A stretch of DNA of 44,066 nucleotides from positions 1-44,066 of the forward strand of contig JAICUY010000005.1 of the NCBI GenBank assembly GCA_025935615.1, given 5' to 3'. How positions within the stretch are numbered: position 1 is the stretch's first letter; the number at the start of each line of letters is the position of its first letter. The notes under the pieces were generated by a model that saw nothing but the letters and a program-made list of their open reading frames with translations, did not search any database and was not told the DNA's origin. This DNA is from Steroidobacteraceae bacterium (GTDB lineage Bacteria > Chloroflexota > Limnocylindria > QHBO01). The position numbers and the translations under genes are program-made. This document shows positions 1 to 44,066 of this stretch, in pieces.

Positions 1-1
1 G

Positions 2-319
2 CCCGTCCCGCCCAAGGGAAATCCCGGCATCTGCCCGATCGCGGAGGACGAGCCGTGGTCCTGGCTCGCCTGCAACCCGAATCTGACGCATGTGACTGCT
101 TCCGAGGACGCCGGCTATCTCGAGGGGCCGATCTTCGTGGTGGCCGTTCCACCTGAGGTGACCATGCCCGAGCCCGGCCAGTGGATCGAGATCACCGGCC
201 ACTACGACGACCCGAACGCCAAGGACTGCAACTTCGGCGACGATCCGGCAGCCTCGATCCTCGACTGCCGAACTCAGTTCGCGGTCGAAACCGCCCGGCC
301 GATCGCTCCCCCAGCCTGA
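2..319 (+). CDS. 3' end of an unknown, probably exported protein (5' truncated)
   Basis: The frame is open from base 2, so the gene starts upstream of the window; a GTG at 92 is internal and is not taken as the start. The visible 105 residues contain four cysteines (in GICP, LACN, KDCN and LDCR), hydrophobic strands (GPIFVVAVPP) and the motif WIEITGHYDDPNAKDC. From memory this GHFDDP-type motif occurs in exported Chloroflexota proteins with an OB-like beta fold; no family is assigned here. It ends convergently with the Lhr helicase gene and overlaps its 3' end by 46 bases. Reading in frame is certain; function is unknown. Confidence 0.6.
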   Translation, partial: PVPPKGNPGICPIAEDEPWSWLACNPNLTHVTASEDAGYLEGPIFVVAVPPEVTMPEPGQWIEITGHYDDPNAKDCNFGDDPAASILDCRTQFAVETARPIAPPA

Positions 320-3300
320 GGCTGAAGCAGCCAGGCCCGATAGCTGGGGCGAAAGCCGAGGTCGCGCAGCGCATCGGCCAGGGAGGACTCGGCCACCGGC
401 AGGCGGTCGACGCGCTCCAGGCGGAGCTCGCGCATCGGTCCTTCCGGCGCCAGCAGCCGGGGGAGCGCCTGCAGTGCCAGGCGTGCCGTTTCCGGATTCA
501 ACATCGCGGGGAGGCGCAACAGCCCGCGGCCGCCACGCTCGACATACAGCGCCGCCGCGCCGTCAACGAGGATCACGTAGGCGCCCGGCACGCGCTGCAG
601 CGGAAGTCGCTCGTCGCCCTCGGGCCGCGGCCAGGGAAGCGCGGCACCGTACGGCTGGGCGGGATCGGACGCCGCCAGAACGTGGACGACCCGTTCCTCG
701 GGATCGCGGGACGCCCGCAGCCGGTCGACCGCTCCAGGTAGCGCAAACTGCGCCGCCCCGAGACCCTCCACGAAGTAGCCACGACGCGCCCGGCCCGCCT
801 CCTCCATCGCCTTCAGCACCGGATAGACCGATGCGAACCCGCCGGCGATTCCCTCGGCCAGCACCGCTTCCCGGGTGACGACGCCCTGCCGCTCGAGCAA
901 CGCGACGGCGGTGGCGTGGGAGCGTTCCGTCGCCGAGCGCGCCTCGCCCACGAGGTCGGCGACCAGCGACCAGCGTCCGGCCGCACGGGGCGGCCCGAGC
1001 GCCGCCAAGCGTGGCGATCGCCGCGTCGAGCGCGATCGCGAGCGAGGCAGTGACAGCGCGCGCAGGGCGCCAAACGTGTCGTTGGTGACCTCGCCGGCCC
1101 ACACCAGGTCCCACACCGCGTCGAGCAGCTCGTCGTCGGTGCGTGCCTCGGGCACCGCCGTGCGCAGCTCGCGGAAGAAGCTCGCCCCGCGACGCTGCAG
1201 GTGAGCACGGAGACGGTCGTGCAGGTCACCCGCCGGCCGCTCGACGCCCTCGAACGCTCCGCTCGAGGCCAGCAGCTCGGCGCGATCGCGACGGTAGAGC
1301 GCGATCCGGCCGTCGTCGCGGCCGATCGCCCCGCGGCCCACCCACACCACTTCCCCGGCGGCACCCAGCTCGTCGAGCAGGCGCGGGGTGTAGTCGCGCA
1401 CGCGCGCCGACACGACGTCGCGTTCGAGGATCGAGACCGGAATCGGATAGCCCTCCAGCTGCCCGATCACTTCCAGCAGCCGGTCGTGGCCGCTGGCGCG
1501 CGACCCGATTCCCTGCCAGGCCGGCAGGAAGCGGGCGAGTGTCTCGACCGGCACCGGCTCGACTTCGCGGCGCAGACGCGCCAGGGAGCGCCGGCGCAGC
1601 GCGCGCAGCACATCCGCGTCGGTGAACTCGTGCTCGGCGCCGCCCGGCCGGAACGCGCCTTCCAGCAGTGCGCCGGCGGCCGCCAGTGAGCGCAGCCGGT
1701 CCTCGACCACCGTCGTGCTGATGCCCCAGCGCCCGGCCGGTGCCGCCGCGGTGAACGGCGCATGCGTCCGCGCCCAGCGCAGCAGCAGGCCGTCCAGCGG
1801 GGCATCGGTCGCTTCAAGCCACGCCTCGGCGATCCCAGGTGGCGGGCTGACCCCCAGCGCGTCGCGGTAGCGCGCCAGGTCCTCGATCGCGATCCAGCGT
1901 TCCTCGCCGGCGATCCGCACTTCGAGGCTGCGCCGTTCGCCGGCGAGCTGTCCCAACGCGGACGTCACGTCCACCTCGGCGCGACCCGCCACCTCATCGG
2001 TCCGCAGGTCGCCGAGCCGTCGCAACAGGTCGTGGACGGCGTCGACCGTCCGCGCGCGACGGCCGCCGCTCAGCGCCTGCAGCTCGAGCTCGACATCGGC
2101 GACCGCCTCCGGATCGAGCAGCTCGCGCAGCTCGTCCGCGCCCAGCAGTTCGGCCAGCCGCTCGCGGTCGAGGGCCAGCGCCTGCGCGCGGCGCTCGGCC
2201 AGAGGGGCGTCGCCCTCGTACATGAAGTTGCCGACGTAGTCGAACAGCAGCGAGGCAGCGAACGGCGAGGCGGTGGCCGTCTCGACCGATACCACGCGCA
2301 CCCGACGGGCGCGGATGTCGGCCAGCAGGCCGCGCAGCGCGGGCATGTCGAACACGTCGCGCAGCACCTCGCGATACGTCTCGAGGATGATCGGGAACGA
2401 GCCGTACTGCGAGGCGACCGACAGCAGGTCGGCCGATCGCTGGCGCTGCATCCACAGCGGCGTGCGCTGTCCGGGCCGGCGCCGCGGCAGGAGCAGGGCC
2501 CGCGCCGCGTTCTCGCGGAAACGGGCCGCGAACAGTGCGGATCCGCCCAGCGCGTCCATCAGCGAGCCTTCGATCTCGTCGGGATCGATAAGCACGTCGT
2601 CCTCGATCCGCGCCTCCCCGGCCTCGGCCAGCCGGATGACGATTCCGTCGTCGGACCAGATGGTCTGCACCTCGGCGCGCCGCGCCCGCAGCCGCGCCTC
2701 GATGGCCATGGCCCACGGGGCGTGGACGCGTCCGCCGAACGGCGAAAGGAGGCAGACGCGCCAGTCGCCCAGCTCGTCGCGGAAGCGCTCGATGACGATT
2801 GTCCGGTCGGTGGGCAGCGCCCCCGTCGCATCGCGCTGCTCCCCGACGTACTGGACCAGGTTGCGCGCGGCGAGCTCATCGAGGTCGCTCGACGTCTGGA
2901 GGCGTTCGATGGCCGCCTCCGCTTCGGTTTCGGAAAGCTCGCGGACGAACCGACCGATGGCGCGGCCCAGCTCGGCCGGACGGCCGACCATGTCGCCGTG
3001 CCAGAACGGCATCTTGCCCGGCTCGCCCGGGGCGGGCGTGACGATGACCTGGTCCGGTTTGATCTGCTCGATGCGCCAGGTGGAGGCCCCGAGCAGGAAG
3101 GTCTCGCCCTCGCGCGACTCGTAGACGTACTCCTCGTCGAGCTCGCCGACGCGGCGTCCAGGGCGACCGCTGCCGTCATCGGGCAGGAAGACGCCGTACA
3201 GGCCGCGGTCCGGAATGGTGCCGCCCGAGGTGATGGCGACCACCCGCGCGTCATTGCGAGCGGCAATCTCATCGGTCGATCGGTCCCAGACGACGCGCGG

Positions 3301-4761
3301 CCGGAGGCCGGCGAATTCGTCCGCGGGGTAGCGGCCGGCCAGCATGTCGAGCACGCCCTCGAGCTGCTCACGTGACAGCTCGCGGAAGTTGTCGGCACGG
3401 GTCACCAGCGCATGCAGGTCGTCGACGCGCCACTTTTCAAGGGCGGTGATGGCAACCAGCTGCTGGGCCAGCACGTCGAGCGGATTGCGCGGGACGTGCG
3501 TCTCCTCGATCTCGCCCTTGTGCATCCGTTCGACGACCACCGCCGACTCGAGCAGGTCGCCGCGAAACTTCGGAAAGAGCTTGCCGGTCGACGGTTCGCC
3601 GACCTGGTGCCCGGCCCGACCGATGCGCTGCAGCCCGGCAGCGACCGACGGCGGCGACTCGACCTGCACGACCAGGTCGATGGCGCCCATGTCGATGCCC
3701 AGCTCCAGGCTGGACGTGGCGACGAGCGCCGGCAACCGTCCCGCCTTGAGTGCCTCCTCGATCTGCAGCCGCTGTTCGCGCGCCACGCTGCCGTGATGCG
3801 CGCGCACCAGCTCCTCACCGGCAAGCTCGTTGAGGCGCTGCGCGAGCCGTTCGGCCAGGCGGCGCGAGTTGACGAAGATCAGGGTGGACCGATGCGCCCG
3901 GATCAGCTCCAGCAGGCGTGGGTGGATGCTCGGCCAGATGGAATGGCGACCGTCGGGCGCGGCCGCACTGCCGCCCGGCTGGTCGTCGGCGTCGAGCACC
4001 TCGCCCATGCGGCTCATGTCCTCGACCGGCACGATGACCTCGAGGTCGAGCTCCTTGCGCGCTCCGGCATCGACGATCTCGACCCGGCGACCGGCGCCAC
4101 CCAGGAAGTTCGCGATGGCGCTCAGCGGTCGCTGGGTCGCCGACAGGCCGATGCGTTGCGGATCCTTCCCGGTGACAGCCGACAGCCGCTCGAGGCTGAG
4201 CGCGAGGTGCGCGCCGCGCTTGGTGCCGGCCAGGGCATGCACCTCGTCGACGATCACGTGCTCGACGCCGCGCAGCATCTCGCGCGCCTGGCTGGTGAGC
4301 AGCAGGTAGAGGCTCTCGGGGGTGGTGACCAGGATGTCGGGCGGATCCTTGGCCAGCTGGCGTCGCGCATCGGCCGGCGTGTCGCCGGTCCGGGAGGCGA
4401 CCCGCACTTCGGGAAGCGTGATGGCCTCCCGTTCCGCGGTGCGGCGGATGCCGGCCAGCGGCGCCCGCAGGTTGCGCTCGACGTCGTAGGCCAGCGCCTT
4501 GAGCGGCGAGACATACAGGACCCGCGTCTGGCGCTTCTTCGGGTCACGCGGCTCGGCGAAGAGCCGATCGAGCGTCCACAGGAAGGCCGCCAGCGTCTTG
4601 CCGCTGCCGGTCGGGGCATGGATCAGGACGTGTGACCCGCCGGCGATCGCCGGCCAGCCGAGGGACTGGGCGCGGGTCGGTTCGGCGAACGCCTCGCGAA
4701 ACCAGTCGGCGGTGGGCCGGGAAAAGGCGCTGAGGGGGTCGGCGGAACGGGATGCGGCCAC
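274..4761 (-). CDS. lhr: Lhr-type ATP-dependent DNA helicase
   Basis: Full-length large helicase-related protein, 1495 aa (E. coli Lhr is about 1,540). Superfamily 2 motifs are visible: Walker A APTGSGKT with Lys55, DEVH box at 172-175, motif III SATQ, and the second RecA domain with SSLELGIDMG and QRIGRAGHQVG. A long C-terminal region of winged-helix and beta-rich domains follows, as in the Lhr family. These enzymes translocate 3'-5' on single-stranded DNA and unwind duplexes or RNA:DNA hybrids; their role is thought to be DNA repair. An upstream TTG (4809) would lie above a good promoter whose -10 is at 4772-4777, so GTG at 4761 is preferred. Downstream of that GTG the protein starts with the usual ADPLSAFSRP. 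Family assignment is secure; the start is inferred. Confidence 0.93.
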   Translation of the reverse strand: MAASRSADPLSAFSRPTADWFREAFAEPTRAQSLGWPAIAGGSHVLIHAPTGSGKTLAAFLWTLDRLFAEPRDPKKRQTRVLYVSPLKALAYDVERNLRAPLAGIRRTAEREAITLPEVRVASRTGDTPADARRQLAKDPPDILVTTPESLYLLLTSQAREMLRGVEHVIVDEVHALAGTKRGAHLALSLERLSAVTGKDPQRIGLSATQRPLSAIANFLGGAGRRVEIVDAGARKELDLEVIVPVEDMSRMGEVLDADDQPGGSAAAPDGRHSIWPSIHPRLLELIRAHRSTLIFVNSRRLAERLAQRLNELAGEELVRAHHGSVAREQRLQIEEALKAGRLPALVATSSLELGIDMGAIDLVVQVESPPSVAAGLQRIGRAGHQVGEPSTGKLFPKFRGDLLESAVVVERMHKGEIEETHVPRNPLDVLAQQLVAITALEKWRVDDLHALVTRADNFRELSREQLEGVLDMLAGRYPADEFAGLRPRVVWDRSTDEIAARNDARVVAITSGGTIPDRGLYGVFLPDDGSGRPGRRVGELDEEYVYESREGETFLLGASTWRIEQIKPDQVIVTPAPGEPGKMPFWHGDMVGRPAELGRAIGRFVRELSETEAEAAIERLQTSSDLDELAARNLVQYVGEQRDATGALPTDRTIVIERFRDELGDWRVCLLSPFGGRVHAPWAMAIEARLRARRAEVQTIWSDDGIVIRLAEAGEARIEDDVLIDPDEIEGSLMDALGGSALFAARFRENAARALLLPRRRPGQRTPLWMQRQRSADLLSVASQYGSFPIILETYREVLRDVFDMPALRGLLADIRARRVRVVSVETATASPFAASLLFDYVGNFMYEGDAPLAERRAQALALDRERLAELLGADELRELLDPEAVADVELELQALSGGRRARTVDAVHDLLRRLGDLRTDEVAGRAEVDVTSALGQLAGERRSLEVRIAGEERWIAIEDLARYRDALGVSPPPGIAEAWLEATDAPLDGLLLRWARTHAPFTAAAPAGRWGISTTVVEDRLRSLAAAGALLEGAFRPGGAEHEFTDADVLRALRRRSLARLRREVEPVPVETLARFLPAWQGIGSRASGHDRLLEVIGQLEGYPIPVSILERDVVSARVRDYTPRLLDELGAAGEVVWVGRGAIGRDDGRIALYRRDRAELLASSGAFEGVERPAGDLHDRLRAHLQRRGASFFRELRTAVPEARTDDELLDAVWDLVWAGEVTNDTFGALRALSLPRSRSRSTRRSPRLAALGPPRAAGRWSLVADLVGEARSATERSHATAVALLERQGVVTREAVLAEGIAGGFASVYPVLKAMEEAGRARRGYFVEGLGAAQFALPGAVDRLRASRDPEERVVHVLAASDPAQPYGAALPWPRPEGDERLPLQRVPGAYVILVDGAAALYVERGGRGLLRLPAMLNPETARLALQALPRLLAPEGPMRELRLERVDRLPVAESSLADALRDLGFRPSYRAWLLQPQAGGAIGRAVSTAN

Positions 4762-4771
4762 GGCATCGGTC

Positions 4772-4800
4772 AGTGTACCGATGCATCCTGCGTAGAACAA
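4772..4800 (-). promoter_or_regulatory. Sigma70-type promoter of lhr
   Basis: On the minus strand, TTGTTC (4800-4795) and TACACT (4777-4772) are separated by exactly 17 bases. The predicted transcription start is about 4 bases before the GTG at 4761, giving an almost leaderless mRNA. The spacing and both hexamers fit the housekeeping consensus, and this decides the start of lhr. Confidence 0.6.
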
Positions 4801-4824
4801 ACGTTCCAAAGTGATGCATCGGCT

Positions 4825-4851
4825 CGTCGAGGCGGGTGTCCTCGTGCGACG
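4825..4851 (-). terminator. Weak bulged hairpin after the response regulator gene
   Basis: CGTC-GAGG and CCTC-(GTGC)-GACG can pair as an 8-bp stem with a 4-base bulge and a 7-base loop. It lies just past the stop of the response regulator gene, upstream of lhr. No T-run follows, so a terminator role is tentative. Confidence 0.25.
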
Positions 4852-4863
4852 GGGGTGACCGCG

Positions 4864-5559
4864 TCAGTCCGGAACGCCGACGAAGCGGTAGCCGCGGCCC
4901 CGCTCGGTGCGGATGAACCGAGGCCGCTCCGGGTCATCGCCCAGCTTGTCGCGCAGGCGGCGGACGTAGACGCGCAGGTACTCGAGCTCATCGGTGTACT
5001 CGCGACCCCACACCCGCGCCAGCAGCGTCTCGTGGGTGAGCGTCCAGCCGGCGTTGCGGACGAGGTGGTACAGCAGGCGGAACTCGGTTGGCGTCAACTC
5101 GAGGCGCTGGCCGCCGAGGCGAGCCTCGCCCGCGGCATAGTCCACCTCGAGCGGCCCTGAGCGGAACGATGGGACCCGTGCGGTCGGCGCGTTCAGATCC
5201 AGCCGCCGCAGCACCGCCCGCACCCGCGCCAGCAGTTCGAGGTGATCGAACGGCTTGGTGACGTAATCGTCGGCACCGAGCTCCAGGCCGCGAACCTTGT
5301 CGAGCGTCTCGCCCCGCGCGGTCAGCATCACCACCGGCACCTCCGAGAAGGTCCGGAGCTCGCGCAGGACGTCGTACCCGTTACGTCCCGGCAGGCCGAC
5401 GTCGAGCAGCACCAGGTCCGGCCGTTGCTCCTCGATCAGGGTCAGGGCCTCGTCGCCGGTGGCGGCGCTGATGACCTCGACGTCGCGCCACTGCAGGCCC
5501 AGCCCGAGTCGCACCGATTCGACGATGTCGGCGTCGTCGTCCACGATCAGCAGCTTCAT
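4864..5559 (-). CDS. OmpR-family response regulator
   Basis: 231 aa. The receiver domain (1-120) has the acidic triad residues DDD near residues 7-9, phosphoacceptor Asp53 (LLDVGLPG), Thr80 and Lys102 (TKPF). The C-terminal winged helix (about 133-229) carries LTPTEFRLLYHLVRN and the recognition-helix region YLRVYVRRLRDKLGDD, ending RGRGYRF. This is a KdpE/PhoB-like DNA-binding regulator. Its ATG overlaps the stop of the kinase gene (ATGA), so the pair is translationally coupled. The kinase is its probable phosphodonor. Tandem 11-bp repeats in front of the kinase gene suggest autoregulation. The signal is unknown. Confidence 0.92.
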   Translation of the reverse strand: MKLLIVDDDADIVESVRLGLGLQWRDVEVISAATGDEALTLIEEQRPDLVLLDVGLPGRNGYDVLRELRTFSEVPVVMLTARGETLDKVRGLELGADDYVTKPFDHLELLARVRAVLRRLDLNAPTARVPSFRSGPLEVDYAAGEARLGGQRLELTPTEFRLLYHLVRNAGWTLTHETLLARVWGREYTDELEYLRVYVRRLRDKLGDDPERPRFIRTERGRGYRFVGVPD

Positions 5560-6545
5560 GCCGGGTCACCGCCCACATCGGCGGGCACGACCAGGCTGAA
5601 CCGACTCCCCCGACCCAGCCGGCTGTCGACCTCGATCCGCCCGCCGTGCGCCTGGGCGATGGCGAGCGCCGTGGGCAGCCCCAGTCCGGTGCCGCCCGCC
5701 ACGTCCGAGGCGCCGACGAAGAAGCGCTCGAACAGGCGAGCCTGGTCCTCCGGCGCGATCCCCGGCCCGTGGTCCTCGACCGTCCAGGTCATCTCATCGC
5801 CCTGTCGCGCCACGGCGAAGCCGATCTCGCCACCCGGCGACGAGAACTTGTGTGCGTTCGAGAGGAGGTTGAGCAGCGCCTGCTCGAGGCGCCGCCGGTC
5901 ACCGCTGACCATCGCCGGCGCGGGCGGCAGGTCGAGCCGGAGCTCCTGTCCGGCCGCTTCGGCCAGCGGGCGCACCGCGCTGGCAGCATCGCGTGCCAGA
6001 GCACGCGCATCGAAGCGCCGCCGCTCGAGAGACACCTTGCCGGCGCGATAGCGGGCGAGGTCGAGCAGCTCCTCGACGAGCTGGTACATCCGGTCAGAGC
6101 TGCGGGCGATGGTCGCAATGAGGCGCTGCCGCTCGTCGTCGCTGGGACGGAGCGCAGGGTCGAGCAGCAGGCCGACGCAGGTCCGCAGCGAGGTGAGCGG
6201 CGTGCGTAGCTCATGGGCGATCGTCGACAGCAGGTCGGTCCGCAGCCGCTCGAGCTCATCGAGCCCGACCGCAAGCTCCGGCTGGCGAGCCACCTGGGCG
6301 TCGACCACCCGCTGGCCCAGGCTGGTGGCCACGAACCGAGGGTGACCGTCCTCGTCACCCAGCACTCGCGCCAGGCCGAGCCGCGCGAGCCGGTCGAGCA
6401 CCCTGGCAGCGCGCTCGGCGGAAAGGCTGATGCCATCACCGGTCAGCGCGGCTGCCAGGCGGGCACTGTCCGCTCCGGCGCCCAGCAGGGCCAGCGCAAC
6501 CGGCCCGAGCAGCAGGTCGATCTCGGCATCGTCGACGCGCGGCAT
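5556..6545 (-). CDS. Soluble histidine kinase with an N-terminal winged-helix-like domain
   Basis: 329 aa from the ATG at 6545. A longer frame reaches 6665, but it would cross the -10 box and the repeats. There is no transmembrane segment. Residues 1-85 look like a winged helix (RVLDRLARLGLARV, then the wing DEDGHPRF and TSLGQRV, as in MarR/PadR-type proteins). HisKA follows with His111 (IAHELRTPLTSL). HATPase_c has the N box NLLSNAHKFS, G1 DHGPGIAP and G2 GTGLGLP. It should autophosphorylate in the cytoplasm and pass phosphate to the overlapping OmpR regulator. The kinase core is certain; the N-terminal domain is judged by eye and could instead be a small sensor fold. Confidence 0.88.
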   Translation of the reverse strand: MPRVDDAEIDLLLGPVALALLGAGADSARLAAALTGDGISLSAERAARVLDRLARLGLARVLGDEDGHPRFVATSLGQRVVDAQVARQPELAVGLDELERLRTDLLSTIAHELRTPLTSLRTCVGLLLDPALRPSDDERQRLIATIARSSDRMYQLVEELLDLARYRAGKVSLERRRFDARALARDAASAVRPLAEAAGQELRLDLPPAPAMVSGDRRRLEQALLNLLSNAHKFSSPGGEIGFAVARQGDEMTWTVEDHGPGIAPEDQARLFERFFVGASDVAGGTGLGLPTALAIAQAHGGRIEVDSRLGRGSRFSLVVPADVGGDPA

Positions 6546-6552
6546 GCCGCCG

Positions 6553-6585
6553 AGGATAGCCAAGTTCACGCAACGTTCACGCTCG
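6553..6585 (-). promoter_or_regulatory. Kinase promoter with tandem 11-bp repeats (PHO-box-like)
   Basis: Plus-strand bases 6564-6574 and 6575-6585 read GTTCACGCAAC and GTTCACGCTCG, two 11-bp direct repeats; a degenerate third unit may follow (TACACC at 6586). Spaced GTTCAC repeats at 11 bp are how PhoB/PhoP-type OmpR regulators bind. On the minus strand a -10 TATCCT (6558-6553) lies 7 bases before the kinase ATG, and the repeats cover the -35 position. They also sit about 100 bases upstream of the glutamate dehydrogenase start, so they may serve both directions. Confidence 0.5.
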
Positions 6586-6682
6586 TACACCCCGAACGTG
6601 AGGTGAGGCTGGCAGGCTTGATCTCGGCGCGGCATCGGGGGCCGCGCCACTTTCACGTCTCGCACAGGAAGGTCAGGTCACC

Positions 6683-7960
6683 TTGAAGACTCTCACTCGC
6701 ACGTCGACGCCGACGCATGTCGCATCGGCACTCGAATCCGCGCTGCAGCAGTTCGATCGCGCCGCGGATCACATCGCGCTCGATCGGGTCACGCGCGCCA
6801 TCCTGCGCGTGCCGAAGCGCGAGTGGACGGTGCGCTTCCCGGTGACCATGGACGACGGGCGAGTCGAGGTCTTCACCGGCTACCGCGTGCAGCACAACCT
6901 GTCGCGCGGACCGGCCAAGGGCGGCGTTCGCTTCCATCCGCAGACCGACATCGAGGAGGTCCGCGCCCTGGCGATGTGGATGACCTGGAAGTGCGCACTC
7001 GTCAACGTGCCGTTCGGCGGCGCCAAGGGCGGCGTCACGGTCGATCCGCGCCAGCTCTCGACGAACGAGATGGCACGCATCACCCGCCGCTTCACCGCCG
7101 AGCTGCAGGGCATCATCGGTCCGAACATCGACATCCCGGCGCCTGACGTCGGGACCAATGCCCAGACCATGGCCTGGATGATGGACACCTACTCCATGCA
7201 TCACGGCTACTCGATCCCCGGCGTCGTCACCGGCAAGCCGGTCGACATCGGCGGCTCGCTGGGCCGGGCGGATGCGACCGGGCAGGGCGTCGTCTACACC
7301 ATCCAGCGTGCGGCCGAGGCCATCGGCCTGCCGTTGCAGGGTGCACGCGTCGCCGTCCAGGGCTTCGGCAACGTCGGCGAGGCTGCCGCACGACTGATCC
7401 ACGAGGCCGGCGCGACGCTCATCGCCGTGACCGACGTCGGCGGTGGCGTGTACAACCCGGACGGGCTCGATCCGCTGGCGCTCAAGCGCCGAATGAAGGA
7501 GACCGGCTCGGTCGACGGCGCCTCGGGCACGACGCCCATGAGCAACGAGGATCTCATCGGCCTGGACTGCGACATCCTGATCCTGGCGGCCCTGGAGGGC
7601 CAGGTCAGCGCGGCCAACGCCGGGACGGTCAAGGCCAGGATCCTGGCCGAGGGCGCCAATGGACCGACGACCCCGGATGCCGATCCGATCCTGCGCGAGA
7701 ACGGCGTGGTCGTGATCCCGGACATCCTGTGCAACGCCGGCGGGGTCGTCGTCAGCTACTTCGAGTGGGTGCAGAACCTTCAATCGCTGCAGTGGACGGC
7801 GGCCGAGGTGAACGACCGGCTGCGCAGCGTGATCACCGCTGCCTTCGACGAGGTCTGGCAGATGGCCTCGACCGATGGCATCGACGCCCGGTTGGCGGCC
7901 CAGAGCATCGCCTTGGCACGTGTCGCCGAGGCGCAGCAGGCCAGGGGCATCTACCCATGA
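6683..7960 (+). CDS. gdhA: Glu/Leu/Phe/Val dehydrogenase (glutamate dehydrogenase)
   Basis: 425 aa, the usual length for hexameric GDH. It reversibly converts glutamate to 2-oxoglutarate and ammonium with NAD(P). The substrate domain has GYRVQHNLSRGPAKGG and PFGGAKGGV, the latter with catalytic Lys115. IPAPDVGT and the Rossmann motif VQGFGNVG follow, and the C-terminal PDILCNAGGVVVSYFEWVQN is typical. The start is TTG at 6683 with CAGGAAGG about 10 bases upstream; no ATG is available nearby. It is divergent from the kinase-regulator operon and shares its intergenic region, so common control is possible. Coenzyme preference cannot be read reliably. Confidence 0.94.
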   Translation: MKTLTRTSTPTHVASALESALQQFDRAADHIALDRVTRAILRVPKREWTVRFPVTMDDGRVEVFTGYRVQHNLSRGPAKGGVRFHPQTDIEEVRALAMWMTWKCALVNVPFGGAKGGVTVDPRQLSTNEMARITRRFTAELQGIIGPNIDIPAPDVGTNAQTMAWMMDTYSMHHGYSIPGVVTGKPVDIGGSLGRADATGQGVVYTIQRAAEAIGLPLQGARVAVQGFGNVGEAAARLIHEAGATLIAVTDVGGGVYNPDGLDPLALKRRMKETGSVDGASGTTPMSNEDLIGLDCDILILAALEGQVSAANAGTVKARILAEGANGPTTPDADPILRENGVVVIPDILCNAGGVVVSYFEWVQNLQSLQWTAAEVNDRLRSVITAAFDEVWQMASTDGIDARLAAQSIALARVAEAQQARGIYP

Positions 7961-8250
7961 CCGCGGTGCCTGCGGCGTTCCTGGCCGCTGATGACGAGAC
8001 CGATGCGTTCCTGCCGCCGCGCGCCTGGCGCGCGTCCGAGCTGCGGATCGACACCCCCGTCGGAGGCGTGACGCTGCGACTGGTTCGCTTCGGCGACCGC
8101 TGGCTGGCGTCGGCCAATTCGCTCGACGGCCCGACGCTGGGCGCCAACGGCTCGCCGTACCTGGCCGCATCGGCGGCGCTCGAGCCGTTCGGGCTCGGGT
8201 TGACCGAGGTGATGCGCCTGATCGGGAGGCATTCGGCCTCCCTTCGCTAG
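7957..8250 (+). CDS. Small unknown protein coupled to GDH
   Basis: 97 aa starting at the ATG that overlaps the GDH stop (ATGA), so it is probably translated by coupling. The protein is soluble and acidic at the N terminus (DDETD). It has a short beta-like stretch (DTPVGGVTLRLVRFGDRWLASANS) and a helical C terminus ending in LGLTEVMRLIGRH. No family is recognised. The tight coupling suggests a function linked to GDH or amino-acid turnover, but this is only positional inference. Confidence 0.6.
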   Translation: MTAVPAAFLAADDETDAFLPPRAWRASELRIDTPVGGVTLRLVRFGDRWLASANSLDGPTLGANGSPYLAASAALEPFGLGLTEVMRLIGRHSASLR

Positions 8251-8343
8251 CCGATGCAGGCGCTCCGAGTGATGCGCCGACGTCGCGGGCTCGTACCTCC
8301 GCTGACTCCGGCATCTGGCCGGGCACTCAAGGAGGTTCGATTC

Positions 8344-8757
8344 GTGGCACTCGCACGCACGGTCGCGCTGGTTCTCGGCGTGGTCTATCTCATCGTCGGC
8401 GCTGTCGGCTTCATCCCGTTGTTCGTGTTCGGCGCGGCACCTGCCGGCATGCCCTCGGCGTCCGGCAACCTGCTGGGCATCTTTCCGATCAACGCGGCGC
8501 ACAACGTGGTGCACCTCGTCATCGCCGCGGCGCTGCTCTACGGCTCGACCGCGACGTCGGCAGCGATCCTGGTATCGCGCGTCGTTGGCGCGGTGTACAT
8601 CCTGGTCGGGATCCTCGGCATCCCGTTCCCCAACGGCTTCGGCATCCTGCCGCTGGGCGGTGCCGACGTCCTGCTGCACCTCGGAACGGGCGTCGTGCTG
8701 CTGGCCCTGGGCTTCATGGCTCCGGCCAGCGATGACCGCCTCCCGCAGCGGGCCTGA
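8344..8757 (+). CDS. DUF4383 family four-helix membrane protein
   Basis: 137 aa from GTG 8344, chosen because AAGGAGG lies 8 bases upstream (8329-8335); the open frame extends further but has no better site. Four hydrophobic segments are visible, beginning VALVLGVVYLIVGAVGFIPL. The middle motif NLLGIFPINAAHNVVHLVI is the hallmark of DUF4383 proteins. Function of the family is unknown. It lies downstream of GDH with a 93-base gap and ends at a hairpin shared with the convergent receiver gene. Confidence 0.8.
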   Translation: MALARTVALVLGVVYLIVGAVGFIPLFVFGAAPAGMPSASGNLLGIFPINAAHNVVHLVIAAALLYGSTATSAAILVSRVVGAVYILVGILGIPFPNGFGILPLGGADVLLHLGTGVVLLALGFMAPASDDRLPQRA

Positions 8758-8779
8758 CGCCGGGTGATCGCGCCCGGCG
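8758..8779. terminator. Bidirectional hairpin between convergent genes
   Basis: CGCCGGG (8758-8764) and CCCGGCG (8773-8779) form a perfect 7-bp GC stem with an 8-base loop. It fills the 28-base gap between the DUF4383 gene and the receiver gene, which converge here. There is no T-run on either strand. Confidence 0.5.
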
Positions 8780-8785
8780 GCCGCG

Positions 8786-9214
8786 TCAATCGGTCGCCGG
8801 ACAGTAGAGCTCGATCGCATCGAGCAATGCCTGGAGGGCCACCGGCTTGGTCAGTCGCGTCCGTGCGGCGGGGGGCGTCCGCTGTCCGTCGGACGGCGGC
8901 TGCGCCGAGACGACGATGAACGGAATGGCTGCCAGCTCCTGGTTGTCGCCCAGCCGCGCGGCCAGTCCCCACCCGTCGAGGACGGGCATCAACAGGTCGA
9001 TGACGATCAGGCACGGTCGATCGCCATCGGTGAGCAGCCGCATGGCCTCCTCGCCGTTGGCGGCCAGGCTGACGACGTAACCCTCGGAGCGCAGCAGCTC
9101 AGCGTAGACGTCGCGGATGGCAGCATCGTCCTCCACGAACAGGATGCTGTGGTTCGCGGCGACGTCGTGGGCAGCCGCCGGCAGATCTGCTCTGATCCCG
9201 CCGCGGCCGTGCAT
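8786..9214 (-). CDS. Single-domain response regulator (CheY-like receiver)
   Basis: 142 aa with only a receiver domain and no output domain. It has an acidic pair (VEDD, 27-30), phosphoacceptor Asp73 (VIDLLMP), Ser103 in VVSAQ and Lys123 in LTKP. About 20 extra residues precede the fold. The start ATG at 9214 is one base from the stop of the large CheB-CheR kinase gene, so the two form an operon. The receiver is the likely phosphoacceptor of that kinase. With no output domain it probably acts by protein contact or as a phosphate sink. Confidence 0.9.
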   Translation of the reverse strand: MHGRGGIRADLPAAAHDVAANHSILFVEDDAAIRDVYAELLRSEGYVVSLAANGEEAMRLLTDGDRPCLIVIDLLMPVLDGWGLAARLGDNQELAAIPFIVVSAQPPSDGQRTPPAARTRLTKPVALQALLDAIELYCPATD

Positions 9215-9215
9215 G

Positions 9216-12200
9216 TCAGCGCCGGCGACTGCCGCGTGCGCCGCTTGGCCCGCCGGGCGGTTTCACGGGAAGCGTCACGGTGAAGGTGGCGCCCCGGCCG
9301 GGCTGCGATCGGACAGCGATCGTCCCACTGTGAGCCTCGACGATCTGGCGGCTGATGTAGAGCCCGAGTCCCAAGCCGCCACTCCGCGGCTTGGCACTGC
9401 CTTCGGCCCGGAAGAAGCGCGTAAAAAGCTGTTCTTGGTCCGAGCGCCGGATGCCGGGACCGTGGTCGCGGACGCTGAGCATCACCTTCGAGCCCCGGCG
9501 TCTGAGCGTCACCTCGATCGGCTTGCCCGCCCCCCCGTGCTGGCGCGCGTTGTTCAGGAGATTCAGGACTACCTGCTGCAATCGCCCGGGATCGCCCATC
9601 ACCTCGACCGGCGTCGTGATGCCGTGCACACGGATTTCGGTTCCTTCGGCCAGCGGCCGGGAAACCTCGACCATCTCCTCGACCAGGGCCGCAAGGTCGA
9701 TCGGCTCATGGAGGTAGGCGAGGTCGCCGCGTTGGAGGCGATTCGCATCGAGCAGGTCGCCCACCAGCTCGGCCATGCGGTGTGCCTGCCCGACAGCCCT
9801 GTCCGCGAAACGCCGCAGGCGGTCATCTGATTCGTCGATCCCGGCCAGCCCACGACTCACCAGCTCGACGTACCCCATCATCGCGCTCAACGGAGTCCGC
9901 AGCTCGTGAGCCACCATCGCCACGAACTGATCTTGCAGGTCGCGCAGGCTGCGGTCGGTGATGTCGCGGATGACCACCACCCCGCCGCGCTCGCCACCAT
10001 CGGAACGAAGCGGACGGCCCTTGGCCTCGAACCAGCGACGTGATCCATCCGGAGCTCGGATCGCGAATTGGGCGAGGAACGTCTCCCCCGCGGCTGCGCG
10101 GCGTTGCAATGCCTCCCGCGAAGGAACCCGCTCGCTGCCTTCGGGCTCGAGAACCGATTCTTCAGCGCCCGCGAAGAGCTCCTCGTAGGCGGCATTGGTG
10201 ACAAGCGACTCACCGCGGGAGCCGACCATCATGACCGCATCGGCCATGCTCGCCATCGTCGTCGCCAGGCGCTGCCGCTGGCGTTCGCTCGACTCGCGCT
10301 CCGCTGCGAGTGCCTCGTTGGCCTCCTCGATCTCGGCCGAACGAGATTCCAGCTCGGCATTGGTGGAGTTCAGTTCCTCGACCGTGGCCTGCAGCTCCTC
10401 GTTGAGCGTTTCGAGCTCCTCGTTGGTGGCCTGCAGCTCCTCGTTGAGCGTTTCGACCTCCTCGGACGAGGCTTGGACCTCCTCGTTGCTGATGAGCAGC
10501 TCATCGTTGGTGCTCCGCAGCAGGAGGTTCGCATCGGTCAGTTCGCGATTGGCGCTGAGCAGTTGGCGATGCGTGTCACTGAAGCGCTCCAACCGGGTGG
10601 CCTGTTCTTCCAGGGCACGATCCCGACCGGCGAGTGCCTGCTCGAGCTCCGCATGGCGCGAGGCTGCCTCCTCCGCCTGTGCCGCGCGGGCTGTCTCAAT
10701 CTCCGCTTCCCGCGCCGAGAGGCGTTGCTCCAGAGCAACATGTGCGGCCTCGCTGCTGGATACGTCGCGCAGCTCGACGATGACCAGTCCGGCCTCGCCT
10801 TCGCCAGCCAAGGGGGTACAGCTCACCTCCAATCGCGCACCTTCGCCAGATTCGGTGGCGCTGGTGGTGACCGTCATGACCGCCTCGGCCGGCTGCCCCC
10901 GCAGCGCACTGTCGAGTAACCCGCGCAACGCGGTGGACGGCAGACCAATAGCCAGGTGAACGAAGTCGTCGCCGATCGCCGTGCCATGAATGCTCAGCAT
11001 CTGTCGCGCGGCGGCATTGATGCGGCCGATGTCGTAGTGCTCGTCGACCACGACGACGCCAGTTCGCAGAGCAAGCAGCAGGCGGTCCGCGTGATCCGCG
11101 GCAGCCCGCTTGCGCTCCGCCTCGCGCCTCGCCCGCATCACCGCAAGATCGAGCGCTGGCGCCACCGGCCGGCTGGGCACCAGCGGCTGCGATGCCAGTG
11201 CGGGCTGGCTAAGGTGCACCGCTGGCAGTGGGTCGCGCGGACCGGAGCGCTCGTAGACCTTGAGCCGGCGGTCGACAAGGCGAAACGCGCCGCGCACGGC
11301 TGCGGTCGTCTCGGCCTTGCCCAGGACGAGGAGCCCTCCGTCGCGCAGGGAGAACGAAAACAGCTGCAGCGCACGCCGCTGCAGGTCGGCCTGGAAGTAG
11401 ATCAGGACGTTGCGACACAGGATGAGGTCGATGCGCGGGAATGGCGCGCGCTGGCCGAGGTCGTGCTGGCCGAAGATCACCAGGCTGCGAACCAGCTTGG
11501 CGACCTCCCCTTCGCCGTCGAGCTCGTTGACGTACCGATCCCGCAGCTCGGCGGGCACGTTGGCGAACGCGGCCCGCGGGTAGATCCCTCGCCGCGCGAA
11601 GCCGATTGCGACGTCGTCCAGGTCGGTGGCGAAGACGCGTGCCTGGGGGGGATTCTTCGTCGTGCGCAGCGCCTCGGCCACGAGCATGGCGAGCGAGTAC
11701 GCCTCTTCCCCGGTGGCGCAGCCGGCCGACCAGATCCGCAGCTCTTCTCCACGTCGCTGCGCGTCACGGATCAGTTCCGGCAACCATTCCCGTCGTAATC
11801 GCTCGAAGAGATCGGGATCACGAAAGAACTCGGTGACCTTCAGCAGGAAGCTGCTCGTCAGTCGCTGGACCTCATCTGGCTGATCGCGGAGGTGCTCGAC
11901 GTACCGATGCAGATCGGGGCTTCCGGTGGCCATCATGCGTCGCTGCAGCCGGCGCATGATCGTCGGACGCTTGTAGCTGGCGAAGTCGATGCCGCTTCGG
12001 CCGCGAAGCTGGCCCAGGAACTCATCGAGCAGCTTCGAACCGTCGCCGTTTCGCTGGGCGATCCGTGGCTCCTTGGTCAAGTCGATCAGTAGAGGGCCGA
12101 TCTCGTCCAGTTCTGCCACGGCGTCCACCGTGGTGGGTGACAGCGATCGCGGCATCGATGGGAATTCGGCGGTGGCGGGGTTCTGCACAAGCACCGTACC

Positions 12201-12632
12201 GCCGGCTGCTGTCACTCGGCGCGCTCCCTCGGCACCATCCGAGCCGCTGCCCGTCAGGATCACCGCAGTCAGGTGTTCGCCGTACGCCTCGGCTGCGGTC
12301 GTCAGCAGCAGATCGATTGAAGGCAGTGGCCGATGGTGGCCATCGACGATCAGGCGCACCTCGCGCTCGCCGATCTCGAGGTGCCGGCCGGGTGGAATGA
12401 CGTAGACGACTCCTGCGGCGAGTCGCTCGTGGTCGGCAATCGTTTCCACGCGCAGCTTTGCGTGCCTGCCAAGGATCTCGTGCAGGTGGCTCCTGTGCCG
12501 AGGATCCAGATGCTGCGCCACGACGATCGGCGCAGGAAAGCCAGCCGGGAGGCTGCCGATGACGGTTGACAGGGCGTCGACGCCGCCGGCGGAGGCGCCG
12601 ATGACGACCAGTCGTCGGACCGCGTCCTCCAT
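9216..12632 (-). CDS. CheB-CheR-PAS-coiled-coil-PAS-histidine kinase fusion
   Basis: 1138 aa. The ATG at 12632 is preferred because GGAGG lies 8 bases upstream; the frame opens earlier. Order: CheB methylesterase (about 1-185; Ser14 in GASAGG, His41 in AQHLD, Asp132 in GSGSDG), CheR methyltransferase (about 205-470; FRDPDLF, WSAGCATGEEAYS, FATDLDD, CRNVLIYF), a PAS-like domain (about 510-620), a long heptad-repeat coiled coil rich in EELQATNEEL (about 630-800), a second PAS, HisKA with His909 (VAHELRTPLSA) and HATPase_c (NLLNNARQHGG, DHGPGIRRSD, GLGLGLYIS). Such fusions are known outside chemotaxis, but methyl targets are generally unidentified. No MCP, CheA or CheW gene is nearby. It forms an operon with the single receiver. 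Confidence 0.93.
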   Translation of the reverse strand: MEDAVRRLVVIGASAGGVDALSTVIGSLPAGFPAPIVVAQHLDPRHRSHLHEILGRHAKLRVETIADHERLAAGVVYVIPPGRHLEIGEREVRLIVDGHHRPLPSIDLLLTTAAEAYGEHLTAVILTGSGSDGAEGARRVTAAGGTVLVQNPATAEFPSMPRSLSPTTVDAVAELDEIGPLLIDLTKEPRIAQRNGDGSKLLDEFLGQLRGRSGIDFASYKRPTIMRRLQRRMMATGSPDLHRYVEHLRDQPDEVQRLTSSFLLKVTEFFRDPDLFERLRREWLPELIRDAQRRGEELRIWSAGCATGEEAYSLAMLVAEALRTTKNPPQARVFATDLDDVAIGFARRGIYPRAAFANVPAELRDRYVNELDGEGEVAKLVRSLVIFGQHDLGQRAPFPRIDLILCRNVLIYFQADLQRRALQLFSFSLRDGGLLVLGKAETTAAVRGAFRLVDRRLKVYERSGPRDPLPAVHLSQPALASQPLVPSRPVAPALDLAVMRARREAERKRAAADHADRLLLALRTGVVVVDEHYDIGRINAAARQMLSIHGTAIGDDFVHLAIGLPSTALRGLLDSALRGQPAEAVMTVTTSATESGEGARLEVSCTPLAGEGEAGLVIVELRDVSSSEAAHVALEQRLSAREAEIETARAAQAEEAASRHAELEQALAGRDRALEEQATRLERFSDTHRQLLSANRELTDANLLLRSTNDELLISNEEVQASSEEVETLNEELQATNEELETLNEELQATVEELNSTNAELESRSAEIEEANEALAAERESSERQRQRLATTMASMADAVMMVGSRGESLVTNAAYEELFAGAEESVLEPEGSERVPSREALQRRAAAGETFLAQFAIRAPDGSRRWFEAKGRPLRSDGGERGGVVVIRDITDRSLRDLQDQFVAMVAHELRTPLSAMMGYVELVSRGLAGIDESDDRLRRFADRAVGQAHRMAELVGDLLDANRLQRGDLAYLHEPIDLAALVEEMVEVSRPLAEGTEIRVHGITTPVEVMGDPGRLQQVVLNLLNNARQHGGAGKPIEVTLRRRGSKVMLSVRDHGPGIRRSDQEQLFTRFFRAEGSAKPRSGGLGLGLYISRQIVEAHSGTIAVRSQPGRGATFTVTLPVKPPGGPSGARGSRRR
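10385..10456 (-). repeat. Internal 42-bp tandem repeat encoding the coiled coil
   Basis: Two perfect 30-base copies (10385-10414 and 10427-10456) start 42 bases apart, encoding successive 14-residue units (two heptads) of the LNEELQAT type in the kinase coiled coil. The near-identical codons suggest recent slippage or duplication, which could vary linker length between strains. Confidence 0.7.
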
Positions 12633-12682
12633 CACTGTTGCCTCCATGGATTGCCGGCGGTTCGTGCGGTGCACGAGGTCGG

Positions 12683-12703
12683 GGTGGTGATTATCACACC
12701 ACC
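12683..12703 (-). terminator. Hairpin or operator between the two cheB-type genes
   Basis: GGTGGTG (12683-12689) and CACCACC (12697-12703) form a 7-bp stem around ATTATCA. Nested inside is the palindrome GTGATTATCAC. It lies after the stand-alone cheB and about 50 bases before the start of the large kinase gene. It could end the first transcript or be a binding site for the second; no T-run is present. Confidence 0.35.
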
Positions 12704-12713
12704 ATCAGCGCGG

Positions 12714-13715
12714 TCAGGAAGGGGGCTTGGTGTCGGCGCCCCCCTCGGCCAGCGCCTTCCGCAGGACAGCAGCCTGCTGCTCGACCTGGGCCCGTCGGGC
12801 GGCGAATCTGCGGGCGGCGGAATGCCGCCCGGCCCGCTGTGCATCAGCCGCCAGCCGCCGCGTCGTCAGGGCACTTTCTTCGAGTGCTCGCAGCGCCGTC
12901 CACAGCGCCGCCTCCACACCGTCGCGCTGCGCGCTTTCGAGCGACTCCGCAGAGTAGGCGTGGCCGACCCGGCAGGCGAAGTCAGGATCCCGCGGCGGCT
13001 TGCCGCGCCAGAGCACTCCTCCACAGTCGGGACACGAGTACGGGGAGGGCTCACCCGGCGGGTTGTCATAGACGTCCGCGCTCCTCGCGTCCGTTGGCGA
13101 CGCTGGCGTGGTCTCCGCGTGCGGGCGGGGCATCGCATCTCCTCCTTTCGCGACGCTGGCGGTGACGAGCTCGGAAATCAGCGGTCCGAGTTCAGCGGCA
13201 GGGCGTGCATGATCGACCACGGTGCGTTCTCGAGCGCTGAGCGGCATCCCTGGAAACAGCGCGTCGGCTGGATCCTGGATCAGCGCGCTCCCGCCCTGCG
13301 CCTTGATCGCTTCGAGGCCGGCGGCTCCATCATCCAGGGCTCCCGACAGAATCACGCCGATGGCCGACGGACCGTAGGTAAAGGCTGCGCTGCGAAACAG
13401 GGTATCGACCGCCGGCCGCAGGCGGTTCTCGCGTGGTCCGCGGCTGACCCGAACGATTCCATCGGTCAGGATCAGGTGGCGGTCGGGAGGCGCAACCAGG
13501 ATGTGACCATCCTCGACCTGCTGTCCGTCGCGTGCGTGCGCGGCCGGGAGTTCGCCGGCGCGCTCGAGGATGGACGGGAGGCTGCTCGGCCCACCCGGCG
13601 GAGTGTGGAGCACGACACAGACGGGTGCGGCGAGGTCTGCCGGAAGACCACGCACGACACTGGTCAAGGCCTCAACACCGCCCGCCGAGGCTCCGATCAC
13701 CACGATTGCGCCCAT
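12714..13715 (-). CDS. cheB: Stand-alone CheB-type methylesterase with a C-terminal Cys motif and helical tail
   Basis: 333 aa with no N-terminal receiver. The CheB domain spans about 1-185, with Ser10 (GASAGG), His36 (VVLHTPP) and Asp128 (SGALDDG) in the places of the catalytic triad. A C-terminal segment has CPDC (227-230) and FACRVGHAYS (Cys247, His251), a possible metal site, followed by an Arg/Ala-rich helix. This architecture recurs in bacteria near stress and two-component genes rather than chemoreceptors. SD-like AGGTGG precedes the ATG. It lies upstream of the CheB-CheR kinase gene on the same strand. Substrate is unknown. Confidence 0.87.
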   Translation of the reverse strand: MGAIVVIGASAGGVEALTSVVRGLPADLAAPVCVVLHTPPGGPSSLPSILERAGELPAAHARDGQQVEDGHILVAPPDRHLILTDGIVRVSRGPRENRLRPAVDTLFRSAAFTYGPSAIGVILSGALDDGAAGLEAIKAQGGSALIQDPADALFPGMPLSARERTVVDHARPAAELGPLISELVTASVAKGGDAMPRPHAETTPASPTDARSADVYDNPPGEPSPYSCPDCGGVLWRGKPPRDPDFACRVGHAYSAESLESAQRDGVEAALWTALRALEESALTTRRLAADAQRAGRHSAARRFAARRAQVEQQAAVLRKALAEGGADTKPPS

Positions 13716-13787
13716 GCCGCCACCTTCGCAGGTTTTAGGCCGCTCCGCCCGGGAGGGCCAAGCGGGCTGCTGCGAAACACCCCTGCT

Positions 13788-14603
13788 CTACGACCGATAG
13801 GCCGAAGGCACGCTCGAGGCCGCCGAGCTTCGGCTCGCACCGATCGCGGCGATCGCGACGGCGGCGGCCACCAGGCCGAGGATGCCGACGATCAGGGCCG
13901 GCACAATCGGGAAGGACTCGCCGCGCATGGCGGTGAGGAGGAAGCCCGCGAATATGCCGGCCGACGTCAGGGTGAGCCAGATCAGCATCGGCAGCGCGAA
14001 CGCGCCCGCCGATGTGCGACGGAGCAGGCCGACCCCGGCCACCGCGGAGAGGGGCAGAAACAGACCCAGATCGAGCGCGAAGACAGGATTGGTCAGCAGC
14101 TCGGCCCTCTCGACATCGGGCGGCAGCACGCCGGTGATCGTGGTGCTGCCGATCTGGCCAAGCCACAGCAACGCGAAGACAACCGCAATGCCGATCAGAA
14201 CCGCAGCGCCGGTTCGCCGCGGCACGGTTCCGAGCCGCGGCAAGCGTCCGGCTGCAAGCACCAGGGCCAGGCTCCAGACGCTCAGGCCGAATACGGCGAT
14301 GTACAGCGCGGCCAGCACGTTCATGCGAACTGCGAACACGTAGATGGCGTAGTTGTAGACCAGATAGGTGGTGGCACCGAAGGCCATCAACCGACTGGTC
14401 GCCGATCCTCGCGAGGTCGCCGACAACGACATCACCAAGAGCGGGATGGCGAGCAGCAGTGTCGCCAGGTCGGTGCCGCGTGCCTGGTCGGTCCAGAACA
14501 CCGGATCGCGGTACACGTTGGTGAGCAGCCCTGCGGCTGCCGCGAACGCAGCGAGCGCGGTCGCCAGCCAGGCAAGGCGGTCAGCGAGAACGTGCGATTT
14601 CAT
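13788..14603 (-). CDS. Polytopic membrane protein of unknown function
   Basis: 271 aa from the ATG at 14603, two bases after the upstream gene's stop. About seven or eight hydrophobic segments are seen. Loop motifs YRDPVFWTDQARGTDLATL and YLVYNYAIYVF are the ones I remember from a family of uncharacterised integral membrane proteins. The C-terminal tail is short, polar and Ser-rich. There are no obvious catalytic residues or cofactor motifs. It is co-transcribed with the 113-aa membrane protein gene. Confidence 0.72.
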   Translation of the reverse strand: MKSHVLADRLAWLATALAAFAAAAGLLTNVYRDPVFWTDQARGTDLATLLLAIPLLVMSLSATSRGSATSRLMAFGATTYLVYNYAIYVFAVRMNVLAALYIAVFGLSVWSLALVLAAGRLPRLGTVPRRTGAAVLIGIAVVFALLWLGQIGSTTITGVLPPDVERAELLTNPVFALDLGLFLPLSAVAGVGLLRRTSAGAFALPMLIWLTLTSAGIFAGFLLTAMRGESFPIVPALIVGILGLVAAAVAIAAIGASRSSAASSVPSAYRS

Positions 14604-14605
14604 CG

Positions 14606-14947
14606 TTATGGCTGGGCGTTCGTTGCCGATCGCGGCAACAGAACGAGGAGCGTCCATGCTGCGAGACCGCCGACCAACGTCAGCCGCACGATGAACGGCC
14701 ACGCCGTCTCCCAGACCCACAGCCCGGCTGCGACCGGCAGGAACAGCAGCCAGATGACGGCCTGCGCAAGCATCGGCAGCTGACGCAGCCACTGCCAGGC
14801 GGCGTCGATGCTGCCCTGGCTGGCGACGAGGCCGAACCCGAAGGCAATCCACAGCAGGGCGAACAGCGCGAACAGGATGCCATGGTCCGCCAAAAAGCCG
14901 ATCGTCGAGCCGACGCCCGTCGCGATCGCTTCGATGATTCGTGTCAT
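14606..14947 (-). CDS. Small membrane protein
   Basis: 113 aa with three hydrophobic segments (ILFALFALLWIAFGFGLVAS, AQAVIWLLFLPVAAGLWVW, and RLTLVGGLAAWTLLVLLP). The start is firm: GAGGAGG lies 7 bases before the ATG at 14947. The gene is followed after two bases by the 271-aa membrane protein gene, suggesting that the two proteins act together. No family was recognised. Confidence 0.68.
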   Translation of the reverse strand: MTRIIEAIATGVGSTIGFLADHGILFALFALLWIAFGFGLVASQGSIDAAWQWLRQLPMLAQAVIWLLFLPVAAGLWVWETAWPFIVRLTLVGGLAAWTLLVLLPRSATNAQP

Positions 14948-14976
14948 CGGTAATCCTCCTCGAGCAACCCACGGAG

Positions 14977-15005
14977 AGGCCGGCCGACCAATCGTCAGCC
15001 GGCCT
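14977..15005 (-). terminator. Strong hairpin downstream of the DoxX gene
   Basis: AGGCCGGC (14977-14984) pairs with GCCGGCCT (14998-15005), and GAC/GTC inside can extend the stem around CAATC. It lies 22 bases after the doxX-like stop on the minus strand and 30 bases before the next gene. It may terminate or attenuate transcription; no clear T-tract follows. Confidence 0.45.
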
Positions 15006-15027
15006 TCACCTCTTGGGCTGCGAGCCG

Positions 15028-15549
15028 CTACCCGAGCACGTACCGCAGCGCCGGAGCTCGCTTCACGATCGGGGTCTCATCGACGAGCGCGTCGATCCCG
15101 TACACCTCACCCGCGGCGATGACCGGCAGGATCAGGGAGCTGATGGCGAGGACGGCGTGGTAGTTCACGACACCGTTGGCGAAATCCCACGACGCGATCC
15201 CAATGAAGGCCATCATCAGCGCGCCCATGACGCCGGCGAAACGGGTCGCCAGACCGAGGATCAGTGCCAGGCCGATTGCAACCTGGCCGAACGGGACCAG
15301 GAAGTTCACGACGTTCATGGCCGCCGGGTTGCCCGCCAGATCGACCCAGAACTGATGCGTCGGGTTGACGATCGCGCCTTCCGCGGCGCCGGCTGCCGTG
15401 CCCAGCGTGCCGAACTGCAGAAACTTGCTTGCGTCGAAGGCATGCCCCGACAGGAACAGCTTTTCGACGCCGGCGAACAGGAACACCCAGCCGATGGTGA
15501 GCCGGAACGCCAGGATGCCGAGCGCCCGGGGGGTCTTGAGTCCGGTCAT
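15028..15549 (-). CDS. DoxX-family membrane protein
   Basis: 173 aa from the ATG at 15549 (AAAGGTGG about 9 bases upstream); the frame extends upstream to 15624. Four hydrophobic segments are present. The N-terminal RLTIGWVFLFAGVEKLFL and the later FLVPFGQVAIGLALILGLATRFAGVMGALMM fit the DoxX family. A periplasmic-type loop (NPTHQFWVDLAGNPAAMNVV) separates helices 1 and 2. DoxX proteins are quinone-linked or redox-stress membrane proteins in some bacteria; the exact role here is unknown. A second DoxX-like protein is at 41.9 kb. Confidence 0.82.
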   Translation of the reverse strand: MTGLKTPRALGILAFRLTIGWVFLFAGVEKLFLSGHAFDASKFLQFGTLGTAAGAAEGAIVNPTHQFWVDLAGNPAAMNVVNFLVPFGQVAIGLALILGLATRFAGVMGALMMAFIGIASWDFANGVVNYHAVLAISSLILPVIAAGEVYGIDALVDETPIVKRAPALRYVLG

Positions 15550-15620
15550 TGCTTGTGTGCCACCTTTCGTGACTCTGCCCGGGATTCCGGGTCGATTGCG
15601 ATTGCTCATCTGAGCTGCTG

Positions 15621-16196
15621 TCACCGTACGGTCGCGACCGGACGTCTCAAATCTGCCGTCCAGCCCCTTTCGACGGGCGTCTGGCCGTCCCGCCGTATGC
15701 CCTTCGGCATGGCGGCACGCGTGACCGATGGCCCAGACACGTCGATCTCGAGCGTGTCAATCCCGCCCTCGCGGCTGATGTACCGATACGGGCCGGCGGC
15801 CAGCAGCAGCCGATGGATTGCGGTGTTGCCCGCGAACATCGAGGCAATCAGGTGCGTGATCCCAAGCTCGCGCGAGCGGCGGACGACCGCTGCGAGCAGG
15901 GCCCGCCCGATACCCACACCCTGGTACCTGTCGAGCACGGCGAACGCAGCCTCCGCGCTCCGGGCGTCGAGGCGCGGCATGCAGCCGTGACCGATCAGCA
16001 TCCCGTCGTTTGGACCTGCGTCGCACAGCGTGGCGACGAACCCGTCCTCTCCGGCCAGCGCGCGAGCCCGGGTAAGGTCGATTCCGCGGCAGCCGCCAAG
16101 GAACCGGCGTTGGCGCGCCTCGGGCGACAGCCGCGCGTAGAAGTCGACGAGGGCTGCAGCGTCGGCTTGGTCGATCGGTCGGATCGCGTACATCAT
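15621..16196 (-). CDS. GNAT-family N-acetyltransferase
   Basis: 191 aa from one of two adjacent ATGs (16196 or 16193); GAGG lies about 9 bases upstream. YAIRPIDQADAAALVDFYARLSPEARQRRF is the typical GNAT N terminus. Motif A is VLDRYQGVGIGRALLAAVV, which binds the acetyl-CoA pyrophosphate. A basic tail of about 40 residues follows the fold. The sequence resembles the GNAT domains attached to acyl-CoA synthetases in lysine-acetylation systems. It is divergent from the acetate/CoA block, so a link to acetyl-CoA status is plausible but unproven. Confidence 0.82.
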   Translation of the reverse strand: MMYAIRPIDQADAAALVDFYARLSPEARQRRFLGGCRGIDLTRARALAGEDGFVATLCDAGPNDGMLIGHGCMPRLDARSAEAAFAVLDRYQGVGIGRALLAAVVRRSRELGITHLIASMFAGNTAIHRLLLAAGPYRYISREGGIDTLEIDVSGPSVTRAAMPKGIRRDGQTPVERGWTADLRRPVATVR

Positions 16197-16264
16197 CACG
16201 CTCAGCCTCGCCCACGCGATCAGCACGCGAAAGTGCCGAGCGGACTTGAAACGCCGGGACGCTT

Positions 16265-16299
16265 GGCCCTCGAGGGCCCGGACATCGGCTTCCTACACT
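16265..16299 (+). promoter_or_regulatory. Leaderless promoter with a 14-bp palindrome, front of the acetate block
   Basis: A perfect palindrome GGCCCTCGAGGGCC (16265-16278) ends 15 bases before TACACT (16294-16299), which is 6 bases before the ATG at 16306. No -35 hexamer matches, and the palindrome occupies that position, so it may bind a regulator. The transcription start should fall on the ATG. Confidence 0.5.
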
Positions 16300-16305
16300 G
16301 ACCGC

Positions 16306-17577
16306 ATGCAGATCGTCACGGCCGCCCAGGCTGTCGCCGGCATCCGCTCCGGCGAGCAGGTCTTCGTCCACGGCGGCGCCGCCACGCCATCGGTCCTGCT
16401 CGAGGCGCTCGCCGCGCGAGCGTCGGAGCTCCGCGACGTGCGTCTCATCCATTTCCACACCGAGGGACCCGCACCGCATCTCGAGCCGGGAATGGAGCCG
16501 CACCTTCGGCATACGGCGTTGTTCATCGGCGCCAACGCTCGGGCAGCGGTCAACGACGGGCGAGCCGACTACGTGCCGGTCTTCCTGTCGGACGTGCCGC
16601 GCCTGTTCGCCGGCGGCGCACTGCCACTCGATGTGTCGCTGCTCAACGTGAGCGCGCCTGACAGCCACGGCTTCTGCTCGCTTGGCACCTCGGTCGATGC
16701 CGCGCTGGCCGCCTCGCGGCACGCCGGGCGGGTGATTGCCCAGGTCAACCGCTCGATGCCGCGCACCCACGGCGACTCGTTCATCCATGTCGACCGGATC
16801 GGGCTGGCGGTCGAGGTCGATCAGCCGCCATTCGAGCATCCCGAGCCGCAGATCGGGAGCGTCGAGGAACGGATCGGCCAATACGTGGCCGAGCTCGTCC
16901 CCGACGGCGCCACCCTGCAGCTGGGGATCGGGGCCATTCCGGCTGCGGTGGCGCGTGCGCTCGAAAACAAGCACGACCTCGGCATCCACACTGAGATGTT
17001 CACCGACGTCGTCCTGGGCCTCGTCGAGCGCGGGGTCGTGACCGGCGCCTGCAAGGAAGTGAACCGCGGCAAGATCGTCACCGCCTTCCTGATGGGCAGC
17101 CGCGACCTGTATCGGTTTGTCGACGACAACCCGATGATTGAGATGCGACCCGTGGATTACACCAACGACACCGCGGTCATCCGGCGCTTCCGGCGCATGG
17201 TCGCCGTGAACTCCGCCCTCTCCGTGGATCTCACCGGCCAGGTCTCTGCCGATTCCATCGGCACGCGCTTCTATTCGGGGGTCGGCGGCCAGATGGACTT
17301 CATCCGCGGCGCTGCGCTGGCCGAGGAGGGACGCGCCATCATCGCGCTGCCAGCCACCGCGGCCGGCGGCACGATCTCGCGCATCGCGCCGGTGCTGCCG
17401 CTGGGCGCCGGGGTGGTGACCACCCGGGCACACGTGCGGACCATCGTCACCGAGCACGGCGTCGCGGAGCTATGGGGACGCAGCATCCGCGAGCGCGCCG
17501 AAGCGCTCATCGCGATCGCGGATCCCAAGTTCCGCGACGAGCTGCGCGCCGAAGCGCGACGGCTGTACCACGCCTGA
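16306..17577 (+). CDS. Acetyl-CoA hydrolase/transferase family protein (acetate CoA-transferase-like)
   Basis: 423 aa, the standard length for the Cat1/4-hydroxybutyrate CoA-transferase group. Both halves are recognisable: N-terminal [21 protein letters not shown] and C-terminal [41 protein letters not shown] places the conserved Glu (Glu230) that forms the glutamyl-CoA thioester. The enzyme moves CoA between acetate and another acid such as succinate or butyrate. It is followed after 52 bases by phosphoketolase. The donor acid cannot be read from sequence. Confidence 0.9.
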
Positions 17578-17629
17578 TGACGGCACGACCCGTGCACCCC
17601 CATCCATGGACGCATTGCGGAGAACTCAG

Positions 17630-20011
17630 ATGACCACCACCAGCACCGCGCGCGATCCTCGCGCCGCGCTGGGCGACAACGACCTGGAACGCATCGACGC
17701 CTACTGGCGCGCGGCGAACTACCTCTCGGTCGGCCAGATCTATCTGCTCGACAACCCCTTGCTCCGCGAGCCGCTTCGCGCCGAGCACATCAAGCCTCGA
17801 CTGCTCGGCCATTTCGGGACGGTTCCTGGCCTCAACCTGCTGTATGCCCACCTCAACCGGGCCATCCGCCAGCGCGACCTGGACATGATCTACATCACCG
17901 GTCCGGGCCATGGCGGCCCGGGACTGGTGGCGAACGCCTACCTGGAAGGTACCTACAGCGAGGTCTACCCATCGATCACCTCGAACGTCGACGGCATGCG
18001 CCGCCTCTTCCGCCAGTTCAGCTTTCCGGGCGGTATCCCCAGCCACGTGGCGCCCGAGACACCCGGCTCGATCCACGAGGGCGGCGAGCTGGGCTACTCG
18101 CTGGCCCACGCGTACGGCGCCGCATTCGACAACCCTCAGCTCGTGGTTGCCTGCGTGATCGGCGATGGCGAGGCCGAGACCGGTCCACTCGCCGCAAGCT
18201 GGCATTCGAACAAGTTCATCGACGCGGCTCGCGACGGAGCGGTCCTGCCGATACTGCATCTCAACGGGTACAAGATCGCCAATCCCACGGTGCTGGCTCG
18301 CATCCCGGAGGAGGAGCTGCGCAAGCTGTTGGAGGGCTACGGGCACGAGGTCCATATCGTCTCAGGCGACGATCCCTCAACCGTGCACCGTGACCTGGCT
18401 GCCACGATCGACGACACGCTCGACCGCATCGCCGAGATCCAGCGGGCGGCACGCGACGGCAGAGTCACGACACGACCGCGCTGGCCGATGATCGTGCTCC
18501 GCACGCCGAAGGGTTGGACCGGCCCCGAGGAGGTGGATGGCAGGGCGATCGAGGGCACCTGGCGATCGCACCAGGTGCCGGTGGCCGACGTCCGCGACAA
18601 CCCGGCGCACCTGCGGATCCTCGAGGAGTGGCTGCGCAGCTACAGGCCCGAAGACCTCTTCGACGACGACGGCACCCTGCGACCCGAGCTCGCCGCACTG
18701 GCGCCGACTGGCGACCGGCGGATGAGCGCCAATCCGCACGCCAACGGCGGGCTGCTGCTGCGCGACCTCGAGCTGCCCGACTTCCGCGATTACGCCGTGG
18801 AGGTCACGCAACCCGGCGCATCGACGTCCGAGGCGACGCGTGTGCTTGGCGAATTCCTTCGCGACGTCATTGCGCGCAACGAACACACCTTCCGGCTGAT
18901 GGGACCGGACGAGACGAGCTCCAACCGGCTCGACGCCGTCTTCGAGGTCACCGATCGCGCCTGGGACGCCGACACGCTGCCCACCGACGAGCACCTTGCG
19001 CCCGATGGCCGCGTCATGGAGGTTCTGTCCGAACACCTCTGCCAGGGCTGGCTGGAGGGCTACCTGCTCACCGGCCGCCACGGCATCTTCAACTGCTACG
19101 AGGCGTTCATCCACATCATCGACTCGATGTTCAACCAGCACGCCAAGTGGCTGAAGGTGACGCGCCACATCGAGTGGCGCCGGCCGATCGCCTCGCTCAA
19201 CTACCTGCTCTCCAGCCATGTCTGGCGCCAGGATCACAACGGCTTCAGCCACCAGGACCCGGGCTTCATCGACCATGTCGTCAACAAGAAGGCCGAGGTC
19301 ATCCGCGTCTACCTGCCGCCCGACGCCAACAGCCTGCTTTCGGTGGCCGACCACTGCCTGCGCAGCCGCAACTACGTCAACGTGGTCGTCGCCGGCAAGC
19401 AGCTATCCCCGAACTGGCTGAGCATGGATGAGGCGATCCTGCACGCCACGCGCGGCATCGGCATCTGGGAGTGGGCCAGCAACGACGAGGGCGCTGAGCC
19501 GGACGTGGTGATGGCCTGCTGCGGCGACGTGCCGACCCTCGAGACCGTGGCCGCCGTGGATCTGCTGCGGCAGCACCTGCCGGACCTGAAGGTGCGGGTG
19601 GTGAACGTCATCGACCTGATGCGGCTGCAGGACGAGACCGAGCATCCGCACGGCATGTCGGCCGCCGAGTTCGATGCCCTGTTCACCACCGACCGGCCGG
19701 TGATCTTCGCCTACCACGGCTATCCGTGGCTCATCCACCGCCTGACGTACCGGCGCACGAATCACGTCAACCTGCACGTGCGCGGCTACAAGGAGGAAGG
19801 CACCACCACCACGCCGTTCGACATGGTCATGCTCAATGACCTGGATCGATACCACCTCGTGATGGACGTCATCGACCGCGTGCCGGGCCTCGCCGATCGA
19901 GCCGGCCACGTTCGTCAGCTGATGCACGACAAGCGGCTCGAGGCGCGGGCCTGGACCCGCGAGCACGGCGAGGACAGCCCCGAGGTGCGCGACTGGTCGT
20001 GGCCGGCCTGA
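17630..20011 (+). CDS. xfp: Phosphoketolase (Xfp)
   Basis: 793 aa, full length. The TPP-dependent enzyme splits xylulose 5-phosphate or fructose 6-phosphate with phosphate to give acetyl phosphate plus glyceraldehyde 3-phosphate or erythrose 4-phosphate. Markers are [10 protein letters not shown] near residue 90, [23 protein letters not shown], the TPP motif GDGEAETGP and [12 protein letters not shown] in the C-terminal half. GGAG before the ATG at 17630 sets the start; an earlier ATG at 17606 has weaker support. The acetate kinase gene begins 6 bases downstream, which is the usual pairing. Substrate preference is not evident. Confidence 0.96.
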
Positions 20012-20017
20012 GCTGAG

Positions 20018-21085
20018 GTGACCCGACAGGCGGCGACCGTCCTCGTCCTCAATCCCGGCTCCTCGTCGCTCAAGGCGAGCGTCATCTCCGAGCCCGGTGA
20101 CGAAACGCTCGCAGCGCGCGAGATCGAATGGGGGGTCGACGACGCCGGGACCGATGCGCGCCGCACCGCGCTCGAGTCCCTCGTCGAAGAACTCGAGGCC
20201 GATCTCGACGTGGTCGGCTATCGCGTCGTCCATGGTGGGCTCCGCTTCCGCCAGCCGACGCCGCTAGACGACGCGGTGGTGGACGCCATCGCCGAGCTCG
20301 ACGCGCTTGCGCCGCTCCACAACCGGGTGGCCGTCGAGACGATCCGCGCCGCGCGGCGACTGCTCCCCGACCGTTCGCACGTCGCCTGCTTCGACACCGC
20401 GTTCCATGCCACGCTTTCCGAGGTGGCGTCGCGCTATGCGCTCCCCGACGAATGGGTCGAGCGCTGGAACATCCGCCGCTACGGCTTCCATGGCCTGTCG
20501 GTGGCATGGTCGGTCGAACGGACCTCGGCGCAGCTTGGCCGACCGGCGGAGGAGCTGCAGCTCGTGGTGGCCCACCTGGGCTCCGGCTGCTCGGTGACGG
20601 CCGTGGCGGGTGGCGCATCGGCCTGGACATCGATGGGGTTCACGCCGCTGGAGGGAATGGTGATGGGCACCCGTTCGGGATCGGTCGACCCCGGCGTCCT
20701 CCTCCACCTGCTCGCCCAGGGCGTGCCGGCCGATGCTCTGGCCGGGGGCCTGGAGCACGACTCGGGTCTGCTCGGCCTGTCGGGCACGACCGCCTCCGTC
20801 CGGGATCTCGAGCTGCGGCGCACCGGGGACCCGGCTGCTGCCCTGGCGCTCGACGTGTTGGCCCGCAGCGCTGCGGGATTCATCGCCTACGCCGCCACGT
20901 GGCTCGATCGGGTCGATGCGATCGTTTTCACCGGCGGCGTCGGCCAGCACTCGACGTTCATGCGCGACTCGATCTGCGCGCGGCTGTCGGTGCTCGGTGG
21001 CGGGACGCCGAAGCTCAGCGTGCTGACCGTGGAAGCGCGCGAGGACATCGTCATCGCCCGGCAGGTCGCCCGAACGCTGGCATGA
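20018..21085 (+). CDS. ackA: Acetate kinase, short divergent form
   Basis: 355 aa, shorter than the usual ~400. It converts acetyl phosphate and ADP to acetate and ATP. It keeps Asn12 (LNPGSSSLK), YRVVHGG with the acyl-site Arg, APLHN, FDTAFH with the catalytic Asp, RRYGFHG and MGTRSGSVDPG. Two usual active-site residues differ: the second His of GFHGTSH is replaced (GFHGLSV), and HLGNG is HLGSG. FTGGVGQHS replaces FTGGIGENS. I recall similar HLGxGCSVTAV proteins among short acetate/propionate kinases. GTG 20018 starts 6 bases after the phosphoketolase stop. Activity is likely; the acyl substrate might be broader. Confidence 0.88.
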   Translation: MTRQAATVLVLNPGSSSLKASVISEPGDETLAAREIEWGVDDAGTDARRTALESLVEELEADLDVVGYRVVHGGLRFRQPTPLDDAVVDAIAELDALAPLHNRVAVETIRAARRLLPDRSHVACFDTAFHATLSEVASRYALPDEWVERWNIRRYGFHGLSVAWSVERTSAQLGRPAEELQLVVAHLGSGCSVTAVAGGASAWTSMGFTPLEGMVMGTRSGSVDPGVLLHLLAQGVPADALAGGLEHDSGLLGLSGTTASVRDLELRRTGDPAAALALDVLARSAAGFIAYAATWLDRVDAIVFTGGVGQHSTFMRDSICARLSVLGGGTPKLSVLTVEAREDIVIARQVARTLA

Positions 21086-21178
21086 CCAACGGGCCTCGTT
21101 GCGGGGCCATTCGGCACTCGTTCCGCCCGACGGCGTAGACCGACACTCGGCTCGAAACATCACATGGAGGAGAGCGTG

Positions 21179-22117
21179 ATGCGCGTCCTGGTTGCCCACG
21201 ACGGCTCGCCGTGCGCGGACGCCGCGCTACAGCTCGTTACCGGGCTGCGGTGGCCGGCACCAGCACGTCTGACGCTCGTGTCTGTCATCGACCGTACCGA
21301 TCTGATCGGCGCCGGCGAGGCGGCGCTGGCCATGGCGGCCAGCGAGCCGACCGAGCGCGAGCTGGTCGCGGAAGCCCAGCGAGCGCTCGAAGCTGCGGCC
21401 GAGCGGCTGCGCGGGCCGGGCCGTACGGTCGAGACGCGGCTCGAGCATGGCCGCCCGGGAGCGGTCATCGTGGAGCTCGCAGCGGAGATGCTCGCCGATC
21501 TCGTCGTGGTTGGCAGCCGCGGTCTGGGCCCATGGAGCTCGCTTCTCCTCGGCTCGGTCTCGACGGAGGTCGTGGATCACGCCCCGTGCCCGGTGCTCGT
21601 CGCCCGCCACGACCGCGTGGACCGCCTGGTGGTTGCGACCGACGGTTCCGAATCGGCCGACCGGGCGATCGACACCATCGGCCGATGGGGCCTGTTTACG
21701 GGGCTGCCGGCTCAGGCGCTCAGCGTCGAACGGGTGGGCGTCGCGCCCGCCGACTGGGCGGTGGTCCTGGCCGCGGGCTGGATCGAGGATCGTCCCGACG
21801 ACATGACTGCCGCGGCCGAAGAGCAGCGGCGGCTCGCCGAGCACGCTGCGGACCGGCTGCGCGACGCCGGTCTCGCGGCCGAAGCGGTGGTCCGCTTCGG
21901 CCATCCGGCCCGGCAGATCGCCGAAGCGGGGAGGGGCGAGGGTGACCTGATCGTGATGGGCTCTCGCGGCCTCGGCACCTTCCAGCGGCTCGTGCTCGGC
22001 AGCGTTGCGCGCACGGTGCTGCAGCACACGGGTGCATCGGTCCTGATCATTCGTCGGCCGCATGCGACCAGGACGCTGCGCGCGCCGATCGCGTCTCTGG
22101 CAGCCTTTGCGGTGTAG
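21179..22117 (+). CDS. Tandem universal stress protein (two UspA domains)
   Basis: 312 aa from the ATG at 21179, which follows GGAGGAG by 6 bases; the ATG at 21164 overlaps that site and is rejected. Two Usp domains are present (about 1-142 and 148-300). The first has MRVLVAHDGS and the ATP motif GSRGLGPWSSLLLGS; the second has LVVATDGSES and GSRGLGTFQRLVLGS. Both follow the G-2X-G-9X-G(S/T) nucleotide pattern, so both probably bind ATP. It lies 93 bases after acetate kinase and may be co-transcribed with it; Usp proteins often accompany fermentation and low-oxygen genes. Confidence 0.92.
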   Translation: MRVLVAHDGSPCADAALQLVTGLRWPAPARLTLVSVIDRTDLIGAGEAALAMAASEPTERELVAEAQRALEAAAERLRGPGRTVETRLEHGRPGAVIVELAAEMLADLVVVGSRGLGPWSSLLLGSVSTEVVDHAPCPVLVARHDRVDRLVVATDGSESADRAIDTIGRWGLFTGLPAQALSVERVGVAPADWAVVLAAGWIEDRPDDMTAAAEEQRRLAEHAADRLRDAGLAAEAVVRFGHPARQIAEAGRGEGDLIVMGSRGLGTFQRLVLGSVARTVLQHTGASVLIIRRPHATRTLRAPIASLAAFAV

Positions 22118-22399
22118 ATGGACGAGGCATCTGTCGGGCTGACGACCGAGCGCATCTGCGCCGGCTGTGGTGCGCCGATCCTCAATGGCCAGTCGGTCAT
22201 TCGCCTCGAAGCCGGGCTGATGATGGCGCCGCAGCGCTTCGACCCGGTCGTGCTGCGCCCGGACGTCTACTTGCACGCCGGCGCGGGCTACGACCCGCGC
22301 TTCGACGTCGAGGATCGGTGGTGCGCCACGCCCGACGGATTCGACGCGGCCCTGCGGCTGCTGATGGTCCACGGCGAGACGAGCGCGTCAGGACATTGA
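22118..22399 (+). CDS. Small cysteine-containing protein of unknown function
   Basis: 93 aa starting directly after the Usp stop. An early CAGCG pair (residues 14-17) and a later Cys in DRWCATPDGF are the only notable motifs; one CxxC pair plus a third Cys could bind a metal but does not make a standard zinc ribbon. No hydrophobic segment is seen. Its end overlaps the TTG start of apbE. Function is unknown; position suggests the same transcript as Usp. Confidence 0.6.
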   Translation: MDEASVGLTTERICAGCGAPILNGQSVIRLEAGLMMAPQRFDPVVLRPDVYLHAGAGYDPRFDVEDRWCATPDGFDAALRLLMVHGETSASGH

Positions 22400-23319
22400 C
22401 GATCGCGGGACCGCTCGAGGTGCGGACGTCGCGCGCCATGGGATCGCGGCTGCGACTGACGGCGGGACGCGCGGACGTCGTCCGCGCCTGGCAGTTGGTC
22501 CGCCCGATCTTCATCGACACCGAGCGTGCACTGACCCGATTCGATGCGCACAGCCCGCTGAGCAGGCTCAACGCTCACGCCGGCGACGGCCGCTCTCACT
22601 GCGTCGAGCCGATGCTCGTGACGGCGCTGGTCGAGGCGCAGCGGGCATTCCGGGCGACGGACGGTGCCTTCGATCCGCGCGTCCTCGGCGCGCTCGAGCG
22701 TGCCGGTGAGCGGGCCGGCGTGCCCCTGCCGCCGTCGCCGCCCGCGCTGCGGCCCGACGACCCCTGGCTGAGCGTCGAGGGAGCCGCGCGTGTCCAGCTC
22801 GAGGCACCAGTCGACCTGGGCGGCATCGGCAAGGGCCTCGCCCTGCGATGGGCGGGTGCGGCGCTGAGCGACGCGGGCATCACGCCGTACCTGCTCGAGG
22901 CCGGCGGCGATCTGGTGGCCGATGCGACGCCAGACACGTGCTGGGGCGTCGCGATCGAGTATCCCGGCCGGCCGGACCCGGCAGCCGTGATCAACTTGCG
23001 GCGCGGTGCGGTCGCCACGAGCTCGCTTGCAGTGCGCAGTTGGCACGGCGCCGGCGGGTTGCGGGCGCACCACCTGATCGACCCGGTCACCGGCAGGCCA
23101 GCGCGTTCGGACTATGTCTCGGTCACCGTCGCCCTCGATGATCCGGCGGACGCGGAAGTCCTCACCAAGCTCGGCTTCCTGCGTGGACTGCGACGCGTCG
23201 CCGGCGTGCCGGCCTGGGCGGTGACGCGTGCCGGCGAGGTCGAGCTGACTCCGCCGGCCGCGGCTCGAACATCGTGGCCTCCGGCGGCCGCATCGGTCCT
23301 TTCCGAAGCCGCCGTCTAA
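22396..23319 (+). CDS. apbE: FAD:protein FMN transferase (ApbE)
   Basis: 307 aa from TTG 22396, whose TTGA overlaps the preceding stop; GTG 22420 and ATG 22438 are alternatives. The enzyme attaches FMN from FAD to Ser/Thr of target flavoproteins, with Mg2+. Motifs are FDTERALTRFDAHSPLSRLN-like text near the start (TERALTRFDAHSPLSRLN), AFDPRVLGAL, VDLGGIGKGLAL, LEAGGDLVADA and AVATSSLAVRSW followed by HHLIDPVTGRPA. No signal peptide or lipobox is visible with this start, so a cytoplasmic location is suggested, unlike many family members. No obvious target (Rnf or Nqr subunit) is in the window. Confidence 0.9.
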   Translation: MTIAGPLEVRTSRAMGSRLRLTAGRADVVRAWQLVRPIFIDTERALTRFDAHSPLSRLNAHAGDGRSHCVEPMLVTALVEAQRAFRATDGAFDPRVLGALERAGERAGVPLPPSPPALRPDDPWLSVEGAARVQLEAPVDLGGIGKGLALRWAGAALSDAGITPYLLEAGGDLVADATPDTCWGVAIEYPGRPDPAAVINLRRGAVATSSLAVRSWHGAGGLRAHHLIDPVTGRPARSDYVSVTVALDDPADAEVLTKLGFLRGLRRVAGVPAWAVTRAGEVELTPPAAARTSWPPAAASVLSEAAV

Positions 23320-23341
23320 AGGTCGTCAGGCCTGTCTGGCC

Positions 23342-23749
23342 TCAGGCGCCGAGCGTCGAGCCGAACGGATGCCAACGCGCCACGAAAACTGCCCAGAGCA
23401 ACGCCACGTCGATGACGAAACCCGGCACGATCCACGGGTGGAAGAACACCGTCAGGGTGACGCCCGATGCGACGGCCCCGACCACGACGCAGGCTGCCCA
23501 CCACTCGCGCGGCAGGATGCCGAGGGTTGCCAGACCTCCGGCAACCAGGGTCACGACGCTGACCACGACGAGCAGCGATCCGAGCAGCCGCACCACGTCC
23601 GGCGTGACACCCATCCCGGTCACGAGCCACGACTTCGACATCTCGAAGCGCCACTCTGGTCCGCCCGGCGTTCTGGGAGGCGCCGGCGACAGGTAGCTGG
23701 CATGAATCAGGGCGTGGGCCAGCAGCGCCACGCCGATCAGAATTCGCAT
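23342..23749 (-). CDS. Four-helix membrane protein of unknown function
   Basis: 135 aa. The ATG at 23749 follows GAGAGGGG by about 7 bases. The first segment (ILIGVALLAHALIHASYLSP) has two His residues. A soluble-looking loop (PPRTPGGPEWRFEMSKSWLVTG) follows, then three more hydrophobic segments. No family is assigned. It converges on apbE with a 22-base gap and lies downstream of the broken polymer-forming gene, separated by a strong hairpin. Confidence 0.68.
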   Translation of the reverse strand: MRILIGVALLAHALIHASYLSPAPPRTPGGPEWRFEMSKSWLVTGMGVTPDVVRLLGSLLVVVSVVTLVAGGLATLGILPREWWAACVVVGAVASGVTLTVFFHPWIVPGFVIDVALLWAVFVARWHPFGSTLGA

Positions 23750-23769
23750 TCGAACACCCCTCTCGGGCC

Positions 23770-23793
23770 GGGAGCGGCCAGGTGGCCGCTCCC
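23770..23793 (-). terminator. Perfect 10-bp hairpin after the polymer-forming gene
   Basis: GGGAGCGGCC (23770-23779) and GGCCGCTCCC (23784-23793) form a perfect 10-bp stem with a four-base AGGT loop. It begins 11 bases after the stop of the upstream minus-strand gene. The stem is one of the strongest in the window. No T-run follows, as is common in very GC-rich genomes. Confidence 0.6.
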
Positions 23794-23803
23794 ACCCCAG
23801 TCT

Positions 23804-24723
23804 TCAGGCCGCGACGGGGGACGGCTGAACGACCGGCACCGCCGCCGGCGCTCCGCCGTGCCGCACCGTGCGCCATCCCGCCAGCAGCACGGCGCCTACC
23901 CCAAAGAACGAGATCAGGAAGGTCAGCAGCGGCACGAAGCCAAGCACGAAGGCCACCAGCAGGCCGATGAGCATCGCTCCGTACGGGCGCGCTTTGGCCG
24001 GCGCGCTCTGCCGCCGTCGGCCCTGGATCCACTCGCCGATCCATAGCGCGCCGACCAGGTAGCCCGCGAACGCGAGCATCGGCCAGCCAACGATCAGCAC
24101 GCCGATGCCGGCCGGAATGCCGACCAGGGTCACCATCGCCAGCACCGCGACCAGCGGCGGCACGACGAGGCCGAGCAGCCCGAACACCGCGACACGGCCG
24201 GTCTCGGCACGGATCAGGTCGGTGGCCGTCCTCAGCTGTCGGGCCGCCAGCGCTACCACCAATAGGCCGATCAGCAGGGTTGCGAGGCCCCAACCGATCC
24301 ACAGCAGCACCGCGGCGGTGCCGATGAACAGGCCGACGCCGCCAGGTCGCCCGACATGTCGGTGACCGGCACGCCACTCGGCGCGTTGACGGTGCTCCCC
24401 ACTTGGCGCACGCCGTCGAGCACGGTCGTTCCGGCATCGATGTCGGCGCGTCCGTCGGCGACGAAGATCGTTTCGACGCTCGCGTCGCGGAACGTCGCGG
24501 TCCCGCCGATCACCGCCACGACGTTGGCCGTGCCCTCGATCACCGTATCGCCGTCGACCACCAGCACCGCGGCGGCTTCGTCTCCGGCCGGCAGGCTGAC
24601 GTCGCCGTCGACCGATACCAGAACGCGGCTGCTGTGCACCAGCGGCGGGTCAGCCGCCGCGACGGACGAGACGAACAGGACGACGAGCGCCAGCGCCGCG
24701 AACAGCGCGATGAGGCGCTTCAT
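23804..24723 (-). pseudogene. Polymer-forming (bactofilin-like) membrane protein, frameshifted near 24340
   Basis: Two adjacent frames make one protein of about 305 aa. The first (from ATG 24723, GAGGAGG upstream) has a signal peptide (to about residue 23), a beta-repeat domain (SVDGDVSLPAG, VDGDTVIEGTANVVAVIGGTATF), then TVNAPSGVPVTDMSGDLA. It then runs into an unrelated Cys-rich tail. In the -1 frame, coding resumes with GVGLFIGTAAVLLWIGWGLATLLIG and continues through four to six hydrophobic segments to 23804. One missing G in the GGCGG run at 24340-24344 explains the break. A real mutation, an assembly error or a programmed -1 shift are all possible. The domain pairing matches a known uncharacterised family. 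Confidence 0.78.
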
Positions 24724-24744
24724 GATTGATCCTCCTCAGGGATC

Positions 24745-24761
24745 GGCCGGACCGTCCGGCC
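24745..24761 (-). terminator. GC palindrome between the P-type ATPase and the polymer-forming gene
   Basis: GGCCGGAC (24745-24752), one C, and GTCCGGCC (24754-24761) form an odd-length palindrome. It lies in the 137-base gap downstream of the ATPase and about 20 bases above the polymer-forming gene start. The rest of this gap shows nothing recognisable. It could be a terminator or an operator. Confidence 0.4.
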
Positions 24762-24860
24762 ACCTCGATCCCCGTGCGTCGATGAAAGGCGACGGCGTTG
24801 GCTGCCGCCAGTGCCGACCGGGACCCAAATGCGGGGCCGATGCGCCCGCTGACGCGACCG

Positions 24861-27395
24861 CTAGGCGATCCAGGTGCTCCCGGTCCGAGCGGTGCGAATC
24901 AGCTCGGCGAGCAGGGCCGGGGCAAGCGCGATGACCCCAACGACGACCCATTCGCCGAGATCGAGGCGGTGAGCCCGGAAGGCATCCGCGAGCGCGGGCA
25001 CCGACGGGATCAGCAGCTGGATGGCGATGACCACGACGCAGGCGCCGGCCAGGACCCAGTTCGACGGCAGCCGGTGCACGGGCATCTCCAGGCTGCGGTT
25101 GGCGTAAGCGCGTACCACCTGGCCGATGACCAGGGCGGTATACGCGACCCACCGCAGCCGTTCGAAATCGCCTTCGCCCATGAGCAGCACCATCAACGCC
25201 GCCACCGCGGTGAATCCACCGGCCACGGCGATTCGGGCCAGGATCCCCGGCGTCAGCAGCGGGCGGGCGCGGCGGCGCGGCGGCCGACGCCTAGCTCACG
25301 GCTCTTCCGGCACACGTTCGTAGGCGACCGATGCGGAGATGTCGATGAACAGTTCGAGCCACAGGATCTGCAGGGGGAGCAGGGGCTGCTTGAACCCGGC
25401 CAATGTGGCGATCAGGATGAAGCCGAGCAGTGCCACGTGCGTCGACACCAGGAAGACGAGTCCCTTCTGGACGTTGGCCACGATGCGCCGCCCCTCGCGC
25501 ATCGCGTCCATCAACGTCGCGAACGAGTCGTCGCCGAGCACGAGGTCCGACGCCTCGCGCGCGACTCCCGTGCCGCTGCCCATCGAAACCGCCACGTCCG
25601 CGTGCTGCAACGCCGGTGCGTCGTTCACCCCGTCGCCGGTGACCGCCACGGTGCGCGCTGCCGCGCGGGCCAGCTCGACCAGCCGCAGCTTCTGCTCGGG
25701 CAGGGCGCGGGCCACCACCCGCAGCGTTGGCAGCAGCTGTGCGACGGCCACGTCGTCCAGTTCGGCGAGCTGTGATCCCGTCAGCTCGACGCCGGCGGGA
25801 AGGCCCACGGCATCGGCGATCGTCGACGCGGTCCTCGGGTGATCACCGGTGACGATCGCGGTGTGAATCCCCGCCCGGTTGGCCATCTCCATCGCGTCCG
25901 GCACGCCCTCGCGCAGCGCATCGGCGAAGCACAAGACTGCGCGCGGCTGCCATTCGGACCCATCGTCGCGCTCGGCGAGCAGCAGCAACCGCGCTCCGTG
26001 ACTGCCCTCGGCGGCCAGCAGGCGTTCCCAGGCACCGCGCGTCGCATCAGCGATGGCCGTCAGTCCGAGGACCACCTCGGCCGCACCGAGCGCCAGCTCC
26101 CGCCGCGGTCCGTTGCCACCGACGGTCGCGGTTGACCATGGTCGGCCGGCCGCGGTCCCGCGCACGGCGTGGAGGTCAGCGGGATCGAGCCGGGGCGCCG
26201 GCCACCTGGGGTCCCAGGCACCGTGGATGGCGCGCGTGAACGATCCCCATGGTCCGGCCTGGTCGGCATGCCACGCTTCCTCCTGGGTGCGCAGGGCATC
26301 GAGCAAGAGGGCGCGACGGTCATGGGCGCCGATCTCGCCGCCGGGAGTGAGCACGCCTTGGAGTGCCAGCCGGTTCTGGGTGAGCGTGCCGGTCTTGTCG
26401 GTGATGATGAGGTCGACGGCACCGAGCGTCTCCTGGGCCGACAGCCGCCGGACGAGGACGCCGCGCCGCAGCAGACGAAAGGCGCCCAGCCCCAAAATCA
26501 CGGCAAGCAGCACCGGTGGCTCCTCGGGGATCGCGGCGATCGCCGCCGAGATGCCGGCCAGGAGATTCTCGCCCGCTGGCTGGCCCCGGACGAATCCGAG
26601 CCCGACGGTGATGATGATCAGCGCCGTCGCCGCCACCAGCAGAATGCGGACGAGGCGATCGAGCTCACGCTGCAGGGGCGACCGCGAGCGCTGCCTGCGA
26701 CCGAGACGCCCGGCGATGCGGCCCAGTTCGGTGGCGACTCCGGTGGCAGTCACGAGGGCCCGGCCCCGACCCTCGAGAACGCTCGTTCCCGAGTACACCA
26801 TCGCGCGGCGGTCGAGCAGCGGCACATCGGCCGCATCTGCCGCGACGCGAGCGTCCTCGGGAAGGGACTCCCCGGTCAGCACACTGCGGTCGAGCAGCAG
26901 ACCTGAGCTGGCGAGCACGCGCGCATCGGCCGCCACCACGTCACCGTCACGCAGCAGCAGGACGTCGCCCGGCACCACCTCTGCCGCCGGGATCTCGAGC
27001 ACCGAGCCGGCCCGCAGGACGTGGGCGCGCGGCGCCGACGCGCGCTGCAGCGCTTCGAGCGCCCGCTCCGAGCGGAAGGTCGTGACCACGTCCGCGGCAA
27101 CGATCGGGACGAGACCGCCGAGCACGAAGACGCCGTCGCGCACCTCGCCGAGCGCGATTGCGCCGATCCCAGCCGCAGCGAGCAGGACTACGAACGGCTC
27201 GCTGACGGCGTCGCGAAGTGCTGCCCACAGCGAAGGTCGCTCGGGTGGCTGCAGCTCATTGCGGCCGGTTGCCCCCAGGCGCGCGGAGGCGGCCGCCTCG
27301 GTCAGCCCACGTCGTGGGTTGACTTCCAGGGCCGCCGCCACCTCAGCCGGTGAACGCGAGTGGGCATCGGTCAGGCCGATCAGCTCGTCTGCCAC
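24861..27395 (-). pseudogene. Cation-transporting P-type ATPase with an in-frame TGA at 25298-25296
   Basis: From GTG 27395, 699 codons encode a P-type ATPase: cation-ATPase N domain, TGES at 174-177, IPEEPP in helix M4 (289-294), phosphorylation Asp333 (DKTGTLTQN) and TGDGVNDAPAL. After VAYERVPEEP comes TGA. The same frame then continues without another stop for 144 codons (ARRRPPRRRARPLLTPGILARIAVAGGF and further membrane helices), which is the C-terminal transport domain. The TGA is one base from GGA (Gly). Without the last helices the protein should not transport normally. A nonsense mutation, readthrough or base-call error could explain it. Ion specificity is unknown; the PEEPP motif occurs in a group related to Ca/Mn pumps. 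Confidence 0.82.
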
Positions 27396-27401
27396 GACCG
27401 G

Positions 27402-27407
27402 AGGCTA
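27402..27407 (-). promoter_or_regulatory. Leaderless -10 box of the P-type ATPase gene
   Basis: On the minus strand TAGCCT (27407-27402) is followed by exactly six bases and the GTG at 27395. No -35 hexamer or Shine-Dalgarno sequence is present in the 22-base gap after the SDR gene. Confidence 0.45.
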
Positions 27408-27417
27408 GGCCAATCGC

Positions 27418-28188
27418 TCAGCGTGCGGTCCAGCCGCCGTCGACGTACACCTCGGAGCCAGTCATGTAGGACGCCGCATCGCTGGCCAGGAACGCGATCA
27501 CCTCGCCCACTTCCTCCGGACGCCCCCATCGGCGCATGGGCGTGGACTGGATGATCTCGTTCTCCGCCGGCGTTCCCTTCAGTTCTGCCACGAGCGGCGT
27601 GTCGATGAAGCCGGGATGCACCGAGTTCACGCGGATGCCTTCCGTGGCGTAACGGATGGCGGCGTTTTTCGTCATCAGCCGCACCGCTCCCTTGGTGGCG
27701 TGGTACGCGACCGACGCGCCGAAGCCACCGACCGCGCCGAAGATGGAGCTCAGGTTGACGACCGAGCCGCCGCCGGCCTCGCGCATGCGCGGGATGGCGA
27801 CCTTCATACCGAGCCAGACGCCTTCCTGGTTGATGGAGATGGTGCGGTCCCAGGTCTCGACGGTCTCGGACTCAACGTCGGCCATCGAACCGATGCCGGC
27901 ATTGTTGACCAGGACGTCGAGCCTTCCCAGCTCGCGCACCGTACGGTCGACGACCTGCAGCCACTGCTGTTCGTCGGTGACGTCGAGGTGCGCGTAGCGG
28001 ACGTTGGCGCCCTCCGCGCACAGCTCCCGCACCAGCGCCTCGCCTTCGTCGTCCAGGACGTCGGTCGCGACGACCGATGCACCGGCCTCGCCGAGCGAGC
28101 GTACCGCCGCGGCACCGATCCCCCGGGCCGCGCCGGTGACGATTGCCACCTTGTCGCGCAGCGAATCATTGACCTTCGAGCCGTTCAT
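27418..28188 (-). CDS. SDR-family NAD(P)-dependent oxidoreductase
   Basis: 256 aa. Classical short-chain dehydrogenase features: cofactor motif TGAARGIG, LDVTDEQQW, NNAGIG, the catalytic Ser in NLSSIFG, YHATK (Tyr-x-x-x-Lys) and PGFIDTP. The C-terminal MTGSEVYVDGGWTAR is typical. Asp near position 43 after strand 2 (VATDVLDD) suggests NAD rather than NADP. AGGAGG lies 7 bases upstream of the ATG, which overlaps the flavodoxin stop (ATGA). It resembles cyclopentanol or 3-alpha-hydroxysteroid dehydrogenases; the real alcohol substrate is unknown. Confidence 0.9.
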   Translation of the reverse strand: MNGSKVNDSLRDKVAIVTGAARGIGAAAVRSLGEAGASVVATDVLDDEGEALVRELCAEGANVRYAHLDVTDEQQWLQVVDRTVRELGRLDVLVNNAGIGSMADVESETVETWDRTISINQEGVWLGMKVAIPRMREAGGGSVVNLSSIFGAVGGFGASVAYHATKGAVRLMTKNAAIRYATEGIRVNSVHPGFIDTPLVAELKGTPAENEIIQSTPMRRWGRPEEVGEVIAFLASDAASYMTGSEVYVDGGWTAR

Positions 28189-28640
28189 CTTCGGCCTCCT
28201 GTCGCCGATTGCAGGGTCAGGGCCCAGCGCCGGGCGCGTTCCAGCTCACCGGGAAGCAGCTCCGGCTTGGTGCTGACGATAAAGCTCTCGGGATTCACCA
28301 CCTGCGCCGCTCCGGCCCTCCGGAGCCCTGCCGCGATCACCCCGGCGGCCGATCCGGACAGCCACTTCGGCCATCGCAGCCGCGTGTCGAAGGTTGCGAA
28401 GCGCGTCCCGGCCAGCTGCTCGCCGGCGATGCGTGGCAGGAGCGCCTTGATCTCGGTGGTCGCTCCGTGTCCCTCGGTTGGCCCGCCGACCACCAGCAGG
28501 TCGATGTCGTTGGGCAATGTCGCAACCTCATCCGCGTGCACCAGGTCCGCTCGACCATAGCTAGCCAGCGCGTCAGCGATTACCTGCGCGACCCTTGCCG
28601 TGTTACCGGCGTGCGATGAATAGATCACGTAACTGTTCAT
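28185..28640 (-). CDS. Flavodoxin-like protein
   Basis: 151 aa. The N-terminal YVIYSSHAGNTARVAQVIADAL is a flavodoxin phosphate loop, and LLVVGGPTEGHGA fits the FMN ribityl and isoalloxazine loops. A central Trp (RWPKWLSG) may stack on the flavin. It probably carries electrons or senses redox state in the cytoplasm. The start ATG at 28640 is preceded by TAGGAA then six bases, which could act as a weak SD or a leaderless -10 box. It is coupled to the SDR gene by ATGA. Confidence 0.82.
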   Translation of the reverse strand: MNSYVIYSSHAGNTARVAQVIADALASYGRADLVHADEVATLPNDIDLLVVGGPTEGHGATTEIKALLPRIAGEQLAGTRFATFDTRLRWPKWLSGSAAGVIAAGLRRAGAAQVVNPESFIVSTKPELLPGELERARRWALTLQSATGGRR

Positions 28641-28911
28641 CTGTCGTTCCTATCGGTCGACGTGCACGGTTGCCATGCCGTCCTCTTTTTTGGTATCGGC
28701 CTCAGCCTCGCGCCGGGCGGGAGCCGGTACGAGTGCCGGGCGTCGTCGATTTGGCGGGCCGTTCGGCTCGTCCCGGCCGCCGTGCCTCGCGGTCGGCATC
28801 GGGCCGCTTGCCGCACCGCAACAGGCCGAATGGCCCTGCCCGGCGCCGTGGCAGTCGCCCATCGTTGAGGCACGTTCCGCAACGCGAACGACGACGAAAG
28901 GAGGTCCAGCA
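28641..28911. other. 271-base divergent intergenic region
   Basis: This lies between the divergent flavodoxin and CBS genes. Short open frames in it lack start signals. It contains a T-run (28684-28691, TCTTTTTT) and a short inverted repeat CGTTC-N8-GAACG (28873-28890) just upstream of the CBS gene ribosome-binding site, which may be an operator. I see no RNA gene or terminator. Confidence 0.45.
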
Positions 28912-29325
28912 GTGCTGGCCGCAACCCAGCTCTCGGTCGCCGATCTGATGACCTTCGGGGCCATCGTGGTCGGAGAGCACGACCCGGTCGATCACGTCAA
29001 GGAGGTGCTGCGTGAGCAGCGCATCTCAGGCGTTCCGGTCATCAACGAGGACGGAGTACTGGTCGGCGTCTTCAGCCAGACCGATGCGCTCCACCTCGAG
29101 CAGCCGCACGTGTCGGAGGTGATCCGGCATCGGACCTCGCCACTGCGAGTCGGCGAGGTCATGAGCCGCCCGCCGGTCATCGTCAGCAGCTTCGCGTCGA
29201 TCGAGGACGCTGCGCGACTGATGGTCACCAACGACGTGCACCGTGTGGTCGCCGTCGACGACGCGGGGCATCCGATCGGCGTCCTGGCAGCCATGGATTT
29301 CGTGCGGCTGGCCGCCGGCATCTGA
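28912..29325 (+). CDS. CBS-domain pair protein
   Basis: 137 aa from GTG 28912, chosen by AAAGGAGG at 28897-28904. Two CBS motifs form one Bateman module: DHVKEVLREQRISGVPVINE with GVFSQTDAL, and DAARLMVTNDVHRVVAVDD with GVLAAMDFVRL. Such modules bind adenine nucleotides (AMP, ATP or NADH) and gate partner proteins. There is no catalytic domain, so it should act in trans. The following flavodoxin and VKOR-DsbA genes are on the same strand with 20- and 8-base gaps, so the three probably form an operon. Confidence 0.9.
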   Translation: MLAATQLSVADLMTFGAIVVGEHDPVDHVKEVLREQRISGVPVINEDGVLVGVFSQTDALHLEQPHVSEVIRHRTSPLRVGEVMSRPPVIVSSFASIEDAARLMVTNDVHRVVAVDDAGHPIGVLAAMDFVRLAAGI

Positions 29326-29345
29326 GCGCACGCGAGGTACCAACC

Positions 29346-29849
29346 ATGAACGTCCTCATCACGGTCGCGTCGAAGCACGGCGCGACGGCCGAGATCGGCG
29401 AGGCGCTCGGGGCGCATCTCCACGAGCGCGGCCTGGACGTGACCGTCGTTCCGCCGGAGGCGGTCGACGGCGTCACCTCCTATAACGCGGTCATCATTGG
29501 CAGTGCTGTCTATGCCGGCCACTGGCGGCAGGAGGCACTCGAGTTCGCGCGTCGAGAGGCAGCGGTCCTGCGGAGCCGGCCAGTGTGGCTGTTCTCGAGC
29601 GGACCGCTTGGCTCGCCGTCCGTTCCGGCGGGCGATCCGGTGGATGTCGCCGACGTCATGGCCCACACCGGCGCCCGCGAGCACCGCGTCTTTGCCGGCG
29701 AGCTGGAGCGCGACCGGCTCGGGTTCGGCGAACGGGCAATCGTCGGGATGGTGCGAGCGCCATACGGCGACTTCCGCGACTGGCGATCCATCGGCGACTG
29801 GGCCGATGCGATCGCTTCGCAACTCCTGCAGCCGGCCGCGGCTGGCTGA
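29346..29849 (+). CDS. Flavodoxin-domain protein (HemG/flavodoxin_5-like)
   Basis: 167 aa. VLITVASKHGATAEIGEALGAHL is the FMN phosphate loop and IIGSAVYAGHWRQEALEF is characteristic of the menaquinone-dependent protoporphyrinogen oxidase/flavodoxin_5 group. FSSGPLG and GMVRAPYGDFRDW occur later. Many such proteins outside Enterobacteria are general redox partners, so a haem role is not claimed. It lies between the CBS and VKOR-DsbA genes, consistent with a redox operon. Confidence 0.84.
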   Translation: MNVLITVASKHGATAEIGEALGAHLHERGLDVTVVPPEAVDGVTSYNAVIIGSAVYAGHWRQEALEFARREAAVLRSRPVWLFSSGPLGSPSVPAGDPVDVADVMAHTGAREHRVFAGELERDRLGFGERAIVGMVRAPYGDFRDWRSIGDWADAIASQLLQPAAAG

Positions 29850-29857
29850 CCCGCCGA

Positions 29858-30958
29858 ATGTCCTGGCGCCTCGCGCTCATCGGCGGCCTGCTGGGCGCCT
29901 TTGCATCGGCCTACCTGCTGGTCGACTACCTGGGCGGAGACTCGATCTGCCTCACCGGGAGCGGGTGTGACGAGGTCCGCGCCAGCGCCTTCGCCTATCC
30001 GCTCGGCATCCCGATGCCGGCGTTTGGCCTGGTCTTCTACCTGGTCGCCATCGGCCTCCTGCTCGCGGCGGGCTACCGGTCCTCGCTGGCCGGCTTCCCG
30101 CTTCGGCTGCTGACCGTCGCCTGGGCGACGACGGGACTGCTGATCAGCGCTGCGCTGACCGGCATCGAGGTGTTCGTCATCGGATCACTGTGCGGCTGGT
30201 GCCTGCTGTCCGCCGCTGCCAGCGTCCTGCTTGCCGTGGGCGCGCTGCGCGCCAGGCCCGTGATCGGTGCGGAGCCGGCCGCGCGCACGGCGCAGGCACG
30301 ACGGCGGGCAGCCGCGTCGCTCGCCCAGGAGCGGCAACGGCGCACGTGGTTCACGGTGACCGGCGGCAGCGTGCTCGGGCTTGCGCTGGTCGTGCTGCTG
30401 GCGATTCCATCCCTGGGAATCGCCTCACCGAGTAGGCCGCCGGCAACGGTCGTGGGACGCGCCTCGCTGGGCAGCGGGCCCGAGCTTGTCGTCTTCTCCG
30501 ACTTCCAATGCCCTGCCTGCGCACGCGTGGCACCCATCCTCGAGCAGCTCGCCAACGAGGGCAGCGCGACCGTCGTGTATCGCTACTTCCCGCTCAACCA
30601 GATCCATGCAAATGCCGACGCGGCGGCGCGGGCGGCTGAAGCGGCACGTCAGCAGGGACGCTTCTGGGATCTCCACGACCGGCTGTTCGCGACGCAGGCG
30701 AGTTGGTCGGATCTGCCTCCCGGGCAGGCGTCGGCGTACTTCGAGCAGCTGGCGCGCGAGGCCGGCATGGATATCGCGACCTGGCGCAGCGACCTGACAC
30801 GCGCCGGCGAAATCGTCTCCGCCGACGCGTCCGAGGCCCAGCGCATGAAGCTGCCGGGGACGCCCTCGATCTTCATCAGCGGCGCGCTGTATCGCGGCAG
30901 CACATCACTGGACGGGCTGCGCGCAGCGCTCGCCGCAGCGGGGCGTCAGGGAACATAA
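29858..30958 (+). CDS. VKOR-DsbA fusion, disulfide-forming enzyme
   Basis: 366 aa. Residues 1-135 form a four- or five-helix vitamin K epoxide reductase domain with the loop pair Cys31/Cys37 (SICLTGSGCDE) and the quinone-site pair CGWC (111-114). A charged linker and a transmembrane helix (about 162-188) lead to a DsbA-type thioredoxin domain with CPAC (217-220) and the cis-Pro motif LPGTPSIFI. The enzyme should oxidise thiols outside the membrane and pass electrons to quinone. Fusions of this kind are known in cyanobacteria and Actinobacteria. The domain order makes a self-contained unit with no separate DsbB. Confidence 0.92.
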   Translation: MSWRLALIGGLLGAFASAYLLVDYLGGDSICLTGSGCDEVRASAFAYPLGIPMPAFGLVFYLVAIGLLLAAGYRSSLAGFPLRLLTVAWATTGLLISAALTGIEVFVIGSLCGWCLLSAAASVLLAVGALRARPVIGAEPAARTAQARRRAAASLAQERQRRTWFTVTGGSVLGLALVVLLAIPSLGIASPSRPPATVVGRASLGSGPELVVFSDFQCPACARVAPILEQLANEGSATVVYRYFPLNQIHANADAAARAAEAARQQGRFWDLHDRLFATQASWSDLPPGQASAYFEQLAREAGMDIATWRSDLTRAGEIVSADASEAQRMKLPGTPSIFISGALYRGSTSLDGLRAALAAAGRQGT

Positions 30959-31356
30959 CCGCGCGGGCGCGGATCGTCGAGCACGCCGCATTCTGGGCAG
31001 GCGGTCGCCAGAAACTTGAACCACTCGACAAGCGCGGACGCGCTCGGCAGACGATCCGCCTCCGCGGCCTCGACCGTCTCGAAAACCTGGCCGTAGCGAT
31101 CGATCACCAGCAGCCGATGGAGGGGATCACCGTCGGGCGGAAGCAGGGCGACCCGCCCGCTCCACGCCGAAAACTCCTCCCGTTCCTGGGTAAGCCCCTC
31201 GAGGTACTTCGTCGTATCGCCGCGACCGGGAAGCAGGAGGGCAGTGGCATCGAGACGGCGCAAAGGCCCTCCCGGCACGATCCGCTCCGGCAGCAGGTCA
31301 CCGACCTGCGCGCTCCGAGGCGACGTGCGCTCAACCATCGCTGCAGACGTCGACAC
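30946..31356 (-). CDS. Thioredoxin-fold (redoxin-like) protein
   Basis: 136 aa from GTG 31356; an ATG at 31338 is an alternative. LLLPGRGDTTKYLEGLTQEREEFSAWSGRVALL, then LLVIDRYGQVFETVE, follows a peroxiredoxin/thioredoxin fold. The Cys pair is near the C terminus (ATACPECGVLDDP) rather than after strand 1, so the usual peroxidatic Cys is missing. I recall similar CPECG proteins in Chloroflexota and Actinobacteria. It converges on VKOR-DsbA with a 13-base overlap. A redox role is inferred. Confidence 0.68.
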   Translation of the reverse strand: MSTSAAMVERTSPRSAQVGDLLPERIVPGGPLRRLDATALLLPGRGDTTKYLEGLTQEREEFSAWSGRVALLPPDGDPLHRLLVIDRYGQVFETVEAAEADRLPSASALVEWFKFLATACPECGVLDDPRPRGYVP

Positions 31357-31368
31357 GATCCCGAGACC

Positions 31369-31848
31369 TCATGGCCGCCGGCCGCACGCAGCCGTGGCGG
31401 AGCTATGCATCACCATGACGGGGACTGCTCCCCGCCTGATCAGCGGCGCGCAAAGGCAAGGGTGAGCCATCGCTCCTTGCCATTGGTCGTCGGCGACGAG
31501 GATGCCGGTCGCTTCGACATCCGACGCCTGATGGAGGATGGCGTCGACCGGATCACCCGATGCCAGGTGAGCCTCCACCTGAACGCCGCGTCGATGGCCC
31601 TCCTCTTCGATCTCGTCGATCTCCGTGCGCAGTCGCTCGTCGCCCCCGTGCGGCTGGCTGCTGATCGCGAGAACGATCACCACGGCGCCCGATTCCGCGG
31701 CAAGGTCGAATGCTCGAGCCTGAACGCGACGCGATGCGTCGCTGAAATCGGTGGCGATCAAGACCCGCTGCCCGAGATCATCCGTGCTGCGGCGACAAGG
31801 GTGCGGCAGCCCAGCTTCCTGAACCCAGGTCTCCTGCACGTGCTCCAT
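31369..31848 (-). CDS. Atypical UspA-like protein
   Basis: 159 aa from the ATG at 31848 (GGAGG 10 bases upstream); an ATG at 31869 is possible. The Usp fold begins RVLIATDFSDASRRVQARAFDLAAESGAVV and ends LIRRGAVPVMVMHSS. The nucleotide loop is not the G-2X-G-9X-G type (VADDQWQGAMAHPCLCAPLI), so ATP binding is doubtful. Three Cys residues lie in the C-terminal part. The gene is between P450 and the redoxin on the same strand, so it may belong to the nitrogen-oxide arm. Confidence 0.7.
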   Translation of the reverse strand: MEHVQETWVQEAGLPHPCRRSTDDLGQRVLIATDFSDASRRVQARAFDLAAESGAVVIVLAISSQPHGGDERLRTEIDEIEEEGHRRGVQVEAHLASGDPVDAILHQASDVEATGILVADDQWQGAMAHPCLCAPLIRRGAVPVMVMHSSATAACGRRP

Positions 31849-31883
31849 TCGTAGCTCGCCTCCATCCATGTGTGGCAGCCGGC

Positions 31884-33011
31884 TCAGCTGAGCCTCAGCC
31901 TGAATGAGGCGAGGCCGTCGCTGGGATACACCGACCGGCGCACCTCTCCACTGACGGAGAAGCTGCGTGTGCGCCCCAGCAGCTCCTCGAGCGCGATCCG
32001 CATCTCGAGACGGGCCAAGGGCGCGCCAAGGCAGACGTGAATGCCGTGGCCCCACACCAAGCCGTCGTCGCTCTGCCGGTTGATGCGTACCTCTTGCGCA
32101 TGATCGAAGGCATCCGGATCGCGATTGGCAGCGATCCACATCAGGCTCACGCTGGCGCCAGCGGGGATGCGACGACCGCCGATCTCCACCTCGCGGGTCG
32201 TGGTTCGACGATTTGCCACCAGCGGGTCGTCCACACGCAGAATCTCCTCGACCGCGGCGGGGATCATCGATGGATCGTTGCGCAGCCTGTCCTGCAGGTC
32301 CGGGTGTTCGGCGAGGTGCAGCGCGAGGAGGCTGATACCACCCGCAACCGTTCCCTCGCCCGCCACCCAGTTGCGCAGGATGCTGATGATCTGCTCATCG
32401 TCGAGTCTGTCGCCGTCGACCGAGGTCTCGAGCAATGCATCGGTCACATCGTCATGCCCTGCGGCACGGTGCTGGTCGAGGTTCGCGGATACATGCTCGG
32501 AAAGGAGTCCCGCAAGCGCGCGCCCCGCGGCCGGGTCCCGATTGAAGGCCGCCTGCTGGTTGCCATGCGTCCACCCGCCGAGGCATTCCCACTGCTGTTC
32601 TGACCAGCCCAGGAAGGCGCACAGCGTCCTCAGGGTGAACGGAGTGGCAAAGGACTCCATCAGCTCGGCGTCGCCCGCCGCAAGCATCGGCGCCAGCAGG
32701 TCGATGGCGATCTCGCGGCTCCGAGGCTCGAGTGCCGCCATCGCGTCGTCGCTGAAATGCGACGTGAGGGCTGCTCTGAACCGACCGTGCGCCGGTGGGT
32801 CCATCCCGCTCGGGATGGCGAGGTGTCGCGATGCGCTGCTGTACGTCGCGGGATCGTGCACCGCGCCCATGACGTCCGCGTGGCGAAACAGTGACCAGCC
32901 CATGAACTCGCTGTATGCAACCGGACAGGTCTCTCGCATCTCGTCGTACGCGCGACGCTGATCAACGAGCACAGATGCAGCACGGGGATCCCAGTCGTCC
33001 CGCTGGGTCAT
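31884..33011 (-). CDS. Cytochrome P450 with a non-canonical I-helix
   Basis: 375 aa. The heme-ligand loop is WGHGIHVCLG with Cys327, the ExxR pair is Glu256-Arg259, and NRRTTTREVEIGGRRIPAG and ANRDPDAF are present. The I-helix is AGEGT (217-221): Thr is kept but the usual acid before it is Gly. That pair normally delivers protons for O2 activation, and fungal P450 nitric oxide reductase also lacks the acid there. I recall this P450 subfamily (RNW...G...T, PLVANRR) without a known substrate. The ATG overlaps the stop of the 66-aa gene; hemerythrin and DUF2249 genes lie upstream on the same strand. NO chemistry is a hypothesis. Confidence 0.9.
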   Translation of the reverse strand: MTQRDDWDPRAASVLVDQRRAYDEMRETCPVAYSEFMGWSLFRHADVMGAVHDPATYSSASRHLAIPSGMDPPAHGRFRAALTSHFSDDAMAALEPRSREIAIDLLAPMLAAGDAELMESFATPFTLRTLCAFLGWSEQQWECLGGWTHGNQQAAFNRDPAAGRALAGLLSEHVSANLDQHRAAGHDDVTDALLETSVDGDRLDDEQIISILRNWVAGEGTVAGGISLLALHLAEHPDLQDRLRNDPSMIPAAVEEILRVDDPLVANRRTTTREVEIGGRRIPAGASVSLMWIAANRDPDAFDHAQEVRINRQSDDGLVWGHGIHVCLGAPLARLEMRIALEELLGRTRSFSVSGEVRRSVYPSDGLASFRLRLS

Positions 33012-33211
33012 CACAGCAGCTCGATGAACAGTTCGGCGATGATGTCTCGGCAGTCATCCCGCGGCGCATCGTCGGAAGCGTCGACCCCGCACATCTCCAG
33101 GCGCGGAGCTCTCGGCAGCGCGCCGACCGGGCCGCCTGTCGTCTCGGGCGGGACGGTGGCGAAGCCTTCGGACGCCGACTCGAGCCTCAGCACCACCAGC
33201 GGTGCGTTCAC
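33011..33211 (-). CDS. 66-aa protein between the DUF2249 gene and P450
   Basis: The GTG at 33211 overlaps the stop of the DUF2249 gene (GTGA) and its TGA overlaps the P450 start, so the three reading frames are chained. The protein begins APLVVLRLESASEG, has two Cys residues (EMCGVD and DDCRD) and ends in an acidic amphipathic helix (CRDIIAELFIELL). It resembles no family I know. The chained overlaps on both sides argue that it is real and works with its neighbours. Confidence 0.55.
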   Translation of the reverse strand: MNAPLVVLRLESASEGFATVPPETTGGPVGALPRAPRLEMCGVDASDDAPRDDCRDIIAELFIELL

Positions 33212-33738
33212 GACGCGGTCTCGGAGGCGCCGGCGACTGGTAGTTCATCGCCATCGAAGCGCTCCTCGACCTGATCGGCCGGAGCCGTGCGACCGATGCG
33301 CACGCGCCAGACCGTCGGTCCCTGCTCGAGGTACTCCCAGGCGAAGGTGCCGGCGTGCTCGGCAGCGAACTGGTAGTAGAGCGGCTTCGGATCGTGGTCG
33401 TTGACCAGGACGAAGGCGGTGTCCACCTCCAGCGCGTTGAACGCGTCGAAGATCATGGCGTGGCGCCGGATCGGCGGGTCGTTACGCACGTCGAGAACGA
33501 GATCGTCGGCCATGGCGGAACTCCTTTCAGCAAGCGCGGCCGCCTCGAGTCGCGCCAGGTGGTGCATCACGCCGTTCAGGCGCTCTGCGATTCGTGGTTC
33601 GTCGTGCCGCAGCGCGGCATAGCCCTTCGCGGCGATCCGGCTGGCGGCCACCGGTTCGCCCGACTCCCCCAGGCGGCGCAGCGCCGTCACCAGGGCGGTG
33701 GCGAGATCATCGATGGGCCGCGCAGTCGAAGGACGCAT
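33208..33738 (-). CDS. DUF2249 protein with an N-terminal helical extension
   Basis: 176 aa. Residues about 79-150 are the DUF2249 domain (LDVRNDPPIRRHAMIFDAF, LVNDHDPKPLYYQFAAE, WEYLEQGPTVWRVRI), a TusA-like fold found with hemerythrin and denitrification genes. The first 74 residues are helical and unassigned. An internal ATG (33513, MADDLVLDV) follows AAAGGAG by about 7 bases, so a second short product of only the DUF2249 domain is likely. The full-length ATG at 33738 has a weaker site. It lies between hemerythrin and the 66-aa gene. Confidence 0.85.
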   Translation of the reverse strand: MRPSTARPIDDLATALVTALRRLGESGEPVAASRIAAKGYAALRHDEPRIAERLNGVMHHLARLEAAALAERSSAMADDLVLDVRNDPPIRRHAMIFDAFNALEVDTAFVLVNDHDPKPLYYQFAAEHAGTFAWEYLEQGPTVWRVRIGRTAPADQVEERFDGDELPVAGASETAS

Positions 33739-33749
33739 GGGTCTGTGAC

Positions 33750-34205
33750 CTAACCCAACAGCTCGTGCATGCCGTCCAGCAGCTCGGCGAGGGAGACGGA
33801 AGGGTCGGCCTGCAGTGCAGGAATGAGGAGATCGTTCTCCTTGGCCAGGTGCGAGTCGAAGAGCGCCAGGATGGCGCTCGACAGCGCGACCGCCTGAATG
33901 GCGTCGCTGGCCTTGCGGAAGGCGTCGATGTGCGCGATCAGATTCACATGCTCGTCGCGCATGGCGCGAACGAGCAACGCAGCCGGACCGACGTCGGCAG
34001 CGGCATAGACCGTCCTCTCCTCCGCGGCGGCATGTGGCAGCAGCTCGTGGTCGAGGTAGTCGAGCACCGCCTGCTGCTGATCGAAGTGTCCCTGCCGCGC
34101 CTGGACGGCGGCGCCGAGTGCGGCGACTCCGCGTCGCAACGTGGTCGCCATCTCGCCGTGGTGCGCGCGGATCGCCTCCGCCGCCTGCGCGTTGTTCATG
34201 GTCAT
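33750..34205 (-). CDS. Hemerythrin-domain protein
   Basis: 151 aa from the ATG at 34205; an ATG at 34199 is also usable. Putative di-iron ligands are His and Glu in RAHHGEM, HELLPHAAAEE (HxxxE), DEHVNLIAH and SHLAKEND (HxxxE), the four-helix hemerythrin pattern. Bacterial proteins of this size bind O2 or NO, or repair NO-damaged iron centres (RIC/YtfE-like). It is the first gene of the arm DUF2249-66 aa-P450 and is divergent from the three-Cys regulator across a 93-base region with an inverted repeat. Confidence 0.85.
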   Translation of the reverse strand: MTMNNAQAAEAIRAHHGEMATTLRRGVAALGAAVQARQGHFDQQQAVLDYLDHELLPHAAAEERTVYAAADVGPAALLVRAMRDEHVNLIAHIDAFRKASDAIQAVALSSAILALFDSHLAKENDLLIPALQADPSVSLAELLDGMHELLG

Positions 34206-34258
34206 CGTCTCGGTGCTCCGTGGGGTCGGCGCGGCGCGGGGCCGTTGAGGGGACGCCG

Positions 34259-34300
34259 ACACTTGATATTTACGGCTACTTCCGTGCAAAATGCAAGTGT
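34259..34300. promoter_or_regulatory. Inverted-repeat operator between hemerythrin and the three-Cys regulator
   Basis: ACACTTG (34259-34265) and CAAGTGT (34294-34300) are perfect 7-bp arms 28 bases apart, with further partial symmetry inside (ATATTT facing AAAATG). The right arm overlaps the regulator's GTG start. A CAAAAT box (34287-34292) sits six bases before that GTG. The local AT content stands out in GC-rich DNA. This is a probable site for the adjacent HTH regulator to control both arms. Confidence 0.55.
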
Positions 34301-34967
34301 GAGATCCGATGCGCAGCGCTACCGCGTTCTGGCCGGCATCAGCCGGTCGCGATTGCTCGCCGTCCTCCATGCCAGCGATCGAGCGATGGCAATCGGCGAG
34401 CTGGCCGACGCCGTCGACCTGCACCCGAACACCGCCCGCGAACACCTCGACCAGTTGGTCGCCGCCGGTCTCGTCTCGCGCGCTACGGCGGCACCGGCGG
34501 GCCGAGGGCGCCCCGGACTGCGATACGCCGCCACGCCGTTGGGACGGGAGGACGATCCGCAGGCGTACCGAGCGCTGGCCTCGGTCCTGGCGACCGAGCT
34601 GGCGAGCCGTCCGGACGCGCGCGAGGCGGCAACCAACGCCGGCGAGCGGTGGGGCGCCGGTGCTGCGCGCATCGGGCCGGCGATGCAACCAGGTGCCGAC
34701 GCGGTCGACGGCCTGGTTGACCTGCTCGACGAGGCCGGCTTCAGTCCCCGGCGCTCGGCAGCCGACCCGCGGACGATCGAGCTGCACCGCTGTCCATTCG
34801 AATCGCTGGCGCGCGAGCGTGGCGACATCGTCTGCAACGTCCACCTCGGGCTGATGCGAGGCGCGCTGCGCGAGCTCGGTGCGCCGCTCGAGGCAGTCAG
34901 CCTCGAGCCGTTCGTCGCCTCCCAACTCTGCCTGGCCCACCTCGGACCGCGAGCCAATGACAGCTGA
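34299..34967 (+). CDS. HTH regulator with a three-cysteine, SufR-like C terminus
   Basis: 222 aa from GTG 34299. Residues about 6-80 form an ArsR-like winged helix (RLLAVLHASDRAMAIGELA, LHPNTAREHLDQLVAAGLV, wing GRPGLRYAATP). The C-terminal half has Cys165 in HRCPFESLA, Cys179 in DIVCNVHLGLMRG and Cys211 in QLCLAHL. Spacing C-x13-C is near that of SufR-type iron-sulfur repressors, so a cluster may sense NO, O2 or iron. It is divergent from hemerythrin and overlaps a MIP18 gene. Function is inferred from motif and context; the ligand is unknown. Confidence 0.82.
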   Translation: MRSDAQRYRVLAGISRSRLLAVLHASDRAMAIGELADAVDLHPNTAREHLDQLVAAGLVSRATAAPAGRGRPGLRYAATPLGREDDPQAYRALASVLATELASRPDAREAATNAGERWGAGAARIGPAMQPGADAVDGLVDLLDEAGFSPRRSAADPRTIELHRCPFESLARERGDIVCNVHLGLMRGALRELGAPLEAVSLEPFVASQLCLAHLGPRANDS

Positions 34968-35355
34968 CCGATCGACCGATGCGGCCGTCGGCGCCACCCC
35001 GGCCCGCGACGCTCCCGGTGCGCCGATGACCGTCTCGGGCCTGCTCGGGACGAGCGTCGATTCGGGCACGCTGCTTCGGGCACTGCGCGCCGTGATCGAT
35101 CCCGAGCTCGGGGTGAACATCATCGATCTCGGGCTCGTGTATGGCGCCGAGGTGGTCGACGGCCGCGCCGAGATACTGATCACGACCACCACGCCGGCCT
35201 GCCCGCTGGGGCCGTACCTGAGCGATGGAATCCGCTGGGCGCTGCTGAAGCTTGACGGCGTCCTGGACGTCGAGATCGAGGTGACCTACGACCCGTTGTG
35301 GTCGCCGGCCCTCATGACCGACGTCGCGAAGGCGCAGCTCGGCTGGCGGACGTGA
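34957..35355 (+). CDS. MIP18-family (DUF59) iron-sulfur assembly protein
   Basis: 132 aa. The N-terminal 35 residues are low-complexity (Ala/Thr/Pro), then LRAVIDPELGVNIIDLGLVYGAEV, TTTTPACPLGPYLSDGIRWAL and VTYDPLWSPALM form the DUF59 domain. The Cys in PACPLG is the usual conserved one. Members help mature iron-sulfur proteins (SufT, PaaD-like). The ATG overlaps the regulator's end, so they are coupled; it might insert or repair the regulator's cluster. A start further in (MTVSGLL) is possible. Confidence 0.88.
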   Translation: MTADRSTDAAVGATPARDAPGAPMTVSGLLGTSVDSGTLLRALRAVIDPELGVNIIDLGLVYGAEVVDGRAEILITTTTPACPLGPYLSDGIRWALLKLDGVLDVEIEVTYDPLWSPALMTDVAKAQLGWRT

Positions 35356-36491
35356 TCGACCGCCGCAGCCTGGCGCTGCTGTCACTCGGTGGCGTCTCTC
35401 TGTTGGCCGGCCTGACCGGCGCCCTGGTCCTCCTCGGCGTAGGCATGCCGAGCGGCACCTCGCACCTGGCGGCTGCCCACGGGCTGCTGATGACGCTCGG
35501 CTTTCTCGGAACCATGATCGCGCTCGAGCGCGCCGTTGCCCTGCGCGAGCGGTGGGCGTTCCTGGCGCCGCTTGCCGCCGGTCTGGGTGCGATCGCACTG
35601 CTGGTGGGGGCGCCGCCCCTCGTTGCCGGCATGCTGCTGCTCGCCGGCGGACTCGTCTTCGTCGCCATGTACGCGGCGTTCGACCGGATCGAGGTAGCGC
35701 TGCACATCCGCACCCAGGCCGTCGCCGCCGTTGCGTGGCCGGTTGCCACGCTCCTCTGGCTGCTCGACCGGCCGGTGAGCGGGATCGTTCCCTGGCTGGC
35801 GGCATTCCTCGTACTGATCATCGCCGGGGAGCGGCTCGAGCTGTCGCGGCTCGGCCAGCTTGCCCCGCGAGCGAGGCTCAGCTTCATCAGCGCGGCGGGA
35901 CTGCTCTGCGCCGGCGTAGTGCTGACGCTGCTGGTTCCCGACCTGGGCTCGCGCGTCGCCGGCGCCGGGCTCGTCGCGCTGGCCGCGTGGCTGGCCGTGC
36001 ACGACCTCGCGCGACGCACCGTGCGCATGGGCGGCGTCACCCGGTTCATCGCGCTGTGCCTGCTGATGGGTTACGGCTGGCTGGCCGCAGGGGGGCTGCT
36101 GTGGATCGGCTTCGGCGCCATGGGCGGCGCGGCGTACGACGCCATGCTGCACACGATCTTCCTGGGCTTCGTCATGTCGATGGTCTTCGGCCACGCGCCG
36201 GTGATCATCCCCGCGGTGCTGCGCGTGCCGCTCCCGCACCACGAGCGCTTCTACGTGCACCTTGCCCTGCTGCACGCAGGCTTGCTGCTGCGCGTCCTCG
36301 GCGGCGACCTCCTGGGCGCGCACCGGCTATGGCAGCTGGGTGGGGTGCTGAACGTGATCGCGCTGCTCCTCTTCGTCGCATCATCCGCAGCGGCCGTGCT
36401 CCAGGAGCTGTCCGCACGCCGTGGATCGCCGCCCCGGCGCTTCGTGCGTCGAACACAGCGGTTGCAGCGCGAAGTGGTGCGGATCGACTGA
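35352..36491 (+). CDS. His-rich polytopic membrane protein, NnrS-like
   Basis: 379 aa from GTG 35352, which overlaps the MIP18 stop (GTGA). About 11 or 12 hydrophobic segments. Conserved His residues fall in or near helices: LAAAHGLLMTLGFLGTMIALERA, HTIFLGFVMSMVFGHAPVIIPAV, and LPHHERFYVHLALLHAGLLLRVLGG. This resembles NnrS and other heme-copper-oxidase-like proteins linked to NO; no function is proved for this branch. The tail is strongly basic. It ends convergent with the second membrane protein gene (31 bases between stops). Confidence 0.7.
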   Translation: MIDRRSLALLSLGGVSLLAGLTGALVLLGVGMPSGTSHLAAAHGLLMTLGFLGTMIALERAVALRERWAFLAPLAAGLGAIALLVGAPPLVAGMLLLAGGLVFVAMYAAFDRIEVALHIRTQAVAAVAWPVATLLWLLDRPVSGIVPWLAAFLVLIIAGERLELSRLGQLAPRARLSFISAAGLLCAGVVLTLLVPDLGSRVAGAGLVALAAWLAVHDLARRTVRMGGVTRFIALCLLMGYGWLAAGGLLWIGFGAMGGAAYDAMLHTIFLGFVMSMVFGHAPVIIPAVLRVPLPHHERFYVHLALLHAGLLLRVLGGDLLGAHRLWQLGGVLNVIALLLFVASSAAAVLQELSARRGSPPRRFVRRTQRLQREVVRID

Positions 36492-36522
36492 GCATTTTCC
36501 GGCACCGCCAGGCCTGACCAGT

Positions 36523-37797
36523 TCAGCTTGCGCTGGCCGATGCGAGCAGCGCCGCCCCTAACAGCCCGACCGCAGTGAGCGCTGCCGCGCCGAAGAGCAG
36601 GGCGCCGACGGCAATGAGGGCCGGGACACCCATCCCGAATCCGGCCCACAGCACGACCAGGCCGGCGTTCCAGGCGACCACCCGAGTGGCGCCGAAACGT
36701 GACAGCAGGTTCCGCTGGCGCGCCTTGGTCGCCATGTCGCCGGGTCCGACCGCAGGCAGCAGATGGCCCCAGGCAGCGACCAGCTCCTGCAGCGCCCAGC
36801 CGCCGATGAGCGGCACGGCCAGCGGGCCGAGCGTCCATCCCGGAACCGCGACGCCATCGCGCACCAGGCCGACCAGCAGCGCGACGGTGCTCGCCACGAA
36901 CCAGGCCATGCCCGCCAAGCCATGCCGCGCGGTGAGCTCATGCCAGGCAAAGTCGTTCGCCCACCTGCCGCGCCGGCCCCAGATTTCGAGGCCGTAGCCC
37001 AGCAGGCCGAGCGATCCGGCGACCGCCAGCCCGCAGCCGGCGATCGCCAGTCCGTCCCAGTTGAGAACCGATGCGAGCGCGACGAGCGGTGGCCCAACGA
37101 TCAGGCCGACGATCGCAACGACCATGGTCGGGTGCGGCCGGATGCGGGTCCCGAGCATGGTCGGATAGAGGTAGATCAGCGTCCCCGCGATGGTCAGCGA
37201 CACGAAGCCGAGCACGTTGAGCCAGGCGTGCGCCGGCTTGAGCGCGGCCCACGCCTCGACGACCGGAGTGACGCCGAAGAGAAACAGGATGGCCAGCGAA
37301 GCGCCGGCCACGAGGTCGACCAGCGCCACCCCGTAGGTCAGCTGCACGATCGGGTGGCGGCGCGCAAGCCCGGACCGCATCGGTGCGTAGGTGTTCCAGG
37401 CCGTGATCGCCAGGCCTGACAACACCAGCACACCGGCTCCTGCCGCAATGTGATCCCCGGCAAGCGGACGCCCGAGCGCGACGCCCAGCATGCCCAGGTA
37501 GAGCGCCACGATGCCCGCCAGGCGCATCACGACCGGCTCGGGACGCGTCCCGGCCAGCGTGACGCCGAAGTGTGGCATGAACGTGCCGATGGCCACGGTG
37601 GTGGAGCCGGCAAGGACCAGGTGGATGGCCGTCCATCCATGCAGGCCGCCGACTGGGAAGAATCCGCTCACCAGGGACAGGACCAGGAACGACGCGGCGA
37701 GCGCGACGCCCAGCTGGAGGACGACGCGCTCGGTGAGACGCGAGGATGCCGGAGCGGCGGCGTGCCGCTCCGGCATCGGTCCGATGGCCAGGTCCAT
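36523..37797 (-). CDS. His-rich polytopic membrane protein paired with NirK
   Basis: 424 aa from the ATG at 37797, which is 4 bases after the nirK stop; the frame extends upstream into nirK. About 11 or 12 hydrophobic segments. His in TAIHLVLAGSTTVAIGTFMPHFGVT, in KPAHAWLNVLGFVSLTIAGTL and in TARHGLAGMAWF could bind heme or copper. From memory the first part resembles the membrane domain fused to NirK in some Actinobacteria, so here the same pair may be encoded as two genes. It may anchor or deliver electrons to nitrite reductase. Function is inferred. Confidence 0.65.
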   Translation of the reverse strand: MDLAIGPMPERHAAAPASSRLTERVVLQLGVALAASFLVLSLVSGFFPVGGLHGWTAIHLVLAGSTTVAIGTFMPHFGVTLAGTRPEPVVMRLAGIVALYLGMLGVALGRPLAGDHIAAGAGVLVLSGLAITAWNTYAPMRSGLARRHPIVQLTYGVALVDLVAGASLAILFLFGVTPVVEAWAALKPAHAWLNVLGFVSLTIAGTLIYLYPTMLGTRIRPHPTMVVAIVGLIVGPPLVALASVLNWDGLAIAGCGLAVAGSLGLLGYGLEIWGRRGRWANDFAWHELTARHGLAGMAWFVASTVALLVGLVRDGVAVPGWTLGPLAVPLIGGWALQELVAAWGHLLPAVGPGDMATKARQRNLLSRFGATRVVAWNAGLVVLWAGFGMGVPALIAVGALLFGAAALTAVGLLGAALLASASAS

Positions 37798-37801
37798 CGG
37801 C

Positions 37802-38896
37802 TTAGTTGAGCGGGTCGCCGTCGCCCGCCTGGAAGAGGCCGAGGGCTCCCTTCGCCGGGAAGTTGAAGGCATGGGTCAGGAAAGGATAGAGCCCTTCTTC
37901 GGCGAGCCGGAACTCGACGATCGCTCCCTGCGCGGCGGCAAGGTCGACGGCCTGCGAGCCCCAGTTGCCCGCGTTGCCGCGCTGCAGGTGGATCCCTTCC
38001 TTGATCACGTCCTCGAAGATCGTGCCCACCACGTGGAAGCTCGAGTCGATGTTCGGACCCGCATCCAGCACGAAGACGCGCACCGTGTCACCCACGGGGA
38101 CCTTGATCGGGTTGTCCTTGTACTGGTTGGCGATGCCGTTGAAGACCACGAAGTCCGGAGCGGGCGCGCCGGCAGACGCCTTGGCGATGTCGCCGGTCTG
38201 GCCCTGCGGGCCGAGATACCACTCGTTCTGGACCAGGAAGTACTCGTGGTCGACCGTGGGCAGCCCCTCGCGCGGCTCGACGATGATCATCCCGTACATG
38301 CCGTTGAGCATGTGGCTCAGCGCGCCGGCGGTGCCGCAGTGGTACATGAACACGCCCGCGTAGTCCGCCTTGAACTCATAGAGCTTCTCCTCGCCGGGCA
38401 TGATGTCGGTCATCTCGTCGTTCCAGGCCACCATCGAGGCATGGAAGTCGACCGAGTGCGGCATCACGTTGGTCTTCGGGTTCTTGAGGTGAACCCGAAC
38501 GGTGTCGCCCACCTTGACCCGGATGACCGGACCGGGGACGGTCGCGTTCTTCTCGGTGGTGCCGAAGGCGTAGACCGTCTGCACGAAGCCGTCGGCCACC
38601 GTCATCGGCTTCTCGACCACATAGAGGTCGATGTCGTGAACGGTGCCCTTGGCCAGCGCCGGAGCCGCGGCGTCGCGCAACGTGTACTTCGGGGCATTCG
38701 GGTCGGCCGCGACCTCGCCGGCGGGCGCCGCGCTCGGTGACGGGCTGCCGCTGGAGTGGTCCATGCCGGGCATCGACGCCATCGTCGTCGGGACTGCAGC
38801 CGCGTGTGCGGCCGGTTGCTGAGCAACCTGGCCATAGATCAGCGTCAGCAGCGACATGCTGACGAACGCCGAAATGAAGATGAAGATCCTGGTCAT
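37802..38896 (-). CDS. nirK: NirK-type copper nitrite reductase
   Basis: 364 aa with an N-terminal signal anchor (IFIFISAFVSMSLLTLIYG) and a Met/His-rich stretch (MASMPGMDHSSG). Two cupredoxin domains follow. Type 1 copper: His147, Cys187, His195, Met200 (MPHSVDFH; YHCGTAGALSHMLNGM). Type 2: His152, His186, His342 (THAFNF). Asp150 and His288 (FHVVG) match the catalytic Asp98 and His255 of known NirK, which separates it from laccases. Cys187 to His195 has seven intervening residues, one fewer than in the Alcaligenes-type loop I recall. It reduces nitrite to NO outside the membrane. It is coupled to the membrane protein and divergent from the GAF kinase. Confidence 0.92.
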   Translation of the reverse strand: MTRIFIFISAFVSMSLLTLIYGQVAQQPAAHAAAVPTTMASMPGMDHSSGSPSPSAAPAGEVAADPNAPKYTLRDAAAPALAKGTVHDIDLYVVEKPMTVADGFVQTVYAFGTTEKNATVPGPVIRVKVGDTVRVHLKNPKTNVMPHSVDFHASMVAWNDEMTDIMPGEEKLYEFKADYAGVFMYHCGTAGALSHMLNGMYGMIIVEPREGLPTVDHEYFLVQNEWYLGPQGQTGDIAKASAGAPAPDFVVFNGIANQYKDNPIKVPVGDTVRVFVLDAGPNIDSSFHVVGTIFEDVIKEGIHLQRGNAGNWGSQAVDLAAAQGAIVEFRLAEEGLYPFLTHAFNFPAKGALGLFQAGDGDPLN

Positions 38897-39038
38897 CGTG
38901 TTCCTGCTGTGCTGTACCGACCACCGTGGCCGGTTTCCAATTCGACGGCTTCATTAGGCCAGACCGATGCGCTGGCGCGGATGTGCCGAACGGCCCCGAC
39001 TGATGCGACCGATGTCCCAAGGGCTCGGGACTTCGGGG

Positions 39039-39044
39039 TAGCCT
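39039..39044 (+). promoter_or_regulatory. Leaderless -10 box of the GAF kinase gene
   Basis: TAGCCT is followed by exactly six bases and the ATG at 39051, so transcription should start on the ATG. No Shine-Dalgarno or -35 hexamer is seen. It lies in the 154-base divergent region shared with nirK, in which I see no other clear signal. Confidence 0.45.
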
Positions 39045-39050
39045 TCGCGC

Positions 39051-40544
39051 ATGACCGATGCGGATCGGCTCCCGCTCTCGGCGCTGCTCGATGCGCTCAG
39101 CGCGTGGCAGCACGACCCCGCTGACGACGCCCGGCGGGCGGTCGCCGACGCCCTCGATGTGCTGGTCACGCGTCTCGGCCTGGCCGGCGCCGCACTCCAC
39201 GTCGTCGCCGCGCCGCTCGTTCCGATCCAGGTGGCGTCCGGCACGCTTGCCGGGCTGCCGGCGGACGGCGGCGTGCCGCTGACAGCAGCACGGCCGCTGG
39301 GCCTGCTACGCCTGGACCCGCCGGACGGGGGCGCGGCCGCAACCGCCGTCCACGCCGTCGGTCTGGCGGTGGCTGCCGTCCACGGCGAGGCGCGGGCGCA
39401 ACGGGCGGAGGCCAACCTGGCCGCGCTCGACGTCGCCGTCCGCGGCGTCGCCGGCGTGCTGAGCGTCGAGCGGGTGCTGCAGGAGATCGTCGATCGCGTC
39501 CGCGAGCTGGCGGACGCCCGCTACGCGGCGCTTGGCATCGTCGACGACGAGGGCGTCATCGAGCAGTTCGTGACCTCGGGGATGAGCGACGAACAACGCG
39601 CGCGCATCGGTCACCTGCCACACGGACGCGGCCTGCTGGGGCTCATCATTCGCGAGAACCGCGCCTTTCGGATCCCCGACATCGCCACCGATCCGCGACG
39701 GTACGGCTTCCCGCCCCACCACCCGCCGATGCACTCGTTCCTGGGCGTGCCGATCACCATGAAGGGGCGCTCCATTGGCCGGCTGTACCTGACCGAGAAG
39801 CAGGCCGCGCCCGACTTCAGCGCCGAGGACCAGCAGCTGGTCGAGCGCTTTGCCTTGCACGCCGGGATTGCCATGGAGAACGCGCGCCTCCACGAGCGGG
39901 TGCGCCGGCTCGGCATTGCCAGCGAGCGCGAGCGGATCAGTCGCGACCTGCACGACAGCATCGTCCAGCGCATCTACGGCGTGGCGCTGTCGCTCGACGA
40001 CGTGCCCGAGCTGGTCCACGAGGCGCCCGACGAGGCCGCCGGGCGCGTCGACCGCGCCATCGACACGCTGCATGCGACGATCAGCGAGATCCGCAACTTC
40101 ATCTTCGGCCTGCGGCCGGTGCTCCTCGAGGAGGGCGGGCTGCTGACCGCACTCGAGACCCTGGCCGACGAGGTGCGCCTGAACTCGACCGTCGACGTCG
40201 AAGTCGCCGGGTCGGAACCAGGGCCGCTGCCGGTCGAGCTGTCGGGCGAGCTGCTGAGCCTGGTGCGAGAGTCGCTGTCCAACGTGGCGCGCCACGCGCA
40301 GGCGAGTCGGGCCACCATCTCGGTCGAGCCGGCCGACGGAGAACTCCACATCGAGATCGCCGACGATGGATGCGGCTTCGACGCGACCCGGACGGTGGCT
40401 TCCAGCCACCGCGGTCTGCGCAACATGGCAGATCGGGCCACGCGCATCGGCGCCGGGTTCCGCGTCATCAGCCAACCGGGCGCCGGCACCCGTATCATCG
40501 TCGACGTTCCGTACCGCCCCGCCGAAGGAGCAGCTTCACCGTGA
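39051..40544 (+). CDS. GAF-domain histidine kinase (DevS/NarL-type)
   Basis: 497 aa, with no transmembrane segment. Residues 1-120 are an unassigned, Ala-rich sensor region. One clear GAF domain (about 135-275) has HLPHGRGLLGLIIRENRAFRI and FPPHHPPMHSFLGVPI, as in the DevS/DosT heme sensors. HisKA_3 follows with His301 (SRDLHDSIVQRIYG), then HATPase_c (DDGCGFDAT, GLRNMADRA). DevS-type proteins sense O2, NO or redox state; heme binding cannot be confirmed from sequence. It is translationally coupled to a LuxR-type regulator and divergent from nirK, so control of nirK is likely. Confidence 0.9.
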   Translation: MTDADRLPLSALLDALSAWQHDPADDARRAVADALDVLVTRLGLAGAALHVVAAPLVPIQVASGTLAGLPADGGVPLTAARPLGLLRLDPPDGGAAATAVHAVGLAVAAVHGEARAQRAEANLAALDVAVRGVAGVLSVERVLQEIVDRVRELADARYAALGIVDDEGVIEQFVTSGMSDEQRARIGHLPHGRGLLGLIIRENRAFRIPDIATDPRRYGFPPHHPPMHSFLGVPITMKGRSIGRLYLTEKQAAPDFSAEDQQLVERFALHAGIAMENARLHERVRRLGIASERERISRDLHDSIVQRIYGVALSLDDVPELVHEAPDEAAGRVDRAIDTLHATISEIRNFIFGLRPVLLEEGGLLTALETLADEVRLNSTVDVEVAGSEPGPLPVELSGELLSLVRESLSNVARHAQASRATISVEPADGELHIEIADDGCGFDATRTVASSHRGLRNMADRATRIGAGFRVISQPGAGTRIIVDVPYRPAEGAASP

Positions 40545-41215
40545 ACGACGAAGCACCCACCCCCGCCCGCCCGCTGCGGCTGCGGGTGGTCGACGATCAC
40601 GAGATCGTGCGCCAGGGCCTGGCGGCGCTGCTCGACCGACGCGCCGAGTTCAGTGTCGTGGCCGAGGCGGGCACCGTGGCCGAGGCCATCGCCGCGGCGC
40701 GCCGCTTCGAACCGGACCTCGTGGTGATGGACGTCCGCCTGCCGGACGGCTCGGGCATCGAGGCCTGTCGCGAGATTCGGGCAGAGATGCCGCAGACCCG
40801 GGTGGTGATGCTCACCTCGTACCCGGACGAGGAGGCGGTCCTGTCGGCGATCATCGCCGGCGCCAGTGGCTACCTGCTCAAGCAGGTGCGCGGCCGCGAC
40901 CTGGTCAGCGCGCTCGAGGCGGTGGCGCGCGGCGATTCGCTGCTCGACCCGGCGGTCACCGAGCGCGTGCTCGAACGGGTCCGACGCGCCGCGTCCGGCG
41001 GAGAACAGGACGAGCTGGCACAGCTCACCGCCCAGGAACGCAGGATCCTGCTGCTGGTCGCCGAAGGCAAGACCAACAAGGAGATCGCCGCCGAGGTCTT
41101 CCTCTCGGACAAGACGGTGAAGAACTACGTGAGCAGCATCCTCGCCAAGCTCGACCTGCAGCGGCGGGCGCAGGCTGCGGCATTCGTGGCCAAGCACGGC
41201 CTGGATCGAAGCTAG
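40541..41215 (+). CDS. NarL/LuxR-type response regulator
   Basis: 224 aa from GTG 40541, overlapping the kinase stop (GTGA); AAGGAG is about 11 bases upstream. The receiver (about 12-130) has acidic VVDDHE, phosphoacceptor Asp64 (VVMDVRLPDGSG), MLTSYPD, and Lys in YLLKQ. The LuxR helix-turn-helix (about 158-218) contains LTAQERRILLLVAEGKTNKEIA and DKTVKNYVSSILAKL. It is the partner of the GAF kinase. Its stop shares four bases (CTAG) with the convergent SRPBCC-like gene. Confidence 0.92.
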   Translation: MNDEAPTPARPLRLRVVDDHEIVRQGLAALLDRRAEFSVVAEAGTVAEAIAAARRFEPDLVVMDVRLPDGSGIEACREIRAEMPQTRVVMLTSYPDEEAVLSAIIAGASGYLLKQVRGRDLVSALEAVARGDSLLDPAVTERVLERVRRAASGGEQDELAQLTAQERRILLLVAEGKTNKEIAAEVFLSDKTVKNYVSSILAKLDLQRRAQAAAFVAKHGLDRS

Positions 41216-41766
41216 CGGTTCTCCAGGTCGAGCCGGCGCACGGCGTCGGCAAGGGCGGCGAGCAGCCAGCGCGCCGTGCTGCGAGCCGCGAGCTGGAGCA
41301 GGACGCGATCGGCGACCCGACCGACGAAGCCGCCCGGCGGCGCGTACCAGCCCTCCAGTCGCAGCTCCCCGTCTGCGACGGCCAGCCGGCCGGCGAAGAC
41401 CGGAAAGAGCGGGGCAAGGGTGGCTGCCCGCCAGCCGATCTCCACCTCGTACCCGTCACCCACCGGTCGAGGCGCGCCGAGGTCGACGTACGCCGCCTTT
41501 CGAATCGGCGTCAATGACCCTCCGATGTGCAGTCCGAGATCCGTCTGGAGCCGACGCATTCCGGCCGGAGCGTCGCCCTCCTCGAACGGCGACGCCAGCC
41601 AGCCCAGCGACGGATCATTCATGGCGCGGCGCACGACGTCGGCCGCGAGGTCGGTCGGCTGCACGACCACCAGGTGGGTGAGCTCCTCGCGACCGGCGTC
41701 TGTTGAAGGGCGATACCGATGTGCGACGTGCGCCAGTCCTGTCTGCATCGTCCTACGATCGTCCAT
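41212..41766 (-). CDS. SRPBCC-like protein (tentative)
   Basis: 184 aa from the ATG at 41766; an ATG at 41748 is an alternative and neither has a strong ribosome site. The pattern LVVVQPTDLAADVVRRAMNDPSLGWLAS at the start, RKAAYVDLGAPRPVGDGYEVEIGW in the middle, and a long C-terminal helix (RVADRVLLQLAARSTARWLLAALADAVRRL) fits the SRPBCC/polyketide-cyclase fold. These bind hydrophobic ligands. No specific ligand is suggested. It is convergent with the LuxR regulator. Confidence 0.6.
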   Translation of the reverse strand: MDDRRTMQTGLAHVAHRYRPSTDAGREELTHLVVVQPTDLAADVVRRAMNDPSLGWLASPFEEGDAPAGMRRLQTDLGLHIGGSLTPIRKAAYVDLGAPRPVGDGYEVEIGWRAATLAPLFPVFAGRLAVADGELRLEGWYAPPGGFVGRVADRVLLQLAARSTARWLLAALADAVRRLDLENR

Positions 41767-41901
41767 GCCGACCAGCATCCGGCAGGGCCAGACGGCCCGT
41801 CCGCTGCACGCCATCGGTCCCGTACTTGCGGTGATTCGGACCGTCATCCGATTGCCCGGCGTGACGACAATGCGAGCCAACCACCGCTTGGGAGTATTCG
41901 C

Positions 41902-42474
41902 ATGACGACGCTCACGACCCCTGCCGAGCTGCGCGAGCCCCCGTTCGCGCGGTTCCTCTTCGCCGATCCGCGCGCCTCGTGGCTGTGGCTGATCGTGCGC
42001 CTGTATCTCGGCTACGAGTGGCTGACGTCGGCGTTCGGCAAGCTCGGCTCGCCGGCGTGGACCGGATCGCAGGCCGGGGCTGCCGTCAACGGGTTCGCGC
42101 AGGGCGCGCTGGCCAAGACCGGCGGGGACCATCCCGACGTCACCGGCTGGTACGCCTGGTTCCTGCAGAACCTGGTCATCCCCAATGCCGGCCTCTTCGG
42201 CTGGCTGGTGACGATCGGCGAGCTGGCCGTCGGCATCGCGCTCATCGTCGGAGCGCTGACCGGCATCGCCGCCTTCTTCGGGATCGTGATGAACGCCAAC
42301 TACCTGCTGGCGGGCACGGTCAGCAGCAATCCGATCCTGATCATTCTCGGCACCCTGCTGGTGCTCGCCTGGCGCAACGCGGGCTGGATCGGGCTGGACC
42401 GATGGCTGCTCCCTGCGCTCGGCACGCCGTGGCAACCTGGTGCCGTCTTTGAGCGCGACGCGCCGCGGGCATGA
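41902..42474 (+). CDS. DoxX/DoxD-like membrane protein
   Basis: 190 aa. The ATG at 41902 follows GGGAG by about 9 bases. Four hydrophobic segments: WLIVRLYLGYEWLTSAFGKL, LFGWLVTIGELAVGIALIVGALTGIAAFF, and a C-terminal pair around NPILIILGTLLVLAWRNAGW. The loop GGDHPDVTGWYAWFLQNLV is like the DoxD small-subunit type of thiosulfate:quinone oxidoreductase, so quinone-linked activity is possible. ATGA couples it to the cupin gene. The 135-base region upstream has no clear gene. Confidence 0.8.
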   Translation: MTTLTTPAELREPPFARFLFADPRASWLWLIVRLYLGYEWLTSAFGKLGSPAWTGSQAGAAVNGFAQGALAKTGGDHPDVTGWYAWFLQNLVIPNAGLFGWLVTIGELAVGIALIVGALTGIAAFFGIVMNANYLLAGTVSSNPILIILGTLLVLAWRNAGWIGLDRWLLPALGTPWQPGAVFERDAPRA

Positions 42475-42869
42475 CGACTTCTGAGCCGATGCGGCGCCCG
42501 CCGCGCGAGCGCTTCGCGGGCGCCGAACACGTCTTCGACCTCGCGGCCGCTGCCGAGGAGCTGCGTCGCGAGGGCCGCGCCGCACCGGGCGGACACCGCC
42601 AGGTGACGCTGTGGCACGGCGACCGGTCGAGCATCGTCCTCTTCGACTTCGATGCGGGCGGCGCGCTGCCCGGCCACCAGGCCGACGGCGTGGTGACCAT
42701 CCAGACGATCGCCGGCGAGGTGGAGGTGACGACCAGCTCGGGATCGCAGCGCTTGGCCGAGGGCCAGTTGCTGCTGCTGATCCGCGGCGTGCGTCACGAC
42801 GTCAGCGCAGCCGGAGCGAGCACGATCCTGGTGACCGTGCACCTGGCCGACGACGAAGGACGCGACTAG
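42471..42869 (+). CDS. Cupin-domain protein
   Basis: 132 aa, coupled to the DoxX gene by ATGA. The cupin core has FDFDAGGALPGHQADGVVTIQTIAGEVEV (one His kept in GHQ) and LLLIRGVRHDVSAAGASTILVTVHL (His in VRH). The first motif lacks the usual second His, so metal binding is uncertain. The Arg/Ala-rich first 30 residues are unassigned. Its stop shares CTAG with the convergent LiaF-like gene. Confidence 0.84.
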   Translation: MTTSEPMRRPPRERFAGAEHVFDLAAAAEELRREGRAAPGGHRQVTLWHGDRSSIVLFDFDAGGALPGHQADGVVTIQTIAGEVEVTTSSGSQRLAEGQLLLLIRGVRHDVSAAGASTILVTVHLADDEGRD

Positions 42870-43846
42870 CCGATCCGGACGTTTCCCATCCCGCCGCGCA
42901 CCTCGATCTCGACGCGGTTGGGATTGGTGGCGAAGTCCGGCGACTCGTTGCGGCCGCTATCGGTCCTCGGGAAGCGGCCCTGGTCGATCTCGGTCGATCC
43001 CACGACCATCTGAGAGCGGATGCTGGCCGCCACCCCGGCCGGGACGGTGAAGATCAGCTGCGCGGCGCCGGCATCCGCGCTGACGGCCGTCACGCCACGT
43101 TCGGGCAGGGTCACCGTCGTCTGGCTGGCACCGGTCCGGAGGTCGAGCCGCCGCACCCGCAGGGTCCGCAGGTCGAGCTCCGAGCGGCTGGCGCCGCCCT
43201 CGATCCGCAGGTCGAGCGCGACGTCCGGCGACAGCCGCACGTCCCAGTCGAGCCGCTGGCCGGTCCATGGCCACACGCCGCGCTCCATGTCCGGTGAGAG
43301 CTCCACGCGTTCGGCCGACGGCCGCTTCCAGGCCACGCCTCCGACGAAATCGCCCTCCAGCAGCTTGCCGACGTCACCGGGGCCCACGCGGAGCTGCCCA
43401 GCGCCGAACCGCAGTACCACCTCGGCCCTGCCGCTGGCCGGCACGTCGAGCGACAGCGTCCCACCGGCATCACGCCGCCCGCCGGAGGTGAAGGCGCCGA
43501 TCAGGAACAGTGCGCCGATGCCGATCAAGATGAGCGGCCACCACGCCCGCAGCAGCTCGCCGACGCTCACCTCCCAGACACCGGTGTTCGACAGCAGAAA
43601 GGCGACGCCCAGCACGACCAGGAGGATCGGCCAGATCCAACGCACCCAGCCGGCCGGGCCGTAGCTGCGCGTGAACAGCATCGGAATCGCACCCGCCACC
43701 CCGGCCAGGATGAGGAACATCGGCCAGGCTTCCGACCACGGCAGCTCGAACGCCTGCTGGACGAGGAAGATCAGCCCCAGGCCGATGAGCCAGACGCCGC
43801 CGACCATCGCCCCTCGTCGCGCCGGTCGATCGCTCCACTCGGTCAT
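42866..43846 (-). CDS. LiaF-like membrane protein with beta-rich C-terminal domain
   Basis: 326 aa from the ATG at 43846 (GGGAG about 8 bases upstream); a GTG at 43873 is less likely. Four hydrophobic segments (GGVWLIGLGLIFLVQQ, AWPMFLILAGVAGAIPMLF, WIWPILLVVLGVAFLLS, WWPLILIGIGALFLIG) are followed by a beta-strand domain with repeated DLR motifs and VGSTEIDQGRFPR. This is the LiaF/toastRack-type fold of cell-envelope stress proteins. No LiaRS-like kinase gene is adjacent, so its partner is unknown. Confidence 0.8.
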   Translation of the reverse strand: MTEWSDRPARRGAMVGGVWLIGLGLIFLVQQAFELPWSEAWPMFLILAGVAGAIPMLFTRSYGPAGWVRWIWPILLVVLGVAFLLSNTGVWEVSVGELLRAWWPLILIGIGALFLIGAFTSGGRRDAGGTLSLDVPASGRAEVVLRFGAGQLRVGPGDVGKLLEGDFVGGVAWKRPSAERVELSPDMERGVWPWTGQRLDWDVRLSPDVALDLRIEGGASRSELDLRTLRVRRLDLRTGASQTTVTLPERGVTAVSADAGAAQLIFTVPAGVAASIRSQMVVGSTEIDQGRFPRTDSGRNESPDFATNPNRVEIEVRGGMGNVRIG

Positions 43847-43887
43847 CGGTCCCTCTCCCGCAGCATCATCCACGAGCCCCGCCTCAT

Positions 43888-43893
43888 TAGACT
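43888..43893 (+). promoter_or_regulatory. Leaderless -10 box of the MFS transporter gene
   Basis: TAGACT is followed by exactly six bases and GTG 43900. No -35 hexamer and no Shine-Dalgarno sequence are visible in the 53-base divergent gap. Confidence 0.5.
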
Positions 43894-43899
43894 CCGAGC

Positions 43900-44066
43900 G
43901 TGGACTCCCCCGCTCGCCAGGGCTGGCGGTCGCTGCTGCTCGCCTACGGCATCACCTCCACCATCGAGGCGCTGGGGGTGAGCCAGATCTTTGCCTATCT
44001 GCCGCTGCGGCTGCGCGAAGTGGGCCTGCCCGATGCCGACATCCCGGCCTTCACCGGCATCTTCAC
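43900..44066 (+). CDS. MFS transporter, N-terminal fragment (3' truncated by the window)
   Basis: The GTG at 43900 is set by the -10 box above. The visible 55 residues (WRSLLLAYGITSTIEALGVSQ, then IFAYLPLRLREVGLPDADIP) look like the first transmembrane helix and the following loop of a major facilitator. Substrate cannot be predicted. The frame runs off the end of the window. Confidence 0.68.
   Translation, partial: MDSPARQGWRSLLLAYGITSTIEALGVSQIFAYLPLRLREVGLPDADIPAFTGIF

Follow-up and report, generated by a model that had tools for sequence, protein, structure and literature searches.

Positions 31,884 to 38,896 of the window (the whole stretch of DNA that was analysed, 44,066 nt) probably hold a nitric oxide (NO) response module around a copper nitrite reductase, in which an ArnR/SufR-like repressor and its operator would govern divergent arms that limit NO damage. 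Judged from sequence, this reading is given a probability of roughly 60%. NO would be made by NirK with its membrane partner mem2. The repressor, with a [4Fe-4S] cluster on three cysteines, would occupy a 36-bp operator over the shared promoter and would leave it once the cluster is nitrosylated by NO. One arm (the regulator itself, a DUF59/SufT-like Fe-S repair factor and mem1) and the other (hemerythrin, a DUF2249 protein, a 66-aa protein and a cytochrome P450) would then be expressed, with hemerythrin and the Fe-S factor, and probably also the P450, limiting the damage. The latter may bind NO at its thiolate heme or act on a product of NO stress, and would receive electrons from a reductase encoded elsewhere.

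All genes of the initial annotation were found in place, in three groups with chained overlaps (Table 1). The hemerythrin (Hr), DUF2249, 66-aa and P450 genes diverge from the genes of the regulator (HTH), the DUF59 protein and mem1, towards which mem2-nirK converges. Hr and DUF2249 are separated by 11 nt, DUF2249 and the 66-aa ORF overlap by 4 nt and the latter overlaps the P450 gene by 1 nt (TGATG). On the other side, HTH and DUF59 overlap by 11 nt and DUF59 and mem1 by 4 nt; the gap between nirK and mem2 is 4 nt, and 31 nt lie between the convergent mem1 and mem2. The Pfam matches of the DUF2249 protein and of hemerythrin score 99.6 and 58 bits, respectively. The 66-aa ORF probably represents a true gene, since in one further genome, G353 (L055/L084), DUF2249 is likewise followed by an ORF that carries this C-terminal motif. 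The cupin-like gene of the window is located 9.5 kb away from the P450; a Pfam cupin match was obtained for one relative (L070) only and not for the copy in the window.

Table 1. Features of the region and its downstream flank (positions in the window).
Feature	Position	Strand	Remarks
Cytochrome P450, 375 aa	31884..33011	-	ATG at 33011; PF00067
66-aa protein	33011..33211	-	overlaps the DUF2249 and P450 genes; ORF with CRDxxxELxIEL motif in G353
DUF2249 protein, 176 aa	33208..33738	-	PF10006, 8.6e-29
Hemerythrin HHE protein (Hr), 151 aa	33750..34205	-	PF01814, 1.7e-15
Candidate operator, 36 bp	34262..34297	.	overlaps promoter and start of regulator gene
ArnR/SufR-like winged-HTH regulator	34284..34967	+	GTG 34284; HTH_20
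DUF59/MIP18 (SufT-like) Fe-S assembly factor	34957..35355	+	ATG 34957 or 35026
mem1, 379-aa membrane protein	35352..36491	+	heme-copper-oxidase-I-like fold (weak match)
mem2, 424-aa membrane protein	36523..37797	-	heme-copper-oxidase-I-like fold; follows nirK
NirK copper nitrite reductase, 364 aa	37802..38896	-	Cu-ligand motifs kept
GAF histidine kinase, possible regulator	39051..40544	+	divergent from nirK; homologues adjoin mem2 in G014 (L110)
Response regulator	40541-41215		downstream of GAF histidine kinase
Small cupin-like protein	42489..42869	+	homologue of cupins adjoining P450 in relatives

The candidate operator is an imperfect inverted repeat, CTTGATATTTACGG-N6-CCGTGCAAAATGCAAG, and overlaps the sole σ70-like promoter of the region (TTGATA-N18-CAAAAT, 34263-34292). 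The element recurs in the corresponding position in 12 genomes. When up to 9 mismatches were allowed in 1.54 Mb of fetched loci, all matches were located at the 5' end of regulators of the same family, one of them (G339) at a regulator fragment. A scan of the whole genome (1.88 Mb) gave a single match at ≤ 3 mismatches of 16 fixed core bases and none upstream of nirK. With this single site, one regulon uniting all three gene groups through a common operator was rejected for this genome. The candidate operator should drive both divergent arms, including the P450 gene.

The regulator has an N-terminal winged HTH (HTH_20, 40.6 bits) and, to judge from its relatives, likely starts a few codons downstream of GTG 34284, just past the operator. 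Cysteines 170, 184 and 216 (numbered from this GTG) were invariant in an alignment of 14/14 regulators. Their spacing of +14/+32 is close but not identical to that of ArnR (+14/+30; Cys 179/193/223), the comparison being based on published cysteine positions (PMC12343034). ArnR of Corynebacterium glutamicum is a [4Fe-4S] repressor of narKGHJI and hmp whose DNA binding is abolished by NO (PMC12343034). Both proteins share an N-terminal wHTH of the MarR/ArsR type and linkage to nitrate/NO genes, whereas the regulator described here belongs to Chloroflexota and has other target genes. The match to SufR_cyano (TIGR02702) was weak and below the cut-off (24.4 vs 178.8 bits). As in SufR, a C-terminal cysteine cluster and a DUF59/SufT partner are present, but no suf operon adjoins the gene, and the regulator has three cysteines where SufR has four. 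SufR of M. tuberculosis responds to NO. In the same species, the DUF59 protein SufT interacts with this [4Fe-4S] repressor (PMC9045647); the DUF59 protein of the window (FeS_assembly_P/DUF59, 62.5 bits) carries the SufT motif DPE-x26-31-T-x2/3-C.

The HTH, the cysteine pattern and the DUF59 partner would also suit SufR proper, i.e., a sensor of redox or Fe-S status, with a divergent block devoted to the repair of Fe-S clusters and not to the NO response. This is rather improbable: the neighbours are hemerythrin and DUF2249 and not suf genes, the cysteine spacing is nearly that of ArnR, and the regulator adjoins nirK or mem2 in G418, G057 and G443. The regulator is instead a probable NO-sensing Fe-S protein and likely a repressor; a [4Fe-4S] cluster, repression and release by NO would follow the pattern of ArnR. 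The proposal of the initial annotation that the region makes, senses and detoxifies NO is partly supported by NirK, this probable sensor and the accessory proteins. In this genome, the operator is present at the divergent promoter only.

NirK matched TIGR02376 over the catalytic core (E 1.1e-54) with 186 bits, below the cut-off of 296.3, and belongs to a divergent clade. In an alignment to NirK of known structure (PDB), the motifs of the T1 and T2 copper ligands (HSVDFH, MYHCG, SFHVVG and THAF) are kept. For mem1 and mem2, no Pfam or NCBIfam family was matched. Their description as "His-rich" was overstated, for each contains 11 histidines, three of which are strongly conserved in the respective alignment (43, 267 and 281 in mem1; 59, 190 and 345 in mem2). 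A relation to NnrS had been suggested as well. Like NnrS, both are multi-helix membrane proteins with conserved histidines in NO-linked gene groups; however, neither PF05940 nor hhalign indicated similarity to NnrS, which was therefore rejected, and the best fold match is subunit I of heme-copper oxidases (mem2: cbb3 oxidase 3mk7, E 1.9e-5, TM 0.64; mem1 weaker, E 4.9e-3).

No norB had been visible in the region, and no canonical norB was found in the rest of the genome either: among the four PF00115 matches examined, none is a cNOR or qNOR. Two are aa3 oxidases, one (C19) is devoid of the His ligands and one (contig C114) is of the Asn type. In the latter, HMLVN is aligned to HPEVY, with Asn at the Tyr position and the CuB histidines kept (table in PMC8756737), which makes it a candidate sNOR/bNOR-like NO reductase. 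Its gene adjoins a paralogue of the regulator. No c/qNOR signature was found in any of the seven P450-bearing genomes (this one and six relatives), and nirK genomes of the class mostly are without c/qNOR whether P450 is present or not. The former conclusion that something else must take care of NO removal is weakened by the C114 candidate.

The region had been described as a compact 7-kb module. As a whole it is not conserved in relatives; two blocks are kept independently across genera of the class, namely block A (Hr/DUF2249 divergent from HTH-DUF59-mem1) and block B (mem2-nirK), and because they recur, the clustering is above chance. Regulator and operator adjoin mem2 in G057 and G443 and are located immediately before nirK in G418; therefore, blocks A and B belong together. 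The P450 gene is the least fixed of the region. Hr and P450 share one operator-driven operon in two genomes only (the window and G353), and in G004 and G038 the P450 is found away from block A and nirK. The neighbourhood comparison thus bears out each block, but not the P450 as a fixed member.

The P450 (PF00067, 78 bits) has the standard heme Cys loop (WGHGIHVCLG) and ExxR motifs. A single-sequence query of genome contigs gave no matches, whereas an alignment-based query found homologues. The P450 belongs to a clade of 36 sequences from several phyla (support 100/100) and carries Gly at the acid position of the I-helix (AGEGTV), as does the clade throughout (Ser in Moraxella); in fungal CYP55A1 (P450nor) the acid of the pair is replaced as well, by Ala. 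Given this replacement, the NO-linked neighbourhoods and the failure to find a c/qNOR signature in the seven genomes, the P450 might be a bacterial NO reductase converting NO to N2O in place of the missing NOR. We regard this as distinctly unlikely. The identity to CYP55A1 is 24%, the P450 is placed outside the CYP55A1 clade in the tree, and Pro is aligned with Ser286, which is important in CYP55A1; membership in CYP55 was rejected on these grounds. P450nor takes electrons directly from NADH, but in Legionella, Thiobacillus and G418 a ferredoxin/FAD-type reductase lies beside the P450. Moreover, c/qNOR is mostly missing from nirK genomes of the class irrespective of the P450, and this genome has the sNOR/bNOR-type candidate. 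NO-using P450s such as TxtE exist and NirK next door makes NO, so nitration of a small molecule with NO as co-substrate was considered; it is most improbable, given 71.6 bits with the TxtE model (cut-off 500; membership rejected), no biosynthetic genes around the P450 and widely different host organisms.

Recurring neighbours of the P450 clade are cupins, hemerythrin, nirK, NsrR-like regulators, globins, NnrS and narGHJI. NO markers were found at 20/43 P450-family loci and 0/15 other P450 loci, a count which favours the former because the marker query set was partly drawn from them. The order narGHJI-narK-P450 occurs in Caballeronia and in Paraburkholderia, in the latter with Rrf2, NnrS, hemerythrin, DUF2249 and DUF59 nearby, and in Ciceribacter the P450 is divergent from nirK. 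At several family loci (some cyanobacteria, Moraxella, Halopseudomonas, some Verrucomicrobia) no NO gene was near. In Legionella, the order is NsrR-like-globin-reductase-P450; for L. pneumophila, the globin-reductase pair has been predicted to be under NsrR control (PMC1274295). This operon is likewise NO-responsive and P450 is the next gene in L. londiniensis, but the regulator is of the Rrf2 family, a globin takes the place of hemerythrin, and PMC1274295 does not mention a P450. DUF2249 proteins are also known from nitrate/NO clusters: DrpA/DrpB and others take part in nitrate respiration (PMC6282519, PMC11218638) and those of Haloferax are induced under denitrification (PMC11218638). Here, in contrast, the protein has one DUF2249 domain preceded by an N-terminal extension, and its gene shares an operon with those of Hr and the P450.

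Within the class, nirK was present in 7/7 P450-bearing genomes vs 62/151 in the background (Fisher 0.0016) and the regulator in 5/7 vs 25/151 (Fisher 0.0014), both tests ignoring phylogeny and assuming the P450 genomes to be part of the class sample. Across several phyla, the P450 is associated with genes of NO metabolism or denitrification; it moves separately from both blocks. An ordinary monooxygenase for a lipid, terpenoid or xenobiotic, whose gene merely travelled alongside NO genes as DNA was mobilised or rearranged, would fit this mobility, the reductases near some loci and the standard motifs. We consider it unlikely: different NO genes repeatedly adjoin the P450 in several phyla, with none of the markers at the control loci, and throughout the clade the I-helix lacks the acidic residue that serves to activate O2. 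From the NO link we infer an NO-handling activity of the P450. As a tentative proposal held with low confidence, the clade may be a dedicated bacterial NO-stress enzyme, possibly reducing or removing NO, which spread horizontally over many phyla and is placed under the NO sensor of the respective host (ArnR-like, NsrR-like or Crp/FNR-like). The family is apparently undescribed; no description was found in open-licence PMC full text combining P450 with DUF2249, hemerythrin, NsrR, NnrS or narGHJI.

For an uncultured class of Chloroflexota whose nirK carriers mostly are without c/qNOR, the region offers an NO sensor together with its operator and targets, all open to testing. The P450 family is a likely NO-stress gene common to Legionella, Thiobacillus, Burkholderiaceae and others, and several of these hosts are culturable and accessible to gene knock-out. 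Should the P450 remove NO, present genome surveys would be overlooking a bacterial route for this gas.

The window, contig C49 of a 1.88-Mb assembly (68% complete), contains every gene named in the initial annotation, as confirmed by ORF, Pfam and NCBIfam results. Since neighbouring stops and starts overlap or almost touch within each arm, each arm would read as an operon.

Gene layout of the region; mem1 and mem2 are membrane proteins, DUF59 is a SufT-like Fe-S assembly factor
Gene	Position	Strand	Arrangement
P450	31884-33011	-	left arm
66-aa protein	33011-33211	-	left arm
DUF2249 protein	33208-33738	-	left arm
hemerythrin	33750-34205	-	left arm
HTH regulator	end 34967	+	right arm
DUF59	34957-35355	+	right arm
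mem1	35352-36491	+	right arm
mem2	36523-37797	-	converging with right arm
nirK	37802-38896	-	converging with right arm

A GAF histidine kinase and a LuxR-type response regulator (39051-41215) are divergent from nirK; in genome G014, the response regulator and kinase adjoining mem2 are 87% and 52% identical to this pair.

Among 151 genomes of the same class, mem1 was present in 22 and mem2 in 40. Hemerythrin or DUF2249 divergent from regulator-DUF59-mem1 (block A) is an order repeated around mem1 across many genera, and nirK neighbours mem2 (block B) in most mem2 loci. The blocks are separately conserved units, located on different contigs in G004. They meet in three other genomes: the regulator adjoins mem2, with hemerythrin divergent, in G057 and G443, and stands immediately ahead of nirK in G418. 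The single 7-kb module proposed initially is conserved as two blocks; with these meetings, the case for one functional module is stronger than from the window by itself.

By sequence, neither membrane protein is NnrS. Their structure models are confident (pLDDT 88 each). Compared with cbb3 and NOR subunit I folds, mem2 matched with E 1.9e-5 and TM 0.64, and mem1 weakly (E 4.9e-3). Each has three conserved His, through which it may bind heme.

A single σ70-like promoter was found in 31.7-39.2 kb (TTGATA-N18-CAAAAT, 34263-34292). Surrounding it is a 36-bp imperfect inverted repeat, CTTGATATTTACGG-N6-CCGTGCAAAATGCAAG, which ends where the regulator gene starts. Twelve genomes carry this element at the same position; in 1.54 Mb of fetched loci, every match with ≤ 9 mismatches lay at the 5' end of a same-family regulator, and the whole window genome holds one copy (≤ 3 mismatches of the core). 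The three regulator Cys (170, 184 and 216) are invariant in 14/14 sequences; those of Corynebacterium ArnR, a [4Fe-4S] protein that no longer binds DNA once NO is added, are at 179, 193 and 223 (PMC12343034). DUF59 retains the SufT Cys motif, and in M. tuberculosis SufT binds the [4Fe-4S] repressor SufR, which NO damages (PMC9045647). From the operator position, the ArnR-like Cys and the SufT motif with its SufT/SufR precedent, we infer an autoregulated repressor: it would occupy the 36-bp operator and be released by NO, its own gene being among those controlled.

In G339, a second operator-like site (L196:506, 5 mismatches) close to a partial match to the regulator suggests that the regulator or promoter was duplicated. 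More distant regulator copies (loci L204-L217) have other elements ahead of the start codon, e.g. GATTATAAT and GATATTACAC-N9-GTGTAAAATATC, perhaps a changed operator.

The initial annotation saw no norB and expected NO removal by something else. Neither cNOR nor qNOR was found in the incomplete (68%) window genome, and a qNOR-type signature occurs in just one of ten block-bearing relatives, G437. However, contig C114 of the window genome (L037:8238-9773, minus strand) encodes a heme-copper oxidase subunit I that keeps the CuB His but has Asn, as listed for sNOR and CuANOR (PMC8756737), in place of the cross-linked Tyr. It is a candidate, not proven, NO reductase of sNOR/bNOR type. Its neighbours are CtaB and a paralogue of the HTH regulator, upstream of which no operator copy was found. 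A COX1-like membrane protein with most His ligands lost is conserved in relatives (window genome C19, L034:1378-2868, plus strand; G004 C279, L167; G018 C66, L179); in the window genome and G004 it is followed by a small cytochrome c.

P450 orthologues (identity mostly 46-79%, 36-37% in Moraxella) occur in Chloroflexota, Pseudomonadota, Gemmatimonadota, Cyanobacteriota, Verrucomicrobiota and Planctomycetota, and in MAGs labelled Acidobacteria and Thermomicrobiales (labels as deposited; single contigs may be misbinned). Plasmid copies (41-48%) were found in Burkholderiaceae, Rhizobiaceae and one cyanobacterium. The 36 sequences used form one fully supported clade, apart from fungal CYP55A1 and other Chloroflexota P450s; the normally acidic I-helix position before Thr is Gly (Ser in Moraxella).

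Hemerythrins and ferredoxin-type reductases are among the P450 neighbours, as is a small cupin (14/43 loci). Genes for nirK or nirK-like proteins are nearby in the window, G018, Thioalkalivibrio, an Acidobacteria MAG and Ciceribacter; NsrR-like Rrf2 regulators with globins in Legionella and Gemmatimonadetes (Rrf2 regulators scored 118-139 bits against the NsrR model, under the cut-off of 182); and narGHJI-narK adjoins P450 in Paraburkholderia and Caballeronia. In Paraburkholderia, genes for Rrf2, NnrS, hemerythrin, DUF2249 and DUF59 proteins also lie within a few kb. One or more NO markers were present in 20/43 P450-family loci versus 0/15 control P450 loci, a count that is indicative only because the queries were drawn partly from the family loci, some of which are very short. 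Within the class, nirK was present in 7/7 P450-bearing genomes versus 62/151 overall, and the regulator in 5/7 versus 25/151. P450 and hemerythrin share an operator-driven operon in the window and G353.

In Legionella (L078, L081), the P450 belongs to a row of genes in which an NsrR-like regulator, a truncated globin and a ferredoxin reductase precede it and a nitroreductase follows; in L. shakespearei (L081), in-frame stops or a frameshift interrupt the P450. In Burkholderiaceae, narK and P450 are separated by a 136-aa protein (L171 and L174, both 6376-6786) whose annotation as ribonucleotide reductase alpha looks wrong.

No published description of a P450 coupled to NO genes was found in open-licence PMC full text. 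This coupling, which the initial annotation could not name, recurs widely beyond the window genome. The module is real, and both gene context and the regulator Cys pattern give good support to its link with NO.
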